A stretch of 61,676 nt of DNA from Candidatus Omnitrophota bacterium (GTDB lineage Bacteria; Omnitrophota; Gorgyraeia; Gygaellales; Profunditerraquicolaceae): the NCBI GenBank assembly GCA_026416665.1, contig JAOAET010000030.1, positions 1-61,676 on the forward strand, written 5' to 3'. The position numbers were made by a program, and so were the translations under genes. Under the pieces are notes generated by a model, which made no database searches, was not told where the DNA came from, and saw only the letters and a list, made by a program, of their open reading frames with translations. Of the stretch, positions 1 through 61,676 are shown in pieces (positions within the stretch are counted from its first letter, which is position 1; every line of letters starts with the position of its first letter).

Positions 1-179
1 GGAATTCCTTCAATGCGTAATTCCGGGTTGATATCTTTTCCGTCACAGGTATATTCATAAGGGATGTAAGAATTGTGTTGGAAAGAAGGCGAAGAAAGTT
101 TCAAGGTTTTTTCAGTTTGGGCAAAACAAAAAGAGATATTTACTATCCAAATAACAAAACTTACCCAAAATTTTTTCAT
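1..179 (-). CDS. PEBP / YbhB-YbcL family protein, N-terminal part (cut by window edge)
   Basis: This ORF is not in the track because it runs off the left edge. On the minus strand an ATG at 179-177 opens 59 codons plus two bases. Residues 1-20 form a Sec signal peptide (MKKFWVSFVIWIVNISFCFA), so the product is probably periplasmic. The following stretch, with FQHNSYIPYEYTCDGKDINP, matches the start of the phosphatidylethanolamine-binding / Raf-kinase-inhibitor-like fold (YbhB/YbcL), where IP-x-Y-T-C-D-G-x-D-I-x-P is the family signature. The ligand-binding remainder lies outside the window. The gene is divergent from the pseudopilin gene at 445. No strong ribosome binding site is visible. The biochemical role of bacterial members is poorly defined. 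Confidence 0.75.
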   Translation of the reverse strand, partial: MKKFWVSFVIWIVNISFCFAQTEKTLKLSSPSFQHNSYIPYEYTCDGKDINPELRIEGI

Positions 180-444
180 CAGTTTACTTTTATCGCTAGG
201 TTCTTCTTAAAATTATGGTAAAACAAACAGCAACAATTTTATTCTAATTCAGCAAGCAAGAAAGTCAAGTATAAATACCCGAGGAATAAACAGACACTTG
301 CTTTATTTTAAAAATGCGCTAACATATATATTAATAAATAATCTTGCGTTTTTACTCGTAGATTTAGTGATAAAATATAGTGTTAGGTTAAATGTTTAAT
401 TGGTGGTCAAAATGTTTCTGAAAGATGAGAAACAGGTCAGACAA
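180..444. other. AT-rich divergent intergenic region
   Basis: This AT-rich spacer lies between the minus-strand PEBP gene and the pseudopilin. A -10-like TAAAAT sits at 371-376, but no convincing -35 stands at normal spacing. No RNA gene or repeat was recognised. The ORF track extends the pseudopilin upstream to a TTG at 400; that extension is probably untranslated leader. Confidence 0.4.
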
Positions 445-1038
445 ATGAGAAGAGTAAAAGGGTTTACGTTGGTAGAATTAATAGTAGTTGTTGCTATTAT
501 TGCTATTTTAGCGGCAGTGGTTACACCGAATGCCTTTCGAGCAATTGAAAAAGCGAAGATTAGTTCTACTATAGCGGATATTAAAGCAATACGTGCCGCT
601 GCTTATGATTTCTATACTGATACAGGAACACTACCCTGTACTAAAGCAGGAGGCTGGGGAGCTGACCCTGGTTTTGTGCGTCCTATTACTCCAAGCAACT
701 GTTGGCCAAATGAAGGAGGTTGTAATCAAGGATGCACCAATATTTCGGGATGGGATGGACCTTATTTAGAAAAATGGCCACAGTCAGGTCGTTGGTTGTT
801 AGGTGGAGGGGGAAAATATAATTGGAATCGCTGGCCTAACTTTATTGCGCCGGGCACAGCAGTAAGATGTTCTTTGGCTGGTATTGTGACATTAGAGGTT
901 TACGGAGCAATTTCCGTAAAGGCGTTACAAGAAATAGACAGAGTTTTAGATGATGGAAACCTTTCTTCTGGATATGTGTGGGTAGAAGGACCAATAAATA
1001 ATCCTTCCTACTTACAGTGTTTGGTAACCTGTCATTAA
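445..1038 (+). CDS. Type II secretion / type IV pilus-like pseudopilin (GspG-like)
   Basis: This is a prepilin-like protein of 198 residues from the chosen start. A short basic leader is followed by GFTLVELIVVVAIIAILAAVV, the class III prepilin signal: cleavage after Gly, Phe at +1, Glu at +5, then a hydrophobic helix. The globular part has the GspG-like WDGPYLEKWP and DDGNLSSG motifs; DDGN-type tails often bind calcium in major pseudopilins. It carries seven cysteines after the helix, suggesting disulfides. The track starts at TTG 400, and ATG 412 is also possible. ATG 445 gives the usual short leader and has AGGT seven bases upstream. It is monocistronic, with no secretion or pilus assembly genes beside it. 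A paralogue lies at 6237. Confidence 0.85.
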   Translation: MRRVKGFTLVELIVVVAIIAILAAVVTPNAFRAIEKAKISSTIADIKAIRAAAYDFYTDTGTLPCTKAGGWGADPGFVRPITPSNCWPNEGGCNQGCTNISGWDGPYLEKWPQSGRWLLGGGGKYNWNRWPNFIAPGTAVRCSLAGIVTLEVYGAISVKALQEIDRVLDDGNLSSGYVWVEGPINNPSYLQCLVTCH

Positions 1039-1205
1039 TCTTACTGTTAAGTAAAGACAACCATAAACATTATTTCTTCGCTATAATTTAAAGTAGTTGG
1101 TTTTTTAAATTATTACTAACTGTCGCGTTGTTTACTGTTAAAAAATTCTTTTGATTCCTCTGCTATTTAATAAATATATTCAGAATCGAACTTAAGTTAT
1201 ATCAC

Positions 1206-1261
1206 AGGCTATATTCTATCTGTTGATTAGGTATATACAGCTGTTTAATAGGATATAGCCT
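1206..1261. repeat. Inverted repeat / hairpin, 14-bp arms
   Basis: The arm AGGCTATATTCTAT is matched by ATAGGATATAGCCT, with one G-U position in RNA and a 28-nt loop. A short T-rich stretch follows (TTGTTTATTT). It could be a weak terminator for the pseudopilin gene or a small mobile-element relic. The stem is AT-rich, so terminator function is uncertain. Confidence 0.4.
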
Positions 1262-1357
1262 TGTTTATTTAAATTTAAAAGCAACCACACCATTACCTTC
1301 AGGATGCTATCTATATATTTTTGATAATGTAAGATATCTTTCGCACTTTTTGCTTAC

Positions 1358-1386
1358 TTGCCAAATGAATTTTATTGACGTATAAT
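1358..1386 (+). promoter_or_regulatory. Sigma70-type promoter for glgP
   Basis: TTGCCA (1358-1363), a 17-base spacer and a perfect TATAAT (1381-1386). Transcription should begin near 1393, giving a leader of about 32 nt with an AAGAAAGGA ribosome binding site before ATG 1425. Confidence 0.75.
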
Positions 1387-1424
1387 AACTCGGCAAAGAA
1401 GAAAAATACCAAGAAAGGATTTAT

Positions 1425-3434
1425 ATGGTAGAAAATAATTTGGTAAAAGAGTTTGTTTCTCTGGTTGCTGTAGAGGATTTTGAACAGCGTTATGCTAAAG
1501 ATATATACGAAGATAAATTTTTTGGTATGCCTCTTGCTCCGATTGTTTCCTGTGAAAAAAAATTAAGGGAGAAACAATCTCAGTCGGTTGCTTATTTTTC
1601 TATGGAGTATGGTTTGGCTACCAGTTTCTATAATTGTTTTCAATCAAGTCAACCAATTGATCCCAAAAATTATAATGAAGAGCAGGAAGTATTTTCTAAC
1701 TATCCCTTGGCAGATTACTTTTTTACTTTTAAATTAAATACCTTAATAGATCTACCAATCTATAGTGGGGGACTAGGAGTATTAGCAGGGGACACTATCA
1801 AGACAATGGCAGATTACGCTATGCCGGCAGTTGCAGTTGGTGTTTTATGGAACTCAGGATATTTTCGCCAAAGGTTCTGGTATAAACATGGTCAGTTACC
1901 TGCGAAAACCTATTGGGAGCCCGCCAGTTATCCGGGACTTGTTCCCCTGAAAAATAAAATTAAACTTCTCTTACGTAATCAGCAACTTTGGTTGCGGATT
2001 TGGAAATATTATGTTTATAGCTATCGTGGTGATTATTGTTTACCTCTTATTCTTTTAGATGCAAATATCCCAGAAAATAGTGAAAGAGATAGGAGGTTAA
2101 CAGATCAGCTTTATCGTAGTGATGACGCCAGAATTAAAATAATGCAGCGAGTAATTTTAGGTATGGGTGGGGTGATGGCTTTAAAAGAGATGGGCTATTC
2201 AGTAAGCCGTTATCATATGAACGAAGGCCACGCGGTATTTTCTTTTATTGAAGCAGCAAGAGGGTTGTCTCAACAACAAATAGAAGCGCTTACCAACCAG
2301 TTTGTGTATACCTGCCATACCCCTGTAGAGGCAGGACATGACCGATTCCATTCTGAGGAACTAAAAGCTGTTCTTTTAGATGAGGATTTTTCTTTGTGTG
2401 AGAGATATGGTTTGGAAAAGCCGGCAGTTATTAATCTCACCTTGTTAGCAATGAATGTGTCTTCTTCTGTTAATGCTGTTTCTAAAAAACACGGAGAGGT
2501 TATGCATCTACAATTTCCTCAATATAAAGATAAAATTAAATATATTACTAATGGAGTGCATAGCCATACGTGGATGTCCCCAGCATTCCAGCAACTACTT
2601 AATAAATACAAGGATGTACTTGGTGATTTTCAGACAAATCCTATGGGTCTTGAGCAAATCAAGCACCTTGCTGCCAATGTTGAATTTCGTCAGCAACTTT
2701 GGCAGGCACATCAGGAGAATAAAAGATATCTTTGTCAGTTACTGTCGAAATGGAAGTTTGATGTCAATGTTTTTACTATTTGTTGGGCAAGACGCTTTGC
2801 TGCCTATAAACGGCCGAGTCTGCTGATGCAAGATGTGCGTCGATTAGTTGCTATTTCAAAAAAGATAGGTCCTCTTCAGATTATTATCGCAGGAAAGGCT
2901 CATCCAAAAGATAGAGCGGGTTTTAGTTTCATTAATCATATGATGGATAAAATAGATGGTCTTACTGAAAATTACGATACCTTGAAAATTGTAATGCCAG
3001 AGAATTATGAAATAGGACTTGCACGGATTCTTACTTCCAGTGTAGATTTATGGTTAAATAATCCTTTGCCACCTTTTGAGGCATCTGGTACAAGCGGAAT
3101 GAAAGCAGTTCTAAATGGAGTTGTTCAGTTAAGTACCCTTGATGGTTGGATGGTTGAGGCACAAGATAAAAATATCGGTAAAACTTTTGGATATACCAAT
3201 CCACCTGGAAGTATTGGTGATGAAAGGGAACTTCATATGTCTGACGACGCCAAGCAGTTGTATATTGCGTTAGAAGAAATGGCACAGATGTATTATGCAG
3301 CTAATCTAGGTGGGCAAGTTAATTATAACTCCCAGTGGTTAGATTTAATGATAAATTGTCTTATTGCTGCAGGCTACTTTAATACCTATCGTATGTTGGA
3401 TCAATATAAACAACAAATCTACAGAATATTATAG
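1425..3434 (+). CDS. glgP: Alpha-glucan (glycogen/maltodextrin) phosphorylase, GT35
   Basis: This enzyme phosphorolyses alpha-1,4-glucans to glucose-1-phosphate, feeding storage glucan into glycolysis. Diagnostic segments are AYFSMEYGLATSF near residue 57, YSGGLGVLAGD near 113, YHMNEGHAVF in mid-protein, WARRFAAYKRP, and NPLPPFEASGTSGMKAVLNG, whose Lys560 should bind pyridoxal phosphate. At 669 residues it belongs to the shorter TIGR02094-like group rather than the 800-residue glycogen phosphorylases. The start ATG has a good AAGGA. The gene appears monocistronic behind its own promoter. A cytosolic catabolic role is inferred from the family; no other glycogen genes are in the window. Confidence 0.93.
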   Translation: MVENNLVKEFVSLVAVEDFEQRYAKDIYEDKFFGMPLAPIVSCEKKLREKQSQSVAYFSMEYGLATSFYNCFQSSQPIDPKNYNEEQEVFSNYPLADYFFTFKLNTLIDLPIYSGGLGVLAGDTIKTMADYAMPAVAVGVLWNSGYFRQRFWYKHGQLPAKTYWEPASYPGLVPLKNKIKLLLRNQQLWLRIWKYYVYSYRGDYCLPLILLDANIPENSERDRRLTDQLYRSDDARIKIMQRVILGMGGVMALKEMGYSVSRYHMNEGHAVFSFIEAARGLSQQQIEALTNQFVYTCHTPVEAGHDRFHSEELKAVLLDEDFSLCERYGLEKPAVINLTLLAMNVSSSVNAVSKKHGEVMHLQFPQYKDKIKYITNGVHSHTWMSPAFQQLLNKYKDVLGDFQTNPMGLEQIKHLAANVEFRQQLWQAHQENKRYLCQLLSKWKFDVNVFTICWARRFAAYKRPSLLMQDVRRLVAISKKIGPLQIIIAGKAHPKDRAGFSFINHMMDKIDGLTENYDTLKIVMPENYEIGLARILTSSVDLWLNNPLPPFEASGTSGMKAVLNGVVQLSTLDGWMVEAQDKNIGKTFGYTNPPGSIGDERELHMSDDAKQLYIALEEMAQMYYAANLGGQVNYNSQWLDLMINCLIAAGYFNTYRMLDQYKQQIYRIL

Positions 3435-3510
3435 TAGATAAGATAAATGTATTTTAGAGTGCCTAGTAAGGTAGCCATTTCAAGCTGGTAAATAATTAAA
3501 GGAGAAAGAA

Positions 3511-3765
3511 ATGAAAAAGACAATTTTAATTATGCTAGTAAAGACTCGACGTACTTCTGCAGTAAAAGTTCAACGTCTTTTGACCTCTTATGGTTGTATG
3601 ATTAAGACACGTTTAGGCATTCATGACGGAGTTTTAGATAAATGTTCTGACGTGGGTTTAATTATCCTGGAATTGGTCGGTGAAGACGATAAGGTAAAGG
3701 AGCTTGCCAATAAGTTAAAGGTAGTAAAAGGTGTTAAGGTGAAACTTGTGGATATATCCCTGTGA
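3511..3765 (+). CDS. Small ACT-like domain protein (TM1266-like)
   Basis: An 84-residue protein with an alternating beta-alpha-beta pattern. It opens with MKKTILIMLVKTRR and ends VKGVKVKLVDISL, resembling the small ACT-fold proteins often annotated as iron-only hydrogenase system regulators (TM1266 type). ATG 3511 is preceded by AAAGGAGAAAGAA, a strong ribosome binding site. Its stop overlaps the GTG start of the aldolase (GTGA), so the two are translationally coupled. No hydrogenase gene is in the window, so the role is not settled; a ligand-sensing or structural partner is possible. Confidence 0.55.
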   Translation: MKKTILIMLVKTRRTSAVKVQRLLTSYGCMIKTRLGIHDGVLDKCSDVGLIILELVGEDDKVKELANKLKVVKGVKVKLVDISL

Positions 3766-4391
3766 GTGCAAATAAGGAATCTTTCCTTAAAAAAGAGATT
3801 ATTGCTACTGCAAGAGAGCTAGCAAGCCGACAGCTTATTGTGGCTAAGGCAGGGAATCTAAGTGCTCGTATAAATAAGGAAGAGATACTTATCACTGCTA
3901 CGGGGGTTCCTCTGGCTAGATTAAAGCCAGCTGATATTTTAAAAGTCAATCTCCTTACTGGTCTATGTGAGATATCAACCAATAAGAAACCAAGTTCTGA
4001 ATTAACTGCACATTGCGCAATTTATAACAAATTTCCCTATAAGGTAATTATTCACTGCCACCCGCCATTAACTAATGCATACTTTAGTATAATGCACAAA
4101 TTAATTACTCTAACCTATGAAACACGTTTTTACTTGAAAGAATTGCCAGTGATTGAGCAGGAAAGTTTAACTGTGAAAAATACTGATGAACTTGTTAATG
4201 CTTTTTTAAAGAATAATATTGTAGTTGTCCGCCATCACGGTGTATTTTGTGCAGCAGATAGTTTCTCCGAAGCACTACAGCCGATTTTAATTTTAGAAGA
4301 AGCAGTAAAGATTATAGCGATTGCTCGGATTTTTAAACGCAAAAAACTGGATATTATAGACGAAAAAATAAAAGAGATTCTACTAAAGTAA
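3762..4391 (+). CDS. Class II aldolase/adducin family protein (FucA-like)
   Basis: A 209-residue, single-domain class II aldolase of the type that cleaves sugar phosphates such as L-fuculose- or L-ribulose-phosphate, or 5-methylthioribulose-type dehydratases. Visible signatures are AGNLSARI near residue 30, PSSELTAHCAIY near 80, IIHCHPP with the zinc-ligand histidines near 98-101, and VVVRHHGVF near 155 with a further histidine. The start is a GTG inside the stop of the preceding ORF, so coupling is likely. The substrate cannot be read from sequence; fuculose-phosphate aldolase is the nearest familiar type. Confidence 0.8.
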   Translation: MSANKESFLKKEIIATARELASRQLIVAKAGNLSARINKEEILITATGVPLARLKPADILKVNLLTGLCEISTNKKPSSELTAHCAIYNKFPYKVIIHCHPPLTNAYFSIMHKLITLTYETRFYLKELPVIEQESLTVKNTDELVNAFLKNNIVVVRHHGVFCAADSFSEALQPILILEEAVKIIAIARIFKRKKLDIIDEKIKEILLK

Positions 4392-4425
4392 CTGGCGCCT
4401 GTTTTTCGGAAATATTTTTAGACAA

Positions 4426-5451
4426 ATGAAGGCTTATATTAAAAATCTTAGCTTAGAAAAACTGCAACAAAAGCTTATTGAGTGGAATGAAAAAAAATTT
4501 CATGCCAAACAAATATTAAAATGGCTTTATAAAAAAAATGTCTCCTCTTTCTTTGAGATGACAGATATTTCTTCCTCCTTGCGTAAGCGTCTTGATGAAT
4601 GTTATATAATTAATAGCCTTGAAGCTATAGAGGTTCAAAATTCCTTTGATGGGACAAAGAAAGTTTTGTGTAAAACAGTGGATGGACTATTTATTGAAGC
4701 GGTAGTTATACCTACAAAAAAACGTCTGACTTTTTGTATATCTAGTCAAGCAGGATGTAAGTTTGGGTGTTTTTTCTGTGCCAGTGCAACAAGGGGATTT
4801 CAACGTAATTTAAGTTGCGCTGAGATACTTGACCAATTAAGTATTTTGTATAGAGAAAGCGGAAGACCTACAAATGTAGTATTTATGGGGATAGGAGAAC
4901 CTTTAGATAATTATGATAATGTATTGGAAGCTATCCGAATGATTAATGCACCGTATGGATTTGGTTTGGGGGCGCGACATATTACTGTTTCTACTTGTGG
5001 AATTATCCCAGGGATTGAACGCTTAAAAGATGAAAATTTACAGATAGAGTTATCTGTTTCGCTTCATACTGCTGATGATAGGCTACGTAGCCGGTGGATG
5101 CCTATTAATAAAAGGTATCCTTTGCCACAATTAATGGAAACTTTGCGCAGATATCAGCAAAAGACCAATCGTCAGATAACTTTTGAGTACATCTTAGTAA
5201 AAGGAATGAATTGTAGTCAAGATGACGTAAAAAAATTAGGAAGGCTTTTTTCTGGTCTTGATGCTAAACTTAACTTGATTCCTGTTAATCCTACTGTGAA
5301 TAAGAATCTTAATGCTCCGAATAAGCTAGAAATACTATTATTTAAAGATGCTTTACTAAAACAGGGTATTCCAGTTACTTTGCGTAAGCCACGTGGTCAG
5401 GATATAGATGCAGCTTGTGGTCAGTTAAGGATGCGTTATGAGATTAGGTAA
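4426..5451 (+). CDS. rlmN: 23S rRNA/tRNA adenine-C2 methyltransferase RlmN
   Basis: A radical SAM enzyme that methylates C2 of A2503 in 23S rRNA and A37 in some tRNAs. The cluster motif CKFGCFFC places Cys111, Cys115 and Cys118 on the 4Fe-4S cluster. The C-terminal segment RKPRGQDIDAACGQL carries the conserved catalytic cysteine that receives the methyl mark. Other RlmN blocks are GIGEPLDNYDNV and VSTCGIIPGI. At 341 residues the length is normal. The 3' end overlaps the next gene by 14 bases. Confidence 0.95.
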   Translation: MKAYIKNLSLEKLQQKLIEWNEKKFHAKQILKWLYKKNVSSFFEMTDISSSLRKRLDECYIINSLEAIEVQNSFDGTKKVLCKTVDGLFIEAVVIPTKKRLTFCISSQAGCKFGCFFCASATRGFQRNLSCAEILDQLSILYRESGRPTNVVFMGIGEPLDNYDNVLEAIRMINAPYGFGLGARHITVSTCGIIPGIERLKDENLQIELSVSLHTADDRLRSRWMPINKRYPLPQLMETLRRYQQKTNRQITFEYILVKGMNCSQDDVKKLGRLFSGLDAKLNLIPVNPTVNKNLNAPNKLEILLFKDALLKQGIPVTLRKPRGQDIDAACGQLRMRYEIR

Positions 5452-6094
5452 AAGAGTATTCTTTGTTACAGCAGCAATTTCTCTTGTGGTATTTTCAGGT
5501 TGTTTGATAAATCCACAGGTAGTTAATTTAGATTCTCAAGGCACCACTATTGTGTGCTTTGGAGATAGCATAACTTATGGCTATGGAGTCACTTCTAATG
5601 AAAGTTATCCTGCACAATTAGAGAAGTGGGTTTCCTTACCAGTAATTAATGCTGGGTTAAGTGGAGAGACCACTTCTGATGCAATAAAACGCTTGGAGAC
5701 GGATATATTAACGCGCCATCCAGTGTTGGTAATTATTGAATTTGGAGGAAACGACCTTATTGCTAGGATACCAGTTGAAAAAACAACTGCTAATATGGAA
5801 GAAATGATAAAAAGAATTCAACAAGCAGGCGCAATGGTAGCTATTGCGGATTACAGCTCGCCTTTTATTTTGGACAAATATCATGAAGTTTTCCGCTCAT
5901 TGAGCAAGAAATATAAAACAATATTTATTCCCCGTTTAATGTCAGGTATAATTGATAATCCTTCTTTAAGAAGCGATTATATCCACCCTAACGCAAAAGG
6001 ATATCAGCTAATTGCTCATCGGGTTGCACGGGCCATAATCCCCTATCTTACTCGCAATGCCTTTTTACGAAAAAAGGCCAATAACAAATCATGA
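5438..6094 (+). CDS. SGNH/GDSL hydrolase, predicted lipoprotein (TesA-like)
   Basis: A 218-residue esterase or lysophospholipase of the arylesterase/TesA group. The N-terminus is a lipoprotein signal with lipobox VFSGC, so lipid anchoring is expected. Block I is CFGDSITYG with the nucleophile Ser44; block III is GGND; block V is DYIHPN with the catalytic Asp and His near residues 179-182. These three blocks are the complete SGNH set. It overlaps the end of rlmN, so it is probably co-transcribed. The physiological ester is unknown. Confidence 0.85.
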   Translation: MRLGKRVFFVTAAISLVVFSGCLINPQVVNLDSQGTTIVCFGDSITYGYGVTSNESYPAQLEKWVSLPVINAGLSGETTSDAIKRLETDILTRHPVLVIIEFGGNDLIARIPVEKTTANMEEMIKRIQQAGAMVAIADYSSPFILDKYHEVFRSLSKKYKTIFIPRLMSGIIDNPSLRSDYIHPNAKGYQLIAHRVARAIIPYLTRNAFLRKKANNKS

Positions 6095-6172
6095 ATGAGG
6101 TATTATTCAACTATTTTTTTATTAGCAGAAGTCAGGGAGAAGCAAAATAGTGCTACAAGCAATTAAAAATGT

Positions 6173-6178
6173 TATAAT
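6173..6178 (+). promoter_or_regulatory. -10-like element upstream of second pseudopilin
   Basis: A perfect TATAAT about 58 bases before ATG 6237, with no recognisable -35 at 16-18 bases. It is offered as the probable -10 of an otherwise monocistronic gene. Confidence 0.35.
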
Positions 6179-6236
6179 AGTAATTTAAACAAGACAGTAA
6201 ACTTATTAAATTAATCGACAACAGGGAGGATGAGAA

Positions 6237-6782
6237 ATGAGAGAGGGATTTACTCTAATTGAATTAATTGTGGTTATTGCAATTATTGCCATTTTGGCAG
6301 CAGTGGTTGCACCAAATGCATTTAAAGCAGTAGAAAAGGCAAAGATTTCTAAAGCCTTAGCCGATTGGAATGCTTTCAAGAGTGCTTCAGCAGCATATTA
6401 TGCGGATACTGGACAGTGGCCAGGTAGGTGGAATCTCTGGACAAGGATTGGAGAAACTGGTTTAACAAATAATACTTTTTCTTTGGCAAATTGGGACGGA
6501 CCCTATTTAGAAAAAGAGAGTGCTCATCCTTGGGGTGGTATGTATTGGTTAAGCCGTAACGCTGATTACAATAATAATGGTATTCGAGACCTTGATGTTG
6601 AAATGGGTGAAGAATGTTGGGTGCCTTTAGGAGGAACAGTTAATGCATGGAGATGTTTTGTGCCTCAAAATACGGCAGAAAAAATGGACAGGCAACTTGA
6701 TGATGGAAATCTAACCACAGGAAATGTTCGTTATTTTAGTTTTATTGATTTCCGCCGGTTACTTATCTCTGATACAGAATAA
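6237..6782 (+). CDS. Type II secretion / type IV pilus-like pseudopilin (GspG-like), second copy
   Basis: A prepilin-like protein of 181 residues. The leader is only MREG, followed by FTLIELIVVIAIIAILAAVVAPNAFKAVEKAKISKAL, nearly identical over the N-terminal helix to the protein at 445. The periplasmic domain shares WDGPYLEKE and the DDGNLTTGNV tail but otherwise differs and has only two cysteines. GGGAGGATGAGA before the ATG is a strong ribosome binding site. No assembly ATPase, platform or secretin gene is adjacent; the PilT-like ATPase at 25067 is distant. Confidence 0.88.
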   Translation: MREGFTLIELIVVIAIIAILAAVVAPNAFKAVEKAKISKALADWNAFKSASAAYYADTGQWPGRWNLWTRIGETGLTNNTFSLANWDGPYLEKESAHPWGGMYWLSRNADYNNNGIRDLDVEMGEECWVPLGGTVNAWRCFVPQNTAEKMDRQLDDGNLTTGNVRYFSFIDFRRLLISDTE

Positions 6783-6883
6783 ACAAATTTTAAGGTAATT
6801 GCGATTTCAGTTATAATTCGCAAATTCACATTAACTAATATCCTACCCTAAAATCCTTTGAGAAAATATAAAATAATAATTTA

Positions 6884-6911
6884 TTGACAAGATAGGCTAA
6901 ACTTGGATAAT
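6884..6911 (+). promoter_or_regulatory. Sigma70-type promoter of the UPF0251-permease operon
   Basis: Consensus TTGACA (6884-6889), 16 bases, then GATAAT (6906-6911). The start site would be near 6918, inside the palindrome at 6913-6934, so a protein bound there should block initiation. Confidence 0.75.
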
Positions 6912-6912
6912 A

Positions 6913-6934
6913 ATTATGAACATATGTTCATAAT
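6913..6934. promoter_or_regulatory. Perfect 22-bp palindromic operator, ArsR/SmtB-like TGAA-N6-TTCA
   Basis: The 22 bases centred on 6923/6924 are a perfect palindrome with core TGAACATATGTTCA, the half-site spacing typical of ArsR/SmtB-family metal or metalloid sensors. It covers the predicted transcription start. No ArsR gene is in the window; the regulator may be encoded elsewhere or be the UPF0251 protein itself. Confidence 0.7.
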
Positions 6935-6939
6935 CTAAA

Positions 6940-7239
6940 ATGAGGCCAAAGAAGACACGTTGGGTAAGGTGTTTACCCAAAGAGCGATTTTTTAAACCAC
7001 GCTGCAAACCACTTAACAGTTTAGAATCCGTAAGAATAACGTTAGACGAATTTGAGGCAATACGACTTGCGTGTTTGAAGGGGTTAAAGCAGGTTAAGGC
7101 AGCAGCTCGAATGAAAATATCCCGTCCAACTTTTTCTCGTATTCTAACCTCAGCACAAAAAAAACTTGCTGATGCACTGGTTAATATCAAAGCTATACAA
7201 ATTGAAGGTGGATGTTGTCAATTAATAAAAAGGAAATAA
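6940..7239 (+). CDS. UPF0251 (DUF134) helix-turn-helix protein
   Basis: A 99-residue protein of the DUF134 family. The hallmark blocks are RPKKTRWVRCLP at the N-terminus, ITLDEFEAIRLA near residue 44, a sigma-factor-like helix-turn-helix (AAARMKISRPTFSRIL) at about 62-78, and ALVNIKAIQIEGG at the end. It is predicted to bind DNA. The ATG lies only about 22 nt after the predicted start site and has no clear Shine-Dalgarno. The permease follows two bases after its stop. As first gene of the operon behind a strong palindrome, it is a candidate autoregulator. Confidence 0.85.
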   Translation: MRPKKTRWVRCLPKERFFKPRCKPLNSLESVRITLDEFEAIRLACLKGLKQVKAAARMKISRPTFSRILTSAQKKLADALVNIKAIQIEGGCCQLIKRK

Positions 7240-7241
7240 AA

Positions 7242-8414
7242 ATGAAAGAAGGAAAGAAAATTTTCTATCTTATAGCGGTTTTTTTAGCTTGTTTTTATTT
7301 GCCAATTGAAAATCGCCGTTTTATAACTGCTATCTACGAAGCACTTGCCTTAGTAAAATGGTATGCTCAAGAGCATGTCTTGTTATGTCTTCTGCCAGCA
7401 TTTTTTATTGCTGCCGCTATATCAGTTTTTATTAGACAAGAATCAGTGATGAAATACTTTGGAGCAGGGGCAAACAAACTTGTTTCTTATAGTGTTGCTG
7501 CTGTCTCTGGAACAATTTTAGCGGTTTGTTCTTGCACGGTTTTACCAATTTTTTCAGGTATTTATAAGCGGGGTGCAGGATTGGGCCCGGCTACGACATT
7601 TCTTTATTCGGGGCCAGCAATTAATATTTTAGCAATAATTCTTACCTGGCGTATCCTTGGTTGGCAACTTGGGTTAGCACGGGCTGTAGGCGCGATTATC
7701 TTCAGTATAATCATTGGTTTATTAATGCATTTTATCTTTTATAAGGAAGAATGCAAGCGAAAGCAAGAGTCAGGTTTTAACATAGAAGGAAACAAAGAAT
7801 CACGACCTCTGTGGCAGACGATTCTTTATTTTTTGGCTTTGCTGGGGGTTTTTATATTTGCTAATTGGAGTAATGCGTCTGCACAAAGTCAAGGTTGGTG
7901 GTTTTTTATCTTTAAATACAAATGGCGATTAACAATTTTATCTTTGTTGCTACTTATTTTGATGCTGGTTAGTTGGTTCAAAAAAGAAGAACTAAAAAAT
8001 TGGGGTAAGGCAAGCCTTGAATTTGCTTTTCAGATTACACCTCTTTTATTTTTAGGAGTGTTTATTTCAGGATTCTTGTTAGGAAGACCAGGCTATGACG
8101 GAATAATCCCTTCAAGTTTTATTAAGACGCTTGTGGGAGGTAACTCTTTAAAAGCAAATTTCTTCTCTTCTTTTGTAGCAGCTTTTATGTATTTTGCTAC
8201 CTTGACAGAGGTTCCTATTTTACAAGGGTTACTTGGTGCAGGTATGGGTAAAGGTCCGGCACTTGCGCTTCTTCTGGCTGGTCCGGCATTGAGTCTTCCT
8301 AGTATGTTAGTTATACGAACTGTTCTTGGCACTAAAAAAACAGTTGTGTATGTAATGTTGGTGGTAGTAATGTCCACCATTTTAGGTATGTTATTTGGCT
8401 GGTTAGTAAAATAA
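7242..8414 (+). CDS. UPF0718 / ArsP-like permease
   Basis: A polytopic membrane protein of 390 residues with about 8-10 hydrophobic segments. The family signature AVCSCTVLPIF (with adjacent Cys residues in a membrane segment), GLGPATTFLYSGPAINILAI and the repeat-like GKGPALALLLAGPALSLPS in the second half mark the UPF0718 group. This group includes ArsP, an exporter of trivalent methylated arsenicals, and YraQ. I chose ATG 7242 over the TTG at 7212 of the track because AAAAAGGAAATAAAA gives it a ribosome binding site. Co-transcription with a redox-active disulfide protein is a recurrent arrangement. The exported substrate is inferred, not shown. Confidence 0.8.
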   Translation: MKEGKKIFYLIAVFLACFYLPIENRRFITAIYEALALVKWYAQEHVLLCLLPAFFIAAAISVFIRQESVMKYFGAGANKLVSYSVAAVSGTILAVCSCTVLPIFSGIYKRGAGLGPATTFLYSGPAINILAIILTWRILGWQLGLARAVGAIIFSIIIGLLMHFIFYKEECKRKQESGFNIEGNKESRPLWQTILYFLALLGVFIFANWSNASAQSQGWWFFIFKYKWRLTILSLLLLILMLVSWFKKEELKNWGKASLEFAFQITPLLFLGVFISGFLLGRPGYDGIIPSSFIKTLVGGNSLKANFFSSFVAAFMYFATLTEVPILQGLLGAGMGKGPALALLLAGPALSLPSMLVIRTVLGTKKTVVYVMLVVVMSTILGMLFGWLVK

Positions 8415-8427
8415 AAAGGAGTAAAAG

Positions 8428-8670
8428 ATGAAAATTGAAATTTTAGGTATGGGCTGTTTCAAATGCAACCAATTACTTGAAAATACAGAAGCAGCAGTAA
8501 AACAGTTAAACATTCAAGCGGAGATAGTCAAGGTTACAGATATTAATAAGATTTCCGATTACGCAGTTATGTTGACCCCTGCTTTAGTAATAGAAGGAAA
8601 AGTAGTCTCAGCAGGTAAGGTTTTAACAAAAGATGAAATAAAAGAAATTCTTTTGAAAATGAGGCAATAG
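8428..8670 (+). CDS. Thioredoxin-like redox-active disulfide protein (MTH895/TM0508 type)
   Basis: An 80-residue thioredoxin-fold protein. MKIEILGMGCFKCNQLLENTEAA puts a CxxC pair (CFKC) at the start of the first helix, and MLTPALVIEGKVVSAGK has the cis-proline loop TPAL. These small glutaredoxin-like proteins commonly follow UPF0718 permeases. It has an excellent ribosome binding site (AAAAAGGAG) 13 bases after the permease stop, so it is the third gene of the operon. It probably reduces or shuttles thiol-bound metalloid, by context only. Confidence 0.85.
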   Translation: MKIEILGMGCFKCNQLLENTEAAVKQLNIQAEIVKVTDINKISDYAVMLTPALVIEGKVVSAGKVLTKDEIKEILLKMRQ

Positions 8671-9098
8671 ATTAAAAAATTAAGTGTTTATCTTAACAGG
8701 TAGGAATACTCATTTTTTCTGTTCAGATTCTTCTAATGTTGGGAACCGCCAAATAAGGTTGCTTGAGTTATTGCTTGCAGTAGGGTAAAGATTTGTTGTT
8801 TAGCAAGAATAGTTACGCATATTGATAAATGATAGAGGCAGTAAAAAATTTTTGCAATAGGTGGCTATTATTTAGTTAAGTGTATTACAGAAATTCCTAA
8901 ACATGAGGAATTTTATCAATTACTTTAGTGTAAAGAAGTTAGGTTTTGAGAAAGGGAAAAACATCTTTTACTAATAAAACAATCAGACAGACATTAAAGA
9001 AGATTTCGTTAAGCTATACAAAAATACTCTCCTGTGTTAAATGCAAATTTTATTGAGTATTTTTTTTCTGTAATTAGGCAAAGCTCTTCAAAAGAAAG
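8671..9098. other. 428-base region without an intact gene
   Basis: No intact ORF or known RNA motif is visible between the redox protein and tRNA-Leu. The right half (about 8845-9040) contains protein-like but interrupted reading frames, listed separately. The track ORF 9009-9194 on the minus strand runs through the tRNA and is rejected. Confidence 0.5.
8845..9040 (+). pseudogene. Possible decayed gene fragment
   Basis: Two reading frames give protein-like strings joined by a frameshift: KIFAIGGYYLVKCITEIP...HEEFYQLL ending at TAG 8926-8928, then SVKKLGFEKGKNIFY from 8927, a double stop, and NNQTDIKEDFVKLYKNTLLC to 9040. The composition looks like coding sequence with several lesions, but no family is recognised, and AT-rich DNA can mimic this. 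No start codon or ribosome binding site is apparent. Confidence 0.25.
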
Positions 9099-9181
9099 TG
9101 CCGAGGGAGGGAGTTGAACCCTCATGGGTGTAACCCCACCAGTTTTTGAGACTGGCGTGTCTGCCATTCCACCACCTCGGC
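9099..9181 (-). tRNA. tRNA-Leu (anticodon CAA)
   Basis: On the minus strand GCCGAGG (9181-9175) pairs with CCTCGGC (9106-9100), with discriminator A at 9099. The anticodon arm CCAGT-CTCAAAA-ACTGG gives anticodon CAA. A variable arm follows and GGTTCAACTCC forms the T arm. Its 83-nt length fits a class II tRNA. CCA is not encoded. It stands alone, opposite in strand to the neighbouring genes. Confidence 0.95.
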
Positions 9182-9215
9182 GTAGTTTCTTCAATATTAC
9201 TATTTAAAATCTTAT

Positions 9216-9244
9216 TTGTCAATTTAAGAAATACAGGTTATAAT
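9216..9244 (+). promoter_or_regulatory. Sigma70-type promoter for the peptidoglycan-binding lipoprotein
   Basis: TTGTCA (9216-9221), a 17-base spacer, then TATAAT (9239-9244). The start near 9251 leaves a short leader with AAGGAGGG before ATG 9272. Confidence 0.75.
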
Positions 9245-9271
9245 ATTCTTCCTTAAAAAGAAGGAGGGTTT

Positions 9272-9670
9272 ATGATAAGACCAATTCGCCTGATAGTTCT
9301 TTTTTTAGGAATATTTGTAATAGGTGGATGTGCCACTACTCAGACGATGAATTGTCCACAAGACAAAAATCTTAAAGAGCAACTAAGTATTCAAGAGCAA
9401 CAGATTCAGCAGTTAAAGGCAGAAAACGAAAAATTGCGTCAGCAGGTTCTAGTATTAAGCCAGGCAAAACAAGAAGTGCGTATGCCCACTGCCACCGAAA
9501 TTCAAACTGCCTTAAAGAATGCAGGCTATTATACCGGTCCTATTGATGGCCAGATTGGGCCACAGACAAAAGAGGCAATTCAGAAATTCCAGAAGGCAAA
9601 CAATTTAAACCCTGACGGTGTGGTTGGTTCACGGACGTGGCAATATCTTTCCAAATATTTAAAGAAGTAG
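9272..9670 (+). CDS. Lipoprotein with coiled coil and peptidoglycan-binding domain
   Basis: A 132-residue exported protein. Residues 1-20 are a lipoprotein signal with lipobox VIGGC. Residues about 30-65 form a Gln/Glu/Leu-rich coiled coil (QQIQQLKAENEKLRQQV). Residues about 75-130 are a PG_binding_1 domain with the usual AGYYTGPIDGQIGPQTKEAI and FQKANNLNPDGVVG blocks. Expected to be anchored in a membrane while holding the peptidoglycan. It may be co-transcribed with the following tRNA-Ala, which begins 29 bases after the stop. Confidence 0.88.
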   Translation: MIRPIRLIVLFLGIFVIGGCATTQTMNCPQDKNLKEQLSIQEQQIQQLKAENEKLRQQVLVLSQAKQEVRMPTATEIQTALKNAGYYTGPIDGQIGPQTKEAIQKFQKANNLNPDGVVGSRTWQYLSKYLKK

Positions 9671-9698
9671 TAAATTTTTTAAAAAAAATCAGAGACTT

Positions 9699-9774
9699 GG
9701 GGCTGTAGCTCAGCTGGGAGAGCACTTGCATGGCATGCAAGGGGTCAGGGGTTCAAATCCCCTCAGCTCCACCA
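9699..9774 (+). tRNA. tRNA-Ala (anticodon GGC)
   Basis: GGGGCTG pairs with CAGCTCC with one G-U pair. The D arm is GCTCAGCTGGGAGAGC, the anticodon arm CTTGC-ATGGCAT-GCAAG gives anticodon GGC, and the T arm is GGGGTTCAAATCCCC. Discriminator A and an encoded CCA end at 9774. It is 76 nt with all canonical features. Confidence 0.96.
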
Positions 9775-9786
9775 AGTTTAGTTCGC

Positions 9787-9814
9787 TTGACTTTTGCTTA
9801 TTTGGTAGTATACT
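9787..9814 (+). promoter_or_regulatory. Promoter upstream of the fluoride riboswitch
   Basis: TTGACT (9787-9792), a 16-base spacer and TATACT (9809-9814). The predicted start near 9821 is about ten bases before the aptamer, the right arrangement for a riboswitch transcript independent of tRNA-Ala. Confidence 0.75.
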
Positions 9815-9830
9815 TGATTTATTAAATTTT

Positions 9831-9880
9831 GGCGATGAGGTTCGCCGTATAACGACCTAAAAAGGTTAATAACCTCTACC
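9831..9880 (+). promoter_or_regulatory. Fluoride riboswitch (crcB motif) aptamer
   Basis: GGCGATGAGG is followed by TTCGCC, then TATAACGACC, a TAAAAA loop, GGTTAATA and AACCTCTACC. This matches the crcB-motif fold segment by segment: GGCG pairs with CGCC, P1 is GAGGTT with AACCTC, and P3 is ACC with GGT. Compared with the well-known thermophile aptamer, P1 changes GGCC to GGTT with compensating changes, which is covariation. The normally seen CTGATG appears as TTAATA, a minor deviation. The 3' P1 strand doubles as the 5' arm of the terminator, so fluoride should favour read-through. Confidence 0.87.
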
Positions 9881-9901
9881 TAAAAGGTAGAGGTTTTATT
9901 T
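9871..9901 (+). terminator. Riboswitch expression-platform terminator
   Basis: AACCTCTACC (9871-9880), loop TAAAA, GGTAGAGGTT (9886-9895), then TTATTTT. The perfect 10-bp stem competes with the aptamer P1 for AACCTC, giving a transcription ON-switch for the antiporter. Confidence 0.88.
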
Positions 9902-9963
9902 TGGCTAAATTTAGTAAAAATCAAACATAAGTAAATTTTTCTGCAAACGAAAGGATGTAATCA

Positions 9964-11154
9964 ATGGAAAGTATGTTTACTGTGGCGTCATTGTGGTTAG
10001 GATTGGCAGTTATCTCTGCGATTGTTGCACAACATCTCAAAATCTCGATTGCACTAATTGAGATTTGTATGGGGCTTATTTTTGCTAATATCATTGAGCA
10101 TTTTTATGGCAAGGGAGCGTTTGGTAGCAACTTAGAGTGGTTGCGTTTCCTTGCTTCAAGCGGAGCGGTGTTACTTACTTTTTTAGCCGGTGCAGAGTTA
10201 GATCCTGTAGCCATTCGTAAAAAGTGGAAAGAGGTATCAGTAGTAGGTATTATAGGTTTTCTTGCTCCTTTTTTAGGTTGTGCTGCTTTTGCGCGGTTTT
10301 TGCTGGGCTGGGATATGCGTGCCAGTTGGCTTACAGGAATTGCGCTTTCGACTACTTCTATGGCAGTGGTCTATGCGGTAATGCTTGAAACAGGTTTCAA
10401 TAAGACAGAGTTTGGCAAAGGAATTTTAGGCGCTTGTTTTATTAATGATTTAGGAACTGTGCTTGCTTTGGGACTTATCTTTGCCCCTTTTAGTTTAAAG
10501 ACGGTGATATTTGTTTTGGTTAGTTTTGTTACTTTGGTGTTGTTTCCTAATCTAACAAGTTTTCTAACCAAACGCTATGGATATAAGACCGCAGCCATCC
10601 GCGCTAAATGGGTGGTTTTTGTTTTATTTGCTTTAGGGGCACTAGCTCTTTGGGCGGGAAGTGAAGCAGTGCTTCCTGCGTATCTTGCAGGAATGGTTCT
10701 TGCAGAGTTTGCTACAAAAGAAGAACACTGGGTAAGACGTCTGCGTACACTTACAGTGGGGTTTCTTACACCATTTTATTTTATCCGTGCAGGTTCTTTG
10801 GTATCTTTACCTGCACTTATCAACGCACCTTTTGTATTTGCTATACTCTTATTGAGCAAAGTTATTTCTAAAATATTGGGTTTGTATCCTGTAATAGGAA
10901 TATTTCGAGATAACCATAAAGAGAGATGGTACTACACCTTACTTATGTCAACGGGTTTGACTTTTGGGACCATTTCAGCACTCTTTGGTTATTCACACGG
11001 TATCATTAATCAAAATCAATATTCATTTCTAGTGGCAGCAGTAATTGCCAGTGCAGTAGTACCTACACTTATTGCTAATTACTTTTTCTTCCCTAAGCAT
11101 CTTATGCAAAAACTACCGCCCAAGATGCTTGCAGAAGGCATCGATGAGGAGTAA
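9964..11154 (+). CDS. CPA2-family cation/proton antiporter (KefB/NapA-like), fluoride-responsive
   Basis: A polytopic membrane protein of 396 residues, 11-13 predicted helices, of the Na+/H+ exchanger-like monovalent cation:proton antiporter-2 family. Visible blocks are IALIEICMGLIFANI in helix 2, LTFLAGAELDPVAI, TGIALSTTSMAVVYAVMLE with the exposed helix break, and GILGACFINDLGTVLALG with the conserved Asp of the ion-binding helix. There is no C-terminal TrkA-N domain. It lies directly under the fluoride riboswitch; CPA-type antiporters are a known class of fluoride-riboswitch targets, so a role in fluoride or pH stress is likely. The start has AAAGGA nearby. Confidence 0.88.
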   Translation: MESMFTVASLWLGLAVISAIVAQHLKISIALIEICMGLIFANIIEHFYGKGAFGSNLEWLRFLASSGAVLLTFLAGAELDPVAIRKKWKEVSVVGIIGFLAPFLGCAAFARFLLGWDMRASWLTGIALSTTSMAVVYAVMLETGFNKTEFGKGILGACFINDLGTVLALGLIFAPFSLKTVIFVLVSFVTLVLFPNLTSFLTKRYGYKTAAIRAKWVVFVLFALGALALWAGSEAVLPAYLAGMVLAEFATKEEHWVRRLRTLTVGFLTPFYFIRAGSLVSLPALINAPFVFAILLLSKVISKILGLYPVIGIFRDNHKERWYYTLLMSTGLTFGTISALFGYSHGIINQNQYSFLVAAVIASAVVPTLIANYFFFPKHLMQKLPPKMLAEGIDEE

Positions 11155-11156
11155 CA

Positions 11157-11185
11157 TTGACCATTTTAGACAGCTATGTTACAAT
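11157..11185 (+). promoter_or_regulatory. Promoter for nfo, giving an almost leaderless mRNA
   Basis: TTGACC (11157-11162), a 17-base spacer and TACAAT (11180-11185). The expected start is at about 11192, two bases before ATG 11194, and no ribosome binding site precedes the gene. Confidence 0.75.
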
Positions 11186-11193
11186 GAACCACT

Positions 11194-12036
11194 ATGCTTT
11201 TAGGAGTACATGTTTCTATTGCTGGGGGTATCGCGGAGGCAGTTGTTCGGGCAGTTAAATTAGGTTGCACTGCTATACAGATATTTCCACGTGATCCCCG
11301 TCAGTGGCGTAAGAAAGAAGTTTCTGCTGAACAGATAACAGAGTTCAGAAAACGTCTTAAGGCAAGTCCCATAAAAAAGGTATTTTTACATCAGCCTTAT
11401 TTGATAAATCTTGCTTCGGGATATAATATTCTATATCGCGGTTCGGTGTGGGCTTGTATCCAAGATATAAAATTAGCCGCAGAGTTAACTGCAGATTTTA
11501 TAGTAGTGCATATGGGCAGCCATAAAGGGATAAGCCAACAGGAAGGATTAAGGCGTATTATTGATGCGGTTAATAAGATTTTAGATAAAACCAGAGATTT
11601 TTCAGTAGGGATACTTTTAGAGAATACTTCTGGGTCTGGCAGTTGGCTTGGTTATAAATTTGAACATCAGCAAATTGTTCTTCAAAATGTTGAACAAAAG
11701 AATCGGCTTGGTTTTTGTTTAGACACCTGTCACGCCTATACTGCAGGATATGATTTATCCACTGAAGGTGGTTATAACCAAAGTATGCTGCAGATAGAAG
11801 AAACTGTTGGTTTAGAAAGAATAAGATTAGTCCATCTTAATGATAGCCCTGATAAATTGGGCAGTAGACGCGACAGACACCAACATATTGGTAAAGGACG
11901 TATTGGACTAGGAGGGTTTAGCCGTTTAGTAAATGACCATCGTCTAAAAGATGCGGCTTTTATTTTGGAGACACCCAAAGACAGTCGTTTAGCCGACAAA
12001 AAAAACTTACAACTTGTAAAGCAGTTGTTAAGATAA
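11194..12036 (+). CDS. nfo: Endonuclease IV (AP endonuclease)
   Basis: A 280-residue TIM-barrel AP endonuclease that cuts 5' of abasic sites in base-excision repair. Family blocks are LLGVHVSIAGGI at the N-terminus, IFPRDPRQW, FIVVHMGSHKG, ILLENTSGSG, GFCLDTCHAYTAGYD and VHLNDSPDKLGSRRDRHQHIGKGRIG, which together contain the three-zinc ligands (His, Glu, Asp). Length is normal. ATG 11194 is predicted to be within a few bases of the mRNA 5' end. Confidence 0.96.
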   Translation: MLLGVHVSIAGGIAEAVVRAVKLGCTAIQIFPRDPRQWRKKEVSAEQITEFRKRLKASPIKKVFLHQPYLINLASGYNILYRGSVWACIQDIKLAAELTADFIVVHMGSHKGISQQEGLRRIIDAVNKILDKTRDFSVGILLENTSGSGSWLGYKFEHQQIVLQNVEQKNRLGFCLDTCHAYTAGYDLSTEGGYNQSMLQIEETVGLERIRLVHLNDSPDKLGSRRDRHQHIGKGRIGLGGFSRLVNDHRLKDAAFILETPKDSRLADKKNLQLVKQLLR

Positions 12037-12133
12037 TTTAATAACCGAATTAGCGCTACTTATTAAGACGGTATTAACATTCAACAAATATAATTATTCT
12101 AATTTCACACAATACAAATTTATCTATAGAGAA

Positions 12134-12520
12134 ATGGGCATTAAAATATTGGTTGTTGATGATGAGCCAGACGTATTGATTACTATCAAAAACCGCTTAG
12201 TACGCGAAGGTTTTTCGGTGATTACTGCTTCTGACGGTGAGGAGGCGCTTATGTGTATGTATAGGGATAATCCCGATATTTTGTTACTTGATTTGATGAT
12301 GCCCAAGAAAAATGGTTTTGAGGTTCTTAAAGAAGTAAGAGAAAAATTTACAGATAAGTGGCGACCGGTTATAATAGTAACAGCAAATGCAGATTTAGAG
12401 ACTACAAAGCGCTGTTATGCAATGGAAGCAGACCATTATCTTATTAAACCTTGTAGTTTGGAGGAAGTGGTTAAAGCAGTTAGAACAATGATAGCACTAA
12501 TGAAACAACGTATTCAATAA
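12134..12520 (+). CDS. Single-domain response regulator (CheY-like receiver)
   Basis: A 128-residue receiver domain with nothing attached. [12 protein letters not shown] holds the acidic pocket, [17 protein letters not shown] the phosphoacceptor Asp near residue 54, [11 protein letters not shown] the Thr switch, and [17 protein letters not shown] the conserved Lys-Pro. No histidine kinase is adjacent. It precedes leuS by 20 bases. It probably acts by protein contact in motility, surface attachment or a phosphorelay; the partner is unknown. Confidence 0.92.
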
Positions 12521-12540
12521 GGATAAAATTTAAAGTAGAG

Positions 12541-14940
12541 ATGGCAGAGTATAATTTTAAAGAAATTGAACAGAAATGGCAGGCCTATTGGAGAAAGAAT
12601 CATACTTTTAAGGCAGGGTTCCAAAAAAGAAAAAAGTTTTACTGCCTTGAAATGTTTCCTTATCCTTCCGGAAAAATCCATATGGGCCATGTGCGTAACT
12701 ATACTATTGGGGATGTCTACAGCAGGTATAAATGGATGTGTGGCTTTGAGGTTTTGCATCCAATGGGTTTTGATGCCTTTGGACAGCCCGCAGAAAATGC
12801 AGCTATAAAAAATAAGACCAAACCAGATGTTTGGACCCACCGTTGTATTGCTGAGATGGAACGAGAGTTATCTGGTATGGGTTTCTCTTATGACTGGGAT
12901 AGAGAAATTTCTACTTGTGAGCCAGAATATTATCGTTGGAATCAGTGGATATTCTTGAAGATGTTTGAGCGAGGGCTCGCTTATAAGAAGGCATCGCCAG
13001 TAAATTGGTGCCCGTCTTGTGCGACTACCTTGGCTAATGAAGAGGTTATAGACGGTGGTTGTTGGCGTTGTCATACACAGGTTATACAAAAGGAACTTGA
13101 GCAGTGGTATTTAAAGATTACTGATTATAAAGAACGTCTTTTAGAAGATTTGTCTGAACTTGACCATTGGCCTGAAAGGGTTATTACAATGCAGGCCAAC
13201 TGGATTGGTAAAAGTCAAGGGGTAGAGATTTATTTTAAAGAAAAGTCAACAGGAACCATAATTCCTGTCTTTACTACTCGGCCTGATACCATATTTGGTG
13301 CAACTTATGTTGTGCTTGCGCCAGAACACCCTTTAGTAGAAAAACTTATTGCGGGTAGACCAGAAGAAAAAACGGTGCGTCAATTTATTAATAAGGTTAC
13401 CCAAGAAAGTAAGATACAGCGAACTTCTACTGCAGTTAAAAAAGAAGGGGTGTTTACCGGAACATATGCGATTAATCCTGTCAACAACGAAGAGGTTCCT
13501 ATCTGGATTGCGGATTATGTGCTTATGGAATACGGAACTGGTGCAATAATGGCTGTGCCCACGCATGACCAGCGTGATTTTCTCTTTGCTAAAGAGCATA
13601 ATCTGCCTATGCGCATAGTCATTCAGAATCCTATGCAGCCGCACTTACGTGTAGAAGAGATGACTCAGGCCTATGAAGGAGATGGTGTTCAAATAAACTC
13701 TGGTCAATTTAATGGTCTACCTAACCAGCAGGCAAAGAAGGTCATAGCAGAGTGGATGGAACAAAAGGGTATCGGTAAGATAAAAACCTTTTGGCGCCTG
13801 CGGGATTGGTTGATTTCTCGTCAGAGATATTGGGGAACACCTATACCTATTATTTACTGCGATAAATGTGGAATTGTGCCTGTGCCTTATCAGGATTTAC
13901 CGGTGGTTTTACCTAAAGAAGCGCCTTTTACTGGAGAAGGAGGAAGCCCCTTAAGTAAGGTTAAAGAATTTGTAGAAACAACCTGTCCGCGTTGTCAACA
14001 AAAGGCACGTAGAGAAACAGATACGATGGCTACCTTTTTTGATTCATCATGGTATTTCTTGCGTTTTTGTTCACCTAAGGCAGAAAATTTACCATTTGAG
14101 CCACTTGAGGCAAAATACTGGATGCCCGTAGATCAATATATCGGCGGTATAGAGCATGCTATTTTACACCTTTTGTATTCACGTTTCTTTACTAAGTTTT
14201 TTAAAGATTTAGGAATGGTAGATTTTAATGAACCATTTAAGTGTTTGCTGACACAGGGTATGGTACTTAAAGATGGTCAAGTAATGTCCAAATCTAAGGG
14301 TAACATTGTTGACCCTGATTCTATGATTGAAAAATATGGTGCGGACGCCTTGCGGTTATTTATTTTGTTTGCTGCTCCACCAGAAGCAGAGTTAGAATGG
14401 GATGACCGCGGTATGGAAGGTGCTTATCGTTTTCTTAACCGCGTCTGGCGTATTCAAGATAATCTCAAAGAGAAGGCTAATGAGGTAGTATTAAGGCAAT
14501 TGCATAAAACCATCAAAAAAGTTAGTGAGGATTACGAAAGTTTCAAGTTTAATACCGCAATTGCTGCAATGATGGAGTTGGTTAATACTATCTATCTCTA
14601 CGGTGCGGATAAGAAAGTTTTTGAAACTGTTGTTCTTTTGTTGGCACCTATTGCCCCACATATGTGTGAAGAGCTATGGCAGATTCTTGGTCACAAAGAT
14701 TCTCTTGCTAAAGAAAAATGGCCACAGTATGATCCTGCTTGGTTAGTAGAAAAGACAGTTACTATTGTCGTTCAGGTAAATGGCAAGGTGCGTTCCCGTT
14801 TAGAAGCGCCTGTTGACTGTAGCGAGTCAGAACTTAAAGAGGCAGTTCTTGGCGACGAGAAATTAAAACCTTGGCTCTCCACAGGTCCTATCAAGAAATT
14901 TGTCGTAGTTCCTAATAAGATAATTAATATAGTAGTATAG
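12541..14940 (+). CDS. leuS: Leucyl-tRNA synthetase
   Basis: A class I aminoacyl-tRNA synthetase charging tRNA-Leu. The HIGH box is HMGH at residues 47-50; the KMSKS box is MSKSK at 582-586. The editing (CP1) domain is present with [21 protein letters not shown] and [17 protein letters not shown] CxxC pair in [14 protein letters not shown] and another in [14 protein letters not shown] suggest zinc binding. At 799 residues it is slightly shorter than the 860-residue enzymes. A strong terminator follows. The leuS-lptE-holA-rpsT order is only loosely kept here, with com and TPR genes between. Confidence 0.97.
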
Positions 14941-14985
14941 TTTTTAAGTTAAGAAAGATACAATATAGGATTAACTAAAGGTAAA

Positions 14986-15016
14986 ACGCAAGGTAATCTC
15001 CTTGCGTATTTTTTTG
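14986..15016 (+). terminator. Rho-independent terminator after leuS
   Basis: ACGCAAGG (14986-14993), loop TAATCT, CCTTGCGT (15000-15007), then ATTTTTTTG. A perfect 8-bp GC-containing stem plus a T tract. Confidence 0.88.
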
Positions 15017-15141
15017 TCAGATTCTTCAGTCTTATTCGTCTATTAAGATAAAGAAGAATTTTTAAAAAATTTAGAATTAAATTAAGAAACTAAAGAGTAT
15101 CTCTCTGTTTGTAAATTAAAGATTAAAGAATCAAGGGCCCG

Positions 15142-15477
15142 ATGATTAGCTTAACTCCACAGGAACAAAAAGCTCTTATGTTTTTACTTGTTTTATATGT
15201 CTGTGGTATAAGTTTGGGTATTTTAAGTAAGCAAAATCAGGTTCTACAAACAATGGTCTATGTAAATGAAGATTTAGGTAAGATTGATATTAACGTTGCA
15301 GATTTAGCGCTTTTAAAAGAAATACCTGGTATCGGCGAGAAGTTAGCAATGCGGATAATTGAGTATAGGAAAGAATATGGGAATTTTTCTTCCTGGGAAC
15401 AACTACGTCAGATCAAGGGAATTCATAACGGCACTTTAGAGAAGATAAAAAAGCATGCATGTATTCTTACACCATAA
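15142..15477 (+). CDS. ComEA-like helix-hairpin-helix protein
   Basis: A 111-residue protein with one N-terminal membrane helix (ALMFLLVLYVCGISLGIL) and a C-terminal double helix-hairpin-helix: IDINVADLALLKEIPGIGEKLAMRIIEYR and FSSWEQLRQIKGIHNGTLEKIK. This is the ComEA/T2SK-type layout that binds incoming DNA in the periplasm during natural transformation. Its 3' end overlaps the ComEC-like gene by 19 bases, so they are coupled, supporting a competence role. Start ATG 15142 has only weak GGGCCCG upstream. Confidence 0.85.
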   Translation: MISLTPQEQKALMFLLVLYVCGISLGILSKQNQVLQTMVYVNEDLGKIDINVADLALLKEIPGIGEKLAMRIIEYRKEYGNFSSWEQLRQIKGIHNGTLEKIKKHACILTP

Positions 15478-16844
15478 AACGACCATTGTGTTTTTGTGTA
15501 TTTTGTTTTGCTGCGGGTATTGTACTGGGTCGTATTTTGCCAGTTTCTTGGAAATATATTTTTGTTTTTTCTTACCTTAATATTTTAATTTTTTCTTTTT
15601 GGCGTAATTGTATAGTGCGCACAGGGCTTTTAATGATTTTGTTGGTTTCTGCAGGCATTCTTGCATGGAAATATCACTGGACATTGCCTTCTTGCCATAT
15701 CAAGCATTGTAAAAATATTATTGTAGGTAAGGTATACGAATTTCGTGGCTGGGTAAGCAGTTTGCCTCAAATCAAAGAAGACAAAACGATTTTTTTATTT
15801 GAGCTTTCTGAAGTAAGTTCAAGGCATATTAAATATAAAACTAAGGGGCGGATAAAAGTATTTTTAAAAGATAGAAAGCAGGTTAGTTATGGTCAAGAAC
15901 TTATTCTAGAAGGAAAACTGAGGTATTTATATTTTTTTAGGCGCCAGAGCAGAGAAAGTAAAAACGAAATATTTTTATCAGTAGATATCCCTTCGGCTTT
16001 GTTGATAAAACCAACAGGTCTCATAAAAGGAAATTGGCTTTTACGTCAGGGGTTTCTTATTCGCAACTACTTGGCAGAAATTTTTAAACAGAATCTTTCT
16101 AGTTTATCTGCAGATATAGCCTCGGCAATGGTGTTAGGTATTCGTTATAATCTACCAAGAGGTATTCTATATAAAATGGCTCATCTTGGGACTGTGCATG
16201 TGTTAGTAGTTAGTGGTTTTCATGTGGGGATTGTTTATGCTGTGGTATCCATATTTTTTAAATTGGTTCGTTTAACTAAAAATACACGTATGATCTGTTG
16301 TTTAATCAGCCTTTGGATTTACTTTTTTATTACCGGGGGTTCCACCCCGACCCTCAGAGCAACTATTATGGCTTCTACTTATCATTGTGCGTATTGGTTG
16401 AGGCGCCAGGCAGATTCTTATCAAACTCTTGCTTTGGCAGCATTGATTATTCTTATGATAAGACCCCTTGAACTTTTTGAAATAGGTTTCCAGCTTTCTT
16501 TTGCAAGTGTTCTGGGAATACTTCTTTTCTATCCTCGGTTAAATAGTTTGTTCCATTTAAGAGAGATTAAGTATAAGTTTATTAAAAAATTTTTTTCTGC
16601 TTTTTTTATCTCTTTATCTGCTTGGTTAGGAACTTGCGGAATAATTGTCTATAATTTTGGTTATCTGCCTTTACGGGCAATTGTGGTTAGCCCTTTAGTG
16701 GTGGTGCTAGCGGCACTTATTACAGTAAGTAATATGTGCCTGTTAGCGGCTAATTTTGTATCCCCTTGTTTAGTTAAAGGTTGTGTTCCTGTAATAGAGT
16801 TATTAATTAATTTTTTTGTAAAGGTGCATTTATTTTTTAGTTAA
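15459..16844 (+). CDS. comEC: ComEC/Rec2-family DNA-uptake channel, lacking the metallo-beta-lactamase domain
   Basis: A 461-residue membrane protein. The N-terminal part has several helices and a DUF4131-like OB region (GKVYEFRGWVSSLP). The second half is the Competence domain with HVLVVSGFHVGIVYAV and ITGGSTPTLRATIMA, both diagnostic. It stops after the last membrane helices; the C-terminal metallo-beta-lactamase-like nuclease domain of full-length ComEC (about 700-800 residues) is absent, and the 123 bases to the next gene contain no remnant. Expected to conduct single-stranded DNA across the inner membrane with ComEA. Strand degradation would need a separate nuclease. Confidence 0.88.
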   Translation: MYSYTIKRPLCFCVFCFAAGIVLGRILPVSWKYIFVFSYLNILIFSFWRNCIVRTGLLMILLVSAGILAWKYHWTLPSCHIKHCKNIIVGKVYEFRGWVSSLPQIKEDKTIFLFELSEVSSRHIKYKTKGRIKVFLKDRKQVSYGQELILEGKLRYLYFFRRQSRESKNEIFLSVDIPSALLIKPTGLIKGNWLLRQGFLIRNYLAEIFKQNLSSLSADIASAMVLGIRYNLPRGILYKMAHLGTVHVLVVSGFHVGIVYAVVSIFFKLVRLTKNTRMICCLISLWIYFFITGGSTPTLRATIMASTYHCAYWLRRQADSYQTLALAALIILMIRPLELFEIGFQLSFASVLGILLFYPRLNSLFHLREIKYKFIKKFFSAFFISLSAWLGTCGIIVYNFGYLPLRAIVVSPLVVVLAALITVSNMCLLAANFVSPCLVKGCVPVIELLINFFVKVHLFFS

Positions 16845-16889
16845 TCTTTCAGTTTAACCTTCAGCCAACAATCCAATCTTAAATTATCA

Positions 16890-16917
16890 TTGAAAACCTT
16901 TTTTTTCCTGCTACAAT
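16890..16917 (+). promoter_or_regulatory. Promoter for the TPR/lptE/holA operon
   Basis: TTGAAA (16890-16895), a 16-base spacer and TACAAT (16912-16917). A start near 16924 gives a 44-nt leader with AGAAGGAAAAG before ATG 16968. Confidence 0.7.
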
Positions 16918-16967
16918 ATAACATATCAATATAAATATTAATATAAAGTAGAAGGAAAAGAATTATT

Positions 16968-17915
16968 ATGAAGAAGTTAGGAATAATTTGTTTATTGATA
17001 TTTTTTGCCAATCTTCAATATCTCTACGCCTATTGGATTTGGAATCCAAAATCTGGGCAGTGGGTAAATCCTAAGCTTTCTGTTAAGCAAGGGCCGCAAA
17101 AACAGTTTGAATTTGCTTTGAGTTTATATAATGCAGAAGAATATGTAGATGCAAAAAGAGAATTCAAGAAGTTAATTCGGCATTTTCCGAAAGCAAAAGA
17201 GGCAGCAGAAAGCCAGTACTATTTGGGATTGATAGAGGAGAAGTTAGGAAATTTGTATGAGGCGTTTAAGGAATACCAAAAGGTTATTGACACATATCCT
17301 TTTTCCGAGAGAATCGGAGAAGTTATTGAGCGTCAATATGCAATTGGTGAGGCATTTATGTTGGGCAAGGCAAAACGTAAGGCATTAGGTTTAGAGTTGC
17401 CTGTTGATAATCCAGCGCTTGAGATTTTCGCAAAGGTTGTAGAAAATTCTCCTTATGGAGCTCTTGCCGCTAAAGCACAGTATCAACTCGGTATGGTTTA
17501 TAAGAATTTAGGTCAATATTATGAAGCAGAAGAGGCATTTAATAAAGTCATAAATAACTACCCTGACAGTGAATGGGCTCAGTCTGCAAAGTTTCAGATA
17601 GCTGCCTGTCGCGCGCTTGCCTCGAGAGGTCCTGCCTATGACCAAGGCTCTACCAAAGAGGCACGTGAGAAATTCCAGGAATTTATCCTTTCTAGTCCCC
17701 AGACTCCTCTAGTTAATGAAGCAGAGAATAGGCTAAAAGAGCTATCTGAAAAGGAAGCAGAGAGTAATTACCAAATAGGTAGATTTTACGAGAAGCAGAG
17801 AGATTATAAAGCCGCAGAGATTTACTATAATGCTACAATTGAAGTTGCTCCAGAAAGTCCTTGGGCTGTGCGGGCTATGGAGAGATTAAAGATAATGGAA
17901 AAGACCAAAAGATGA
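16968..17915 (+). CDS. BamD/YbgF-like TPR protein, exported
   Basis: A 315-residue protein with a signal peptide (residues 1-21, ending LYAYW) and several tetratricopeptide units. Examples are FALSLYNAEEYVDAKREFKKLIRHFPKAKEA, QYYLGLIEEKLGNLYEAFKEYQKVIDTYP, QLGMVYKNLGQYYEAEEAFNKVINNYP, and a final YQIGRFYEKQRDYKAAEIYYNATIEVAPESP. This is the outer-membrane assembly lipoprotein BamD arrangement, but no lipobox cysteine is seen, so it may be a periplasmic relative (YbgF/CpoB type). Its stop overlaps the lptE start (ATGA), linking it to envelope biogenesis. Confidence 0.75.
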   Translation: MKKLGIICLLIFFANLQYLYAYWIWNPKSGQWVNPKLSVKQGPQKQFEFALSLYNAEEYVDAKREFKKLIRHFPKAKEAAESQYYLGLIEEKLGNLYEAFKEYQKVIDTYPFSERIGEVIERQYAIGEAFMLGKAKRKALGLELPVDNPALEIFAKVVENSPYGALAAKAQYQLGMVYKNLGQYYEAEEAFNKVINNYPDSEWAQSAKFQIAACRALASRGPAYDQGSTKEAREKFQEFILSSPQTPLVNEAENRLKELSEKEAESNYQIGRFYEKQRDYKAAEIYYNATIEVAPESPWAVRAMERLKIMEKTKR

Positions 17916-18457
17916 AAAAAACCAAAACAGTGTTATTTATTATAATTTTAATGTGTGTTAATTTAAGCAGTTGTGGCTATACCAGTCGGTCCCTTATCAA
18001 AGAGAGATTTAATAGTATTTATATAAAAGAAATCAAAAACGCTATTGAGATTACTGAAGAGAGTGATTTCTCTGCACGCTATAAGGTAAATTGGCCTAAA
18101 ATAGAGAATGATATTAAAAGAGAACTAATTGCTAGATTTATCACTGATGGCACATTAAAAGTTAGTGAAGAGCAAACAGCGGATGTTATCTTAGAAGCAG
18201 AGGTAATAGAGTTTAGACGCGACCCTCTACGTTATTCTACTAATGATGAAGTAGAAGAATATCGTTTGAATATAGCAGTTAATCTTGTCCTTTGGGATGC
18301 AAAGACACAGACACAACTGTGGCAGGAGAAACATTTTACTGGAGACACCACCTATTTTACCCGCGGACCCCTTGCCAAGACCGAAGACAGTGCCGTAAAT
18401 GAGGCAATCAAAGACCTCTGCCGTCGTATTGTGGAGCGTGTAGTTGAGCAATGGTAA
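17912..18457 (+). CDS. lptE: LptE-like LPS-assembly lipoprotein
   Basis: The product is 181 residues from ATG 17912, which overlaps the upstream stop as ATGA and starts a clean lipoprotein signal with lipobox NLSSCGY; the track start at 17861 is a TTG inside the TPR gene. The body follows the LptE/RlpB pattern: CGYTSRSL, an I-x-V-x-x-I/F strand, a helix with IKRELIARFITDGTLKV, and a Val/Ile strand around DVILEAEVIEFRRDPLRYS. It would plug LptD in the outer membrane. Position just before holA matches the lptE-holA order of proteobacteria, which supports the assignment. Confidence 0.8.
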   Translation: MKKTKTVLFIIILMCVNLSSCGYTSRSLIKERFNSIYIKEIKNAIEITEESDFSARYKVNWPKIENDIKRELIARFITDGTLKVSEEQTADVILEAEVIEFRRDPLRYSTNDEVEEYRLNIAVNLVLWDAKTQTQLWQEKHFTGDTTYFTRGPLAKTEDSAVNEAIKDLCRRIVERVVEQW

Positions 18458-19122
18458 CCGGCCATAAAAATGCATATCTTTTTCTAGGAGAGGATAGTAT
18501 AAAAGACGGTCTTTCTGTTAAGTCTACTAAATTAGAAAAAATTAAGGAGAAGTTATCTCAAAAAACTCGTCTTTTGAATATAGATACCGTTTATCTACAA
18601 GATAAAGATTTTGACTTACGTGGTCTTCAAGAAAAACTTTTAAGTATACCTCTGCCGGGTATGAAACGATTGATAATAATTCACGGACTAGAACATGCTA
18701 AGTTACCAACACGTAAGTTTCTCTTGTCATATCTTGCTAATCCCACACCGGATACCATCTTAGTATTAGATGCAGATTTTTTTGACCCAAATGATGAGTT
18801 TATCAAACAGCTTTTTCTTTTTTGTGAGATACACCGTTTTAATTTGCAAATTCCAGAGACTGCTTTTACTTTAAGCTATATGATTAAACGCCGCCAGACA
18901 AAGGCAGCTTTGGAATTATTAAACCGCCTAATCGTTGAAGGTGAGAAGCCTGAGAGAATTATTGGGGCCTTGCGTGTAGGATTGAACCGTAGAATTACTT
19001 CATCCTTACGTTTAACCCAGATGTTGCGGCTTTTGCTTCAGACAGATTTAGAGATAAAGACAGGAAGACTCAAAGCTGCCTATGCGTTAGAGAAGATGAT
19101 AATTTCTCTATGCCAATTTTGA
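18451..19122 (+). CDS. holA: DNA polymerase III delta subunit-like protein
   Basis: A 223-residue protein, shorter than the usual 330-340. It starts NAYLFLGEDSIKD (delta proteins open with a YLFxGE-type strand). It has LPGMKRLIIIHG near residue 70, ANPTPDTILVLDAD for the second half of the AAA-like fold, and ends LLLQTDLEIKTGRLKAAYALEKMIISL, the diagnostic C-terminal helix signature of the clamp-loader delta. Part of the N-terminal AAA+ region seems condensed. It overlaps lptE by seven bases and converges on rpsT with a 15-base overlap of the 3' ends. Confidence 0.78.
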   Translation: MVTGHKNAYLFLGEDSIKDGLSVKSTKLEKIKEKLSQKTRLLNIDTVYLQDKDFDLRGLQEKLLSIPLPGMKRLIIIHGLEHAKLPTRKFLLSYLANPTPDTILVLDADFFDPNDEFIKQLFLFCEIHRFNLQIPETAFTLSYMIKRRQTKAALELLNRLIVEGEKPERIIGALRVGLNRRITSSLRLTQMLRLLLQTDLEIKTGRLKAAYALEKMIISLCQF

Positions 19123-19371
19123 AAATTTCTGGGCAAGTCGTGATTTTTTACGGCTGGCAGTATTAGTATGAATAATCTTTTTCTTTGCCGCTTTGTCCAG
19201 TAATGAATAGACAAAGGAAAGTTGTTTTTTTGCCTCCTCAATCTGTTTCTGTGAGAATAGAGAGAGGAGTTTCTTAATTGCTGCTTTAAGTTGACGTTTT
19301 ATACGTAGATTACGAACGCGTCTTTTTTCATCAACGCGTAATCTTTTTACAGCGGCTCTACGTTTAGGCAT
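19108..19371 (-). CDS. rpsT: 30S ribosomal protein S20
   Basis: An 87-residue basic helical protein. MPKRRAAVKRLRVDEKRRVRNLRIKRQLK matches the S20 N-terminus, and the later VYSLLDKAAKKKIIHTNTASRKKSRLAQK is the S20 C-terminal signature. It binds 16S rRNA early in small-subunit assembly. AAGGAGATTAAG precedes the ATG. The gene is divergent from murJ, an arrangement known elsewhere for rpsT and murJ/mviN, and its tail overlaps holA on the other strand. Confidence 0.95.
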   Translation of the reverse strand: MPKRRAAVKRLRVDEKRRVRNLRIKRQLKAAIKKLLSLFSQKQIEEAKKQLSFVYSLLDKAAKKKIIHTNTASRKKSRLAQKFSKLA

Positions 19372-19422
19372 CTTAATCTCCTTGTGTTCATTAAGGTTTT
19401 ATGTTTAAAAATGATTTAACAA

Positions 19423-19451
19423 TTAATAGCATATTTATCTTTCTCTGTCAA
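19423..19451 (-). promoter_or_regulatory. rpsT promoter
   Basis: On the minus strand TTGACA (19451-19446), a 17-base spacer ending in TGC, and TATTAA (19428-19423): consensus -35 plus an extended -10. The -35 shares its first base with the murJ start codon at 19451. Confidence 0.7.
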
Positions 19452-21070
19452 TGAATAAATCCTTATCTTATCCTACCCACATAGCGTTTTCTGCCTCAGT
19501 AGTAAGTATAGCCACTTTTCTTTCTCGGATATTAGGCTTTATACGCGATATAGTTATTGCGCGATTTTTTGGAGTGTCTATTCAGGCCAGTGCCTTTGTG
19601 GTAGCTTTTCGCTTACCCAATCTGTTTCGTGACCTTTTAGGTGAAGGAGCAGCAAACTCAGCAATTGTACCGGTTTTAAGTGAATATCTTCACAAAGACA
19701 GCAAAGAACAGGAATTTTGGAAGATAGCCAATATTCTGATGAGAGTATTGCTATTAATATTTTTTACACTCACTCTATTAGGTATTATTTTTTCTCCTTT
19801 ATTAGTGCGTATTATGGCGCCTGGTTTTACCAGAGAAATATTGGATTTAACCGTAAGACTTAATCGCATTATGTTTGCTTATCTTATACTAATAGGTATG
19901 GCTGCTTATGCTACCGCATTACTTAATAGCTTAGGACACTTTAGTATCCCAGCATTTAGCCCTTGCCTTTTAAATATTGCTCTTATTATAGGGGCAATGA
20001 TAAGTAAAGAAAATCCTTTTGGTCTGGCAATTGCGGTCCTCGCAGGAGGGGTCTTGCAGCTTATAATTCAGTTACCTGTTTTAAAAAACTACGGAATGCA
20101 GTTTAAAATAAGCGGACCACTAAAACACAAAGCAGTTACAAAGATAAGTAGACTTCTTACTCCTCGTTTGTTTAGTAGCGCCATCTACCAATTAAATAAT
20201 ATTGTAGATTCAGTATTCGGGTCACTATCCTTTATTGTTGGTGAGGGAGCAATAGCTGCACTTTATTTTTCCTATCGTCTTATTCAATTTCCATTAGCTT
20301 TGTTTAGCACCTCTCTATCACAGGTAATGTTACCTACTCTTTCTCAGATAGCCTCAGCCTCTGTTGAGACAGAGCAATTTAAGAAAACCTTTATGTTTGG
20401 TTTACGGACAATTATTTTTTTAATTATCCCCTGTAGTGTAGCTTTTATGGTCTTATCAAAAACATTAATTTATTCACTTTTTGGTGGAGGAAGGTTTTCC
20501 AAATACGCCGTTGAGATTACTTCAGGGTGTCTTTTTTATTACAGCTTAGGTTTAGTTGCTTACGCGACAATAAAACTTTTTCAATCAGCTTTTTTTGCAC
20601 TAAAAGATACACTAACACCTACCTATATTTCTGCGTTTGGCCTTATACTTAATGTTTTACTAAATGCCCTGTTTATGTATAAACTAAAGGCCAAAGGGAT
20701 TGCCTTGGCTACTTCCTTATCTGGTATAATTTCTGCAATACTTTTAGGGTATTATCTACAAAGAAAAATTGGTACATTTGTTTTTAAAAACTTAATAGTT
20801 TTTATTGTTAAAGTAGTTTTGGCTTCTTCTGTAATGGCAGTGGTTTGCTATTTTAGTCAAAAGATAAGTTATCCATTTGCTAGAGGTGTTTTGGAGAAAC
20901 TCTTATTGTTAACTGTCCCAATAGGGCTAGGCGGTTTGACATATTTTGTTTGCGCTCTTTTTTTAAATATTGAGCAAGCTGGTTTAATTTTAAAAATGGT
21001 CACGGGGCAAACTAACGCTACTTTTTTGGCAGAGGTAATAAATGAGCAAGGACATAAAAAAAATAATTAG
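19451..21070 (+). CDS. murJ: Lipid II flippase MurJ (MviN)
   Basis: A 539-residue polytopic protein of the MOP superfamily that moves lipid-linked peptidoglycan precursors across the inner membrane. About 14 helices are expected. N-terminal signatures are SVVSIATFLSRILGFIRDIVIARFFGV and FVVAFRLPNLFRDLLGEGAANSAIVPVLSEY, both highly conserved in MurJ. Central QLPVLKNYGMQFK and the loop GGGRFS are also typical. The ATG has no clear ribosome binding site. Its 3' end overlaps uvrC by 29 bases. Confidence 0.95.
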   Translation: MNKSLSYPTHIAFSASVVSIATFLSRILGFIRDIVIARFFGVSIQASAFVVAFRLPNLFRDLLGEGAANSAIVPVLSEYLHKDSKEQEFWKIANILMRVLLLIFFTLTLLGIIFSPLLVRIMAPGFTREILDLTVRLNRIMFAYLILIGMAAYATALLNSLGHFSIPAFSPCLLNIALIIGAMISKENPFGLAIAVLAGGVLQLIIQLPVLKNYGMQFKISGPLKHKAVTKISRLLTPRLFSSAIYQLNNIVDSVFGSLSFIVGEGAIAALYFSYRLIQFPLALFSTSLSQVMLPTLSQIASASVETEQFKKTFMFGLRTIIFLIIPCSVAFMVLSKTLIYSLFGGGRFSKYAVEITSGCLFYYSLGLVAYATIKLFQSAFFALKDTLTPTYISAFGLILNVLLNALFMYKLKAKGIALATSLSGIISAILLGYYLQRKIGTFVFKNLIVFIVKVVLASSVMAVVCYFSQKISYPFARGVLEKLLLLTVPIGLGGLTYFVCALFLNIEQAGLILKMVTGQTNATFLAEVINEQGHKKNN

Positions 21071-22289
21071 TTCTCTTCCAGATCAGCCAGGGGTTTATAT
21101 CTACAAGGATGCTGAAGGAAGAATAATTTATATTGGCAAGGCAAAGTCATTAAAAAAAAGGGTTGCTTCTTACTTTACAAAATACCTATCAAGCAAAACA
21201 CAGGCCTTGGTATCAAAAATTTGTGACATCGAGTATATTACCACTGCCACAGAATACCAGGCACAGCTTTTGGAGGCAGAGCTTATTCGTGATAATCAGC
21301 CACAGTATAATGTTTCTTTTAAAGACGATAAATCTTTTCCTATGATTGCTATTACAAAAGAACGCTTCCCGCGTATAACTTTAAGCCGTGCCCTTGAGGC
21401 AGAGAAAAACCCTCAAGCTGCTTTTTATTATGGGCCGTATCCCAATGCAAAGCTTGTTCGGCAAAGTATCAAGTTCATCAGGCGCTTATTTGGTTTTCGT
21501 AGTTGTAAGACTATGCCGAACCAACCATGCCTATATTTTCGTTTAGGTCTTTGTCCAGCACCCTGTATTGGAAAGATAACCGCAGAGGATTATGCCCAAC
21601 GAATAGAGCAGATCCGTCTTTTTTTGGAATGCCGTTATGACCAGCTAATAGAAAAATTAACCCAGAAGATGAAAAAACTAGCTGAGCAACATCTTTTTGA
21701 AGAGGCAGCACAGTTACGCGACCAAATTAAAGCACTTAGTATGGTTACTCAAACCGGGGAGGTATCCACATTAGGCGCATTAGAGCAGTTAAAAAAATGC
21801 TTGAGATTAAATAGACTGCCTTTACATATTGAAGGATTTGATGTCTCTAATATTGCGGGAAAAGAAGCTACAGCAGCTATGGTTTGTTTTTCTTATGGGC
21901 GTCCTGATAAGAAGAATTATCGTAGGTTTAGAATTAAGACGGTTTATTCTGTTGATGATTACGCAATGATTCGTGAAGTGATCCGTCGCAGATATAGGCG
22001 CCTTAAAGAAGAAAAAACTCCTTTGCCAGATTTAGTTGTAATTGATGGTGGTAAACAACATCTTTTAGCAGCCAGTGAACAAATAAAGAAATTAGGACTT
22101 TCGCTTCAAGTAATAAGTATCACTAAAGACCCTGAGCAGGTTTATTCATTAAAGGGAAATCGTGTAATAAATTTTGAAAAAGATAGCTTAGCCTTAAATC
22201 TTTTACGTTACATTCGCAATGAAGCGCATCGTTTCGCACGTAAATACCATCTTCTTCTGCGAAAAAAGAAATTATTGCCGCAAGTTTAA
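21042..22289 (+). CDS. uvrC: Short UvrC, excinuclease subunit without the C-terminal HhH domain
   Basis: UvrC makes both incisions in nucleotide-excision repair. GVYIYKDAEGRIIYIGKAKSLKKRV is the GIY-YIG nuclease; YFRLGLCPAPCIGKI is the Cys-rich linker. The UVR motif near residues 200-235 (LIEKLTQKMKKLAEQHLFEEAAQLRDQI) binds UvrB. IEGFDVSNIAGKEATAAMVCFSYGRPDKKNYRRFRI and LVVIDGGKQHL are the RNase H-like domain that makes the 5' cut. At 415 residues it ends after EAHRFARKYH; the tandem helix-hairpin-helix seen in 600-residue UvrC is missing, and the 38 bases to ogt hold no remnant. Confidence 0.93.
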   Translation: MSKDIKKIISSLPDQPGVYIYKDAEGRIIYIGKAKSLKKRVASYFTKYLSSKTQALVSKICDIEYITTATEYQAQLLEAELIRDNQPQYNVSFKDDKSFPMIAITKERFPRITLSRALEAEKNPQAAFYYGPYPNAKLVRQSIKFIRRLFGFRSCKTMPNQPCLYFRLGLCPAPCIGKITAEDYAQRIEQIRLFLECRYDQLIEKLTQKMKKLAEQHLFEEAAQLRDQIKALSMVTQTGEVSTLGALEQLKKCLRLNRLPLHIEGFDVSNIAGKEATAAMVCFSYGRPDKKNYRRFRIKTVYSVDDYAMIREVIRRRYRRLKEEKTPLPDLVVIDGGKQHLLAASEQIKKLGLSLQVISITKDPEQVYSLKGNRVINFEKDSLALNLLRYIRNEAHRFARKYHLLLRKKKLLPQV

Positions 22290-22327
22290 ATTGTTAAAGA
22301 GCTAAAGTAATTCTTAAATCTAAAGTT

Positions 22328-22606
22328 ATGAATTCTTTTACTCGGAAGGTTTACGAAATTGTTTTAAAAATTCCCTTAGGTAAAGTGCGTACTTACAGTT
22401 GGGTTGCTAAAAAGGCAGGTAGACCTAAAGCTAGCCGAGCAGTAGGCAATATTTTACGCAATAATCCTTATCCCATACTTATACCTTGCCATCGCGTAAT
22501 TAAAAGTAATGGGGAAATTGGGGGTTATTCAAAAGGTATCCGAAAGAAAAAAGCACTTCTGTTAAAAGAGAAGGAGATTATCCGATGGCTAAAGAGCAGA
22601 CCATAA
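22328..22606 (+). CDS. ogt: Methylated-DNA--[protein]-cysteine S-methyltransferase, catalytic domain only
   Basis: A 92-residue protein consisting of the winged-helix DNA-binding/active-site domain of O6-alkylguanine alkyltransferases. GKVRTYSWVAKKAGRPKASRAVGNILRNNPYPILIPCHRVI contains the acceptor Cys in PCHRV and the arginine finger region. The acceptor is Cys, not Trp or Ala, so direct alkyl transfer remains possible, unlike alkyltransferase-like proteins. The N-terminal RNase H-like domain of Ada/Ogt is absent. The 3' end overlaps the next gene by 22 bases. Together with uvrC it forms a DNA repair pair. Confidence 0.9.
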   Translation: MNSFTRKVYEIVLKIPLGKVRTYSWVAKKAGRPKASRAVGNILRNNPYPILIPCHRVIKSNGEIGGYSKGIRKKKALLLKEKEIIRWLKSRP

Positions 22607-23526
22607 GAAAAATTCTTTTCTACAGCAGTGTAATAATTTTCTTTGTTGGGTTACCGATTATTTTATCTTCAGCAGTCGGCTATCGGTTTGACCGCAAAAC
22701 TTTTAAATTCACTAAAACGGGGTTTATTTCTTTAAAGACAATACCAATTGGTGCAAAAGTCTATATTAATGATCGGCCTTTCTTGGAAAAAACTCCTTGT
22801 CTTATTGCTGAGTTAATGCCTGATATTTATAAGTTAGAGATTTCTCTACCAGGGTATTATCCTTATACTACTGCAGTAATGGTGGAGGCAGGAAAGGTTA
22901 CACGTTTAGAAAAGATTATTTTATTTCCCTTGCGGCCTGACGTAGAACAGGTGAATAAAGAACCATTAATGGCATATTGGTTAGATTTACAAAAAGGATT
23001 TATTTTTTATGTAGATGAGCAGAATAAAGCTATTTATAAGGCAGATCTTTTTACAGAACATTTCGAACATTTTGCAGACTATATGCCTCTTTCGCAGGAC
23101 CCTTTTAAGTGGGAATTATCAGCTGACCGTAAAAAGTTAATGTATTGTAACAGTCGGCAGATAGGTATTATCTATCTTAGACCTCAAGATGCCGAATTTG
23201 AACAAACAAAATTTATTATTCAATACCCCCATTCTATCCGAGATATCTTCTGGCATTCTGACTCTTATTACCTAATTGTAGTTACTGAAAAGACTATCGA
23301 TATGCTAGAGGCACGGCCAAATGCCTTACCACAGACTATAGTGAAACTTAAGCACCATAAAACTTATGCCAGCTACGATATAAAGAGTGATACGCTCTAC
23401 TTTACAGATACCGAAGAAGCAGCTGATGGTAGGCAGTATTTAAACCTTTATCGTTTGGACCTTAAGCCACGTAAGCTATATTCTATAATAGAAGATTTGA
23501 TAAAAAAGAGACATACAGTTGAGTAA
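22585..23526 (+). CDS. PEGA-domain membrane-anchored protein
   Basis: A 313-residue protein with one N-terminal helix (ILFYSSVIIFFVGLPIILSSAVGY). Residues about 45-105 form a PEGA domain: ISLKTIPIGAKVYINDRPFLEKTPCLIAELMPDIYKLEISLPGYYPYT, of the kind found in surface-layer-like and envelope proteins. The remaining 200 residues have short beta-strand repeats (KKLMYCNSRQIGIIYL, YLIVVTEKTIDML) suggestive of a beta-propeller fragment. It overlaps ogt and sits before a membrane glycosyltransferase. The role is unknown; a periplasmic scaffold is plausible. Confidence 0.7.
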   Translation: MAKEQTIRKILFYSSVIIFFVGLPIILSSAVGYRFDRKTFKFTKTGFISLKTIPIGAKVYINDRPFLEKTPCLIAELMPDIYKLEISLPGYYPYTTAVMVEAGKVTRLEKIILFPLRPDVEQVNKEPLMAYWLDLQKGFIFYVDEQNKAIYKADLFTEHFEHFADYMPLSQDPFKWELSADRKKLMYCNSRQIGIIYLRPQDAEFEQTKFIIQYPHSIRDIFWHSDSYYLIVVTEKTIDMLEARPNALPQTIVKLKHHKTYASYDIKSDTLYFTDTEEAADGRQYLNLYRLDLKPRKLYSIIEDLIKKRHTVE

Positions 23527-23530
23527 TACT

Positions 23531-25021
23531 ATGCCCAAGGAAAAAATTCGTCGGTTCCTGGAGATAATACCAGGAAGTATATCTTGGATTAGTATTATAG
23601 TATTAGTAGCCCTGGCTATTTTTCGACCAGTGGCTTGTGCTGTATTCATCATTATTTTTGAATTTTATTGGATTATTCGTACAGGCTATTTAACTACCCT
23701 GTTAATTTTGGCGTATCGAAAATTAATGCGCCAGAGAAACAAAGACTGGCTATATCTTTTAGAACGCCTTCAGCCTGAAAAAGATTTCCATAAATTATTT
23801 CATTTGGTTATTTTCCCAACTTGTAAAGAAGGTCCACAGATTCTTGAAGAATCATTAACAGCATTAGCCAACAGCAAGTATCCTCTTGATAGAATTATTG
23901 TAGTAATTGCTTTTGAGGAACGTATCTTACAGGCAAAACAATGGGCTAAGCAATTAGAACAAAAGTGGGCACATTATTTTGGAGGGTATCTGTCAACCTT
24001 TCATCCCGATGGGCTTGCAGGAGAGCGGCCGGTAAAAGGTGCAAACGCTACTTGGGCAGCAAAAAAAGCCAAAGATTTTCTTGAAGAAAAAGGTATTCCT
24101 TTAGAAAACGTAATTGTTTCTTGTTTTGATGCAGACACCTGTGTAGATAAAAACTATTTTGCCTGTCTTTCTTACCACTTTCTTACGCATTTAAAGCCAC
24201 ACCAGGCAAGTTATCAGCCCATACCTGTTTACAATAATAATATCTGGCAGGCACCTTCGTTTGCGCGTCTGGTAGAATTATGTGCTTCTTTTATGCAACT
24301 AATTGAGAGTGTACGAAGAGAAAAATTTGTTACTTTCTCAAGCCATAGTATGAGTTTCAAGACTTTAGTTGACATAGATTATTGGCCTTTAGATATGGTC
24401 TCTGATGATTCAGTTGTGTATTGGAAGGCATATCTTCATTTTGATGGCGAATACGAGGTAGTGCCTTTGTATATTACTGTCTCTATGGATGTTGCCTATA
24501 GTAAGACTTTGTGGCAGACAATAAAAATACAGTATAAACAAAAAAGGCGTTGGGCTTTTGGGGTAGAGAATTTTCCTTTTGTTGTCTATGGTTTTTTACA
24601 TAACCCTCACATTCCTTTTACAAAAAAAATAAGAAGGACATTTCACTTATTAGAAAGCCATGTTACTTGGGCACTCTGGGCAACGATAATTGTGGTTATT
24701 TCTCCGCTACCTATGTTATTAGGAAGACAATTTATTCAACAACTTCCTATCGGTTATAACTTCCCACGCATTAGTAGTATGCTTTTGGACTTTACTATAT
24801 GGACAAGTTTAATCTGGTTAGTCTTAAGTCGTTTAATTCTTCCACCACGTCCTAAAAAGATTAGTTGGTTTGTTAATGTAATGATGATAATGGAATGGTT
24901 AATGGTGCCTTTTATTGTGATTATTCTTGGTTCAACGCCGGCATTGGATGCCCAGACACGTTTACTATTAGGTAGATATTTAGATTTTTCTCCTACTGAA
25001 AAGAGCCGTAAAGTGGTATAA
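23531..25021 (+). CDS. Membrane glycosyltransferase family 2 (cellulose-synthase-like)
   Basis: A 496-residue protein. Two N-terminal helices are followed by a cytosolic GT-A domain: LVIFPTCKEGPQILEESLTAL, VSCFDADTCVDKNYFACL (DxD metal-binding motif), a downstream DDSVVYWK acidic pair, and the QKRRWAFGVENFPF (QxxRW-like) acceptor motif. Three or four C-terminal helices follow. This is the processive GT2 architecture for synthesising and exporting a polysaccharide. I prefer ATG 23531 to the TTG at 23519, which lies inside the previous gene's end. The product polysaccharide cannot be named. Confidence 0.85.
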   Translation: MPKEKIRRFLEIIPGSISWISIIVLVALAIFRPVACAVFIIIFEFYWIIRTGYLTTLLILAYRKLMRQRNKDWLYLLERLQPEKDFHKLFHLVIFPTCKEGPQILEESLTALANSKYPLDRIIVVIAFEERILQAKQWAKQLEQKWAHYFGGYLSTFHPDGLAGERPVKGANATWAAKKAKDFLEEKGIPLENVIVSCFDADTCVDKNYFACLSYHFLTHLKPHQASYQPIPVYNNNIWQAPSFARLVELCASFMQLIESVRREKFVTFSSHSMSFKTLVDIDYWPLDMVSDDSVVYWKAYLHFDGEYEVVPLYITVSMDVAYSKTLWQTIKIQYKQKRRWAFGVENFPFVVYGFLHNPHIPFTKKIRRTFHLLESHVTWALWATIIVVISPLPMLLGRQFIQQLPIGYNFPRISSMLLDFTIWTSLIWLVLSRLILPPRPKKISWFVNVMMIMEWLMVPFIVIILGSTPALDAQTRLLLGRYLDFSPTEKSRKVV

Positions 25022-25066
25022 TAAATTTTTGAATAAATAATTGCTGGTAAAGGAGGAGGGTAAGTA

Positions 25067-26140
25067 ATGACCATTATAGATTATCTAAAAATGCTTGTAG
25101 AAAAGGACGGTTCTGACCTTTTTTACCGTGCAGGCGGTACTGTCAGGATGCGTATTAATGGCCTGGTTACGCAAGTGGGAAGTGAAATCATCACCATGGA
25201 TGATATTGATATGGCGTTACAGAAAATACTTTCTAAAGAGCTACGCGATTTTTTTAAACGTAACCTAGATGTGGAATTTGCATATTATTGTCCTGAGTTA
25301 AAACACCGTTTCCGAGTCAGTATCTTTAATCAGCGGAATTGGCCGTCTATTGTTGTGCGCAATGTCCCTGCACGAATAAAAACTTTAGAGGAGTTGAATT
25401 TACCAGCAGAGATATTAAAGAAACTTGCTTTAGAACGCAGAGGTATTGTCTTGTTGACAGGGACGATGGGGTCGGGTAAGTCTACTACTATTGCCAGTAT
25501 GATTGAGTATATTAATGAAAATTGTTATCGGCATATCTATACCCTTGAAGAGCCAATTGAGGCTACATTTGAAGACAAAAACTGTATTATCAATCAGCGT
25601 GAGTTGAATAAAGATGTGGTTTCCTATAGTCAGGCTTTACGTTCTTTTACTCTGCAAAGCCCAGATGTTATTTACATCGGAAATATCCGTGATACTGAAA
25701 CAATGGCGGCTGCTTTAACAGTAGCAGAAACTGGTGTGTTAGTTTTAAGTACACTACATACTGTCAATGCCCCACAGACAGTAGAGCGAATCATTAATTT
25801 CTTCCCACCGCATCAACATCAACAGATTTGTACACAGTTGTCTGTGCTTCTTAAAGGAGTAATCTCTCTTAGGCTTATTCCACTTAAAGATAAATCCGGG
25901 CGCGTTCCTGCTTGTGAGATAATGCTTTTGTCTCCCACTATTAGTCGTCTTATCCGTGAGAATAAAATATGGGAGATCCCTCGTTATATTGCAGAAAGTG
26001 AGATATTTGGAATGCAGACTTTTGAGCAGGCATTGGTAAAGTTGGTAAAAGAAGGAAAAATTTCTGAAGAAGATGCCTTAAGTTATTGTGATAATAAAGA
26101 TGAATTTGTGTTAGCGTTAAAGGGTATTAAAAAACATTAA
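25067..26140 (+). CDS. PilT/PilU-type pilus retraction ATPase
   Basis: A 357-residue hexameric ATPase of the type IV pilus retraction family. The N-terminal PAS-like domain is MVEKDGSDLFYRAGGTVRMRINGLV. Walker A is GTMGSGKSTT at about 132-141, the Asp box is TLEEPIEATFEDKNCIINQRE, Walker B is SPDVIYIGNIRDTETMAAALTVAETG, and STLHTVNAPQTVERIINFFP is the His box. The Walker A and EEPIE forms are closer to PilU than PilT. AAAGGAGGAGGG is a perfect ribosome binding site. No pilB, pilC or pilQ genes are near; the two pseudopilins at 445 and 6237 could be partners. Confidence 0.9.
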   Translation: MTIIDYLKMLVEKDGSDLFYRAGGTVRMRINGLVTQVGSEIITMDDIDMALQKILSKELRDFFKRNLDVEFAYYCPELKHRFRVSIFNQRNWPSIVVRNVPARIKTLEELNLPAEILKKLALERRGIVLLTGTMGSGKSTTIASMIEYINENCYRHIYTLEEPIEATFEDKNCIINQRELNKDVVSYSQALRSFTLQSPDVIYIGNIRDTETMAAALTVAETGVLVLSTLHTVNAPQTVERIINFFPPHQHQQICTQLSVLLKGVISLRLIPLKDKSGRVPACEIMLLSPTISRLIRENKIWEIPRYIAESEIFGMQTFEQALVKLVKEGKISEEDALSYCDNKDEFVLALKGIKKH

Positions 26141-26175
26141 TTGGCAAGAAATATCTTTTTAAAATAAAAAATGTG

Positions 26176-26239
26176 ACTTCTATCTCTTAGGTAGTAAAAA
26201 TCCCAACTTTACATTTTTTTCACTGGGATAGATAGAAGC
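26176..26239 (+). promoter_or_regulatory. Long imperfect hairpin upstream of prfB
   Basis: CTTCTATCT (26177-26185) pairs with AGATAGAAG (26230-26238), and inside it ATCCCA (26200-26205) pairs with TGGGAT (26224-26229), separated by an asymmetric loop. It lies between pilT and prfB. It may end the pilT transcript or form part of the prfB leader. No clear T tract follows, so its function is undecided. Confidence 0.4.
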
Positions 26240-26303
26240 TTCTTCAAAAAAGTTTTTTGGAAAATAATCGTTTTGATTAACGAAAATATTTTTAAGGATA
26301 GCG

Positions 26304-27459
26304 ATGCTTGATGAAATAAAAAAAAGATTAGAGGCAATCAACCAAGGTTTGAAGGAACTTAGGGGGTATCTTTGACATTGATAATAAAGTGTCTAGAATC
26401 GAGCAATTATCTAAGCAGATGTCGGAACAAGACTTCTGGAACAATGAGATAAAGGCACAGCAGGTAGTAAGAGAACTTAAAAATTTAAAGAGTGTGGTAG
26501 AACCTTGGCAGAGTGCGCAAAGGCGCTATCAGGAAATAGCAGAATTAGTTAGCATTGCTACTGCTGAAGAACAAAGCTTTCTAGAAGAATTGCAAAAGGC
26601 AAGCTCTGCATTAGAAAAGGAACTTAATCAACTTGAGTCTAAGACTTTGCTTGATAACAAAAACGACCCTAATAATGCCTTGCTTGCGATTAACGCCGGT
26701 GCAGGTGGCACTGAGTCTTGTGACTGGGTTCAGATGTTATTAAGGATGTATAGCCGATGGGCAGAAGAAAAAGGTTTTGCTGTTAAAATAGTTGATATGT
26801 TGCCAGGTGAAGAAGCCGGTATAAAAAATGTAACATTATTTATTGAAGGTGCTTATGCTTATGGATACTTACAATCAGAAAGGGGTGTGCATAGGTTAGT
26901 TCGTATCTCTCCTTTTGATGCTAACAGACGACGACATACCTCTTTTGCCTCAGTAGATGTAATTCCAGAATTAGAAGACAATACAGAGGTTGTAATTGAA
27001 GAAAAAGATTTAATTATTGAAACCTTTCGCGCATCTACTGCTGGCGGACAGCATATGCAGAAGACAGATTCAGCTGTTCGTATTACGCATATTCCTACAG
27101 GTATTGTTGTCCAGTCACAAAACGAACGTTCACAATATCAAAACAAACAGACCGCGTTGCGTGTCTTAAAGGCGCGTATTTATGAGTTGAAAGAGAAACA
27201 GAGGCAGAAGGAACTTGAAGAAATTAGAGGCAAGGAAAAGAAGAAAATTGAATGGGGCAGTCAAATACGTTCCTATGTGCTATATCCTTATACCCTCGTT
27301 AAGGATCATCGAACAGGTTACCAGACAGCAAATGCTGATGCTGTTTTAGATGGTGATATAGATGGTTTTATAGAAGAGTATCTAAAATATCTAAAAGGAA
27401 AAAAGTTAAAGAAAACAGAACAAACTGATGATTTCTTGGATAAAGAATTTAAATCTTAA
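26304..27459 (+). CDS. prfB: Peptide chain release factor 2 with programmed +1 frameshift
   Basis: RF2 reads UAA and UGA stops. The gene starts at ATG 26304 (AAGGA six bases upstream) with [23 protein letters not shown], then meets TGA at 26373-26375 in AGGGGGTATCTTTGAC, the canonical RF2 frameshift site: internal AGGGGG, CTT slip codon, in-frame TGA followed by C. Ribosomes move +1 and continue from GAC at 26374 to 27459, giving about 384 residues; the coding join is 26304-26372 and 26374-27459. The tRNA-mimic SPF motif ([10 protein letters not shown]) and the catalytic GGQ at about residues 247-249 (TAGGQHMQ) are intact. The GTG at 26389 in the track is not the true start. Confidence 0.95.
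26361..26376 (+). promoter_or_regulatory. RF2 programmed frameshift signal
   Basis: AGGGGGTATCTTTGAC: the Shine-Dalgarno-like AGGGGG sits three bases before CTT, followed by UGA-C, an inefficient stop context. Low RF2 causes pausing at UGA and +1 slippage, an autoregulatory loop well known in other bacteria. Confidence 0.95.
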
Positions 27460-30364
27460 GGCAAAACAGAAGATTATACAACAAAGATTCCCAGGCTTAG
27501 CCATCTTTTTACATAAAGATATGCCAATGTCTTCAGTAAATGAGATGGTGCGTTTGGCCTCTTTGGTGTGGCAGGTAAATAGCTATGAAGAAAAAATGAA
27601 GGAACTTTCTGATAAACAGCTACGCGAAAAAACCGAATTTTTCCGCCAGCAAATTCTTAAGAACAATCAACTGCTACAACCTGAGATTGAAAAGTTAGAA
27701 CAGTTACTTGAGTCTGTTTCTATTCCTGAGGAAAAAGAAAGAATTAAAGAGAAGATAAAACAAACCAGGTTAAAGGTTTTTGATACAGTGATGTTAGAGG
27801 CATTTGCGGTGGTCCGTGAGGCAGCTAAACGAACCATTGGGTTACGGCATTTTGATGTGCAGGTTGCCGGTGCAATTGTGTTGCATGAAGGAAAAATTGC
27901 AGAGATGGCCACGGGCGAAGGCAAGACCTTAGTAGCTACTATGCCAGCTTATCTTAATGCGCTTCTGGGAAAAGGTGTGCATATAGTTACAGTTAATGAT
28001 TATTTAGCTCGTCGTGACCGTGAGTGGATGGGACCAATCTACGAATTTCTGGGTTTGTCTGTTGGTTGTATCCAACACGATATGTCTGATGAACAAAGGC
28101 GCCAGGCCTATATCTGCGACATTACTTATGGAACAAATAATGAGTTTGGGTTTGATTATTTAAGGGATAATATGAAGTATTCTTTAGAGGAGCTGGTGCA
28201 GCGGGATTTTTATTACGCCATTGTAGATGAAGTGGATTCTATTCTTATTGATGAGGCACGAACACCATTAATAATTTCTGGCGCAAGCGAAGAGTCAACA
28301 GATAAATATTACACCGCCTGTCGTATTGCCCAACAGTTAAAAGGAAGACGGGTAAGTGAAAGTGATCAGATAGATGCCAAGTATAAAGGGGTAGATTTAG
28401 CCAAGGGGTTTGATTACACTGCTGATGAAAAGGCACACACTATTAGTTTAACAGAAGAAGGGGAGATACGTGTAGCAAAGCTTTGGGGAGTGGACAATTT
28501 GCATAGTATTGAGACTATGGAATACAAACACCATATAATTCAAGCACTGCGCGCAAAAGAATTTTTTAAACGCGACCGAGAATATATTGTCAAAGATGGA
28601 CAAGTTATTATTGTTGATGAATTTACTGGGCGCCTTATGCCAGGTAGACGTTGGTCAGATGGGTTACATCAAGCAATTGAGGCAAAAGAGGGATTGCGTA
28701 TTGAACGCGAAAACCAGACTTTGGCGACTATTACTTTTCAGAATTACTTTAGAATGTATGAAAAACTGGCAGGAATGACCGGCACTGCTTATACTGAGGC
28801 AAATGAATTTAAGGCAATCTATAAATTAGATGTTGTATCGCTACCTACAAATAGACCGCTAATACGAACTAATTACCCTGATGTGGTTTATAAGACAGAA
28901 AAAGAAAAATTCGAGGCAGTGGTTAACGAGATAATTGAATTATACCAAAAGGGTAGACCGGTATTGGTGGGGACAATAGCGATAGATAAATCAGAAATGC
29001 TTTCGGATATGCTCCGGCGCAGAGGAATTCCTCATCAGGTATTAAATGCAAAATTTCATGAGATGGAGGCAGCTATTGTTGCTCAGGCAGGTAGATTAAA
29101 AACAGTGACTATTGCCACTAATATGGCAGGTCGAGGGACCGATATTCTTCTAGGTGGTAATGCTGAATTTATGGCAAAAAGTATTATTAAGCAAAGATTA
29201 CAGGCAAAAGAAAAGGTAACCGCAGAGGATTATCAAAAATTACTCCAACAATGTAAGCGTGAGACTGACCGTGAGCACCAGGAGGTTGTGCGTTTAGGAG
29301 GGTTGCATGTAATAGGAACTGAACGCCATGAATCGCGAAGAATTGATAATCAGTTACGCGGTCGCTGTGGTCGCCAAGGTGATCCAGGGTCATCGCGTTT
29401 CTATGTCTCTTTTGACGACGACCTTATGCGGCTTTTTGCTCCCGAGTTTATGCTAAAAATGCTTGCAGGTATTGAGACCAACGGCGAACCGCTTACTCTT
29501 AAAGAAGGCTTTTTAGCAAATCAGATTACCCGTTCTATTGAAACAGCGCAACGTAGAGTTGAACAACACAATTTTGAAATACGCAAACAACTTTTAGAAT
29601 ATGACAATGTGATGAATAAACAGCGAGAGATTATCTATAACCAACGCCGGCAAATTTTAGAAGGAATTTCTTTAAAAGAGCAACTTTATAATATCCTTGA
29701 AGAAGCGGTGCAGAAATTAGTGGACAGTTATTACCGAGACAATGCTGGTATTTCAGAGTCAGGCTCTGATACTGAACTCTTAACGCAACTACACTTAAAG
29801 TTTGGGCTTAAGTTAGAGACGAAAGAGTTGGAAGGGAAAAGTGCCTCAGCAATAAAAGAAATGATTATAGAGTTACTTAAACACCAATATGAGGAAAAAG
29901 AACAGGCAGTTGGTTCAGAACTGATGCGTTCACTTGAACGAATGGTGTTTTTACAGATTGTGGACAGTAAATGGAAAGACCATCTTTACTCTATGGACAA
30001 ATTACGTGAGGGTATTGGTCTACGCGCATACGGCCATAGAGATCCTCTTATAGAGTATAAAAATGAGGCATTTCAGTATTTCAGCCAAATGATTGTCAGC
30101 ATAAAGGAGGAGGCATTGGAAACACTTCTTAAGCTACAACCTTCACGTCCTGAACGTTTTCGTGGCATTTTTAATGCCCCACATATTGAGTTACACCCAG
30201 AATTAGAAAAACCTTCTTTAGAGCAAGTGCAACAAGCTTCTTCAGTTCCTTCCCAGGTAAGTAGCCCAAGTGTTCCTTTACAATCACACCATCCCAAAGT
30301 AGGCAGAAACGATCCCTGTCCTTGTGGTTCGGGTAAGAAATATAAAAAGTGTTGTGGACAGTAA
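27428..30364 (+). CDS. secA: Protein translocase ATPase SecA
   Basis: The motor for Sec-dependent export, 978 residues. Walker A is ATGEGKT near residues 161-167; [61 protein letters not shown], and [14 protein letters not shown] with [15 protein letters not shown] are all SecA blocks. The C-terminal [19 protein letters not shown] is the zinc-binding SEC-C tail that contacts SecB and ribosomes. The first about 30 residues before [15 protein letters not shown] are non-homologous, so initiation at 27521 is possible, though ATG 27428 overlapping prfB by 32 bases suits coupling. Confidence 0.97.
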
Positions 30365-30369
30365 AATAT

Positions 30370-31962
30370 ATGTTAGAAGAGAAAATAACAACTAGCTCAA
30401 TTTTTAAGAGTTTTATGTTAGCTGGTCTTTCTGGTTTATTATTAGCTGCTTCTTTTCCTTATTTTAATTGTCCGCTCTTGGCTTATTTTGCTTTTATTCC
30501 TTTGTTTGTCATTTTAAAAGAAGAGAGGTCTTTCTTAAGAGGTTTTCTGTTAGGGTTTATTAGTGGTATTGTATTTTGGACCATTACTATTTATTGGCTA
30601 ATTCATGTTACTTTATTAGGAACAATGCTACTTATACCTTATCTTGCATTTTATACTGCTTTATTCAGTTTGGCTGTTGTGTTGTGGGGTAAAACAAATA
30701 ACCCTCAAAGAATAAATATTCCCTTTGTTCTATTTTCGGCAGCAGTATGGGTAATTTTAGAATATCTACGTAGCCACCTATTAACAGGTTTTCCCTGGGC
30801 ACTGGTGGGTTTCAGCCAATACCAGATGTTACCGATTGTTCAGCTTGCTACAACTACTGGGGTATGGGGTGTTTCTTTTTTTGTTATTCTGGTTAATGGT
30901 TTTTTATTTTTAGCTTTTAATTATTGGAAGTATAAAAAAAATTTAACCAATGTTTTTTCCCCGCTTATTATTTGTTTAGTTTGTGTAATAGGCGTTTTAG
31001 TTTTCGGTTGGTTTAATATGAAACTTCTCAAAGATACCTTTGTTTCTTCAAGAAAGACAATAACGGTAGCAGTAATTCAGGGCAATATCCCCCAAGAATT
31101 AAAGTGGCAGAATTCTTATCTAGATATGATTTTGGAAAAACATCTTCACCTTTCGTTAATTGCGTCAGAGAAGAAACCAATTTTGATTATTTGGCCTGAA
31201 GCAAGTGTCCCCACTGTTGTGCAGGACAAACCCCAGTATTTAGAGAAGATAAAAAATTTTTGCCGCAGGAATCGAGTGTGGTTATTGGTTGGTGCTGTTC
31301 AACGCAAAGGAGAGAATTTTTTTAATAGCGCTCTTCTTATTTCTCCAGAAGGTGTTCTTGTGGGTGAATACGACAAGAATCATTTGGTACCTTTTGGTGA
31401 ATATGTCCCTTTAAGAAATATTTTTAAATTTTTAGATACAATTGTTCCGATTGGTGAGATGACCAAAGGAAAAGAATTAAATGTCTTGAAAATCTTTCTT
31501 GAAGGTCCTGTTCATCCTGTAAGTTTACATTTTGGGGTTTTAATTTGTTTTGAGGACCTTTTTAGTGAACTAGCCAGAGGTTTGGTATTGAAGAAAGCAG
31601 AATTTTTAGTCAATATTACTAATGACGCTTGGTATAAAAAGACCTCTGCGGCAGAACAACATTTACAAGCCTCTGTCTTTCGCGCAATAGAAAACCGCAT
31701 CTGGTTGGTGCGCAGTGCAAATACCGGTGTATCTGCTTTTATTGAACCTTCCGGTAAAATTCACAGATTTACGGATAAAAACAGACAGTCGCTTTTTGTG
31801 GAAGGAATTCAAGTAAATAGTTTCCCTCTTCGAAAATCAACACCCACTTTTTATGTCCGCTTCGGGGATTGGTTTATTGGTCTGTGTGTTTTAATAATTC
31901 TTGGGTGCGGACTGTTAAATAACAAAAGGGGATATTTCTTGCATAACAAGAGGAAAATTTAG
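30370..31962 (+). CDS. lnt: Apolipoprotein N-acyltransferase
   Basis: An inner-membrane enzyme that adds the third acyl chain to lipoproteins. Six or so N-terminal helices are followed by a nitrilase-like periplasmic domain (VAVIQGNIPQELKW) and a final helix. The catalytic triad is visible: Glu277 in IWPEASVP, Lys336 in EYDKNHLVPFGEYVP, Cys393 in LICFEDLF. These positions parallel the classical E267/K335/C387. Start ATG 30370 is preferred to the TTG 30349 in the track. Together with lgt at 46184 it supports a Gram-negative lipoprotein pathway. Confidence 0.95.
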   Translation: MLEEKITTSSIFKSFMLAGLSGLLLAASFPYFNCPLLAYFAFIPLFVILKEERSFLRGFLLGFISGIVFWTITIYWLIHVTLLGTMLLIPYLAFYTALFSLAVVLWGKTNNPQRINIPFVLFSAAVWVILEYLRSHLLTGFPWALVGFSQYQMLPIVQLATTTGVWGVSFFVILVNGFLFLAFNYWKYKKNLTNVFSPLIICLVCVIGVLVFGWFNMKLLKDTFVSSRKTITVAVIQGNIPQELKWQNSYLDMILEKHLHLSLIASEKKPILIIWPEASVPTVVQDKPQYLEKIKNFCRRNRVWLLVGAVQRKGENFFNSALLISPEGVLVGEYDKNHLVPFGEYVPLRNIFKFLDTIVPIGEMTKGKELNVLKIFLEGPVHPVSLHFGVLICFEDLFSELARGLVLKKAEFLVNITNDAWYKKTSAAEQHLQASVFRAIENRIWLVRSANTGVSAFIEPSGKIHRFTDKNRQSLFVEGIQVNSFPLRKSTPTFYVRFGDWFIGLCVLIILGCGLLNNKRGYFLHNKRKI

Positions 31963-31974
31963 AAAGGAGATAAG

Positions 31975-33129
31975 ATGTTTAACATAATACTTCTTGGAAT
32001 TACCAGTCTTTTAACTGATATTTCAAGTGAAATGGTATACCCAATCCTGCCGATTTTCCTCGTAGATAAACTTAAAGCAGGGCCAGCTATTTTGGGAATT
32101 ATTGAAGGTATTGCTGAAAGTTTAGCTAGTTTACTTAAGGTTTTGTCTGGTTTCTGGTCTGATAAAATTCGTCGAAGAAAACCTTTTACTATTTTTGGCT
32201 ACGCTAACTCTGCGGTAGGAAAGTTATTCCTTTATTTTGCGCTCAGCTGGCATTGGGTATTGGCCGGCCGGATTATTGATCGGTTTGGTAAAGGAATCCG
32301 AACAGCTCCAAGAGATGCACTTATCGCAGATAGCGCTAAGGAAGGCAAACGGGGTGCTGCTTATGGTCTTCACCGTTCAATGGACAGTTTAGGGGCAACG
32401 ATAGGTGTTTTTTTAACTTATTGGTTAACAGTAAAAGTCCTTAATAACTCTACACAACAGATTGGAAAGATATTTCTTTTTTCACTTATTCCGGCATTTT
32501 TAGGGGTTTTAGTTTTATTTTTTGTAAAAGAAAAAAAAGAGAAAACGCCACTTAAAGCACAGAAGATAGAATTCAAATGGAATCTATTAGATAAACGGCT
32601 ACAGATGTTTTTTATTTTTACCTTTTTATTTACCCTGGGTAATTCTTCTAATCAATTCTTGTTATTGCGTGCAAAAACAATGGGAGATTCCTTGGCAACA
32701 GTGTTACTGATGTATCTTGTCTTTAATATTGTGTACACCTTAAGTGCTTATCCGGCTTCCAAACTATCAGACAAAATTGGGCGTAAAAAAATATTGGTTT
32801 TAGGGTATTTATTTTATGGACTAGTGTATTTAGGATTTGCATTGGCTCCTTCAAGCAGATGGTTATGGATTCTGTTTGCTATCTACGGCCTGTATATAGG
32901 GTTTACTGAAGGAGTAGAAAAAGCAATGGTTGCAGATATAGCCCCGCCACACCTTAAAGCCACTGCTATTGGTATGCACGCTACTTTAGTAGGGATAGGG
33001 TTATTGCCTGCTTCTATTCTTGCAGGAATTTTATGGAAAACTTTGGGGGCACAGGCACCATTTTTCTTTGGTTCGGTAATGGGGATAATCGCAAGTGTGG
33101 GATTGTGGTTTATTCTTAAAGGGCTTTAA
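31975..33129 (+). CDS. Major facilitator superfamily transporter
   Basis: A 384-residue MFS protein with 12 expected helices in two halves. LTDISSEMVYPILPIFLVDKL and GIIEGIAESLASLLKVLSGFWSDKIRRRKP contain the loop 2-3 motif (G-x-x-x-D-x-x-x-R-R). GRIIDRFGKGIRTAPRDALIADSA with its charged loop, and SDKIGRKKILVLGY in the second half, repeat it. This subtype, with SSEM near the start, is common in environmental bacteria and its substrate is unknown. AGAAAGGAGATAAG precedes the ATG. It converges on the CDF gene, their ends overlapping by four bases. Confidence 0.88.
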   Translation: MFNIILLGITSLLTDISSEMVYPILPIFLVDKLKAGPAILGIIEGIAESLASLLKVLSGFWSDKIRRRKPFTIFGYANSAVGKLFLYFALSWHWVLAGRIIDRFGKGIRTAPRDALIADSAKEGKRGAAYGLHRSMDSLGATIGVFLTYWLTVKVLNNSTQQIGKIFLFSLIPAFLGVLVLFFVKEKKEKTPLKAQKIEFKWNLLDKRLQMFFIFTFLFTLGNSSNQFLLLRAKTMGDSLATVLLMYLVFNIVYTLSAYPASKLSDKIGRKKILVLGYLFYGLVYLGFALAPSSRWLWILFAIYGLYIGFTEGVEKAMVADIAPPHLKATAIGMHATLVGIGLLPASILAGILWKTLGAQAPFFFGSVMGIIASVGLWFILKGL

Positions 33130-34016
33130 AGATCTCTCTCTGGTTCCATATGCACTACTACATCAGACACGCCAGGTAGATGCTTTTTTAGTTCTGCTTC
33201 AATACTGTTACTAATACGGTGAGCTTTATCCATATGCATATCGGATTTTACCTGCACATGTAGGTCAATATGGATATCGTCAGGTCTTCCGCGCGTGCGG
33301 ATTTTATGGCAGGTTTCTACCCCCGGGATAGATAAAACAATTTTAGTGATTATGTTTTTGTCCATAACTGCCCTATCACAGAGAATATCGGTGCTTTCCT
33401 TTAATATACCAAAGGCAGAATAACCAATAAAAATAGCAATAAGAATAGTAATTATTGCATCTACAATAGTTAAAGAAGGATATTTCTTCATAATAACAAG
33501 GCCAGCAATTACTGCCACGGAGGTTAAAATATCTGCTCTGGTATGTAAGGCATCAGCAATTAAAAGGTCGCTACGAAGTTTTTTACCTTGTTTTTGTTCA
33601 AAGGTCATCACTTTTAAGTTGATAAGAACAGTAACCAACATAATAACAAAGCTACTTGTAGTAATGGTAGGTTTTATCGGTGTTTTAATTTGTTGAATGC
33701 CTTTGCCCAATAAATGGAACGTAATGATAAAAAGAAGCACTGCAATTAGTTGTGAAAAAAGAGTTTCAAACTTTTTGTGTCCGTAGGGATGGTCTGTATC
33801 TACAGGTTGGGAAGCCAGATGTATGCCAATTAGACAGATAATATTAGAGGCACCGTCTGAGAGGGAATGGAAGCCATCTGCAGTTAGACTTGAACAGTGG
33901 CTAATTAGTCCAGCAAATATTTTGGCAAAGGCTACTGCCCAATTAAGCCCAAGTATCCACAACAAAATTTTATGTATTTGCTGGAAACGGTTAAAAGGAG
34001 GCTCTTGTTCAATCAT
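33126..34016 (-). CDS. Cation diffusion facilitator (CDF) metal transporter
   Basis: A 296-residue exporter for Zn, Co, Fe or Mn. Six helices with LTADGFHSLSDGASNI (HxxxD of helix 2) and ADALHTRADILTSVAVI (HxxxD of helix 5) form the transport site. HPYGHKKFE is the usual loop. The C-terminal cytosolic domain, GVETCHKIRTRGRPDDIHIDLHVQVKSDMHMDKAHRISNSIE, is the metal-sensing ferredoxin-like fold. The predicted start site coincides with the start codon, so the mRNA should be leaderless. Confidence 0.92.
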   Translation of the reverse strand: MIEQEPPFNRFQQIHKILLWILGLNWAVAFAKIFAGLISHCSSLTADGFHSLSDGASNIICLIGIHLASQPVDTDHPYGHKKFETLFSQLIAVLLFIITFHLLGKGIQQIKTPIKPTITTSSFVIMLVTVLINLKVMTFEQKQGKKLRSDLLIADALHTRADILTSVAVIAGLVIMKKYPSLTIVDAIITILIAIFIGYSAFGILKESTDILCDRAVMDKNIITKIVLSIPGVETCHKIRTRGRPDDIHIDLHVQVKSDMHMDKAHRISNSIEAELKKHLPGVSDVVVHMEPERDL

Positions 34017-34022
34017 AAAATA

Positions 34023-34051
34023 ATTATAGCGTAAGCAATTATTACAAGCAA
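34023..34051 (-). promoter_or_regulatory. CDF promoter, start site at the ATG
   Basis: On the minus strand TTGCTT (34051-34046), 17 bases, and TATAAT (34028-34023). The expected start is base 34016, the A of the start codon. Confidence 0.7.
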
Positions 34052-34064
34052 AGGTTTTTCTTAG

Positions 34065-34092
34065 TTGCTATTTAGGTTTTTTATGGTATAAT
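34065..34092 (+). promoter_or_regulatory. Promoter for the adenosine-specific kinase gene
   Basis: TTGCTA (34065-34070), 16 bases, TATAAT (34087-34092). The leader is only about 13 nt but contains AGGTGA six bases before ATG 34112. Confidence 0.75.
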
Positions 34093-34111
34093 ACGCTACA
34101 GGTGAATAAGG

Positions 34112-34597
34112 ATGATTAAATTTGAGTCAGTAAAAATCAATAAACCTGCAGAAGTTAATGTGATTATTGGGCAGAGCCATTTTATTAAAAGCGTGGAAGA
34201 TTTGTATGAGGCCTTAGTAAATAGTGTTCCTTCCCTTGAATTTGCAATCGCTTTTTCTGAAGCGTCTGGTGCATGTAAAGTAAGAATAGAAGGAACAAAT
34301 AATGAATTAAAAAAGTTAGCCCAAGATAATGCTATTGCTTGTGGATGTGGACATACTTTTTATATCTTTCTTAAAAACGCCTATCCCATTAATGTCCTAA
34401 ATGCTATTAAAATGGTTCCGGAAGTATGTAATATCTTTTGTGCTACTGCTAATCCTGTGGAGGTGATTGTTGCCGAGACAGAAATTGGCAGAGGTATAAT
34501 GGGTGTAATAGATGGTTGTCCTCCAAAGGGTGTTGAACAAAGTGAAGATTTAGTCTGGAGAAAAAATTTACTGCGGAAAATAGGTTATAAGCTATAA
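34112..34597 (+). CDS. Adenosine-specific kinase family protein (DUF355-like)
   Basis: A 161-residue protein matching the small adenosine-specific kinase family found in Thermotoga, Pyrobaculum and others. Blocks are VNVIIGQSHFIKSVEDLYEAL, FAIAFSEASGACKVRIEGTN, GCGHTFYIFLKNAYPINVLNAIK, VCNIFCATANPVEVIVAETEIGRGIMGVIDGCPPKGVE. The family was named from structure and weak activity; a nucleotide-binding role in nucleoside salvage is inferred. It is the first gene of an operon with the acyltransferase three bases downstream. Confidence 0.85.
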   Translation: MIKFESVKINKPAEVNVIIGQSHFIKSVEDLYEALVNSVPSLEFAIAFSEASGACKVRIEGTNNELKKLAQDNAIACGCGHTFYIFLKNAYPINVLNAIKMVPEVCNIFCATANPVEVIVAETEIGRGIMGVIDGCPPKGVEQSEDLVWRKNLLRKIGYKL

Positions 34598-34600
34598 GCA

Positions 34601-35524
34601 ATGAAAAGGCAACTTTGTCCTCGTCTGGAGGCACTCTTTGGTAGGTTACTTTTAGAGATAAGCTCTTTGATAATTTGGGTAACCCCAGAGTTATTTTTAT
34701 ATAGAGTAGCCAAAGTTTTAGGGGTGTTACTTTTCCTAATACTAGGACGGCAGAGAAGAATTGCAATAAACAACTTAGAGCAGGCATACACAGGAAAAAT
34801 TTCTTCTAAACAGTGTTATAAGATTGCTCAAGGGTGTTTTATAAATATGGCACAGTCTGGAGCAGAGCTATTGGGGTGGTTAAAAAGAAAACATAGAGTT
34901 GTTGAGAAGGTGAACTTTGAAAACCTGGAAATATTAAAAAAGGCCTTGGCACAAAAAAACGGGGTTATTTTGGTAAGCGCACACTTGGGTAATTTTCCGC
35001 TTATTCCTGTGCGATTGGGATTTGAAGCAATTAAGACAGCAGTGATTATGCGACCAATTAGAGAAGCAAGGCTTATCCAGATATTTAAAGAGATACCCAG
35101 ACAGCTGGATATAGAACTAATTCCTACCGTTCCCCGAAGTGCTTGTGTATTGGCAGCTTTACGGTCATTACGTAATAATCGCTGTCTTCTGCTTCTGTTA
35201 GACCAAAACTTTGGTACAGGTGGTGTATTTGCAGATTTTTTTGGGAGGAAGGCAGCTACGGCAACAGGACCAGTGGTTCTTGCGCAACGTAGTAACGCTG
35301 TCATTATACCTTGTTTTATTATTAGAAAGCCAGATAACACACATACAATATTTTTTGAGCCGGAATTTAAAATAACGCAGTTTTCTTCTGAGCAGGAGAC
35401 AATAGTAAAAAACATCCAAGCCTTAACAGAGCTAATTGAGAATTATATAAGAAGATATCCCCAACAGTGGACTTGGATACACAGGCGTTGGAAAGTTCAA
35501 CCGAGGTATCTAGCCCAGCAGTAA
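34601..35524 (+). CDS. LpxL/HtrB-type lipid A acyltransferase-like protein
   Basis: A 307-residue inner-membrane acyltransferase. The core motif VSAHLGNFPLIPVRL corresponds to the HxxxxD/E region that in LpxL reads HLGNWE; here the acidic residue after HLGNF is replaced by Pro, so catalytic competence needs checking. Other landmarks are RQRRIAINNLEQAYTG near the N-terminus and LLLLDQNFGTGGVFADFFGRKAATATGPVVLAQRSN, typical of the family. The C-terminal YPQQWTWIHRRWK is also diagnostic. It would acylate a lipid A or glycolipid precursor. Confidence 0.85.
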   Translation: MKRQLCPRLEALFGRLLLEISSLIIWVTPELFLYRVAKVLGVLLFLILGRQRRIAINNLEQAYTGKISSKQCYKIAQGCFINMAQSGAELLGWLKRKHRVVEKVNFENLEILKKALAQKNGVILVSAHLGNFPLIPVRLGFEAIKTAVIMRPIREARLIQIFKEIPRQLDIELIPTVPRSACVLAALRSLRNNRCLLLLLDQNFGTGGVFADFFGRKAATATGPVVLAQRSNAVIIPCFIIRKPDNTHTIFFEPEFKITQFSSEQETIVKNIQALTELIENYIRRYPQQWTWIHRRWKVQPRYLAQQ

Positions 35525-35574
35525 TTACAGAAATTCGTAATTATAACAGAAGAAAATAAAAAGGAGGTGAGCAT

Positions 35575-35787
35575 ATGGCAGAAGAGGCAAAACAGCCCGC
35601 AAAGAATGAGAATCTTTCTAAAATGATGAAGACAATTCTTATGGTCATTGTAGGGATTGCGTTGCTTGTGCTTGGTGGATACTGTATATGGAGATGGTGG
35701 TGGTGTGTGCGTATTTTGATTAAAGGTTCCATAGGGTTCTTCTTTGTTTTGTGCGGTATAATCTTTTTGGCAATGGCCAAAGAATAA
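35575..35787 (+). CDS. Small membrane protein of unknown function
   Basis: A 70-residue protein with two hydrophobic segments (ILMVIVGIALLVLGGYCI and GSIGFFFVLCGIIFLAMA) separated by a WRWWWCVR cluster. AAAAAGGAGGTGAGCAT gives a near-perfect ribosome binding site, supporting real expression. A strong terminator follows within 20 bases, so it forms a short transcription unit or ends the upstream operon. No family is recognised. Confidence 0.7.
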   Translation: MAEEAKQPAKNENLSKMMKTILMVIVGIALLVLGGYCIWRWWWCVRILIKGSIGFFFVLCGIIFLAMAKE

Positions 35788-35804
35788 AACTTTGCTTTTC
35801 TTAA

Positions 35805-35852
35805 AAGAGGCCTTTGGAGAAAAAGATAAAAGCAAAGGCCTCTTCTGTCTTC
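35805..35852 (+). terminator. Terminator hairpin before bioY
   Basis: AAGAGGCCTTTG (35805-35816) pairs perfectly with CAAAGGCCTCTT (35833-35844), a 12-bp stem with a 16-nt loop, followed by CTGTCTTCC rather than a long T run. It probably ends the transcript of the small membrane protein. Confidence 0.7.
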
Positions 35853-35893
35853 CTACTTTTTAGAATTAAATAAATCGTAAAAAGGAGTAATCT

Positions 35894-36460
35894 GTGGAAA
35901 CAATATTAAGAAGAGAATTAATTCATTCCAAAGAAGTAAGCAGACTAATAGGGATAACTTTTTTTGTACTTGCTACTTGTTTTGGTGCTTTTGTGCGAAT
36001 TCCTTTACCTGGGACACCTGTTCCTTTTACGCTTCAGACATTTTTTGTTCTCTTATCAGGAGCAGTTTTAAAAGCTTACTATGGTAGTCTTACACAATTT
36101 ATTTATTGTTTTTTGGGAGTTATAGGATTACCTGTATTTAGTAATGCGGGTGCAGGATTTTTATATTTGCTAGGTCCAACAGGAGGTTATCTTTTAGGTT
36201 TCATTTTGGCAGCTTTTCTAGTAGGTAGGGGTATTAAGTCTACTAAGACCACAAAAGAGATATTTTTTATAATGGTGCTTGCGGATTTGCTGATTCTAAC
36301 TCTGGGAACATTATGGCTGTGGAGTTTTTTTAAATTACCGATAGGTAAAGCCATGATAAGTGGCTTTTTGATATTTTTACCTTCTGATATAATCAAAGCA
36401 GCTTGCGCAAGTATAGTATATCAAAGGATAAGGAAAAGAACAGATAAGATCTTCAATTAA
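35894..36460 (+). CDS. bioY: Biotin transporter BioY (ECF S-component)
   Basis: A 188-residue membrane protein with about six helices. FVRIPLPGTPVPFTLQTFFVLLSGAVLKAYYGSLTQFIY and GLPVFSNAGAGFLYLLGPTGGYLLGF are the BioY signatures. It captures biotin with high affinity and normally works with a shared ECF ATPase-transmembrane module, which is not in the window. The start is GTG 35894, nine bases after AAAGGAG. No biotin synthesis gene is near, so the cell may import biotin. Confidence 0.93.
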   Translation: METILRRELIHSKEVSRLIGITFFVLATCFGAFVRIPLPGTPVPFTLQTFFVLLSGAVLKAYYGSLTQFIYCFLGVIGLPVFSNAGAGFLYLLGPTGGYLLGFILAAFLVGRGIKSTKTTKEIFFIMVLADLLILTLGTLWLWSFFKLPIGKAMISGFLIFLPSDIIKAACASIVYQRIRKRTDKIFN

Positions 36461-36471
36461 GGAGGCCAATT

Positions 36472-36903
36472 ATGAGAAGTAAAGTATATTTTCTAGTAGG
36501 GCTAATACTGATATGTTTTGTGGCATTTAGTGTTGCTGAAGACAAGACAAATACACAAAATACTTCTACTGGTGATGTGGAGCCATTACCAGAATGGCTT
36601 TATGGAGAGGTAGTAAAAGTAGATACCCAAGCAAAGACGTTGGTGGTTAGCTATATTGATTTTGATAAAGATATTGAAAAAGAGATTACTGTGAATTTAG
36701 ACAAACAAACCAGCTTTGTTAATTTTTCTTCTTTGGAAGATATCAAACCACAAGATATTGTAAGTATTGATTATGTGGTTGACTCCCAAGGGAAGAATAT
36801 CGCCTTATCAATAAGCTTAGAAAAACCTGAGGACATTTCTGAAAGCGACTTGGATGTTTCTGAGCCGATGGGTGAGCTAAAAGATGTTCAGCCCCAGGAA
36901 TAG
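36472..36903 (+). CDS. Secreted acidic protein, DUF5666-like
   Basis: A 143-residue protein with a signal peptide (VGLILICFVAFSVAED). The mature part is acidic and contains a small beta domain: GEVVKVDTQAKTLVVSYIDFDKDIEKEITVNLDKQTSFVNFSSLEDIKPQDIVSIDYVVDSQG. This resembles the OB-like repeats in proteins that read G-x-V-x-x-V/I-D-x-x-x-x-x-L-x-V. It follows bioY by 11 bases with AAGGAGGCC as ribosome binding site. Function unknown. Confidence 0.65.
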   Translation: MRSKVYFLVGLILICFVAFSVAEDKTNTQNTSTGDVEPLPEWLYGEVVKVDTQAKTLVVSYIDFDKDIEKEITVNLDKQTSFVNFSSLEDIKPQDIVSIDYVVDSQGKNIALSISLEKPEDISESDLDVSEPMGELKDVQPQE

Positions 36904-37034
36904 ATAACTAAATTTTTTGCTGATATTGTTTTCACCCAAAACAAACCACAAAGAACCCATACACATACTATTTTTTCAGACAGTTCCACATATTTTGGTA
37001 TAAAAAAGATATTCTCTTTGTAAAATTTCCTTAT

Positions 37035-37712
37035 ATGGCTATAAAACATATTAAGCTTATTATTTTTGACCTGGATGGAACAATTGTCAATGCTTATGAT
37101 GCAATTACAAAGAGTTTTAATTTTACCATGCGCCAATTAGGTCTTGCCTCTTTAAATGCCGAGGTTATTCGGCGGGCAGTAGGTTGGGGTGATCGTAATC
37201 TTCTTAAGCCATTTGTACCAAAACAATTACTGGATAAGGCGCTACGTATTTACCGCAAACACCATGCTAAAAGTTTATTAAAATATAGTAGGCTTATGCC
37301 GGGTGCGCGCACCTTACTTTTGTTTCTAAAAAAAAGAGGTTACCAGTTAGCTGTAGCTAGTAATCGTCCTACTAAATTTTCTTTGTTGGTTCTGAAGCAT
37401 TTAAAAATTAAAAAATTTTTTGTTAGTGTTTTATGTGCGGATAAAGTTGTTCTCCCAAAGCCTTATCCTGATATATTGCTTGGCTTAATTAAAAAACTTA
37501 AAGTTTCTGCTGACCAGACACTTTATATAGCAGATATGGTTATCGATGTGGAGGCAGGGAAAAACGCCGGTATCAGAACCATTATTGTTTCTACAGGGTC
37601 AAGTTCTGTTAGAGAAATTAGACGCAAAAAACCCTGGAAGATTTTTTCTTCTTTGTTTGAGATAAAGAAATTTCTTTTGCGTTTTGAGAAACAAAAGGTG
37701 GATTTGGCTTGA
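37035..37712 (+). CDS. HAD-family phosphatase (phosphoglycolate phosphatase-like)
   Basis: A 225-residue hydrolase of the haloacid dehalogenase superfamily, Gph-like subclass I. Motif I is IIFDLDGTIVNAYDAI (nucleophile Asp), motif II AVASNRPTK, the Lys is in VLPKPYPDILL, and motif IV is YIADMVIDVEAGKNAG. A helical cap lies between motifs I and II. No ribosome binding site precedes ATG 37035. The 3' end runs past the usual length; the downstream lipoprotein starts 37 bases after it. Confidence 0.85.
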   Translation: MAIKHIKLIIFDLDGTIVNAYDAITKSFNFTMRQLGLASLNAEVIRRAVGWGDRNLLKPFVPKQLLDKALRIYRKHHAKSLLKYSRLMPGARTLLLFLKKRGYQLAVASNRPTKFSLLVLKHLKIKKFFVSVLCADKVVLPKPYPDILLGLIKKLKVSADQTLYIADMVIDVEAGKNAGIRTIIVSTGSSSVREIRRKKPWKIFSSLFEIKKFLLRFEKQKVDLA

Positions 37713-37749
37713 CATTGGTTTAGTAAAGGATATAAAATTTAATCAGGTT

Positions 37750-38448
37750 ATGATAAAAAAACAGATAAAAAAGCTGAGATTAACAATTATTCTTTTGATT
37801 ATGTGTATTAGTTTAGAAGGTTGCAAGACTATTGAGAAGATTACTCAACCACCGCAAGAAAATCAAGAATTACTAGAAGTAAGCTCAATTTCTCCTTATA
37901 ACGGCCCAAAGGTATCTGTGGTAATAGGAAATTTCGATATTAAGACACCATTAGTTAATGAGGAAATGGCTCAAGGTCTAAAAGAGATGTTTATCAGTGC
38001 CTTAATAAATACCCAACGGTTTATTATTGAAGAAAAATTTCCTCAAGAATCAAATAAATCCCCTTCTAAAGCATCAATTTTAATAGCAGTTACAATAGAA
38101 GATTTTTTGCCACAGTCTTCTAGCGGGTCAAGTGGTATAGGCGGTGGAGGTGGTGTAGGAAGTGGTTTACTAGGTGGTTTTCTTGATGAGGCATTAAGCA
38201 GGGCACGTTTAACAATAACCCTTCGTTTAGTGGAGTTAGCTACTCAACAAGTAATTGCTTCCACCCGATTACAAGGACAGGCACAAGATGCAGCTGGGGC
38301 ATATCTGGGAAGTTATTTTGGAGGTTGGGGGTTAGGAAAAGGACTCAATGTCTATGCGAACACACCAATGGAGAAGGCAATACGATTATGTCTAATAGAG
38401 GCAGTAAGGTTTGTTTCAGAAAGAATTCCTCACAAGTATTATCAATAA
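37750..38448 (+). CDS. CsgG/HfaB-like lipoprotein
   Basis: A 232-residue protein from ATG 37750, chosen because it begins a lipoprotein signal (LTIILLIMCISLEGC); the track start at 37684 lies in the HAD gene. The body contains VSVVIGNFDIKTPLVNEEMAQGLKEMFISALINTQRFIIEE, the N-terminal pattern of CsgG-type proteins. A glycine-rich GSSGIGGGGGVGSGLLGGF then precedes strands RLTITLRLVELATQQVIASTRLQGQA. CsgG forms outer-membrane secretion channels for curli; here no curli genes are nearby, so a general envelope role is inferred. Confidence 0.7.
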   Translation: MIKKQIKKLRLTIILLIMCISLEGCKTIEKITQPPQENQELLEVSSISPYNGPKVSVVIGNFDIKTPLVNEEMAQGLKEMFISALINTQRFIIEEKFPQESNKSPSKASILIAVTIEDFLPQSSSGSSGIGGGGGVGSGLLGGFLDEALSRARLTITLRLVELATQQVIASTRLQGQAQDAAGAYLGSYFGGWGLGKGLNVYANTPMEKAIRLCLIEAVRFVSERIPHKYYQ

Positions 38449-38492
38449 TTATAACAAAAAACTATTAACTAATCGAACGTAAGGAGGAATTT

Positions 38493-38573
38493 ATGGGTAA
38501 AAGAAAGCGAAGAGGAAAACTTAATTGGCGTTCTAAACGAGCAAACCATGGTAGAAAACCCTGTTTAGGCTAA
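38493..38573 (+). CDS. 26-residue strongly basic protein (too short for ORF track)
   Basis: ATG 38493 to TAA 38573 encodes 26 residues, MGKRKRRGKLNWRSKRANHG plus RKPCLG: eleven Lys/Arg and no acidic residue. A textbook ribosome binding site, AAGGAGGAATTT, stands directly upstream, and the ZIP transporter begins three bases after the stop. Size and charge recall the ribosomal peptide THX (about 26 residues, also starting MGK), but the sequence is not clearly homologous. A ribosome- or RNA-associated role is a guess from composition. Confidence 0.65.
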   Translation: MGKRKRRGKLNWRSKRANHGRKPCLG

Positions 38574-38576
38574 ACT

Positions 38577-39323
38577 ATGCCATTGTTGTTTTGGGTAGTT
38601 TTAAGCACATTTGCAGTAAGTCTTGCTTCTTTTGCGGGAGTAATTACTTTTCTATTCAAAGCTAAAATACTATCCAGAATCATTTTTTATCTTATCGGTT
38701 TTTCTGCTGGGGCATTAATAGGAGGGGCGTTTTTGCATATCTTGCCCGAGGCATTGAAGGATAGTTCAAGTTCTTTTGTTTTTAACTGGCTTATTGGAGG
38801 ACTAATCCTTTTTTTTCTACTTGAACGTTACCTTTACTGGCGCCACTGCCATGTAGAAGGTCAGTGCCAGATACATTGTTTCAGTTACCTTAATCTTATA
38901 GGAGATGGATTACATAATTTCTTAGATGGAATAATGATTACTGCAAGCTATATGATGTCTTTTCAGTTAGGTGTTACTACTACTGTAGCAGTTCTTTTAC
39001 ATGAATTGCCACAGGAGTTAAGTGATTTTGGAGTTTTGGTCTACGGAGGATTTTCTCCTACTAGGGCATTGCTTTTTAATTTTGGTTCTGCTGTCCTGGC
39101 AGTTTTAGGGGCATTAGTAGGATATGTTTTGTTCGAACATACAGAAACAGTTGTTAAAATTATTTTACCATTGACCGCCGGAGGCTTCATATACATTGCT
39201 ACCTCAGACCTCATACCTGAGATACATAAAGAGCGAAATTTAAAACGTTCTACCCTAGCATTCATTGCCTTTCTTTTAGGTATCGGTTTTATGGCCATAA
39301 CCAAAATATTTTTGGAATTATAA
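38577..39323 (+). CDS. ZIP-family metal transporter
   Basis: A 248-residue polytopic protein of the ZIP family (zinc/iron importers, or GufA-like). Helix 2 has GALIGGAFLHILPEAL; the metal site helices are NLIGDGLHNFLDGIMITASYM (HNxxDG) and VAVLLHELPQELSDFGVLV (HELPQE). Cys/His-rich RHCHVEGQCQIHC lies in the loop where ZIPs have a metal-binding segment. It follows the 26-residue ORF directly, so both share translation signals. Other metal transporters (CDF, ArsB/NhaD-like, VIT1-like) occur in the same 10 kb. Confidence 0.92.
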   Translation: MPLLFWVVLSTFAVSLASFAGVITFLFKAKILSRIIFYLIGFSAGALIGGAFLHILPEALKDSSSSFVFNWLIGGLILFFLLERYLYWRHCHVEGQCQIHCFSYLNLIGDGLHNFLDGIMITASYMMSFQLGVTTTVAVLLHELPQELSDFGVLVYGGFSPTRALLFNFGSAVLAVLGALVGYVLFEHTETVVKIILPLTAGGFIYIATSDLIPEIHKERNLKRSTLAFIAFLLGIGFMAITKIFLEL

Positions 39324-39334
39324 AGCATTGTAAC

Positions 39335-40336
39335 ATGATAAAGGCCATAGCGTTAATCTCTGGTGGTTTAGATAGTATTCTGGCAGCTGTCTGTATTAAA
39401 AAGCAGCAAGTTAAGGTAGAAGGAGTATTTTTTAACCATCCCTTTTTGACTAGACCAAATAAAAAAAGTTCTCCAGAAAATATGGCAAGATACTTAGCTG
39501 AACAACAAGATATTGAGTTAAAGATTATAAACCTTGGTGAAGAATTCCTTGATATAGTATTTAAGCCGAAATTTGGATATGGTAAGAGAATGAACCCTTG
39601 TATTGACTGCAAGATTCTTATGCTTAAAAAGGCAAAGGAAATTATGGAAAAAGAAAAAGCGTCTTTTTTGATTTGTGGTGATGTAGTAGCACAGAGGCCC
39701 ATGTCCCAGCATCGGCAGACTTTAAAAATCATTGAAAAAGAGGCAAATGTAGAAGGTATTCTTCTTAGACCTTTGAGCGCACATCTACTTGAACCAACCG
39801 TTGCAGAAGAAAAAGGCTGGATTGATCGTCAGAAACTTTATGCTTTTAGTGGTCGTAGCAGGACTTTCCAACGCGATTTAGCAGTGATGCTAAATGTGCT
39901 TGACTATCCTAATGCCTCTGGAGGTTGTCTGTTAACTGATATAACCTTTTCCAGACGCCTTAGAGATTTAATTAACCGTCAATGTTATAATTCTACTAAT
40001 GTTGAATTGTTAAAGGTGGGTAGGCATTTTCGTCTATCAAATTTAGTCAAGTGTGTAGTGGGAAGGAATCAATTAGAAAATTTGGAAATAGAAAGATTAG
40101 CTTCAACAGACGACTATCTTTGTTACCCTGAAGAAGATATCCCAGGACCGACTGCGTTATTGCAGGGGCAGGCAAGTTACAGAGATATAGAGCTTGCTTG
40201 TAGCATAGTTGCCAGTTATTGCGATAAAATAGAATCAACGCCTACTATATTGGTGCGTAAGGTTTCTTCTGGGCAGATAAAAAAATATGAAGTTATTCCT
40301 TTAGATAGAGAGCAGCTGGATACATATAGAATTTAG
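39335..40336 (+). CDS. PP-loop ATPase, tRNA-thiolation-like protein
   Basis: A 333-residue protein. The N-terminal PP-loop is ALISGGLDSILAAVCIKKQ. Then come PCIDCKILMLKKAKEIMEKEKASFLICGDVVAQRPMSQHR and DRQKLYAFSGRSRTFQRDLA, plus ASGGCLLTDITFSRRLRDL, the typical blocks of the ThiI/MnmA-related group annotated as tRNA (5-methylaminomethyl-2-thiouridylate) methyltransferase. Two Cys (CIDC) are candidates for sulfur transfer. The C-terminal 100 residues (RLASTDDYLCYPEEDIPGPTALL) resemble the NFACT-R/DUF814 tail. The exact modification is not determinable. Confidence 0.72.
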   Translation: MIKAIALISGGLDSILAAVCIKKQQVKVEGVFFNHPFLTRPNKKSSPENMARYLAEQQDIELKIINLGEEFLDIVFKPKFGYGKRMNPCIDCKILMLKKAKEIMEKEKASFLICGDVVAQRPMSQHRQTLKIIEKEANVEGILLRPLSAHLLEPTVAEEKGWIDRQKLYAFSGRSRTFQRDLAVMLNVLDYPNASGGCLLTDITFSRRLRDLINRQCYNSTNVELLKVGRHFRLSNLVKCVVGRNQLENLEIERLASTDDYLCYPEEDIPGPTALLQGQASYRDIELACSIVASYCDKIESTPTILVRKVSSGQIKKYEVIPLDREQLDTYRI

Positions 40337-40349
40337 AGAGAAAAGTCCT

Positions 40350-41363
40350 ATGAAAAAAGAAGCACTATTGTATGAGAGGCTTAATGGGTTGCAAGTGCGT
40401 TGCAATCTGTGTGCCCACCAATGTAAAATTAAAGATGGCAATTTTGGTCTCTGTGGTGTCCGTCAAAACGAACACGGTATGCTATACACATTAGTCTATG
40501 GAGATCTAGTAGCTGTATGTGTTGACCCTATTGAGAAAAAACCTTTGTATCATTTTTTACCAGGGACTGATAGTTTTTCAATTGCTACTGTTGGTTGCAA
40601 TTTCCGTTGTGCTTTTTGTCAAAATTGGGAGATTTCTCAGGCAAATATACGTGATGGCACATTAATTGCAGGCAGATTCTTTAGCCCAGAGGAGATAATA
40701 AAACAGGCAAAGCAAAGAAACTGCCAAAGCATTTCTTACACCTATACCGAACCAACAATCTTTTTTGAATATGCCTATGACTGTGCGCGTTTAGCCAAAG
40801 AATCTGGGTTAAGAAATGTATTTGTAACTAATGGATATATGACAGATAAAACACGCCAACTTATCGCCCCTTATTTAGATGCAGCTAATATTGACCTCAA
40901 ATTCTTCTCTGACGAAAATTACCAGCGTGTCTGTAACGCAAGATTAAAGCCGGTATTGGAAAGTATTGAGGATTTTTATCGTCGGGGAGTATGGATAGAG
41001 GTAACTACTTTGGTTGTGCCTGGTGAAAATGATTCCGAGGAAGAACTAACAAAAATTGCAAAGTTTCTTTCTTCAATAGATAAACAAATTCCTTGGCACA
41101 TCAGTCGTTTTTTCCCTAATTATAAATACTCAGAATATTCTCCGACCGAGGAAGAGAAATTAAAGCAAGCACATAGGATAGGTCTGCAGGCAAGATTAAA
41201 GTATATCTATATAGGAAATGTATATGGTTGGGGTAGTGATACTTTCTGTCCTGGTTGCGGACGTAGAGTTATTAAACGAGAAGGATATAATGTTTTGGAA
41301 TATCAGTTAAAAGATAATAATTGTATTTTTTGTCAAACTAAGGTCGCTGGTATCTGGCAATAA
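40350..41363 (+). CDS. amrS: AmmeMemoRadiSam system radical SAM enzyme (AmrS)
   Basis: A 337-residue radical SAM protein related to pyruvate-formate-lyase activating enzymes. An N-terminal CNLCAHQCKIKDGNFGLCGVRQN segment precedes the cluster motif CNFRCAFCQNWEISQ. VTNGYMTDKTRQLIAPYLDAANIDLK and IPWHISRFFPNYKYSEYSPTE are characteristic of AmrS. A C-terminal zinc-like knuckle, CPGCGRRVI with a later CIFC, ends the protein. AmrS usually co-occurs with AMMECR1 and Memo proteins; neither is in the window. The preceding PP-loop gene ends 13 bases upstream. Substrate is unknown. Confidence 0.88.
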   Translation: MKKEALLYERLNGLQVRCNLCAHQCKIKDGNFGLCGVRQNEHGMLYTLVYGDLVAVCVDPIEKKPLYHFLPGTDSFSIATVGCNFRCAFCQNWEISQANIRDGTLIAGRFFSPEEIIKQAKQRNCQSISYTYTEPTIFFEYAYDCARLAKESGLRNVFVTNGYMTDKTRQLIAPYLDAANIDLKFFSDENYQRVCNARLKPVLESIEDFYRRGVWIEVTTLVVPGENDSEEELTKIAKFLSSIDKQIPWHISRFFPNYKYSEYSPTEEEKLKQAHRIGLQARLKYIYIGNVYGWGSDTFCPGCGRRVIKREGYNVLEYQLKDNNCIFCQTKVAGIWQ

Positions 41364-41367
41364 AAAA

Positions 41368-42651
41368 ATGATACAAAATATTAATTCCTTTATTTCATTA
41401 TTTATCTTTTGTTGTGCATATTTATTATTTATACTCTTACCTGAACGTCGCAGTTTAGTAGCATTAACTGCAGCATTTATTTTAATTTTATTTAAGGTAA
41501 TCTCTCTGTCAGATGCCTTTTTGGCGATTAACTGGAATGTAATGGGTATCTTTGTGGGTATGTTAGTAGTAGCTGAAAGTTTTATGGCTTCCAGAGTTCC
41601 TGCGGTTGTCGCTGAGAAGCTGGTTAATGCCTCAAAGAATACTGCTTGGGCGTTATTAGCAATATGTATATTAACTAGTTTTATCTCTGCTTTTGTGGAG
41701 AACGTAGCAACTGTCCTAATAATGGCACCTATTGCCATATCTTTATGTCAAAAATTAAAGATAAATCCTACTAATGTGCTTATTGCTATAGCTGTTTCTT
41801 CCAATCTACAAGGGACAGCGACACTTATTGGAGACCCGCCGAGTATGCTTTTAGGTGGATTTGCCAAAATGAATTTTTTAGACTTTTTCTTTTATCAGGG
41901 AAAACCCAGTATATTTTTTGCAGTGGAGCTGGGAGCACTTAGTTCATTTATAGTGTTGTATTTTCTTTTCAGAAAATATCGACAGAAGACACAATTAATA
42001 GAATTAGAAAAAGTTAATTCCTGGGTGCCGACTATTGTTTTGATAGTATTAATTTTTGCTTTAGTTGTCTCTTCTTTTTGGGACAAAGGTTGTTCATTTG
42101 CTGCAGGAAAAATCTGTATGGTTTTTGCGTTATTGGTGGTATGCTGGGAGAAAATTTATAACAAGAAATCAGTATGGCAAGGTATTAAAAAATTAGACTG
42201 GGATACTACATTTTTTCTTATGGGTATATTTATACTGGTAGGGAGTTTGACCTATACAGGATGGATAAGTCGGATTGCTACAGGTTTAAGCAAACTTGTA
42301 GGGGCAAATCTATTTATAGGTTATACAACACTGGTAGTTTTAGCGGTTATTCTTTCTGCTTTTGTGGATAATGTGCCTTTTTTAGCAGCAATGTTGCCTT
42401 TAGCAATAGAGATGGCCCAGACTTTAGGAATAAGTCCTTCGTTATTCCTCTTTGGTTTACTTATTGGTGCAAGTTTAGGTGGAAACATTACCCCTATTGG
42501 TGCTTCGGCTAATATAGTTGCCTGCGGTTTACTTAAAAAAGAAGGTTATCCTGTGCGCTTTGGTCAGTTTGTAAGAATAGGCGGTCCTTTTACAGTAGCT
42601 GCTGTGTCCGTAGCTTACATATTCATTTGGTTAGTTTGGAGTAAGGTTTAG
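41368..42651 (+). CDS. ArsB/NhaD ion transporter superfamily permease
   Basis: A 427-residue membrane protein with 11-12 helices. VENVATVLIMAPIAISLC and NLQGTATLIGDPPSMLLGG are the conserved repeat-1 motifs; AFVDNVPFLAAMLPLAIEMA and LGGNITPIGASANIVACGLL are the repeat-2 counterparts. The inverted repeat of NxxT/IGDPP-type hairpins defines the ArsB/NhaD/SLC13 fold. It could export arsenite, or exchange Na+ for protons, or carry anions. Arsenate reductase and ArsR are absent here, so arsenic is not favoured by local context. Confidence 0.85.
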   Translation: MIQNINSFISLFIFCCAYLLFILLPERRSLVALTAAFILILFKVISLSDAFLAINWNVMGIFVGMLVVAESFMASRVPAVVAEKLVNASKNTAWALLAICILTSFISAFVENVATVLIMAPIAISLCQKLKINPTNVLIAIAVSSNLQGTATLIGDPPSMLLGGFAKMNFLDFFFYQGKPSIFFAVELGALSSFIVLYFLFRKYRQKTQLIELEKVNSWVPTIVLIVLIFALVVSSFWDKGCSFAAGKICMVFALLVVCWEKIYNKKSVWQGIKKLDWDTTFFLMGIFILVGSLTYTGWISRIATGLSKLVGANLFIGYTTLVVLAVILSAFVDNVPFLAAMLPLAIEMAQTLGISPSLFLFGLLIGASLGGNITPIGASANIVACGLLKKEGYPVRFGQFVRIGGPFTVAAVSVAYIFIWLVWSKV

Positions 42652-42663
42652 GAGTAAAAAGCG

Positions 42664-43533
42664 ATGCTTACCGATATCATAAAACAAAAAATTCTTTTAG
42701 CTCAGAGAAATGAAATTACTGAGCATATTATATATCATCGGTTATCTCAAATAGAAAAGGATAAACAGAGAAAAGCTCTGTTAGAGCGGATTTCTAAAGA
42801 CGAACAGCGCCATTACAATTTCTGGTATGATTTTACTAACCAATATGTAGAGCCCCAAAAGAGTAAAATCTTATTCTTTATATTTTTAGCCAGAGTTTTT
42901 GGTCTTACATTTGCCTTGAAGTTACTAGAAAAAGGTGAAGACAATGCCCAGGAGTTTTATGCTAAAATAAAGGATATCGCCCAAGGTGTACAGTCGATTA
43001 TTCAAGACGAAGAGACTCACGAAAAACAGTTACTTAATTTAATTGATGAGGAACGTCTTTTATATGTAAGTTCAATTGTGCTTGGGCTCAATGATGCGTT
43101 AGTAGAGTTAACAGGGGCATTGGTGGGATTTAGTTTTGCTTTACAAAATGTGCGATTAGTAGCAGGAGTAGGATTAATTACTGGGGTGGCTGCATCTTTA
43201 TCAATGGCTGCCTCAGAATATCTTTCTACGCGCCAAGAAGACACAAAAAAGAATCCTTTAAAGGCAAGTATTTACACAGGAGTTGCTTACATTGTTACGG
43301 TTTGTCTGTTGATTCTACCTTATCTTTTATTTTCTGATGTATATCTTGCGGTTATATTTTTGTTGCTTACAGCTCTTTTGATTATCTTCTCATTTACTTA
43401 TTATGTCTGTGTTGCCAAAGAACTAAGCCTTAAGGAGAGATTTTTGGAGATGGCCAGTATTGGTATGCTGGTATCTATAATAAACTTTGGAATAGGTATT
43501 GCTGTGCGCAAATTTTTCGGCATTGAATTATAG
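42664..43533 (+). CDS. Ferritin-like / VIT1 fusion (MbfA-type iron transporter)
   Basis: A 289-residue two-domain protein. Residues about 1-135 form a ferritin/rubrerythrin-like four-helix bundle with metal ligands in NEITEHIIYHRL, DEQRHYNF and DEETHEKQLL. From about 140 a VIT1/CCC1 membrane domain follows: IVLGLNDALVELTGALVGFSFAL and GVAASLSMAASEYLSTRQ are its signature. Such proteins move iron or manganese out of the cytosol and limit oxidative stress. It is 13 bases after the ArsB/NhaD gene. The di-iron ligands appear complete. Confidence 0.88.
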   Translation: MLTDIIKQKILLAQRNEITEHIIYHRLSQIEKDKQRKALLERISKDEQRHYNFWYDFTNQYVEPQKSKILFFIFLARVFGLTFALKLLEKGEDNAQEFYAKIKDIAQGVQSIIQDEETHEKQLLNLIDEERLLYVSSIVLGLNDALVELTGALVGFSFALQNVRLVAGVGLITGVAASLSMAASEYLSTRQEDTKKNPLKASIYTGVAYIVTVCLLILPYLLFSDVYLAVIFLLLTALLIIFSFTYYVCVAKELSLKERFLEMASIGMLVSIINFGIGIAVRKFFGIEL

Positions 43534-43563
43534 TAAGGAAGAAAAGACATAGATAAACAAAAT

Positions 43564-44520
43564 ATGGAACAGTTACCCGCAAAGGTATCAATAATTGGTG
43601 CAGGCAGTGTAGGTGTGCGTTTTACCTATGCCTTAATAATCCATGGTCTGGCCAGAGAGGTGGTTCTGGTAGATACCCAGCGTCAGAGACTTGAGGCTGA
43701 GGTTATGGACCTTTCTCACGGTGCACCTTACGTTCGACCTGTAAATATAGTAGCAGGGGATTATAGAGATATCCAAGGATCTGGAGTAGTGGTAATTACT
43801 GCAGGTAAAAAACAACTTCCCGGTCAGACAAGATTAGATTTAGCAAAAGAAAATGCAGATTTGTTCAAAAAAATTATTCCTGAAGTAATAAAGTATGCTC
43901 CCGAGGCAATAATAGTAGTGGTTACCAACCCAGTAGATGTGCTGGCATATATTACTTATAAGATATCTGGTAAACCATCTTCCACCATAATGAGTTCAGG
44001 CACAGTATTAGATACAGCACGATTTCGTTACCTGTTAAGTTGCCATTGTAAGATTGCTCCTCAGAATATTCATGCCTATATTTTAGGTGAGCATGGCGAT
44101 ACAGAATTTGCGGTTTGGTCGCGATTAATGATAGGAGGTGTTCTAATAGGTAATTACTGCAAAATTTGTCCACGAGAAAAAGAATGCAGTCCTAAAGAAG
44201 TATTTGAGAATATTTTTAACCAGGTTGTTTGTTCTGCATATAAGATTATTGAAGGTAAAGGTGAAACCTCCTATGGAATTGGTCTTGCTTTGGTGCGTAT
44301 AGTGCAGGCAATTGTTCACGATGAGAATGCTGTTCTACCTGTTTCTACTTTAGTTGATGGTTTCCTTGATGAAAGAGATGTGTTTTTAAGTTTACCTGCT
44401 ATTGTAAATAAGAATGGGGTGCGGGGTGTTCTTGAGTTAGATTTGTCTGAAGATGAAAAAATTGCTTTCAGACGTTCTGCCGAAAAGGTTCGTAGTGTTA
44501 TAAAAGAGTGCGGATTCTGA
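43564..44520 (+). CDS. ldh: L-lactate dehydrogenase
   Basis: A 318-residue NAD-dependent enzyme of the lactate/malate dehydrogenase family. SIIGAGSVGVRFTYAL is the Rossmann glycine motif, with VDTQ providing the NAD-selecting Asp. The substrate loop AGKKQLPGQTRLDL carries Gln where malate dehydrogenases have Arg, arguing for lactate. The catalytic His is in LGEHGDTEF, and VTNPVDVLAYITYKISG is canonical. It reduces pyruvate to regenerate NAD+, pointing to fermentative growth. Confidence 0.93.
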   Translation: MEQLPAKVSIIGAGSVGVRFTYALIIHGLAREVVLVDTQRQRLEAEVMDLSHGAPYVRPVNIVAGDYRDIQGSGVVVITAGKKQLPGQTRLDLAKENADLFKKIIPEVIKYAPEAIIVVVTNPVDVLAYITYKISGKPSSTIMSSGTVLDTARFRYLLSCHCKIAPQNIHAYILGEHGDTEFAVWSRLMIGGVLIGNYCKICPREKECSPKEVFENIFNQVVCSAYKIIEGKGETSYGIGLALVRIVQAIVHDENAVLPVSTLVDGFLDERDVFLSLPAIVNKNGVRGVLELDLSEDEKIAFRRSAEKVRSVIKECGF

Positions 44521-44538
44521 TAAAAATGGAGCCGGTAT

Positions 44539-45012
44539 TTGATTATGCAACGTTTAAGTGAGGAAATAATACATTTTTTTAGAAAGCAGGGATTTGTTAT
44601 TGTCTGTACTATTGATGCACAAGGTATGCCCCACGCTTCTTGTAAAGATATAATTCGCATAAGTCGTGATGGTAGAGTATATCTTTTAGATTTATATATG
44701 CGTAAGACATTTGAGAACTTAAAGAATAATCCGCATATTACCGTTGTGGCAGTAGATGAGGCTAGTTTTACAGGTTATTCACTTCAGGGCAAAGGCAAGA
44801 TTATGCGTTTAGAACGAGCGAAAAAAACAGTAAATCGTCTCTGGCTAAAAAAGCTTAGCGCCCGAATAACTTCAAGGATACTACAAAATCTGCGTGAGCA
44901 AAAAAGCAATTCTCACCATTTTGAGTCGCTTTTGCCTCAGCCCCAATATATGATTGTTGTAGATGTAGAGCGAGTTGTAGATTTAACACCAGCACATCTT
45001 AGACCAAAATAG
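44539..45012 (+). CDS. Pyridoxamine 5'-phosphate oxidase-like flavoprotein
   Basis: A 157-residue split-barrel protein. FVIVCTIDAQGMPHASCKDIIRISRDGRVYLLDLYMRKTFENLKNNPHITVVAVDEASFTGYSLQGKGKIM is the FMN-binding PNPOx-like pattern. It lacks the extra C-terminal segment of true PdxH, so it may bind FMN, F420 or haem. TTG 44539 has GGAG seven bases upstream; ATG 44545 is an alternative with wider spacing. It is followed ten bases later by the glutaredoxin. Redox stress function is suggested by neighbours only. Confidence 0.78.
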   Translation: MIMQRLSEEIIHFFRKQGFVIVCTIDAQGMPHASCKDIIRISRDGRVYLLDLYMRKTFENLKNNPHITVVAVDEASFTGYSLQGKGKIMRLERAKKTVNRLWLKKLSARITSRILQNLREQKSNSHHFESLLPQPQYMIVVDVERVVDLTPAHLRPK

Positions 45013-45021
45013 GAGGAAAAT

Positions 45022-45261
45022 ATGGCACAGTCAGTAATTATTTATAGTACACCCACCTGTCCTTATTGTATTCGGGCAAAACAATTTTTAAAAGAACACA
45101 ACATTTCTTTTGTGGACTACGATGTTTCTAGTGACCAGGAAAAAGCAGAGGAGATGATTAATAAGTCTGGTCAGATGGGTGTTCCTGTTTTAGATATTGA
45201 TGGGCAAATTATTGTAGGGTTTAATAAAGAGGCAATAAGTAGGGCGTTAGGGATAGCATAA
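45022..45261 (+). CDS. Glutaredoxin-like protein (NrdH/YruB type)
   Basis: A 79-residue glutaredoxin fold with the dithiol CPYC at residues 13-16 and the cis-Pro loop MGVPVLDIDGQIIVGF. Small glutaredoxins of this type are often reduced by thioredoxin reductase rather than glutathione, which agrees with trxB starting 13 bases downstream. TAGGAGGAAAAT is a strong ribosome binding site. It probably passes electrons from TrxB to cytosolic targets. Confidence 0.92.
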   Translation: MAQSVIIYSTPTCPYCIRAKQFLKEHNISFVDYDVSSDQEKAEEMINKSGQMGVPVLDIDGQIIVGFNKEAISRALGIA

Positions 45262-45274
45262 AAAGGGTTTTGTT

Positions 45275-46180
45275 ATGTACGATCTAATTATTGTGGGAGC
45301 TGGTCCTGCAGGTATTACAGCAGCGGTTTATGCTGCGCGGAAAAAAATTAATTGTCTTGTTTTGACCAAAGATATCGGCGGTCAAGCAGCTTGGAGTGCG
45401 GATGTAGAGAATTACACGGGTTATCAATTTATCACTGGCGTAGAATTGGCTAAAAAATTTGAAGAACATATTCGTCAATACGATATACCTATACATCAGG
45501 AAGAAGAAGTCATAAAGCTTTACAAACAGGATAAAGCAGTAATTATAGAGACAGTAAAGGCAACTTATAGGGCATATACTGCGATTGTGGCCTCGGGTAA
45601 ACGCTCTAGAGAATTAGGGGTACCAGGAGAAAGACAGTTTCTTAACAGAGGCGTAACCTATTGTGCAAGTTGTGATGGACCTTTATTTGCTCAGAAAGAT
45701 GTAGTAGTTATTGGTGGTGGCAATTCTGCTTTAGATGCCGCCTTGCAACTTGTTCGTTTTTGCAATAAAGTTTATATCCTTAACAATACTGACCATTTAA
45801 CTGGAGACGAGATTGCTCAAGAAAAGCTTTTTAAAACTGCCAATGCAACTGTTTTAAATAATACAGAAGTCACTGCCATTGAAGGTGAGAAGTTTGTTTC
45901 AGGTATTGTCTTTCGCCAGAATAATCAAAAAAAATATTTATCAGTTCAGGGAGTATTTATTGAAATAGGGCTTATTCCAAATTCTGAGTTTGTTCAAGGG
46001 GTAGAGAAAAATAGTTTAGGAGAAATTATAGTGGACTGTTCAAATCATACCAGTGTCGCAGGGATCTTTGGGGCAGGAGATGTTACCAATGTTCCTGAGA
46101 AACAGATTATTATTGCCGCAGGTGAAGGCGCAAAGGCATCTCTAAGCGTCTTTCGTTACCTTAACCAACACAACCTCTAA
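45275..46180 (+). CDS. trxB: Thioredoxin reductase
   Basis: A 301-residue flavoprotein with two nucleotide-binding domains. The FAD motif is LIIVGAGPAGITAAVYAAR at the N-terminus; the active disulfide is CASC at about 130-133; the NAD(P)H motif is VVVIGGGNSALDAALQL; the C-terminal FAD site is GIFGAGDVTNVPEKQIIIAAGEGAKA. The bases after the dinucleotide glycine motif do not show a clear NADPH-binding HRR/R patch, so the donor is open. Together with the upstream glutaredoxin it forms a disulfide-reduction unit. Confidence 0.95.
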   Translation: MYDLIIVGAGPAGITAAVYAARKKINCLVLTKDIGGQAAWSADVENYTGYQFITGVELAKKFEEHIRQYDIPIHQEEEVIKLYKQDKAVIIETVKATYRAYTAIVASGKRSRELGVPGERQFLNRGVTYCASCDGPLFAQKDVVVIGGGNSALDAALQLVRFCNKVYILNNTDHLTGDEIAQEKLFKTANATVLNNTEVTAIEGEKFVSGIVFRQNNQKKYLSVQGVFIEIGLIPNSEFVQGVEKNSLGEIIVDCSNHTSVAGIFGAGDVTNVPEKQIIIAAGEGAKASLSVFRYLNQHNL

Positions 46181-46183
46181 AAT

Positions 46184-47017
46184 ATGTATCGTTATCTTCT
46201 AAAATTTGGTTGGTTTACTATTTACTCTTATGGCGCTATGCTTGCCTTGGCTTTTTTAGTCGGGACAATTTTGGTGTTACTACGTAGCAGAAGATACAAA
46301 ATAGAACCCAATATTGTCTTTGACCTTACTTTTGTTATTATTATCAGTTCTCTATTAGGTGCTCGGCTATTGTTTGTTGTTTTAGATTGGTCTTATTATG
46401 TGCAAAACCCACTTCAGATTTTTATGCTTTGGCAAGGTGGTTTGGTGTTTTACGGAGGATTATTTTCGGCTATAGTAGCTAGTAATATTTTTATTAAACA
46501 AAAGAAACTAGCTTTTGGTAATGTTGCTGACCTTTTTGCTCCGTCACTTAGTTTAGGAGTGGCTATAGGAAGAATTGGTTGTTTTTTAAATGGTTGCTGT
46601 TGGGGAAAGATTTCTTATCGATTTGGGATTTGTTTTCCAGCAAAAGACAATCCTGGTGCCTTTGTTCAACATTTATCTGAAGGGCTTATTTCTTCCCAAG
46701 CACAGTGGTCGTTACCAGTTTTACCTACACAGCTGTATGAATCAGTTGCTTGTTTGGTGATTTTTTTTATTTTAATTTTACTTGAGAAACACAAAAGTTT
46801 TGATGGATTCTTATTTTGGTTATTTGTTTGCCTCTATTCATTTGTGCGTTTTTTTATAGAGGGGCTTAGATATTACGAGCCTAATTTTCTAATTGGTAAT
46901 TTTACGATTTCACAGCTAATCAGCGTGGTTTTTTTTGTGGTAAGTATCTTCGTTCTTTATAAAAGAACAAGTAACAGTAGATTTATTTCTGGCACCAATA
47001 GATATTGTTCTGGCTAG
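46184..47017 (+). CDS. lgt: Prolipoprotein diacylglyceryl transferase
   Basis: A 277-residue inner-membrane enzyme attaching diacylglycerol to lipobox cysteines. IYSYGAMLALAFLVG near residue 12 and SSLLGARLLFVVLDWSYY with the conserved Arg match Lgt, as do GGLVFYGGLFSAIVASN and the Lgt signature GRIGCFLNGCCWGK. PVLPTQLYESVACLV follows. Seven helices are expected. It starts three bases after trxB. Lgt and Lnt together with many lipobox proteins here imply a full lipoprotein pathway. Confidence 0.95.
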   Translation: MYRYLLKFGWFTIYSYGAMLALAFLVGTILVLLRSRRYKIEPNIVFDLTFVIIISSLLGARLLFVVLDWSYYVQNPLQIFMLWQGGLVFYGGLFSAIVASNIFIKQKKLAFGNVADLFAPSLSLGVAIGRIGCFLNGCCWGKISYRFGICFPAKDNPGAFVQHLSEGLISSQAQWSLPVLPTQLYESVACLVIFFILILLEKHKSFDGFLFWLFVCLYSFVRFFIEGLRYYEPNFLIGNFTISQLISVVFFVVSIFVLYKRTSNSRFISGTNRYCSG

Positions 47018-47033
47018 AACGGTATGATAAAAT
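47005..47033 (+). promoter_or_regulatory. Promoter for sufC-sufB, giving an almost leaderless mRNA
   Basis: TTGTTC (47005-47010), 17 bases, TAAAAT (47028-47033), lying in the 3' end of lgt and the 26-base gap. The start near 47040 is four bases before ATG 47044. Confidence 0.55.
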
Positions 47034-47043
47034 ATAAATCGTT

Positions 47044-47799
47044 ATGAAAGAACAAAAAGTTATTCTTGAACTTAAAGATATACGATTATCTTTTGATGGA
47101 AGGGATATCTTAAATAATTTATCCTTGACTGTCAGGGAAGGAACGATTCACTCTATACTTGGGTCAAACGCTGCGGGGAAAACTACCCTTGCTTATCTTC
47201 TAATTGGTTGCTGTAGTTATATTCCTCAAAAAGGTAAGATATTTTTCTTTGGACAGGATATAACTTCGCTTAATACTACCCAGCGGGCACGCCTTGGCAT
47301 AACTTTGGCATGGCAGGAACCAGCACGTTTTGAAGGTTTAACTGTGCATGATTATATAGCCGTGGGAATGAAACAGCCTGATGAGGAAAAAATACGTCGT
47401 GCTTTAGCTAACGTTATGCTTGAGCCTAAAGATTACTTAGATAGACAAGTGGATAAGAAACTGTCTGGGGGTGAGCGTAAGCGTATAGAATTAGCCGCAG
47501 TATTTGCGATGGAGCCGAAATTAGCTATCTTAGATGAACCAGACTCAGGGATTGATATCTTGGCATTAGATAACATAATTTCAGTAATACAGGCACTTAA
47601 AGAACAAGGGACGACGGTTTTATTGATTACCCATCGCGAGGAAGTATCTGAGATTTCTGACGTTACTTCTCTTTTATGTTCAGGAAAGATTGTTAAAGAA
47701 GGAAAACCCAAAGAAGTAGGGATATATTTTAAAGAAAGGTGTATTCCCTGTCCTGTTAACGTATGCCCTACTTCCAATACTACATTAGAGAGGAAATAA
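47044..47799 (+). CDS. sufC: SufC-like Fe-S assembly ATPase (SMS/SUF)
   Basis: A 251-residue ABC ATPase. Walker A is SNAAGKTTLAYLLIG (A replaces the usual G in GxGKT), the Q loop is ITLAWQEPARFEGL as in SufC, the signature is KLSGGERKRIELAAV, Walker B is LAILDEPDSGIDILAL. The tail ends with a Cys-rich CIPCPVNVCP. SufC energises the SufB scaffold. Gene order sufC-sufB with nothing else is the minimal SUF-like arrangement; no SufD, SufS, SufU or SufE is adjacent. Confidence 0.88.
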   Translation: MKEQKVILELKDIRLSFDGRDILNNLSLTVREGTIHSILGSNAAGKTTLAYLLIGCCSYIPQKGKIFFFGQDITSLNTTQRARLGITLAWQEPARFEGLTVHDYIAVGMKQPDEEKIRRALANVMLEPKDYLDRQVDKKLSGGERKRIELAAVFAMEPKLAILDEPDSGIDILALDNIISVIQALKEQGTTVLLITHREEVSEISDVTSLLCSGKIVKEGKPKEVGIYFKERCIPCPVNVCPTSNTTLERK

Positions 47800-47800
47800 T

Positions 47801-48739
47801 ATGCAGCAAGATTACCAGCAGATGCTACAGGCGTATGCTACCGCAGAAGGTAATCCTTTAATTTTCCGTGATTCAAGGATTGCACATCTGGTTGTGCATA
47901 AAAACAAGGTTTTAGGTAGCCATTTAGTAGCTGGTTTGGAACTGGTTCCTACAGAAGAAGAAGAGGGTATTAGTTTAAAGTTACGGCTAATTAAAAATAC
48001 CCGACTTGAGTATCCGGTTCATCTTTGTTTCGGTATTATTCCTGAAGAGGGGCAGCAGGTTATTCGTATTCAAGCTGATATTGAGGATAATGCCAGCATA
48101 AAAATAATCGCCCATTGTGTATTTCCTAATGCTGTGCGTATAATCCATAAGATGGATGCCCAGATAAAAATTGGTGATAATTCTTCTTACGAGTATAATG
48201 AAGTGCATTTTCATGGAAATAATGGTGGAATAAGTGTTCTGCCTAAGGCAAGGATTAGTCTGGGAAAAAAATCGCACTTGGTTACTAATTTTTCTTTACT
48301 TAATGGCAGGGTAGGACTTTTTGACCTTGATTATGATACAGTAGTAGGTGAGGACTCTTCTTTAGAGATGTCTGCAAAGATTTACGGATTTGCCGATGAT
48401 GTGATAAAATTAAAGGAGGTAGGCCGCCTTATAGGAAGAAACGCACGAGGCGTAATTAAAAGTAGAATTGCGGTCAAAGAGCGCGCACAGAGTGAAGTTA
48501 TTAATGAGATGATAGCAGATGCTCCCGACGCACGAGGACATGTTGACTGTATAGAGATTATTCAAGGAAATGCTACCGCTAAAGCAGTTCCTATTGTAGA
48601 TGTGCGTAATGAGTTTGCTCAGGTTACCCATGAGGCAGCTATTGGAAGAGTAGACAAAAAACAGATTGAAACTTTAATGGCACGCGGATTAGATGAAGAA
48701 CAGGCAATAGATGTGGTAATCTCTGGGATGTTAAAGTAA
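47801..48739 (+). CDS. sufB: SufB/SufD-like Fe-S scaffold protein
   Basis: A 312-residue member of the SufBD family, shorter than the 470-residue SufB. A right-handed beta-helix is suggested by strands such as LVTNFSLLNGRVGLFDLDYDTVVGEDSSLEMSAKIYGFADDVIK. The C-terminal SufBD core has GRNARGVIKSRIAVKERAQSEVINEMIADAPDARGHVDCIEIIQG, then VTHEAAIGRVDKKQIETLMARGLDEEQAIDVVISG. HEAAIGR is the standard motif with Glu and His near the cluster. It begins two bases after sufC, so they are coupled. It resembles the minimal SmsB scaffold of archaea and deep-branching anaerobes. Confidence 0.88.
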   Translation: MQQDYQQMLQAYATAEGNPLIFRDSRIAHLVVHKNKVLGSHLVAGLELVPTEEEEGISLKLRLIKNTRLEYPVHLCFGIIPEEGQQVIRIQADIEDNASIKIIAHCVFPNAVRIIHKMDAQIKIGDNSSYEYNEVHFHGNNGGISVLPKARISLGKKSHLVTNFSLLNGRVGLFDLDYDTVVGEDSSLEMSAKIYGFADDVIKLKEVGRLIGRNARGVIKSRIAVKERAQSEVINEMIADAPDARGHVDCIEIIQGNATAKAVPIVDVRNEFAQVTHEAAIGRVDKKQIETLMARGLDEEQAIDVVISGMLK

Positions 48740-48770
48740 AAAGGTTACTTTTTACTAAGGAGGGGCGGTC

Positions 48771-49472
48771 ATGGAATTGAGGAATTTAATCAAACGCAGA
48801 GAGGATGTTTTTACCTTTATGGTGCATTTGACCCGCAACACAGAGGATGCAAAAACCGCAAAAGAAAATCTAATTGAGATACTTTGTTCTCGTACTATTC
48901 AGGCTCGACATCCCAAAGGTCTGTTCTATGCCACTGAAGGCTTACAGGACAAAGTTCGTTCCGTATGTTTTTGTGAAGCAAGCTTTAACAGTATTAAATA
49001 TCTTATTGGCAAACATCCGAACAGGGGAGTTGAACTTTCAGCTTATGGTGTAGTTTTTGCTAAGGATTTCTTAATACAGCGAGGAGCAAATCCTGTGTTT
49101 TATGTAAACACATACTATAGTCAAGAACGCAAAAACGCCTTAATTGAGGCTGTGCTTAGTTTATCTGAAGATAAAAAGAAAGCAATTGCTCCTTTTGTGG
49201 ATACTTTTGGTTGGATATCACCTCAAGGTGGAATTTATGATTTTCATTGGGAAAGAGAATGGCGTTATCCGGGTGATTTTACATTTGAATGGAAAGATGT
49301 TCTTTTTGGTTTATGCGAAGACGAGTATATTGAAGAGATGGAAGAGTTATTTGAGAAACAGATAAAATTTATTTCACCGTATATGAATATGGAAGAAATT
49401 TTTGGACGGATGCTTTTAAATTGGGAAGAGATGCGTTATAGTTTAGTTACAGAACAATGTGAAACAACCTAA
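48771..49472 (+). CDS. AbiGi/DUF2971-like protein
   Basis: A 233-residue protein resembling the AbiGi family (putative abortive-infection antitoxin) and related DUF2971 proteins. VHLTRNTEDAKTAKENLIEIL is the common opening; VRSVCFCEASFNSIKYL matches the C-F-x-E segment; ELSAYGVVFAKDFLIQRGANPVFYVN and DFHWEREWRYPGDFTF are the typical later blocks. A partner AbiGii-type gene is not adjacent, so it could be a solitary enzyme. ACTAAGGAGGGGCGGTC is a strong ribosome binding site. Function is unproven. Confidence 0.55.
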   Translation: MELRNLIKRREDVFTFMVHLTRNTEDAKTAKENLIEILCSRTIQARHPKGLFYATEGLQDKVRSVCFCEASFNSIKYLIGKHPNRGVELSAYGVVFAKDFLIQRGANPVFYVNTYYSQERKNALIEAVLSLSEDKKKAIAPFVDTFGWISPQGGIYDFHWEREWRYPGDFTFEWKDVLFGLCEDEYIEEMEELFEKQIKFISPYMNMEEIFGRMLLNWEEMRYSLVTEQCETT

Positions 49473-49491
49473 TAAAAAACAACCTAATAAA
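49462..49491 (+). repeat. 15-bp tandem duplication at a stop codon
   Basis: AAACAACCTAATAAA is directly repeated twice, spanning the stop codon of the AbiGi-like gene (ACCTAA) and abutting the AAAGGAGG ribosome binding site of the next gene. It looks like a recent slippage event. Confidence 0.8.
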
Positions 49492-49506
49492 AAGGAGGCA
49501 GTAAAA

Positions 49507-49950
49507 ATGAAGAAGTTAGTTTTATTAGGTGTGGTGGTGGCAATGGGCTTTGCATTATGTAGTTGTCAAAGCTCACCTAACCGCGCCCCTGAAGGAGCAG
49601 TTATCGGAGGAGCAGTTGGTGCAGGTTTGGGTGCGATTATTGGTCATCAGAGTGGTGAAACAGGGGAAGGTGCAGCTATAGGTGCAGGTTTGGGTGCTTT
49701 AACAGGTGCTCTAGTGGGTAGCCAGATGCAAAAAAATCCCCCTCAGGGAACACAACAATTAACGAATAATCCTAACCAATTGTCTATTGCTCAAATTGTG
49801 CAGATGTCCCAACAAGGGGTTCACGAGGATGTAATTGTAGACCGTATTAGAATGACTGGTTCTCGTTTCAATTTATCTGCCGCAGACATAAATTATCTTA
49901 AAAAACAAGGAGTAAGTGACAAAGTTATTTCTGCTATGCAAGGTTATTAG
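49507..49950 (+). CDS. Glycine-zipper lipoprotein
   Basis: A 147-residue protein from ATG 49507, which has AAAAGGAGG upstream and starts a lipoprotein signal (KLVLLGVVVAMGFALCSC); the earlier track start at 49459 is in the duplicated sequence. The lipobox is followed by a glycine-zipper stretch, GAVIGGAVGAGLGAIIGHQSGETGEGAAIGAGLGALTGALVGSQM, as in SlyB/Omp-type outer-membrane lipoproteins. The C-terminal 45 residues (QIVQMSQQGVHEDVIVDRIRMTGSRFNLSAADINYLKKQGVSDKVISAMQ) form a small helical domain. Probably an envelope stress or outer-membrane scaffold protein. Confidence 0.82.
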   Translation: MKKLVLLGVVVAMGFALCSCQSSPNRAPEGAVIGGAVGAGLGAIIGHQSGETGEGAAIGAGLGALTGALVGSQMQKNPPQGTQQLTNNPNQLSIAQIVQMSQQGVHEDVIVDRIRMTGSRFNLSAADINYLKKQGVSDKVISAMQGY

Positions 49951-49957
49951 AGAGTTT

Positions 49958-50015
49958 GGGCGTTTCCTATTTTTTGTTTCTCAACGGTATAATGAATAGG
50001 GAACGCCTATTTTTT
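49958..50015 (+). terminator. Terminator whose loop carries a TATAAT box
   Basis: GGGCGTTTCCTATT (49958-49971) pairs with AATAGGGAACGCCT (49995-50008), with G-U pairs, followed by ATTTTTTAA. The loop contains TATAAT (49988-49993), a possible -10 for the EF-G fusion gene at 50040; no good -35 is at the right distance. The element may both end the glycine-zipper transcript and start the next. Confidence 0.65.
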
Positions 50016-50039
50016 AACCTCACACATATTTTTTAGGAT

Positions 50040-53000
50040 ATGATAGTAATTTTCTCTATTTTATGGTTAGGGATTTTAGCAGCTTCCCTCTACGCCTTTT
50101 ATCGAGATGCACATCCTTACCCGAAAGATAAAAAGTCCCAACCACCCTGCCAACGGCCAGATAAAAGTTCCTCTCCCATTAAAGATAAGCCCTCCAGTTT
50201 ACAGCAAGAACGAATGTTTACTAAAAGTCAAAAGGTAGCCAGGCTTGAAGAGCAGATAGATCAGCTTGCTATGGAACTTGAATCTCTGACCATTGAACGT
50301 GACAAGCTGAAAAAAGAATTAGAACAGGCAAAGCAAAGACAGCAGTCTCTTGAAGAAGAACTTACACGCCACAAAGAATGGTTTTCTAAAAACGAAGAGG
50401 TTTTAAAAAATGCAAAGAAGGAAGTTGCCGAGCAGAAGGCGCTACTTATGAAAAAAGAAAAAGAGCTTGCCCAAGAGTATTCTAAAAATGTAGAGTTTAT
50501 GCGTTCTCTGCGAGAGGCAAACTTAAAAATTCAGGCACTGGAGAACGAATCAAAACAGAAGTCTGAGGAGATTGAAAGACAAAAGCACCGTATAGAGGCA
50601 TTACAAAGAGAATTGACTACTAGCAATCAACAGATTCGCATTCTTGAACAGACGATTCGGCAGACGAAGAAAGAACAAGAAGAAAGTGAATGGGTGCCTA
50701 AAAGAGAATTCCAGAAGTTAAACGAGGAATTTGATCAAATAGAGAAGGAATTAGAACAAAAAGAAGAAGAATTAGCGCGTAGTCAAGAGAAAATAAAGGA
50801 ACTTTATGCCCAGATTTTGTCCTTTAATGCAAGACGACCTGCGATGGAAGATACAATCAGCGAAGGTATTGAACCAGCTTTAAGCCAACAGGCACAGGAT
50901 ACACCAACCAATAACGCTACTGAGGATAAAAAGACAGAATTTTCTGAAGTAACTCAGGCTGAAGTCCAGCAGTCACAACAGAGGGGAACCTCTGAATCAA
51001 CTGAATCTCAGCTATCTGCAGAATTAACAGAGGAAGAAGAAGCAGTGGCAAGGCAAGAAGCTCTCTCTTTAGACCAGAGACAAGGGTTTTCTACAAAAGA
51101 AACACAAGATGTTGAAGATAATATAGCTATTCAGGCAGAGAGTGTTTCTTCTGAAGAAATAAAGCAAGATATGTCAACTACAGAAGTAGAAGAAATACCT
51201 CGACCTAAGGTATATGTTCCTCCTGAGATTGATATTACCAAGGTGCGCAACATCGGTATTATGGCACATATTGATGCAGGAAAAACTACTACCACTGAAC
51301 GTATCTTGTTTTATACTGGTAAGTCCCACAAAATTGGCGAGGTACATGAGGGTAAAGCACAGATGGATTGGATGAAACAAGAGCAAGAGCGAGGGATTAC
51401 TATTACTGCGGCAGCTACTACCTGTAACTGGAAGGGGTACCGTATAACCATTATTGATACACCTGGTCATGTAGATTTTACTGTTGAAGTTGAACGGTCT
51501 TTACGTGTTCTTGATGGTGCGGTAGCATTATTTTGTGCTGTAGGTGGAGTTGAGCCACAGTCAGAGACAGTATGGCGTCAATCTAATAAATATGGGGTTC
51601 CCAAGATTGCCTTTGTAAACAAGATGGATCGCACCGGGGCTGATTTCTATTCAGTACTTAATCAAATGGAAAAAATGCTGGGTGCTAATCCTTGTGCTAT
51701 TCAAATCCCTATTGGTTGTGAAGACAATTTTAAGGGGGTAGTAGACTTAATTGATATGAAGGCATATATTTGGGATGAGGCAACATACGGCAAAGAAATT
51801 CACCAAACAGATATCCCTGCAGACTTAATAGAAAAGGCAAAGCAATTTAGACACACTATGCTTGAGAAGGCTGCTGCTTTTGATGATGCCTTGATGCAAA
51901 AATTATTAGAAAATGAGGAAAATATCACTACAGTTGAGATTATCACAGCTATTCGTAAAGGAACAGTTGCAAATGCGCTTGTTCCTGTTTTATGTGGTGC
52001 TTCTTTTAAGAATAAAGGTGTACAGAAACTTTTAGATGCTATAACTATGTTTTTACCTTCGCCTTTAGACCTTCCTGCTGTAAAAGGAACTGCTTTAAAC
52101 GATGCTAATATTGTTATGGAGCGTAAGCCTGATGCTAGAGAACCATTTGTTGCTCTTGCCTTTAAGGTGCAGGCAGACCCACATACTGGAAAGTTGGTAT
52201 ATATAAGAGTATATTCTGGCCGTCTGGATAACAGTACCTATGTTTTAAATACTACTAAAAACAAAAAAGAGCGAGTAGGAAGAATTTTAGAAATGCATGC
52301 TAACCAGCGTCAACCAAAAGAGCATGCCTTTGCTGGAGATATTGTAGCAGTAGTTGGTTTAACTTATACCACTACTGGAGATACCTTGTGTGATTTGGAT
52401 AGCCCAATTCTACTTGAGGCGATGCAGTTTCCTACACCGGTGGTTTCAATGAGCATTACTCCCAAAACCCGTGCAGACCAAGATAAATTAGGTAAAGGAT
52501 TAGCCAAATTAGCAGAAGAAGACCCAACGTTTATAGTCAAAACCGACGAACAAACCAAAGAGACGTTGCTTACAGGTATGGGAGAGCTACATCTTGAAAT
52601 CATTGTAGACCGCTTAAAGACAGAGTTTAATGTGGATGCTGTGGTAGGACAACCTAAGGTTGCTTACCGTGAAACTGTCACTTCTACAGCCACAGCAGAG
52701 TATAAGCATGTCAAGCAATCAGGTGGTCGTGGTCAGTATGGCCATGTAGTTTTTGAAATTTCACCTAATGAAGCAGGAAAAGGATTTGTGTTTATTAATA
52801 GCATAAAAGGAGGTGCAATCCCTCGCCAGTATTTTCCTGCTATAGAGAAGGGTCTTCATTGGATAATGCAGGAAGGTGTTTATGCAGGATATCCGGTGGT
52901 GGATATCAAAATAAATTTATTAGATGGTTCTTTTCACGAGGTAGATTCTTCAGAACTTGCCTTCAAACTTGCAACCATTGCCTGTTTTAGAAAAGTTTTT

Positions 53001-53318
53001 ATGATGGCCAACCCTATTCTTTTAGAGCCGTATATGAAACTTGAGGTGACTACTCCTGAAGAATTTAGTAGTCAGGTGGTTGGTTATATCTGTTCTCGTA
53101 GAGGGAAAGTAATGAATATGGAAGTAAAAGGTCCGCAAAAGATTATTTCTGCAGAAGTGCCTTTAGCTGAAATGTTTGGTTATGCCACCGCTTTTCGTTC
53201 ACTTACCAGTGGTCGAGCTTCAGCCACAATGGAATTTGATAAATACTGCCCAGTTCCCCAAGAAATTGCCCAGAAGATATACGAGGAAGCACAGGCAAGA
53301 AAGAAAAAAGAGCAGTAA
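50040..53318 (+). CDS. fusA: Elongation factor G fused to an N-terminal membrane helix and coiled coil
   Basis: One uninterrupted 1092-residue ORF. Residues 2-20 are a hydrophobic helix ([19 protein letters not shown]) followed by basic residues, suggesting N-out/C-in anchoring. Residues about 60-270 are heptad-rich charged coiled coil, and about 275-395 an acidic, Gln/Ser/Thr-rich linker. From Asp398 a complete EF-G of about 694 residues follows: G1 AHIDAGKT (409-416), G2 [11 protein letters not shown]3 DTPGHVDF, G4 NKMD, then GASF, and domains II-V through [22 protein letters not shown] drives ribosomal translocation; the anchor would hold it at the inner membrane. ATG 51171 could allow a second, soluble EF-G start, though its ribosome binding site is weak. 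No tuf or rps genes adjoin. Confidence 0.9.
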
Positions 53319-53393
53319 AACATATCCTTCTAAAAGAAGTCAAGGAGACGCTTTTTAGTTGCTCTTTCAATTAAAATTTTTTGTTTAAAAAAC

Positions 53394-53421
53394 TTGACAC
53401 CTTTTTACTTTTTGGTAAAAT
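53394..53421 (+). promoter_or_regulatory. Promoter of the cas operon
   Basis: Consensus TTGACA (53394-53399), 16 bases, TAAAAT (53416-53421). The start near 53428 gives a leader of about 100 nt before cas6. Confidence 0.75.
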
Positions 53422-53427
53422 AAACCA

Positions 53428-53529
53428 ATAGAGTAAATATTTGTCCTGAGTTTGAAGGGGGAACCTGGACGTTAAAAAAGTAAAACCTTCGGGGGCAGAG
53501 TATTATCACTACCGAAGGTTTTTTATTTT
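53428..53529 (+). promoter_or_regulatory. Structured cas leader with attenuator-like hairpin (possible small RNA)
   Basis: The leader contains a small stem (GTCC 53443-53446 with GGAC 53467-53470, inner GTT with AAC) and then AAAACCTTCGG (53482-53492) paired perfectly with CCGAAGGTTTT (53512-53522), a 19-nt loop, followed by TTATTTTATG. The second hairpin plus T-rich tail has the form of an intrinsic terminator directly before the cas6 ATG. GAAGG (53454-53458) could instead pair with CCTTC (53486-53490), a possible antiterminator. No known riboswitch class fits. Either attenuation of the cas operon or a separate small RNA is possible. Confidence 0.6.
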
Positions 53530-54372
53530 ATGAGAATAAGAATAAGTTGTAAAATTGAAAAATTCCCCATCATCTACCGCCATCGCCTTCTGGCCATTAT
53601 CAAAGAAGCTCTAAGACATTCTGACTCTCAATATAAAGAACAGCTTTATCCTGACAAAAATACAGAACTCTCCAAAAGGACCAAGCCTTTTACTTTTAGT
53701 ATTTCCTTACCTAAATTTAATTCCAAAGATACAAACTGTGGCTGGAGAAAAGAAAAATTTTATGTGGATAAAAACTATCCAGCTGTGGAAGAGCTAGTCT
53801 TTTATTTTCCTTCATCAAGTAGTCTATTTTGGGATATAAGTTCAAGCGACAACCTCTTTATTATAAATCTATATAACGGACTTTTGGCAATGAAGGAATT
53901 CATTTTTGATGATTTAAACGGTACAACAAAAATTACTTTTGAGAATGTTTTTATACTCAAAGAACATAAGATAAATTCTAATGAAGTTATTTTTAAAACA
54001 AAATCTCCTATAACAATAGAAGATAAAAACGGCACGCCAATTTTACCTACGCAGGAAAATCTAGTAATTTTTAACAGAGAATTTAATGCCATACACGAAA
54101 AGATTTTGAAAGATTTAAGAACAAATAATAAGAAAGAAAAAGATGGCCTATATCAGGAGTTAGAGTTTGTGCCACTAAAAATAAAAAAACAAGTAGTAAA
54201 ACATACCCTGACTGGCTTTAGAGAAAAAACTGGCAAGCCCTATATGGCTTTAACTACTTTTGAGGGCTGTTTCCGATTAAAAGGCGACCCAAGGGATTTA
54301 CAATTCTTGTATGAAAGCGGAATAGGTCTACGCACCGGACAAGGTTTTGGAATGGTAGAGGTGGTAAGATGA
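53530..54372 (+). CDS. cas6: CRISPR pre-crRNA endoribonuclease Cas6 (type I-B)
   Basis: A 280-residue RAMP protein processing pre-crRNA. Two ferredoxin-like halves are expected. The C-terminal glycine-rich loop GIGLRTGQGFGMVEVV is the Cas6 signature. The N-terminal MRIRISCKIEKFPIIYRHRLLAIIKEAL carries a candidate catalytic His near residue 18. The start lies directly after the attenuator-like hairpin and lacks an obvious ribosome binding site, so the hairpin may also affect translation. It overlaps cas8b by four bases. It should cut the 29-nt repeat at the right end of the window to leave an 8-nt 5' tag. Confidence 0.88.
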   Translation: MRIRISCKIEKFPIIYRHRLLAIIKEALRHSDSQYKEQLYPDKNTELSKRTKPFTFSISLPKFNSKDTNCGWRKEKFYVDKNYPAVEELVFYFPSSSSLFWDISSSDNLFIINLYNGLLAMKEFIFDDLNGTTKITFENVFILKEHKINSNEVIFKTKSPITIEDKNGTPILPTQENLVIFNREFNAIHEKILKDLRTNNKKEKDGLYQELEFVPLKIKKQVVKHTLTGFREKTGKPYMALTTFEGCFRLKGDPRDLQFLYESGIGLRTGQGFGMVEVVR

Positions 54373-55652
54373 ATTGGTGGTTAGATTTAGGAAGAATTTA
54401 TTATAACGAGTTAACTAATGAAGAAGAGGACTGGGAAGCTATTGCAGGTAAAATAACTGAAAAAATAGAAGAATATCAAAGTAAATTTGAGAGTGAAATA
54501 GAGCAGAAAATAAAAAAAATAGAAGAAGAAAATAAAAATACAGGGGGAAAAACTAACAACAAAAAAATGACAGGAAAAGGTGTAGAGATTGAAGAAAGAG
54601 ATAAGAAAAAACAAGAAAAAATAAAAAATTTATCCAAGAAAAAAGAAAGATTAGATGCTTGTAGGAATTTAATTTCTAAGACTCTCTTGAATAACCCTAT
54701 TTTTAACAAGGGACCACATGGATTTGAAAATTCTAAAAAACGATTAAAAAATTTTCTTGAAAGCAATGAAGCAGAAAATAATGAAGCAAAAAGTTCAAAG
54801 GCTAATTGTGTTTTTTGTGGCAATGAAACTGTCACCTCAAAAGAAAGTTTAGCAACGCGCGCATGGATAGTTAGCGGAGGATGGGAAAATTCATCTTTGT
54901 ATGCTGCAGGAGGAAGACTTCCACCGCGGATTTGTCTTAATTGCCGCAAACTATCTTTACTTGCTGCTTTTAAGGCATATGATTTATTTTTTAAAAATGG
55001 ACTGCCGTTCATTATTTATAACGCTGACTTATCGTTATTTAAAAAGCTGTTAGACAATTTAGTATTACGCAAAGATATAAATTTAAATTTTGAAAAAGTT
55101 TCTGCTACCTTTATTTCTTTGGGAAGTACATTAGTTTATCCGCGCTTTGATAATCAGGGTAATATAGAAAGTTTTGATTTAAGACCTCTTTTACCAAAAG
55201 AGTCTCTTTTGCTTATGAAATTGGCTGGAATTATAAGAAATGATAAAAGAAAAGAAAGATATATTCTTGATTTGGTAGCAAGATACAAGAATAGATTAGC
55301 TGAAAAACTGGTTATTGATTTTTTAAGTAGACAGTCTCCGTTGCAGAAAGCCGAAGTTATTTCGGTATTTTTTTCTTTTTTGGAAGCTTATAAAGGAGGT
55401 GTAAATATGACGGATTTTTTTAAACTAGGAGAAGAATTAGGCAAAGCACTTGAGGATAAGGCCTATTCTGTTGCTTTAAAATTATATAAATCTTTTAAAG
55501 AGCCAATCCAATTCCAGCAGTACTTGATAGGTGCTTACATTTATTTAAAAAGACCAGTTCCACAAGAACTCGTTCAGATTACGAAAACCAGCGATAATTC
55601 ATTAGCATTTATTATGGGTATATTAAGCACAGTAAAAAAGGAGGTAAAATGA
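54369..55652 (+). CDS. cas8b: Cas8b, CXXC-CXXC (Cst1) type large Cascade subunit
   Basis: A 427-residue protein of the Cst1 family. Two zinc-knuckle-like pairs are visible, CVFC (Cys147, Cys150) and CLNC (Cys189, Cys192), the hallmark CXXC-CXXC spacing. The N-terminus is highly charged and Lys/Glu-rich (residues 45-100). No Cas11 gene is separate; in I-B systems a small subunit can arise by internal initiation within cas8b. ATG 55407 (MTDFFKLGEEL), preceded by a perfect AAAGGAGGTG, is a striking candidate for that. It overlaps cas6 and cas7 by four bases each. Confidence 0.85.
   Translation: MNWWLDLGRIYYNELTNEEEDWEAIAGKITEKIEEYQSKFESEIEQKIKKIEEENKNTGGKTNNKKMTGKGVEIEERDKKKQEKIKNLSKKKERLDACRNLISKTLLNNPIFNKGPHGFENSKKRLKNFLESNEAENNEAKSSKANCVFCGNETVTSKESLATRAWIVSGGWENSSLYAAGGRLPPRICLNCRKLSLLAAFKAYDLFFKNGLPFIIYNADLSLFKKLLDNLVLRKDINLNFEKVSATFISLGSTLVYPRFDNQGNIESFDLRPLLPKESLLLMKLAGIIRNDKRKERYILDLVARYKNRLAEKLVIDFLSRQSPLQKAEVISVFFSFLEAYKGGVNMTDFFKLGEELGKALEDKAYSVALKLYKSFKEPIQFQQYLIGAYIYLKRPVPQELVQITKTSDNSLAFIMGILSTVKKEVK
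55407..55652 (+). CDS. Possible internal-start Cas11-like small subunit within cas8b
   Basis: Inside cas8b, TATAAAGGAGGTGTAAATATG places a near-perfect Shine-Dalgarno eight bases before an in-frame ATG at 55407. Initiation there would give about 81 residues (MTDFFKLGEELGKALEDKAY and on), mostly helical. Internal translation of Cas11 from cas8 genes is established in I-B, I-C and I-D systems. Here it is inferred from the ribosome binding site, size, position and helical look; no homologue was compared. Confidence 0.6.
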   Translation: MTDFFKLGEELGKALEDKAYSVALKLYKSFKEPIQFQQYLIGAYIYLKRPVPQELVQITKTSDNSLAFIMGILSTVKKEVK

Positions 55653-56650
55653 AAGGTATAACTTTAACGATGGTTGTAAAATTTATCGGAACACCTTCTA
55701 TGGGGGAGGGTTTGGGGGCAAATATCAATCCTATGAAAGTATTATCTACTGAGTTAGGAGATTTTGCTTATCTTTCACCGAACGCTGTTTTTAGACAACC
55801 TTTAATGGAATATTTTTTAAAAGAAAAAAGATGGGAATTAAAGGAGGGTGAAAATATAAGAATACCTCATGATAAGAAAGGTTCCGACAATAAAGAAAGA
55901 GCCGAAGAGGATAAAAAACCTATTCAATTTATGGGCTACGCCCACAAAGACCATTATGCTGATATTTTTGGTTATTTGTATACAGAGGGAGAAAACTCGC
56001 GCAAAAGAAAATCTCCCTTGGGGGTTTCTTATGCAGTAAGTTTAATGAATTTTAGTAATTGCTTAGATTATCGCACTAATCTTGGCTTAGTAGAACTTTC
56101 CGGTTCAACAGATAATAAAGGACAGATGATATTTCAAAGAGAAATAGATTTGAATTATTTTGTTTATACTCTCACGATTGATTTAGAACGTATAGGTAAA
56201 GAAGAAAATCAGAAGAAAAATGGAAAGCAACAAGAAGCACCACAAGAAGACAAAGTAGAAAGGACAAAAGCAATATTAGAAGCAATACCTTATTTAACTA
56301 TCCAGAGAAACGGTGCTTTGGTTGGAACTTTAAGGCCACATCTTGTGGTTGGTGGTATTTTTGAAAAGAAATTTCCCTATTTTATTGATGCAATTGTTTG
56401 GGATAAAGAGAAAAAGAAAGTTAAAGCTCAGCCAATTAATGACATTATCAAGGAGTATAACCTTAAAACAGATAAAAATAATAAAACAGATAAAAATAAT
56501 CTTTTGGTATTTGGTCTACAGGAAGGTTTTCCTTTGGAGGAAGGTTTAGATATAACTCCTATACTCAAACCCAAGGAAGCGATAGATAAAATAGTTGACT
56601 CTATAGATGAGAATAAAAATAATATATGGCCGGAGGAAAAACAGAAATAA
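55649..56650 (+). CDS. cas7: Cas7 (Cst2/DevR) backbone subunit of Cascade
   Basis: A 333-residue RAMP. MKGITLTMVVKFIGTPSMGEGLGANINPMKVL is close to the Cst2/DevR opening, and YLSPNAVFRQPLMEYF, SLMNFSNCLDYRTNLGLVELSG and ALVGTLRPHLVVGGIFEKKFPYF follow. Cas7 copies line the crRNA spacer. A low-complexity repeat KTDKNNKTDKNN lies near residue 275. AAAAAGGAGGTAAA before ATG 55649 is a strong ribosome binding site, consistent with high expression of the backbone subunit. It overlaps cas8b and cas5. Confidence 0.9.
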   Translation: MKGITLTMVVKFIGTPSMGEGLGANINPMKVLSTELGDFAYLSPNAVFRQPLMEYFLKEKRWELKEGENIRIPHDKKGSDNKERAEEDKKPIQFMGYAHKDHYADIFGYLYTEGENSRKRKSPLGVSYAVSLMNFSNCLDYRTNLGLVELSGSTDNKGQMIFQREIDLNYFVYTLTIDLERIGKEENQKKNGKQQEAPQEDKVERTKAILEAIPYLTIQRNGALVGTLRPHLVVGGIFEKKFPYFIDAIVWDKEKKKVKAQPINDIIKEYNLKTDKNNKTDKNNLLVFGLQEGFPLEEGLDITPILKPKEAIDKIVDSIDENKNNIWPEEKQK

Positions 56651-57393
56651 TAAAACTGGAATTACGGGCTAAAACAGCACATTTTAGAATTTATTCTAAC
56701 CAGAATTTTTGTGACTCGTATCCCTTGCCTCCTCCTTCTACGATATTAGGGATTTTACAAGAGGTATTAGGCATAAGACCGCCTGAGCCTTTGATTTTAG
56801 CAATAAAGGGAAGCTTTGAAAGTATATTTTTTGATTACAGAACATTTTTAGAGAAACCGCTTGAGTTAGACCTGCCTAAAAGAAGAGAACAAAATAAAGA
56901 ACATAGATTTTGGATAGAAAAGTTAGTCCATCGTTCTGTAACAACAAAACCCCTTTTTATTAAAGTGCTCTACAATCCTTCCTATTCTATATATCTTTAC
57001 TCTCCATCGCACCATTTATCTTATCTTAATAAACTCAAGGAACCCGAAAGATTTATTTCTTTAGGAAGAAGTGAAGATTTAGCAATGATGAAAGTGTCAG
57101 CTGTGGAAGTAGAAAAGAAACGGGCTGATAAATTAGATAAGATAAAAATTGAGAACTCCTATTTACCAGTTAAAGTCTACGGAGCAGTAAGTATATTTTT
57201 ACCTATTTGTCATTTAAATCAAGATAGAAATTTAAGAATGGAAATGTGTTATTATGTTAAAGAAGCAATTTCATATTATGAAGGAGAGTATTGGCAGGTA
57301 AAAGGCGACAAAGATAACTTCGTTTGGCTTGTAAATTACGAAGATACAGAGAAAGGAAATTTGCCAAAATTATACCACTTAAATGGAAGATAA
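56626..57393 (+). CDS. cas5: Cas5 (type I-B/Cas5t)
   Basis: A 255-residue RAMP that binds the 5' handle of crRNA in Cascade. ELRAKTAHFRIYSNQNFCDSYPLPPPSTILGILQEVLG is the Cas5 N-terminal signature (PPPSTILGIL). ERFISLGRSEDLAMMKVSAVEV holds the typical glycine-rich LGRSED loop. It overlaps cas7 by 25 bases and cas3 by 11 bases. Confidence 0.9.
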   Translation: MAGGKTEIIKLELRAKTAHFRIYSNQNFCDSYPLPPPSTILGILQEVLGIRPPEPLILAIKGSFESIFFDYRTFLEKPLELDLPKRREQNKEHRFWIEKLVHRSVTTKPLFIKVLYNPSYSIYLYSPSHHLSYLNKLKEPERFISLGRSEDLAMMKVSAVEVEKKRADKLDKIKIENSYLPVKVYGAVSIFLPICHLNQDRNLRMEMCYYVKEAISYYEGEYWQVKGDKDNFVWLVNYEDTEKGNLPKLYHLNGR

Positions 57394-59665
57394 AATTTTT
57401 GCCAAAAGCAATCCTTTTCAGGAATTACATGTCCATACACAAGAGGTATTAGAAAGAGCCCAGAAAGAATTTGATTATTTTATCAAGCAAGGTTTAGAGA
57501 TTGAAAACCAGATCAAAGATGCTATTTTGCTAACCTGTTTTGCGCATGATTTGGGAAAAGTATCCAAAATTTTTCAGGATTCACTAAAAAACAATAATAA
57601 AATATATGTTCCCCATAATCTTATTTCAGTTGCTTTTTTGCCTTCACTTTTTAAGACCTTTTCATCCATAGAAAATTTCAAAAAAATAATAATCTATGCT
57701 GTTGCCTTTCATCATAAGAATTTTCTTCAATTAAGTGATTTTATAATTGGTAGTAAAAGAAGCAGTGGTTATGGACTTGAAGACGAACTGATAGACATAA
57801 AACTAAACAGATTAAACTTCCTTTGTCCGATGGTTAATTTATTTAAGAAGTCATTTAATATGTCTTGGCAACCCGATATTGATTTTGATATTTTAAATAA
57901 CATTCAGGAGGTTATTTTTGATTTAGAACCTTTTGATAAAGAATTAATCTATATCAAAGGTATACTTCATCGTGCAGACCATATCTCTTCTGCTGGCATA
58001 GCGGAAGAAAATCTCTCGTATACAAATGAAGAAGGTTTTAAAAAATTGACAGATAAGATTAAACTAAAAGGGTTTCAAGCTCAAATTAGAAACAGACCCT
58101 CTTCTATGATTTTAATTGCTCCTACAGGTAGTGGTAAAACTGAGGCAGCGTTATCTTGGGCAGGAAGTAGAAATAGAAAAATAATTTTTACTTTACCTAC
58201 CCGGGCTTCAGTAAACGCAGCATTTACTAAATTACAGGGATACTACGGAAACGATGTAGGACTTTTACATGGTGAGGCAGGAAGATTCATATATAAAATG
58301 TTAAAAAATGAATATAACGAAAATGAAGCGCTACAAGAAAGTATGCATGAAATAACGCTTGCCAAGAATCTGCTTAAACCAATTATAGTCACAACTATTG
58401 ACCAGATATTTTCCTTTGCTTTTAGAGTACATCAATACGAAAAGATACTTATGGGGTTGTCTGGAGCAAGTTTAATTTTAGACGAGTTAGATTCCTATTC
58501 TTTTTATACCATAGAGGTTTTGAAAGAAGCTTTAAAAATAGCTAAAAAATTTGATATCGTTCCTCTAATAATGTCTGCTACTATTCCGAAATTACTTCAA
58601 GATGAATTTGTGAATGAAAAAATAGTTGAACATGAAGGTATCTATATCCCTACAAAACAAGAACTTCAGCTCAACAACGATGCTTCACATAAAGTAAACA
58701 TATTAGATGGAGATATCACCAATATCACCAAATGTGGTTCCGAAATCAAAAATTTAGTAAAGGAAAACAAAAGCATTTTAATTGTGTGTAATACTATTAA
58801 AAAATCAATTTCAGTTTATGAGAATTTAAAAAATTTGGGGTTAGGAGTTCCTTTAAACTTATATCATTCTTTATTTACTTTTGAAGATAGAAATAATAAA
58901 GAAAAGAAAATCACAGAGTATGATGAAACCGGTAGAAATACAGGGATATGGGTTACTACCCAAGTAATTGAAGTTTCTTTGGATTTAGATTTTGATGTTT
59001 TGCTGACTGAATTGGCTCCTTTAAATGTTTTGATTCAGAGAATGGGAAGATGTTATCGCAAAAGAAAAGGCATCGGAGAAGTTTATCTTTGTTCAAAATT
59101 ACTTGATGAAAAAGGAGAGAAATTTTTCTTTCCGTATGGGGATAAATGGGATAAGGGGATATTGCTTGAAGAAAGTTTGGAAGCATTAAAAGCATTAAAA
59201 GATAGAAATATAAATATTATAAGATTACAAGAAAAAAAAGAAATACTTGATAATTATTTTGAAAAAATTTGGGAAGATAAAAAAATCAAAGATGCTAAAA
59301 ATAGGGCAAAGGAAATAACCAGTGCTTTTTTAAATGTAAATCTTACAATGCTTGAGACACTTAAAGAGGACGAAGTAAGCCGATACCTGAGAGAATCAGG
59401 TATTACTTTAACAGTAGTTCCAGATAATTTGCTGAATGAAGATGAAAGGAATAAATTAGATGGTAATTACAAATGGCAAAGCAAAGAAGAAAAACTATTG
59501 TTTTTGAATACCATAAAAGAAAAATTTATTTCAGTACCCATTTATAGTGTTATAAAATTCCGGAATTATTTTACAGAAACAGAATCCGGTATCTTTCTTA
59601 CTAGGTTAGAATATACCGAAGAAAAGGGACTTAATTTAATAGAATTACCATCAAACTTTTTGTGA
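57383..59665 (+). CDS. cas3: Cas3 HD nuclease-helicase
   Basis: A 760-residue effector that unwinds and degrades target DNA after Cascade binding. The N-terminal HD domain has LHVHTQEVLERAQK and CFAHDLGKV with His55-Asp56, and AFHHKNF downstream. The helicase part has Walker A APTGSGKT (246-253), Walker B DELD (367-370), MSATI, and motifs V-VI WVTTQVIEVSLDLDFDVLLTE and LIQRMGRCYRKRKG. HD and SF2 motifs both look intact, so interference should be functional. Confidence 0.94.
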   Translation: MEDKIFAKSNPFQELHVHTQEVLERAQKEFDYFIKQGLEIENQIKDAILLTCFAHDLGKVSKIFQDSLKNNNKIYVPHNLISVAFLPSLFKTFSSIENFKKIIIYAVAFHHKNFLQLSDFIIGSKRSSGYGLEDELIDIKLNRLNFLCPMVNLFKKSFNMSWQPDIDFDILNNIQEVIFDLEPFDKELIYIKGILHRADHISSAGIAEENLSYTNEEGFKKLTDKIKLKGFQAQIRNRPSSMILIAPTGSGKTEAALSWAGSRNRKIIFTLPTRASVNAAFTKLQGYYGNDVGLLHGEAGRFIYKMLKNEYNENEALQESMHEITLAKNLLKPIIVTTIDQIFSFAFRVHQYEKILMGLSGASLILDELDSYSFYTIEVLKEALKIAKKFDIVPLIMSATIPKLLQDEFVNEKIVEHEGIYIPTKQELQLNNDASHKVNILDGDITNITKCGSEIKNLVKENKSILIVCNTIKKSISVYENLKNLGLGVPLNLYHSLFTFEDRNNKEKKITEYDETGRNTGIWVTTQVIEVSLDLDFDVLLTELAPLNVLIQRMGRCYRKRKGIGEVYLCSKLLDEKGEKFFFPYGDKWDKGILLEESLEALKALKDRNINIIRLQEKKEILDNYFEKIWEDKKIKDAKNRAKEITSAFLNVNLTMLETLKEDEVSRYLRESGITLTVVPDNLLNEDERNKLDGNYKWQSKEEKLLFLNTIKEKFISVPIYSVIKFRNYFTETESGIFLTRLEYTEEKGLNLIELPSNFL

Positions 59666-59670
59666 AAGTT

Positions 59671-60195
59671 ATGCAAAACTCTTTGGAGGAGATAAATTCT
59701 GCCAACATCCGTATTACCGGCATAAAAATTAATTATCTTTATATCTGCGAAAGAAAACTTTGGTTTTTTGACAGGGGCATTCAAATGGAAAAAACTTCTG
59801 ATAAGGTTTTGTTGGGGAAATTAACTGAAGAATACTCCTATCCCCAACAGGAACATAAAGAGGTATTAATAGATAATCTTATAAATATAGATATTGTGGA
59901 GGAAGATAAAATCAGAGAAATAAAATATAGCAATAAAATGAAAGAGGCCGACAGGATACAATTGTTATATTACCTTTATTATCTAAAAAAGAAATTGAAC
60001 ATAGAAAGAAAAGGAATCATTAATTATCCAAAGATGCGTAGAAAGGAAGAAGTGATTTTAACTGAAGAGGCAGAAAAAGAAGTAGAATCTGCTATCTTTA
60101 AAGTTGCGGAAGTTATAAAGATGAATAAACCACCTTGTTTTATAAAAAAGCCATTCTGCACCAAATGTGCTTATTATGAGCTGTGTTTAGGATAA
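59671..60195 (+). CDS. cas4: Cas4 exonuclease
   Basis: A 174-residue RecB-family Fe-S protein assisting spacer selection and PAM trimming. YLYICERKLWFFDRG carries the N-terminal cysteine and Arg; EIKYSNKMKEADRIQLLYYLYYL has the catalytic E-x-K and Gln; KKPFCTKCAYYELC has three C-terminal cysteines for the cluster. The track begins at GTG 59662 overlapping cas3; ATG 59671 is also possible and is used here. Next to cas1 it forms an adaptation module. Confidence 0.9.
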   Translation: MQNSLEEINSANIRITGIKINYLYICERKLWFFDRGIQMEKTSDKVLLGKLTEEYSYPQQEHKEVLIDNLINIDIVEEDKIREIKYSNKMKEADRIQLLYYLYYLKKKLNIERKGIINYPKMRRKEEVILTEEAEKEVESAIFKVAEVIKMNKPPCFIKKPFCTKCAYYELCLG

Positions 60196-60198
60196 GGT

Positions 60199-61176
60199 AT
60201 GAGACCGTATTATATATTTTCCAATGGTAGAATAATGCGTAAAGAGAACACAGTATATATTGAGAATGAAAAGGGCGAAAAGAAGGGAATTCCTATTGAA
60301 GATATAGACGTTCTACATTTATTTGCTGAACTTGATTTAAACACTAAATTTCTAAACTTTTTGTCACAGCAGAATAAACTTCTACATATATATAATTATT
60401 ACGGTTATTATGCAGGTAGTTTTATGCCAAGACAAAAAGATGTTTCTGGAGAATTGGTCGTTAAACAGGTTATGCATTATTTAGATAATGAGAAGAGATT
60501 TTACCTTGCTAAATGCTTTGTGGAAGGAGCAATTTTTCATACGAAAAGAAATCTTAGGGAATATGAAGGAACAGAAGAAGTTCAGAAAAAAATAGAAGAA
60601 GAGATGCTTGGCTTACAAAAAGCAGAATCAATTCCCGAATTAATGAGTTATGAAGGTAGAGTAAAAGACTGCTACTATCATGCATTTAACATTATTTTAA
60701 AAAATGACTTCAAATTTATTAAAAGAGAAAGACAACCGCCTTCTGACCCCCTTAATGCACTTATTTCTTTTGGAAATTCACTTGTTTATACGACAGTTTT
60801 GTCTGAAATTTATCATACCCAACTCAATCCAACAGTAAGTTATCTTCATGAGCCTCGGGAGAGAAGGTATTCTTTAAGTCTAGATATTTCTGAAATTTTT
60901 AAGCCACTGATTTGTGATCCTATTATCTTTAAGCTTGTTAATAACAATATGCTTAAGAACGATGATTTTGAAGAAGATGTTGAGTGCTGTTATCTCACTG
61001 CGACGGGCAGAAAAAAATTTCTTAAAGAATTTGATGAGAAAATTTCAAGCACTGTAAAACACAGAAAACTGAAAAGGAATGTTTCTTACAGGACTATTAT
61101 TAGATTAGAATGTTATAAACTCATAAAACATTTTCTTGAAGACGAAACCTATGTTCCTTTTAAGGCGTGGTGGTAG
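60199..61176 (+). CDS. cas1: Cas1 integrase (type I-B)
   Basis: A 325-residue spacer integrase. The metal-binding residues are visible: Glu152 in YEGRVKDCYY, His217 in YLHEPRERRYSL and Glu232 in LDISEIFKP. The N-terminal beta domain starts MRPYYIFSNGRIMRKENTVY. It follows cas4 by three bases, and its stop abuts the cas2 ATG. With all ligands present it should be active. Confidence 0.96.
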   Translation: MRPYYIFSNGRIMRKENTVYIENEKGEKKGIPIEDIDVLHLFAELDLNTKFLNFLSQQNKLLHIYNYYGYYAGSFMPRQKDVSGELVVKQVMHYLDNEKRFYLAKCFVEGAIFHTKRNLREYEGTEEVQKKIEEEMLGLQKAESIPELMSYEGRVKDCYYHAFNIILKNDFKFIKRERQPPSDPLNALISFGNSLVYTTVLSEIYHTQLNPTVSYLHEPRERRYSLSLDISEIFKPLICDPIIFKLVNNNMLKNDDFEEDVECCYLTATGRKKFLKEFDEKISSTVKHRKLKRNVSYRTIIRLECYKLIKHFLEDETYVPFKAWW

Positions 61177-61443
61177 ATGGCATATTTAATAGTTACCTAT
61201 GATGTAGAAGAAAAAAGAGTAAATAGAGTAAGAAAAATCTTAAAAAAGTATTTTATGTGGGTTCAAAATTCAGTTTTTGAAGGAGAAATTTCTGAAGGGA
61301 AACTTGAGAAATGCCGAAGAGAAATCCTTAATTTTATTAATACAGAAACTGATTCTGTATATTTCTACCATCTAGAAAACAGGCTTAACTACTATAAGGA
61401 TATTTTGGGAGTTGAGAAAGATATGACTGATAATGTCATATGA
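61177..61443 (+). CDS. cas2: Cas2
   Basis: An 88-residue ferredoxin-fold subunit of the Cas1-Cas2 integration complex. MAYLIVTYDVEEKRVNRVRKILKKYFMWVQNSVFEGEIS has the conserved Asp9 in YDV and the WVQNSVFEG segment. It begins immediately after the cas1 stop. The CRISPR leader begins directly downstream. Confidence 0.95.
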   Translation: MAYLIVTYDVEEKRVNRVRKILKKYFMWVQNSVFEGEISEGKLEKCRREILNFINTETDSVYFYHLENRLNYYKDILGVEKDMTDNVI

Positions 61444-61647
61444 TTGCATCGAACTTAATTTTTGTATTATTGCTATTAACTAATTGGGGCGTGTAGAGTT
61501 AGAGTTTTTTCATAAGAAAAATAAAAAAATAATTGAAAGTTTGATGCAAATTTGTTACGGTTGAAGAAAAAGAAGTGTGCTATAGTGAGAAGTTAACTTA
61601 TTTATTTTTTTATAGTTATATTTTTTATTATTATTCTCAGGTAAAGG
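61444..61647 (+). promoter_or_regulatory. CRISPR leader region
   Basis: A 204-base AT-rich stretch with no ORF between cas2 and the first repeat. It has runs of A and T (ATAAAAAAATAA, TTATTTTTTTA) and an extended -10, TGC-TATAGT (61578-61586), whose start near 61593 would transcribe into the array. This matches the usual leader placement: cas2 on one side, first repeat on the other. Confidence 0.65.
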
Positions 61648-61676
61648 GTTTCATCTGAACCATGTGGGATATAAAG
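61648..61676 (+). CRISPR. First CRISPR repeat (array truncated at window end)
   Basis: The last 29 bases, GTTTCATCTGAACC followed by ATGTGGGATATAAAG, have the length, GTTT start and ATATAAAG end of type I-B repeats, and follow the same pattern as the well-known clostridial GTTTTATATTAAC...ATGTAAAT repeat. Only one copy is in the window because it stops exactly here. Cas6 would cut eight bases from the 3' end. Confidence 0.75.

Follow-up and report, generated by a model that had tools for sequence, protein, structure and literature searches.

We conclude that the gene at positions 9964–11154 of the window, the whole stretch of 61,676 nucleotides analysed here from a Candidatus Omnitrophota bacterium, probably encodes the cell's main fluoride-resistance transporter, an antiporter of the CPA superfamily driven by a canonical transcriptional riboswitch of the fluoride-ON type. 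When fluoride is absent, the terminator hairpin would, as it grows, invade the aptamer pseudoknot through a common strand, AACCTC, and transcription would end before the antiporter gene; binding of Mg–F would lock the pseudoknot and free the polymerase, allowing the antiporter to be made. Terminator invasion of this kind is established for the riboswitch class (PMC11077080). The antiporter would then confer fluoride resistance, with its subfamily substituting for CrcB/Fluc and CLC-F in most carrier genomes. Because the gene is riboswitch-linked and the genomes that carry it mostly lack both known exporters, it is a candidate for a third way of handling fluoride.

The aptamer occupies positions 9822–9885 of the forward strand, where the Rfam covariance model RF01734 scores 40.1 bits against a gathering cut-off of 34 (E = 1.2e-7 for the whole window), bearing out a sequence-only reading that had placed a fluoride riboswitch upstream of an antiporter. 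This is the single match in the 1.61-Mb genome (93.6% complete); the same scan returned no second fluoride riboswitch. In an alignment of 42 fluoride aptamers, P1 (GGCG/CGCC) and a six-pair pseudoknot between GAGGTT in the P1 loop (9837–9842) and AACCTC (9871–9876) both covary: of the cells covering the four P1 pairs and the six in the pseudoknot, 99.3% are paired, double-sided changes occupy 65 (shuffles give 16), and the structure outscores all slid versions of itself. The count covers P1 and pseudoknot pairs, those of P3 being excluded because MAFFT slips one column there. The covariation of P1 claimed earlier holds, and AACCTC is a strand of the pseudoknot, not of P1. Positions A6-U7-G8 and U41, the phosphate ligands in the numbering of the Thermotoga petrophila structure, are retained. 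So are A40 and U48, the linchpin pair of the riboswitch (PMC11077080). On sequence grounds, we regard the aptamer as a real and fairly standard predicted fluoride riboswitch.

The AACCTC strand that closes the pseudoknot also opens the 5' arm of an intrinsic terminator (9871–9904, forward strand), AACCTCTACCT-AAA-AGGTAGAGGTT with a T-rich tail, so the proposed overlap of terminator and aptamer stands. Its hairpin (9871–9895) comprises 11 pairs followed by TTTTATTTT, with a folding energy of −16.0 kcal/mol and a z score of −4.4. Computed over the whole leader by a program that ignores pseudoknots, the fold of lowest energy is the terminated state. We infer that the leader at 9787–9964 switches in response to fluoride. 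A sigma-70-like promoter on the same strand (9787–9814), TTGACT (9787–9792) and TATACT (9809–9814) separated by 16 nt and matching the consensus at 10 of 12 positions, ends 8 nt 5' of the aptamer, where it had been expected; since 1.2 sites this good would occur by chance in the scanned region, it is the position of the site that argues for it. A Shine-Dalgarno-like GAAAGGA (9949–9955, forward strand), read from the sequence, lies 8 nt 5' of the ATG at 9964. Beyond the gene, a second promoter-like sequence, TTGACC-17-TACAAT at 11157–11185, stands just 5' of an endonuclease IV-like gene (11194), suggesting that the latter lies outside the antiporter transcript.

Judged by its protein sequence, the window antiporter belongs to a distinct CPA subfamily dedicated to fluoride-riboswitch linkage. 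We found 62 homologues with 56–77% identity to the window protein, spread over many phyla (among the hosts are Omnitrophota, Nitrospira, Syntrophaceae, Desulfobacterota, Aminicenantes (Saccharicenans), Acidobacteria, planctomycetes and Pelotomaculum). In 44 of the 62, an RF01734 match above the cut-off precedes the gene in the same orientation by no more than 350 nt, and in 3 it lies farther upstream; no such match occurs in the stretch examined for the other 15, several of which are cut by contig ends or sit inside operons. A second clade (B) from Nitrospirales, with 42–51% identity, is riboswitch-linked directly or at the operon level, and all seven plasmid homologues examined, from Enterobacter, Citrobacter, Caulobacter, Methylocystis and Rubrobacter, follow a fluoride riboswitch. 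Three of these seven plasmid loci, all enterobacterial (L170–L172), share the order riboswitch, antiporter, Usp, MutS and MutS(-like), a module that adjoins a P-type ATPase, and homologues (matches H1–H31) are found on plasmids, some of them conjugative, from Enterobacter, Klebsiella and Citrobacter. The gene association had itself been reported before, since the plasmid arrangement fits the K+-transport and mutS genes already counted among those linked to the crcB-motif RNA by Weinberg 2010 (PMC2864571). Nor is an antiporter under a fluoride riboswitch an oddity: PMC11139923, citing Baker 2012, ranks Na+/H+ antiporters second only to the exporters in frequency among riboswitch-linked genes.

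Two loci (L029, L036) still have, about 50–110 nt 5' of the antiporter, a terminator resembling the one in the fluoride switch (GACTCCCACGATTCC...TGTAGGAGTTTTTT), with no aptamer found; these may be remnants. A truncated clade-B antiporter of 191 aa behind a riboswitch and an ABC gene (L163:2038–2613) is likely a pseudogene, and its genome is without CrcB and CLC. Transfer RNA genes adjoin the riboswitch–antiporter unit in the window (9699–9771) and in three other loci (L032, L035, L040), as if the unit had been inserted there.

How are the carriers distributed relative to the known exporters? Neither CrcB (PF02537) nor CLC (PF00654) was detected in the bacterium's own genome of 1.61 Mb, which is 93.6% complete. 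Among 51 distinct carrier genomes (53 entries, two genomes having been entered twice), CrcB occurs in 4, a CLC of any kind in 11 and neither of the two in 39, counts in which the incompleteness of metagenome-assembled genomes may conceal CrcB. The pattern is sharpest across 197 Nitrospirales genomes, where CrcB, present in 89, occurs in 1 of 39 carriers versus 88 of 158 others (Fisher p = 8e-11, a value that ignores shared descent), and CLC, present in 26, in none of the 39 versus 26 of the 158. Conversely, a fluoride riboswitch is found in 36 of the 39 carriers and in 29 of the 158 others. Antiporter and CrcB are thus almost mutually exclusive in Nitrospirales. The Omnitrophota relatives (147 genomes; CrcB in 36, antiporter in 4, one overlap) say little by themselves, because most of them have neither gene. 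CrcB and the antiporter occur together in some genomes (G075, L081, L174, G217), indicating that the antiporter can also add to CrcB rather than replace it.

The surroundings of the gene in other genomes point in the same direction. The antiporter is found in fluoride operons together with enolase, H+-pyrophosphatase, phosphoglycerate mutase and Usp. In one genome (G046), a riboswitch leads phosphoglycerate mutase, DUF6062, MFS and enolase genes, and a second riboswitch is followed by genes for a P-loop ATPase-like protein, a bPH_3 protein, H+-pyrophosphatase, the antiporter and DUF190; in other relatives DUF190 follows CrcB. Given this order and the DUF190 neighbour, the antiporter occupies the place that CrcB holds in comparable operons such as ppaC-uspA-eno-gpmA-crcB of Enterobacter cloacae FRM (PMC5533749). 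A 20-kb fluoride island in a Nitrospirales genome (L153, G362) carries five fluoride riboswitches above the cut-off and two antiporter copies, along with genes for an ABC-ATPase, enolase, Usp and phosphoglycerate mutase. Elsewhere, another PF00999 exchanger, one that has an acidic pair and does not genuinely resemble the window protein (L161:2047–3255, reverse strand; G022), lies behind a fluoride riboswitch; a match to the nhaA-I (Li+) riboswitch lies just 3' of the exchanger gene (also L014). In the window itself, a cluster at 6940–8670, 1.3 kb 5' of the riboswitch, encodes a DUF134 protein, an ArsP-type permease (PF03773) and an ArsE-like thioredoxin, and two other loci (L008, L009) have DUF134 and permease genes (67–78% identical) just 3' of a riboswitch–crcB pair, an arrangement that may point to a common resistance neighbourhood.

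What kind of transporter is this? The 396-residue product (9964–11154, forward strand) matches PF00999 with 120.7 bits against a cut-off of 26.2 (E = 8.5e-35), its sole Pfam match; PF02537 and PF00654 did not match, in agreement with the earlier view that an antiporter rather than CrcB or CLC-F is under control. Membership in the CPA superfamily is therefore sound, and the more specific CPA2 assignment has to be softened: the CPA2 model TIGR00932 gives 98.8 bits, under its curated cut-off of 238.3, and the label reflects best matches to KefC and NapA only, so that the protein is best described as CPA2-like. The KefB and KefC equivalog models score 43.5 and 40.5 bits, far from their cut-offs of 804 and 752, and the C-terminal RCK domain is absent. 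Structure prediction (AlphaFold2, mean pLDDT 87) followed by Foldseek placed NapA (E = 9e-12) and KefC (E = 4e-9) at the top, and these were the only solved structures returned by sequence. D162 aligns with KefC D156 and the second aspartate of NapA, and K303 corresponds to the TM10 lysine in both. The subfamily has N/T-D instead of an acidic pair at 161–162, D162 being invariant. Residue 275, a G in KefC, is invariably basic (R throughout clade A, R or K in clade B), and K299, close to the canonical K303, stands where KefC has F; at 299, 4 of the 17 clade-B members have N instead and one plasmid homologue has E. A signature (E33, W59, Y137, K215, S233-E234, R259, R261, R/K275, T333, T336) is common to both clades and the plasmid homologues, and its residues are missing from KefC.

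Near-exclusion of CrcB and CLC implies that the subfamily does more than help, and three transport mechanisms may be weighed against it. Tentatively, the CPA fold may have been converted to export F− directly, for example by F−/H+ antiport, which would add a third class to the known bacterial fluoride exporters. Consistent with this are the near-absence of the two known exporters, the replacement of CrcB next to DUF190, the missing acidic pair and the conserved basic residues 275 and 299, which are predicted to lie in membrane helices. Nevertheless, D162 is invariant, the two residues of cation/H+ exchange, D162 and K303, are both present, and position 299 is not basic in every member. To our knowledge, moreover, the CPA proteins characterised so far all move cations against protons. 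If direct export is correct, an NHE-fold fluoride exporter under fluoride riboswitches serves instead of Fluc/CLC-F in several phyla as well as on plasmids of enterobacteria; PMC13104614 (2026) still lists two bacterial exporter classes.

It is less probable, in our view, that a K+(Na+)/H+ exchanger admits protons so that F− is protonated and exits as HF, replacing an exporter without touching F− itself. The closest solved relatives, NapA and the K+/H+ exchanger KefC, favour such a scheme, which would also account for the exclusion of CrcB. Fluoride accumulates as a weak acid (PMC11139923), and intracellular acidification as a fluoride adaptation is the title of a study cited there (Strobel 2022). 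Against it, the subfamily signature absent from KefC represents more change than altered regulation alone needs, and the RCK/glutathione control of KefC is missing.

Equally doubtful is the converse, in which an ordinary Na+/H+ antiporter extrudes protons to restore the pH that falls when HF enters, and so assists an exporter without replacing it. This is the published explanation of riboswitch-linked antiporters (PMC11139923), and the unrelated exchanger with an acidic pair at L161 shows that another subfamily has also come to lie behind a fluoride riboswitch. A helper is predicted to accompany CrcB or CLC-F, however, and this antiporter avoids them, which disfavours the explanation. A main resistance transporter under riboswitch control remains our preferred reading, and in the open-licence literature we found no papers testing these antiporters for fluoride transport.

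Very improbable is the suggestion that TTAATA, in place of the usual CTGATG, marks a decayed or ligand-shifted riboswitch, although the aptamer score is the second lowest among the above-cut-off matches of the first 20 relatives and pseudoknot position 1 is U-A instead of the U-G wobble important for switching. Constructs of Bacillus cereus and T. petrophila need this wobble to switch well, and C-G in its place impairs switching (PMC11077080). The score is nevertheless above the cut-off and every pair is kept. Of the three changes, two preserve base pairs (at C37>U, the partner in P3 is A) and the third is common among relatives (for G39>A, A39 is present in 10 of 42 aligned aptamers); U-A at pseudoknot position 1 likewise recurs in 13 of 42. 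With its changes either pair-keeping or common, the motif gives no grounds for the divergent functional variant that the sequence-only reading had proposed, and we rejected the idea of a variant ligand.

Compared with known systems, the switch resembles the B. cereus and T. petrophila fluoride riboswitches in P1, P3, pseudoknot, gene-ON logic and a terminator sharing the 3' pseudoknot strand, and differs by U-A for U-G at pseudoknot position 1 and A for G at 39, both of which relatives have. With KefC (K+/H+) and NapA (Na+/H+) the protein has in common the fold, D162 and K303; identity is about 21–25%, the RCK domain is lacking, residue 161 is N/T, and R275, K299 and the subfamily signature are additional. 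The gene association is that of the riboswitch-linked K+/Na+:H+ antiporters in PMC2864571 and in Baker 2012 via PMC11139923, which those reports treat as a matter of pH or ion homeostasis; we found no statement of a dedicated subfamily or of CrcB/CLC replacement in the texts consulted. It is these two features, the dedicated subfamily and the near-exclusion of CrcB/CLC, that go beyond what we found stated in the literature reviewed. With CrcB/Fluc and CLC-F the antiporter shares the regulatory RNA and the operon partners (enolase, PPase, Usp, DUF190), whereas it is unrelated to them in sequence, is complementary to them in distribution and stands in a genome where both families are absent. Like the E. 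cloacae FRM operon, the related loci place a fluoride riboswitch over fluoride-inhibited enzymes and a transporter. That transporter is CrcB in E. cloacae FRM and the antiporter in G046, G116 and the Nitrospira locus L153, while the window has the antiporter alone.
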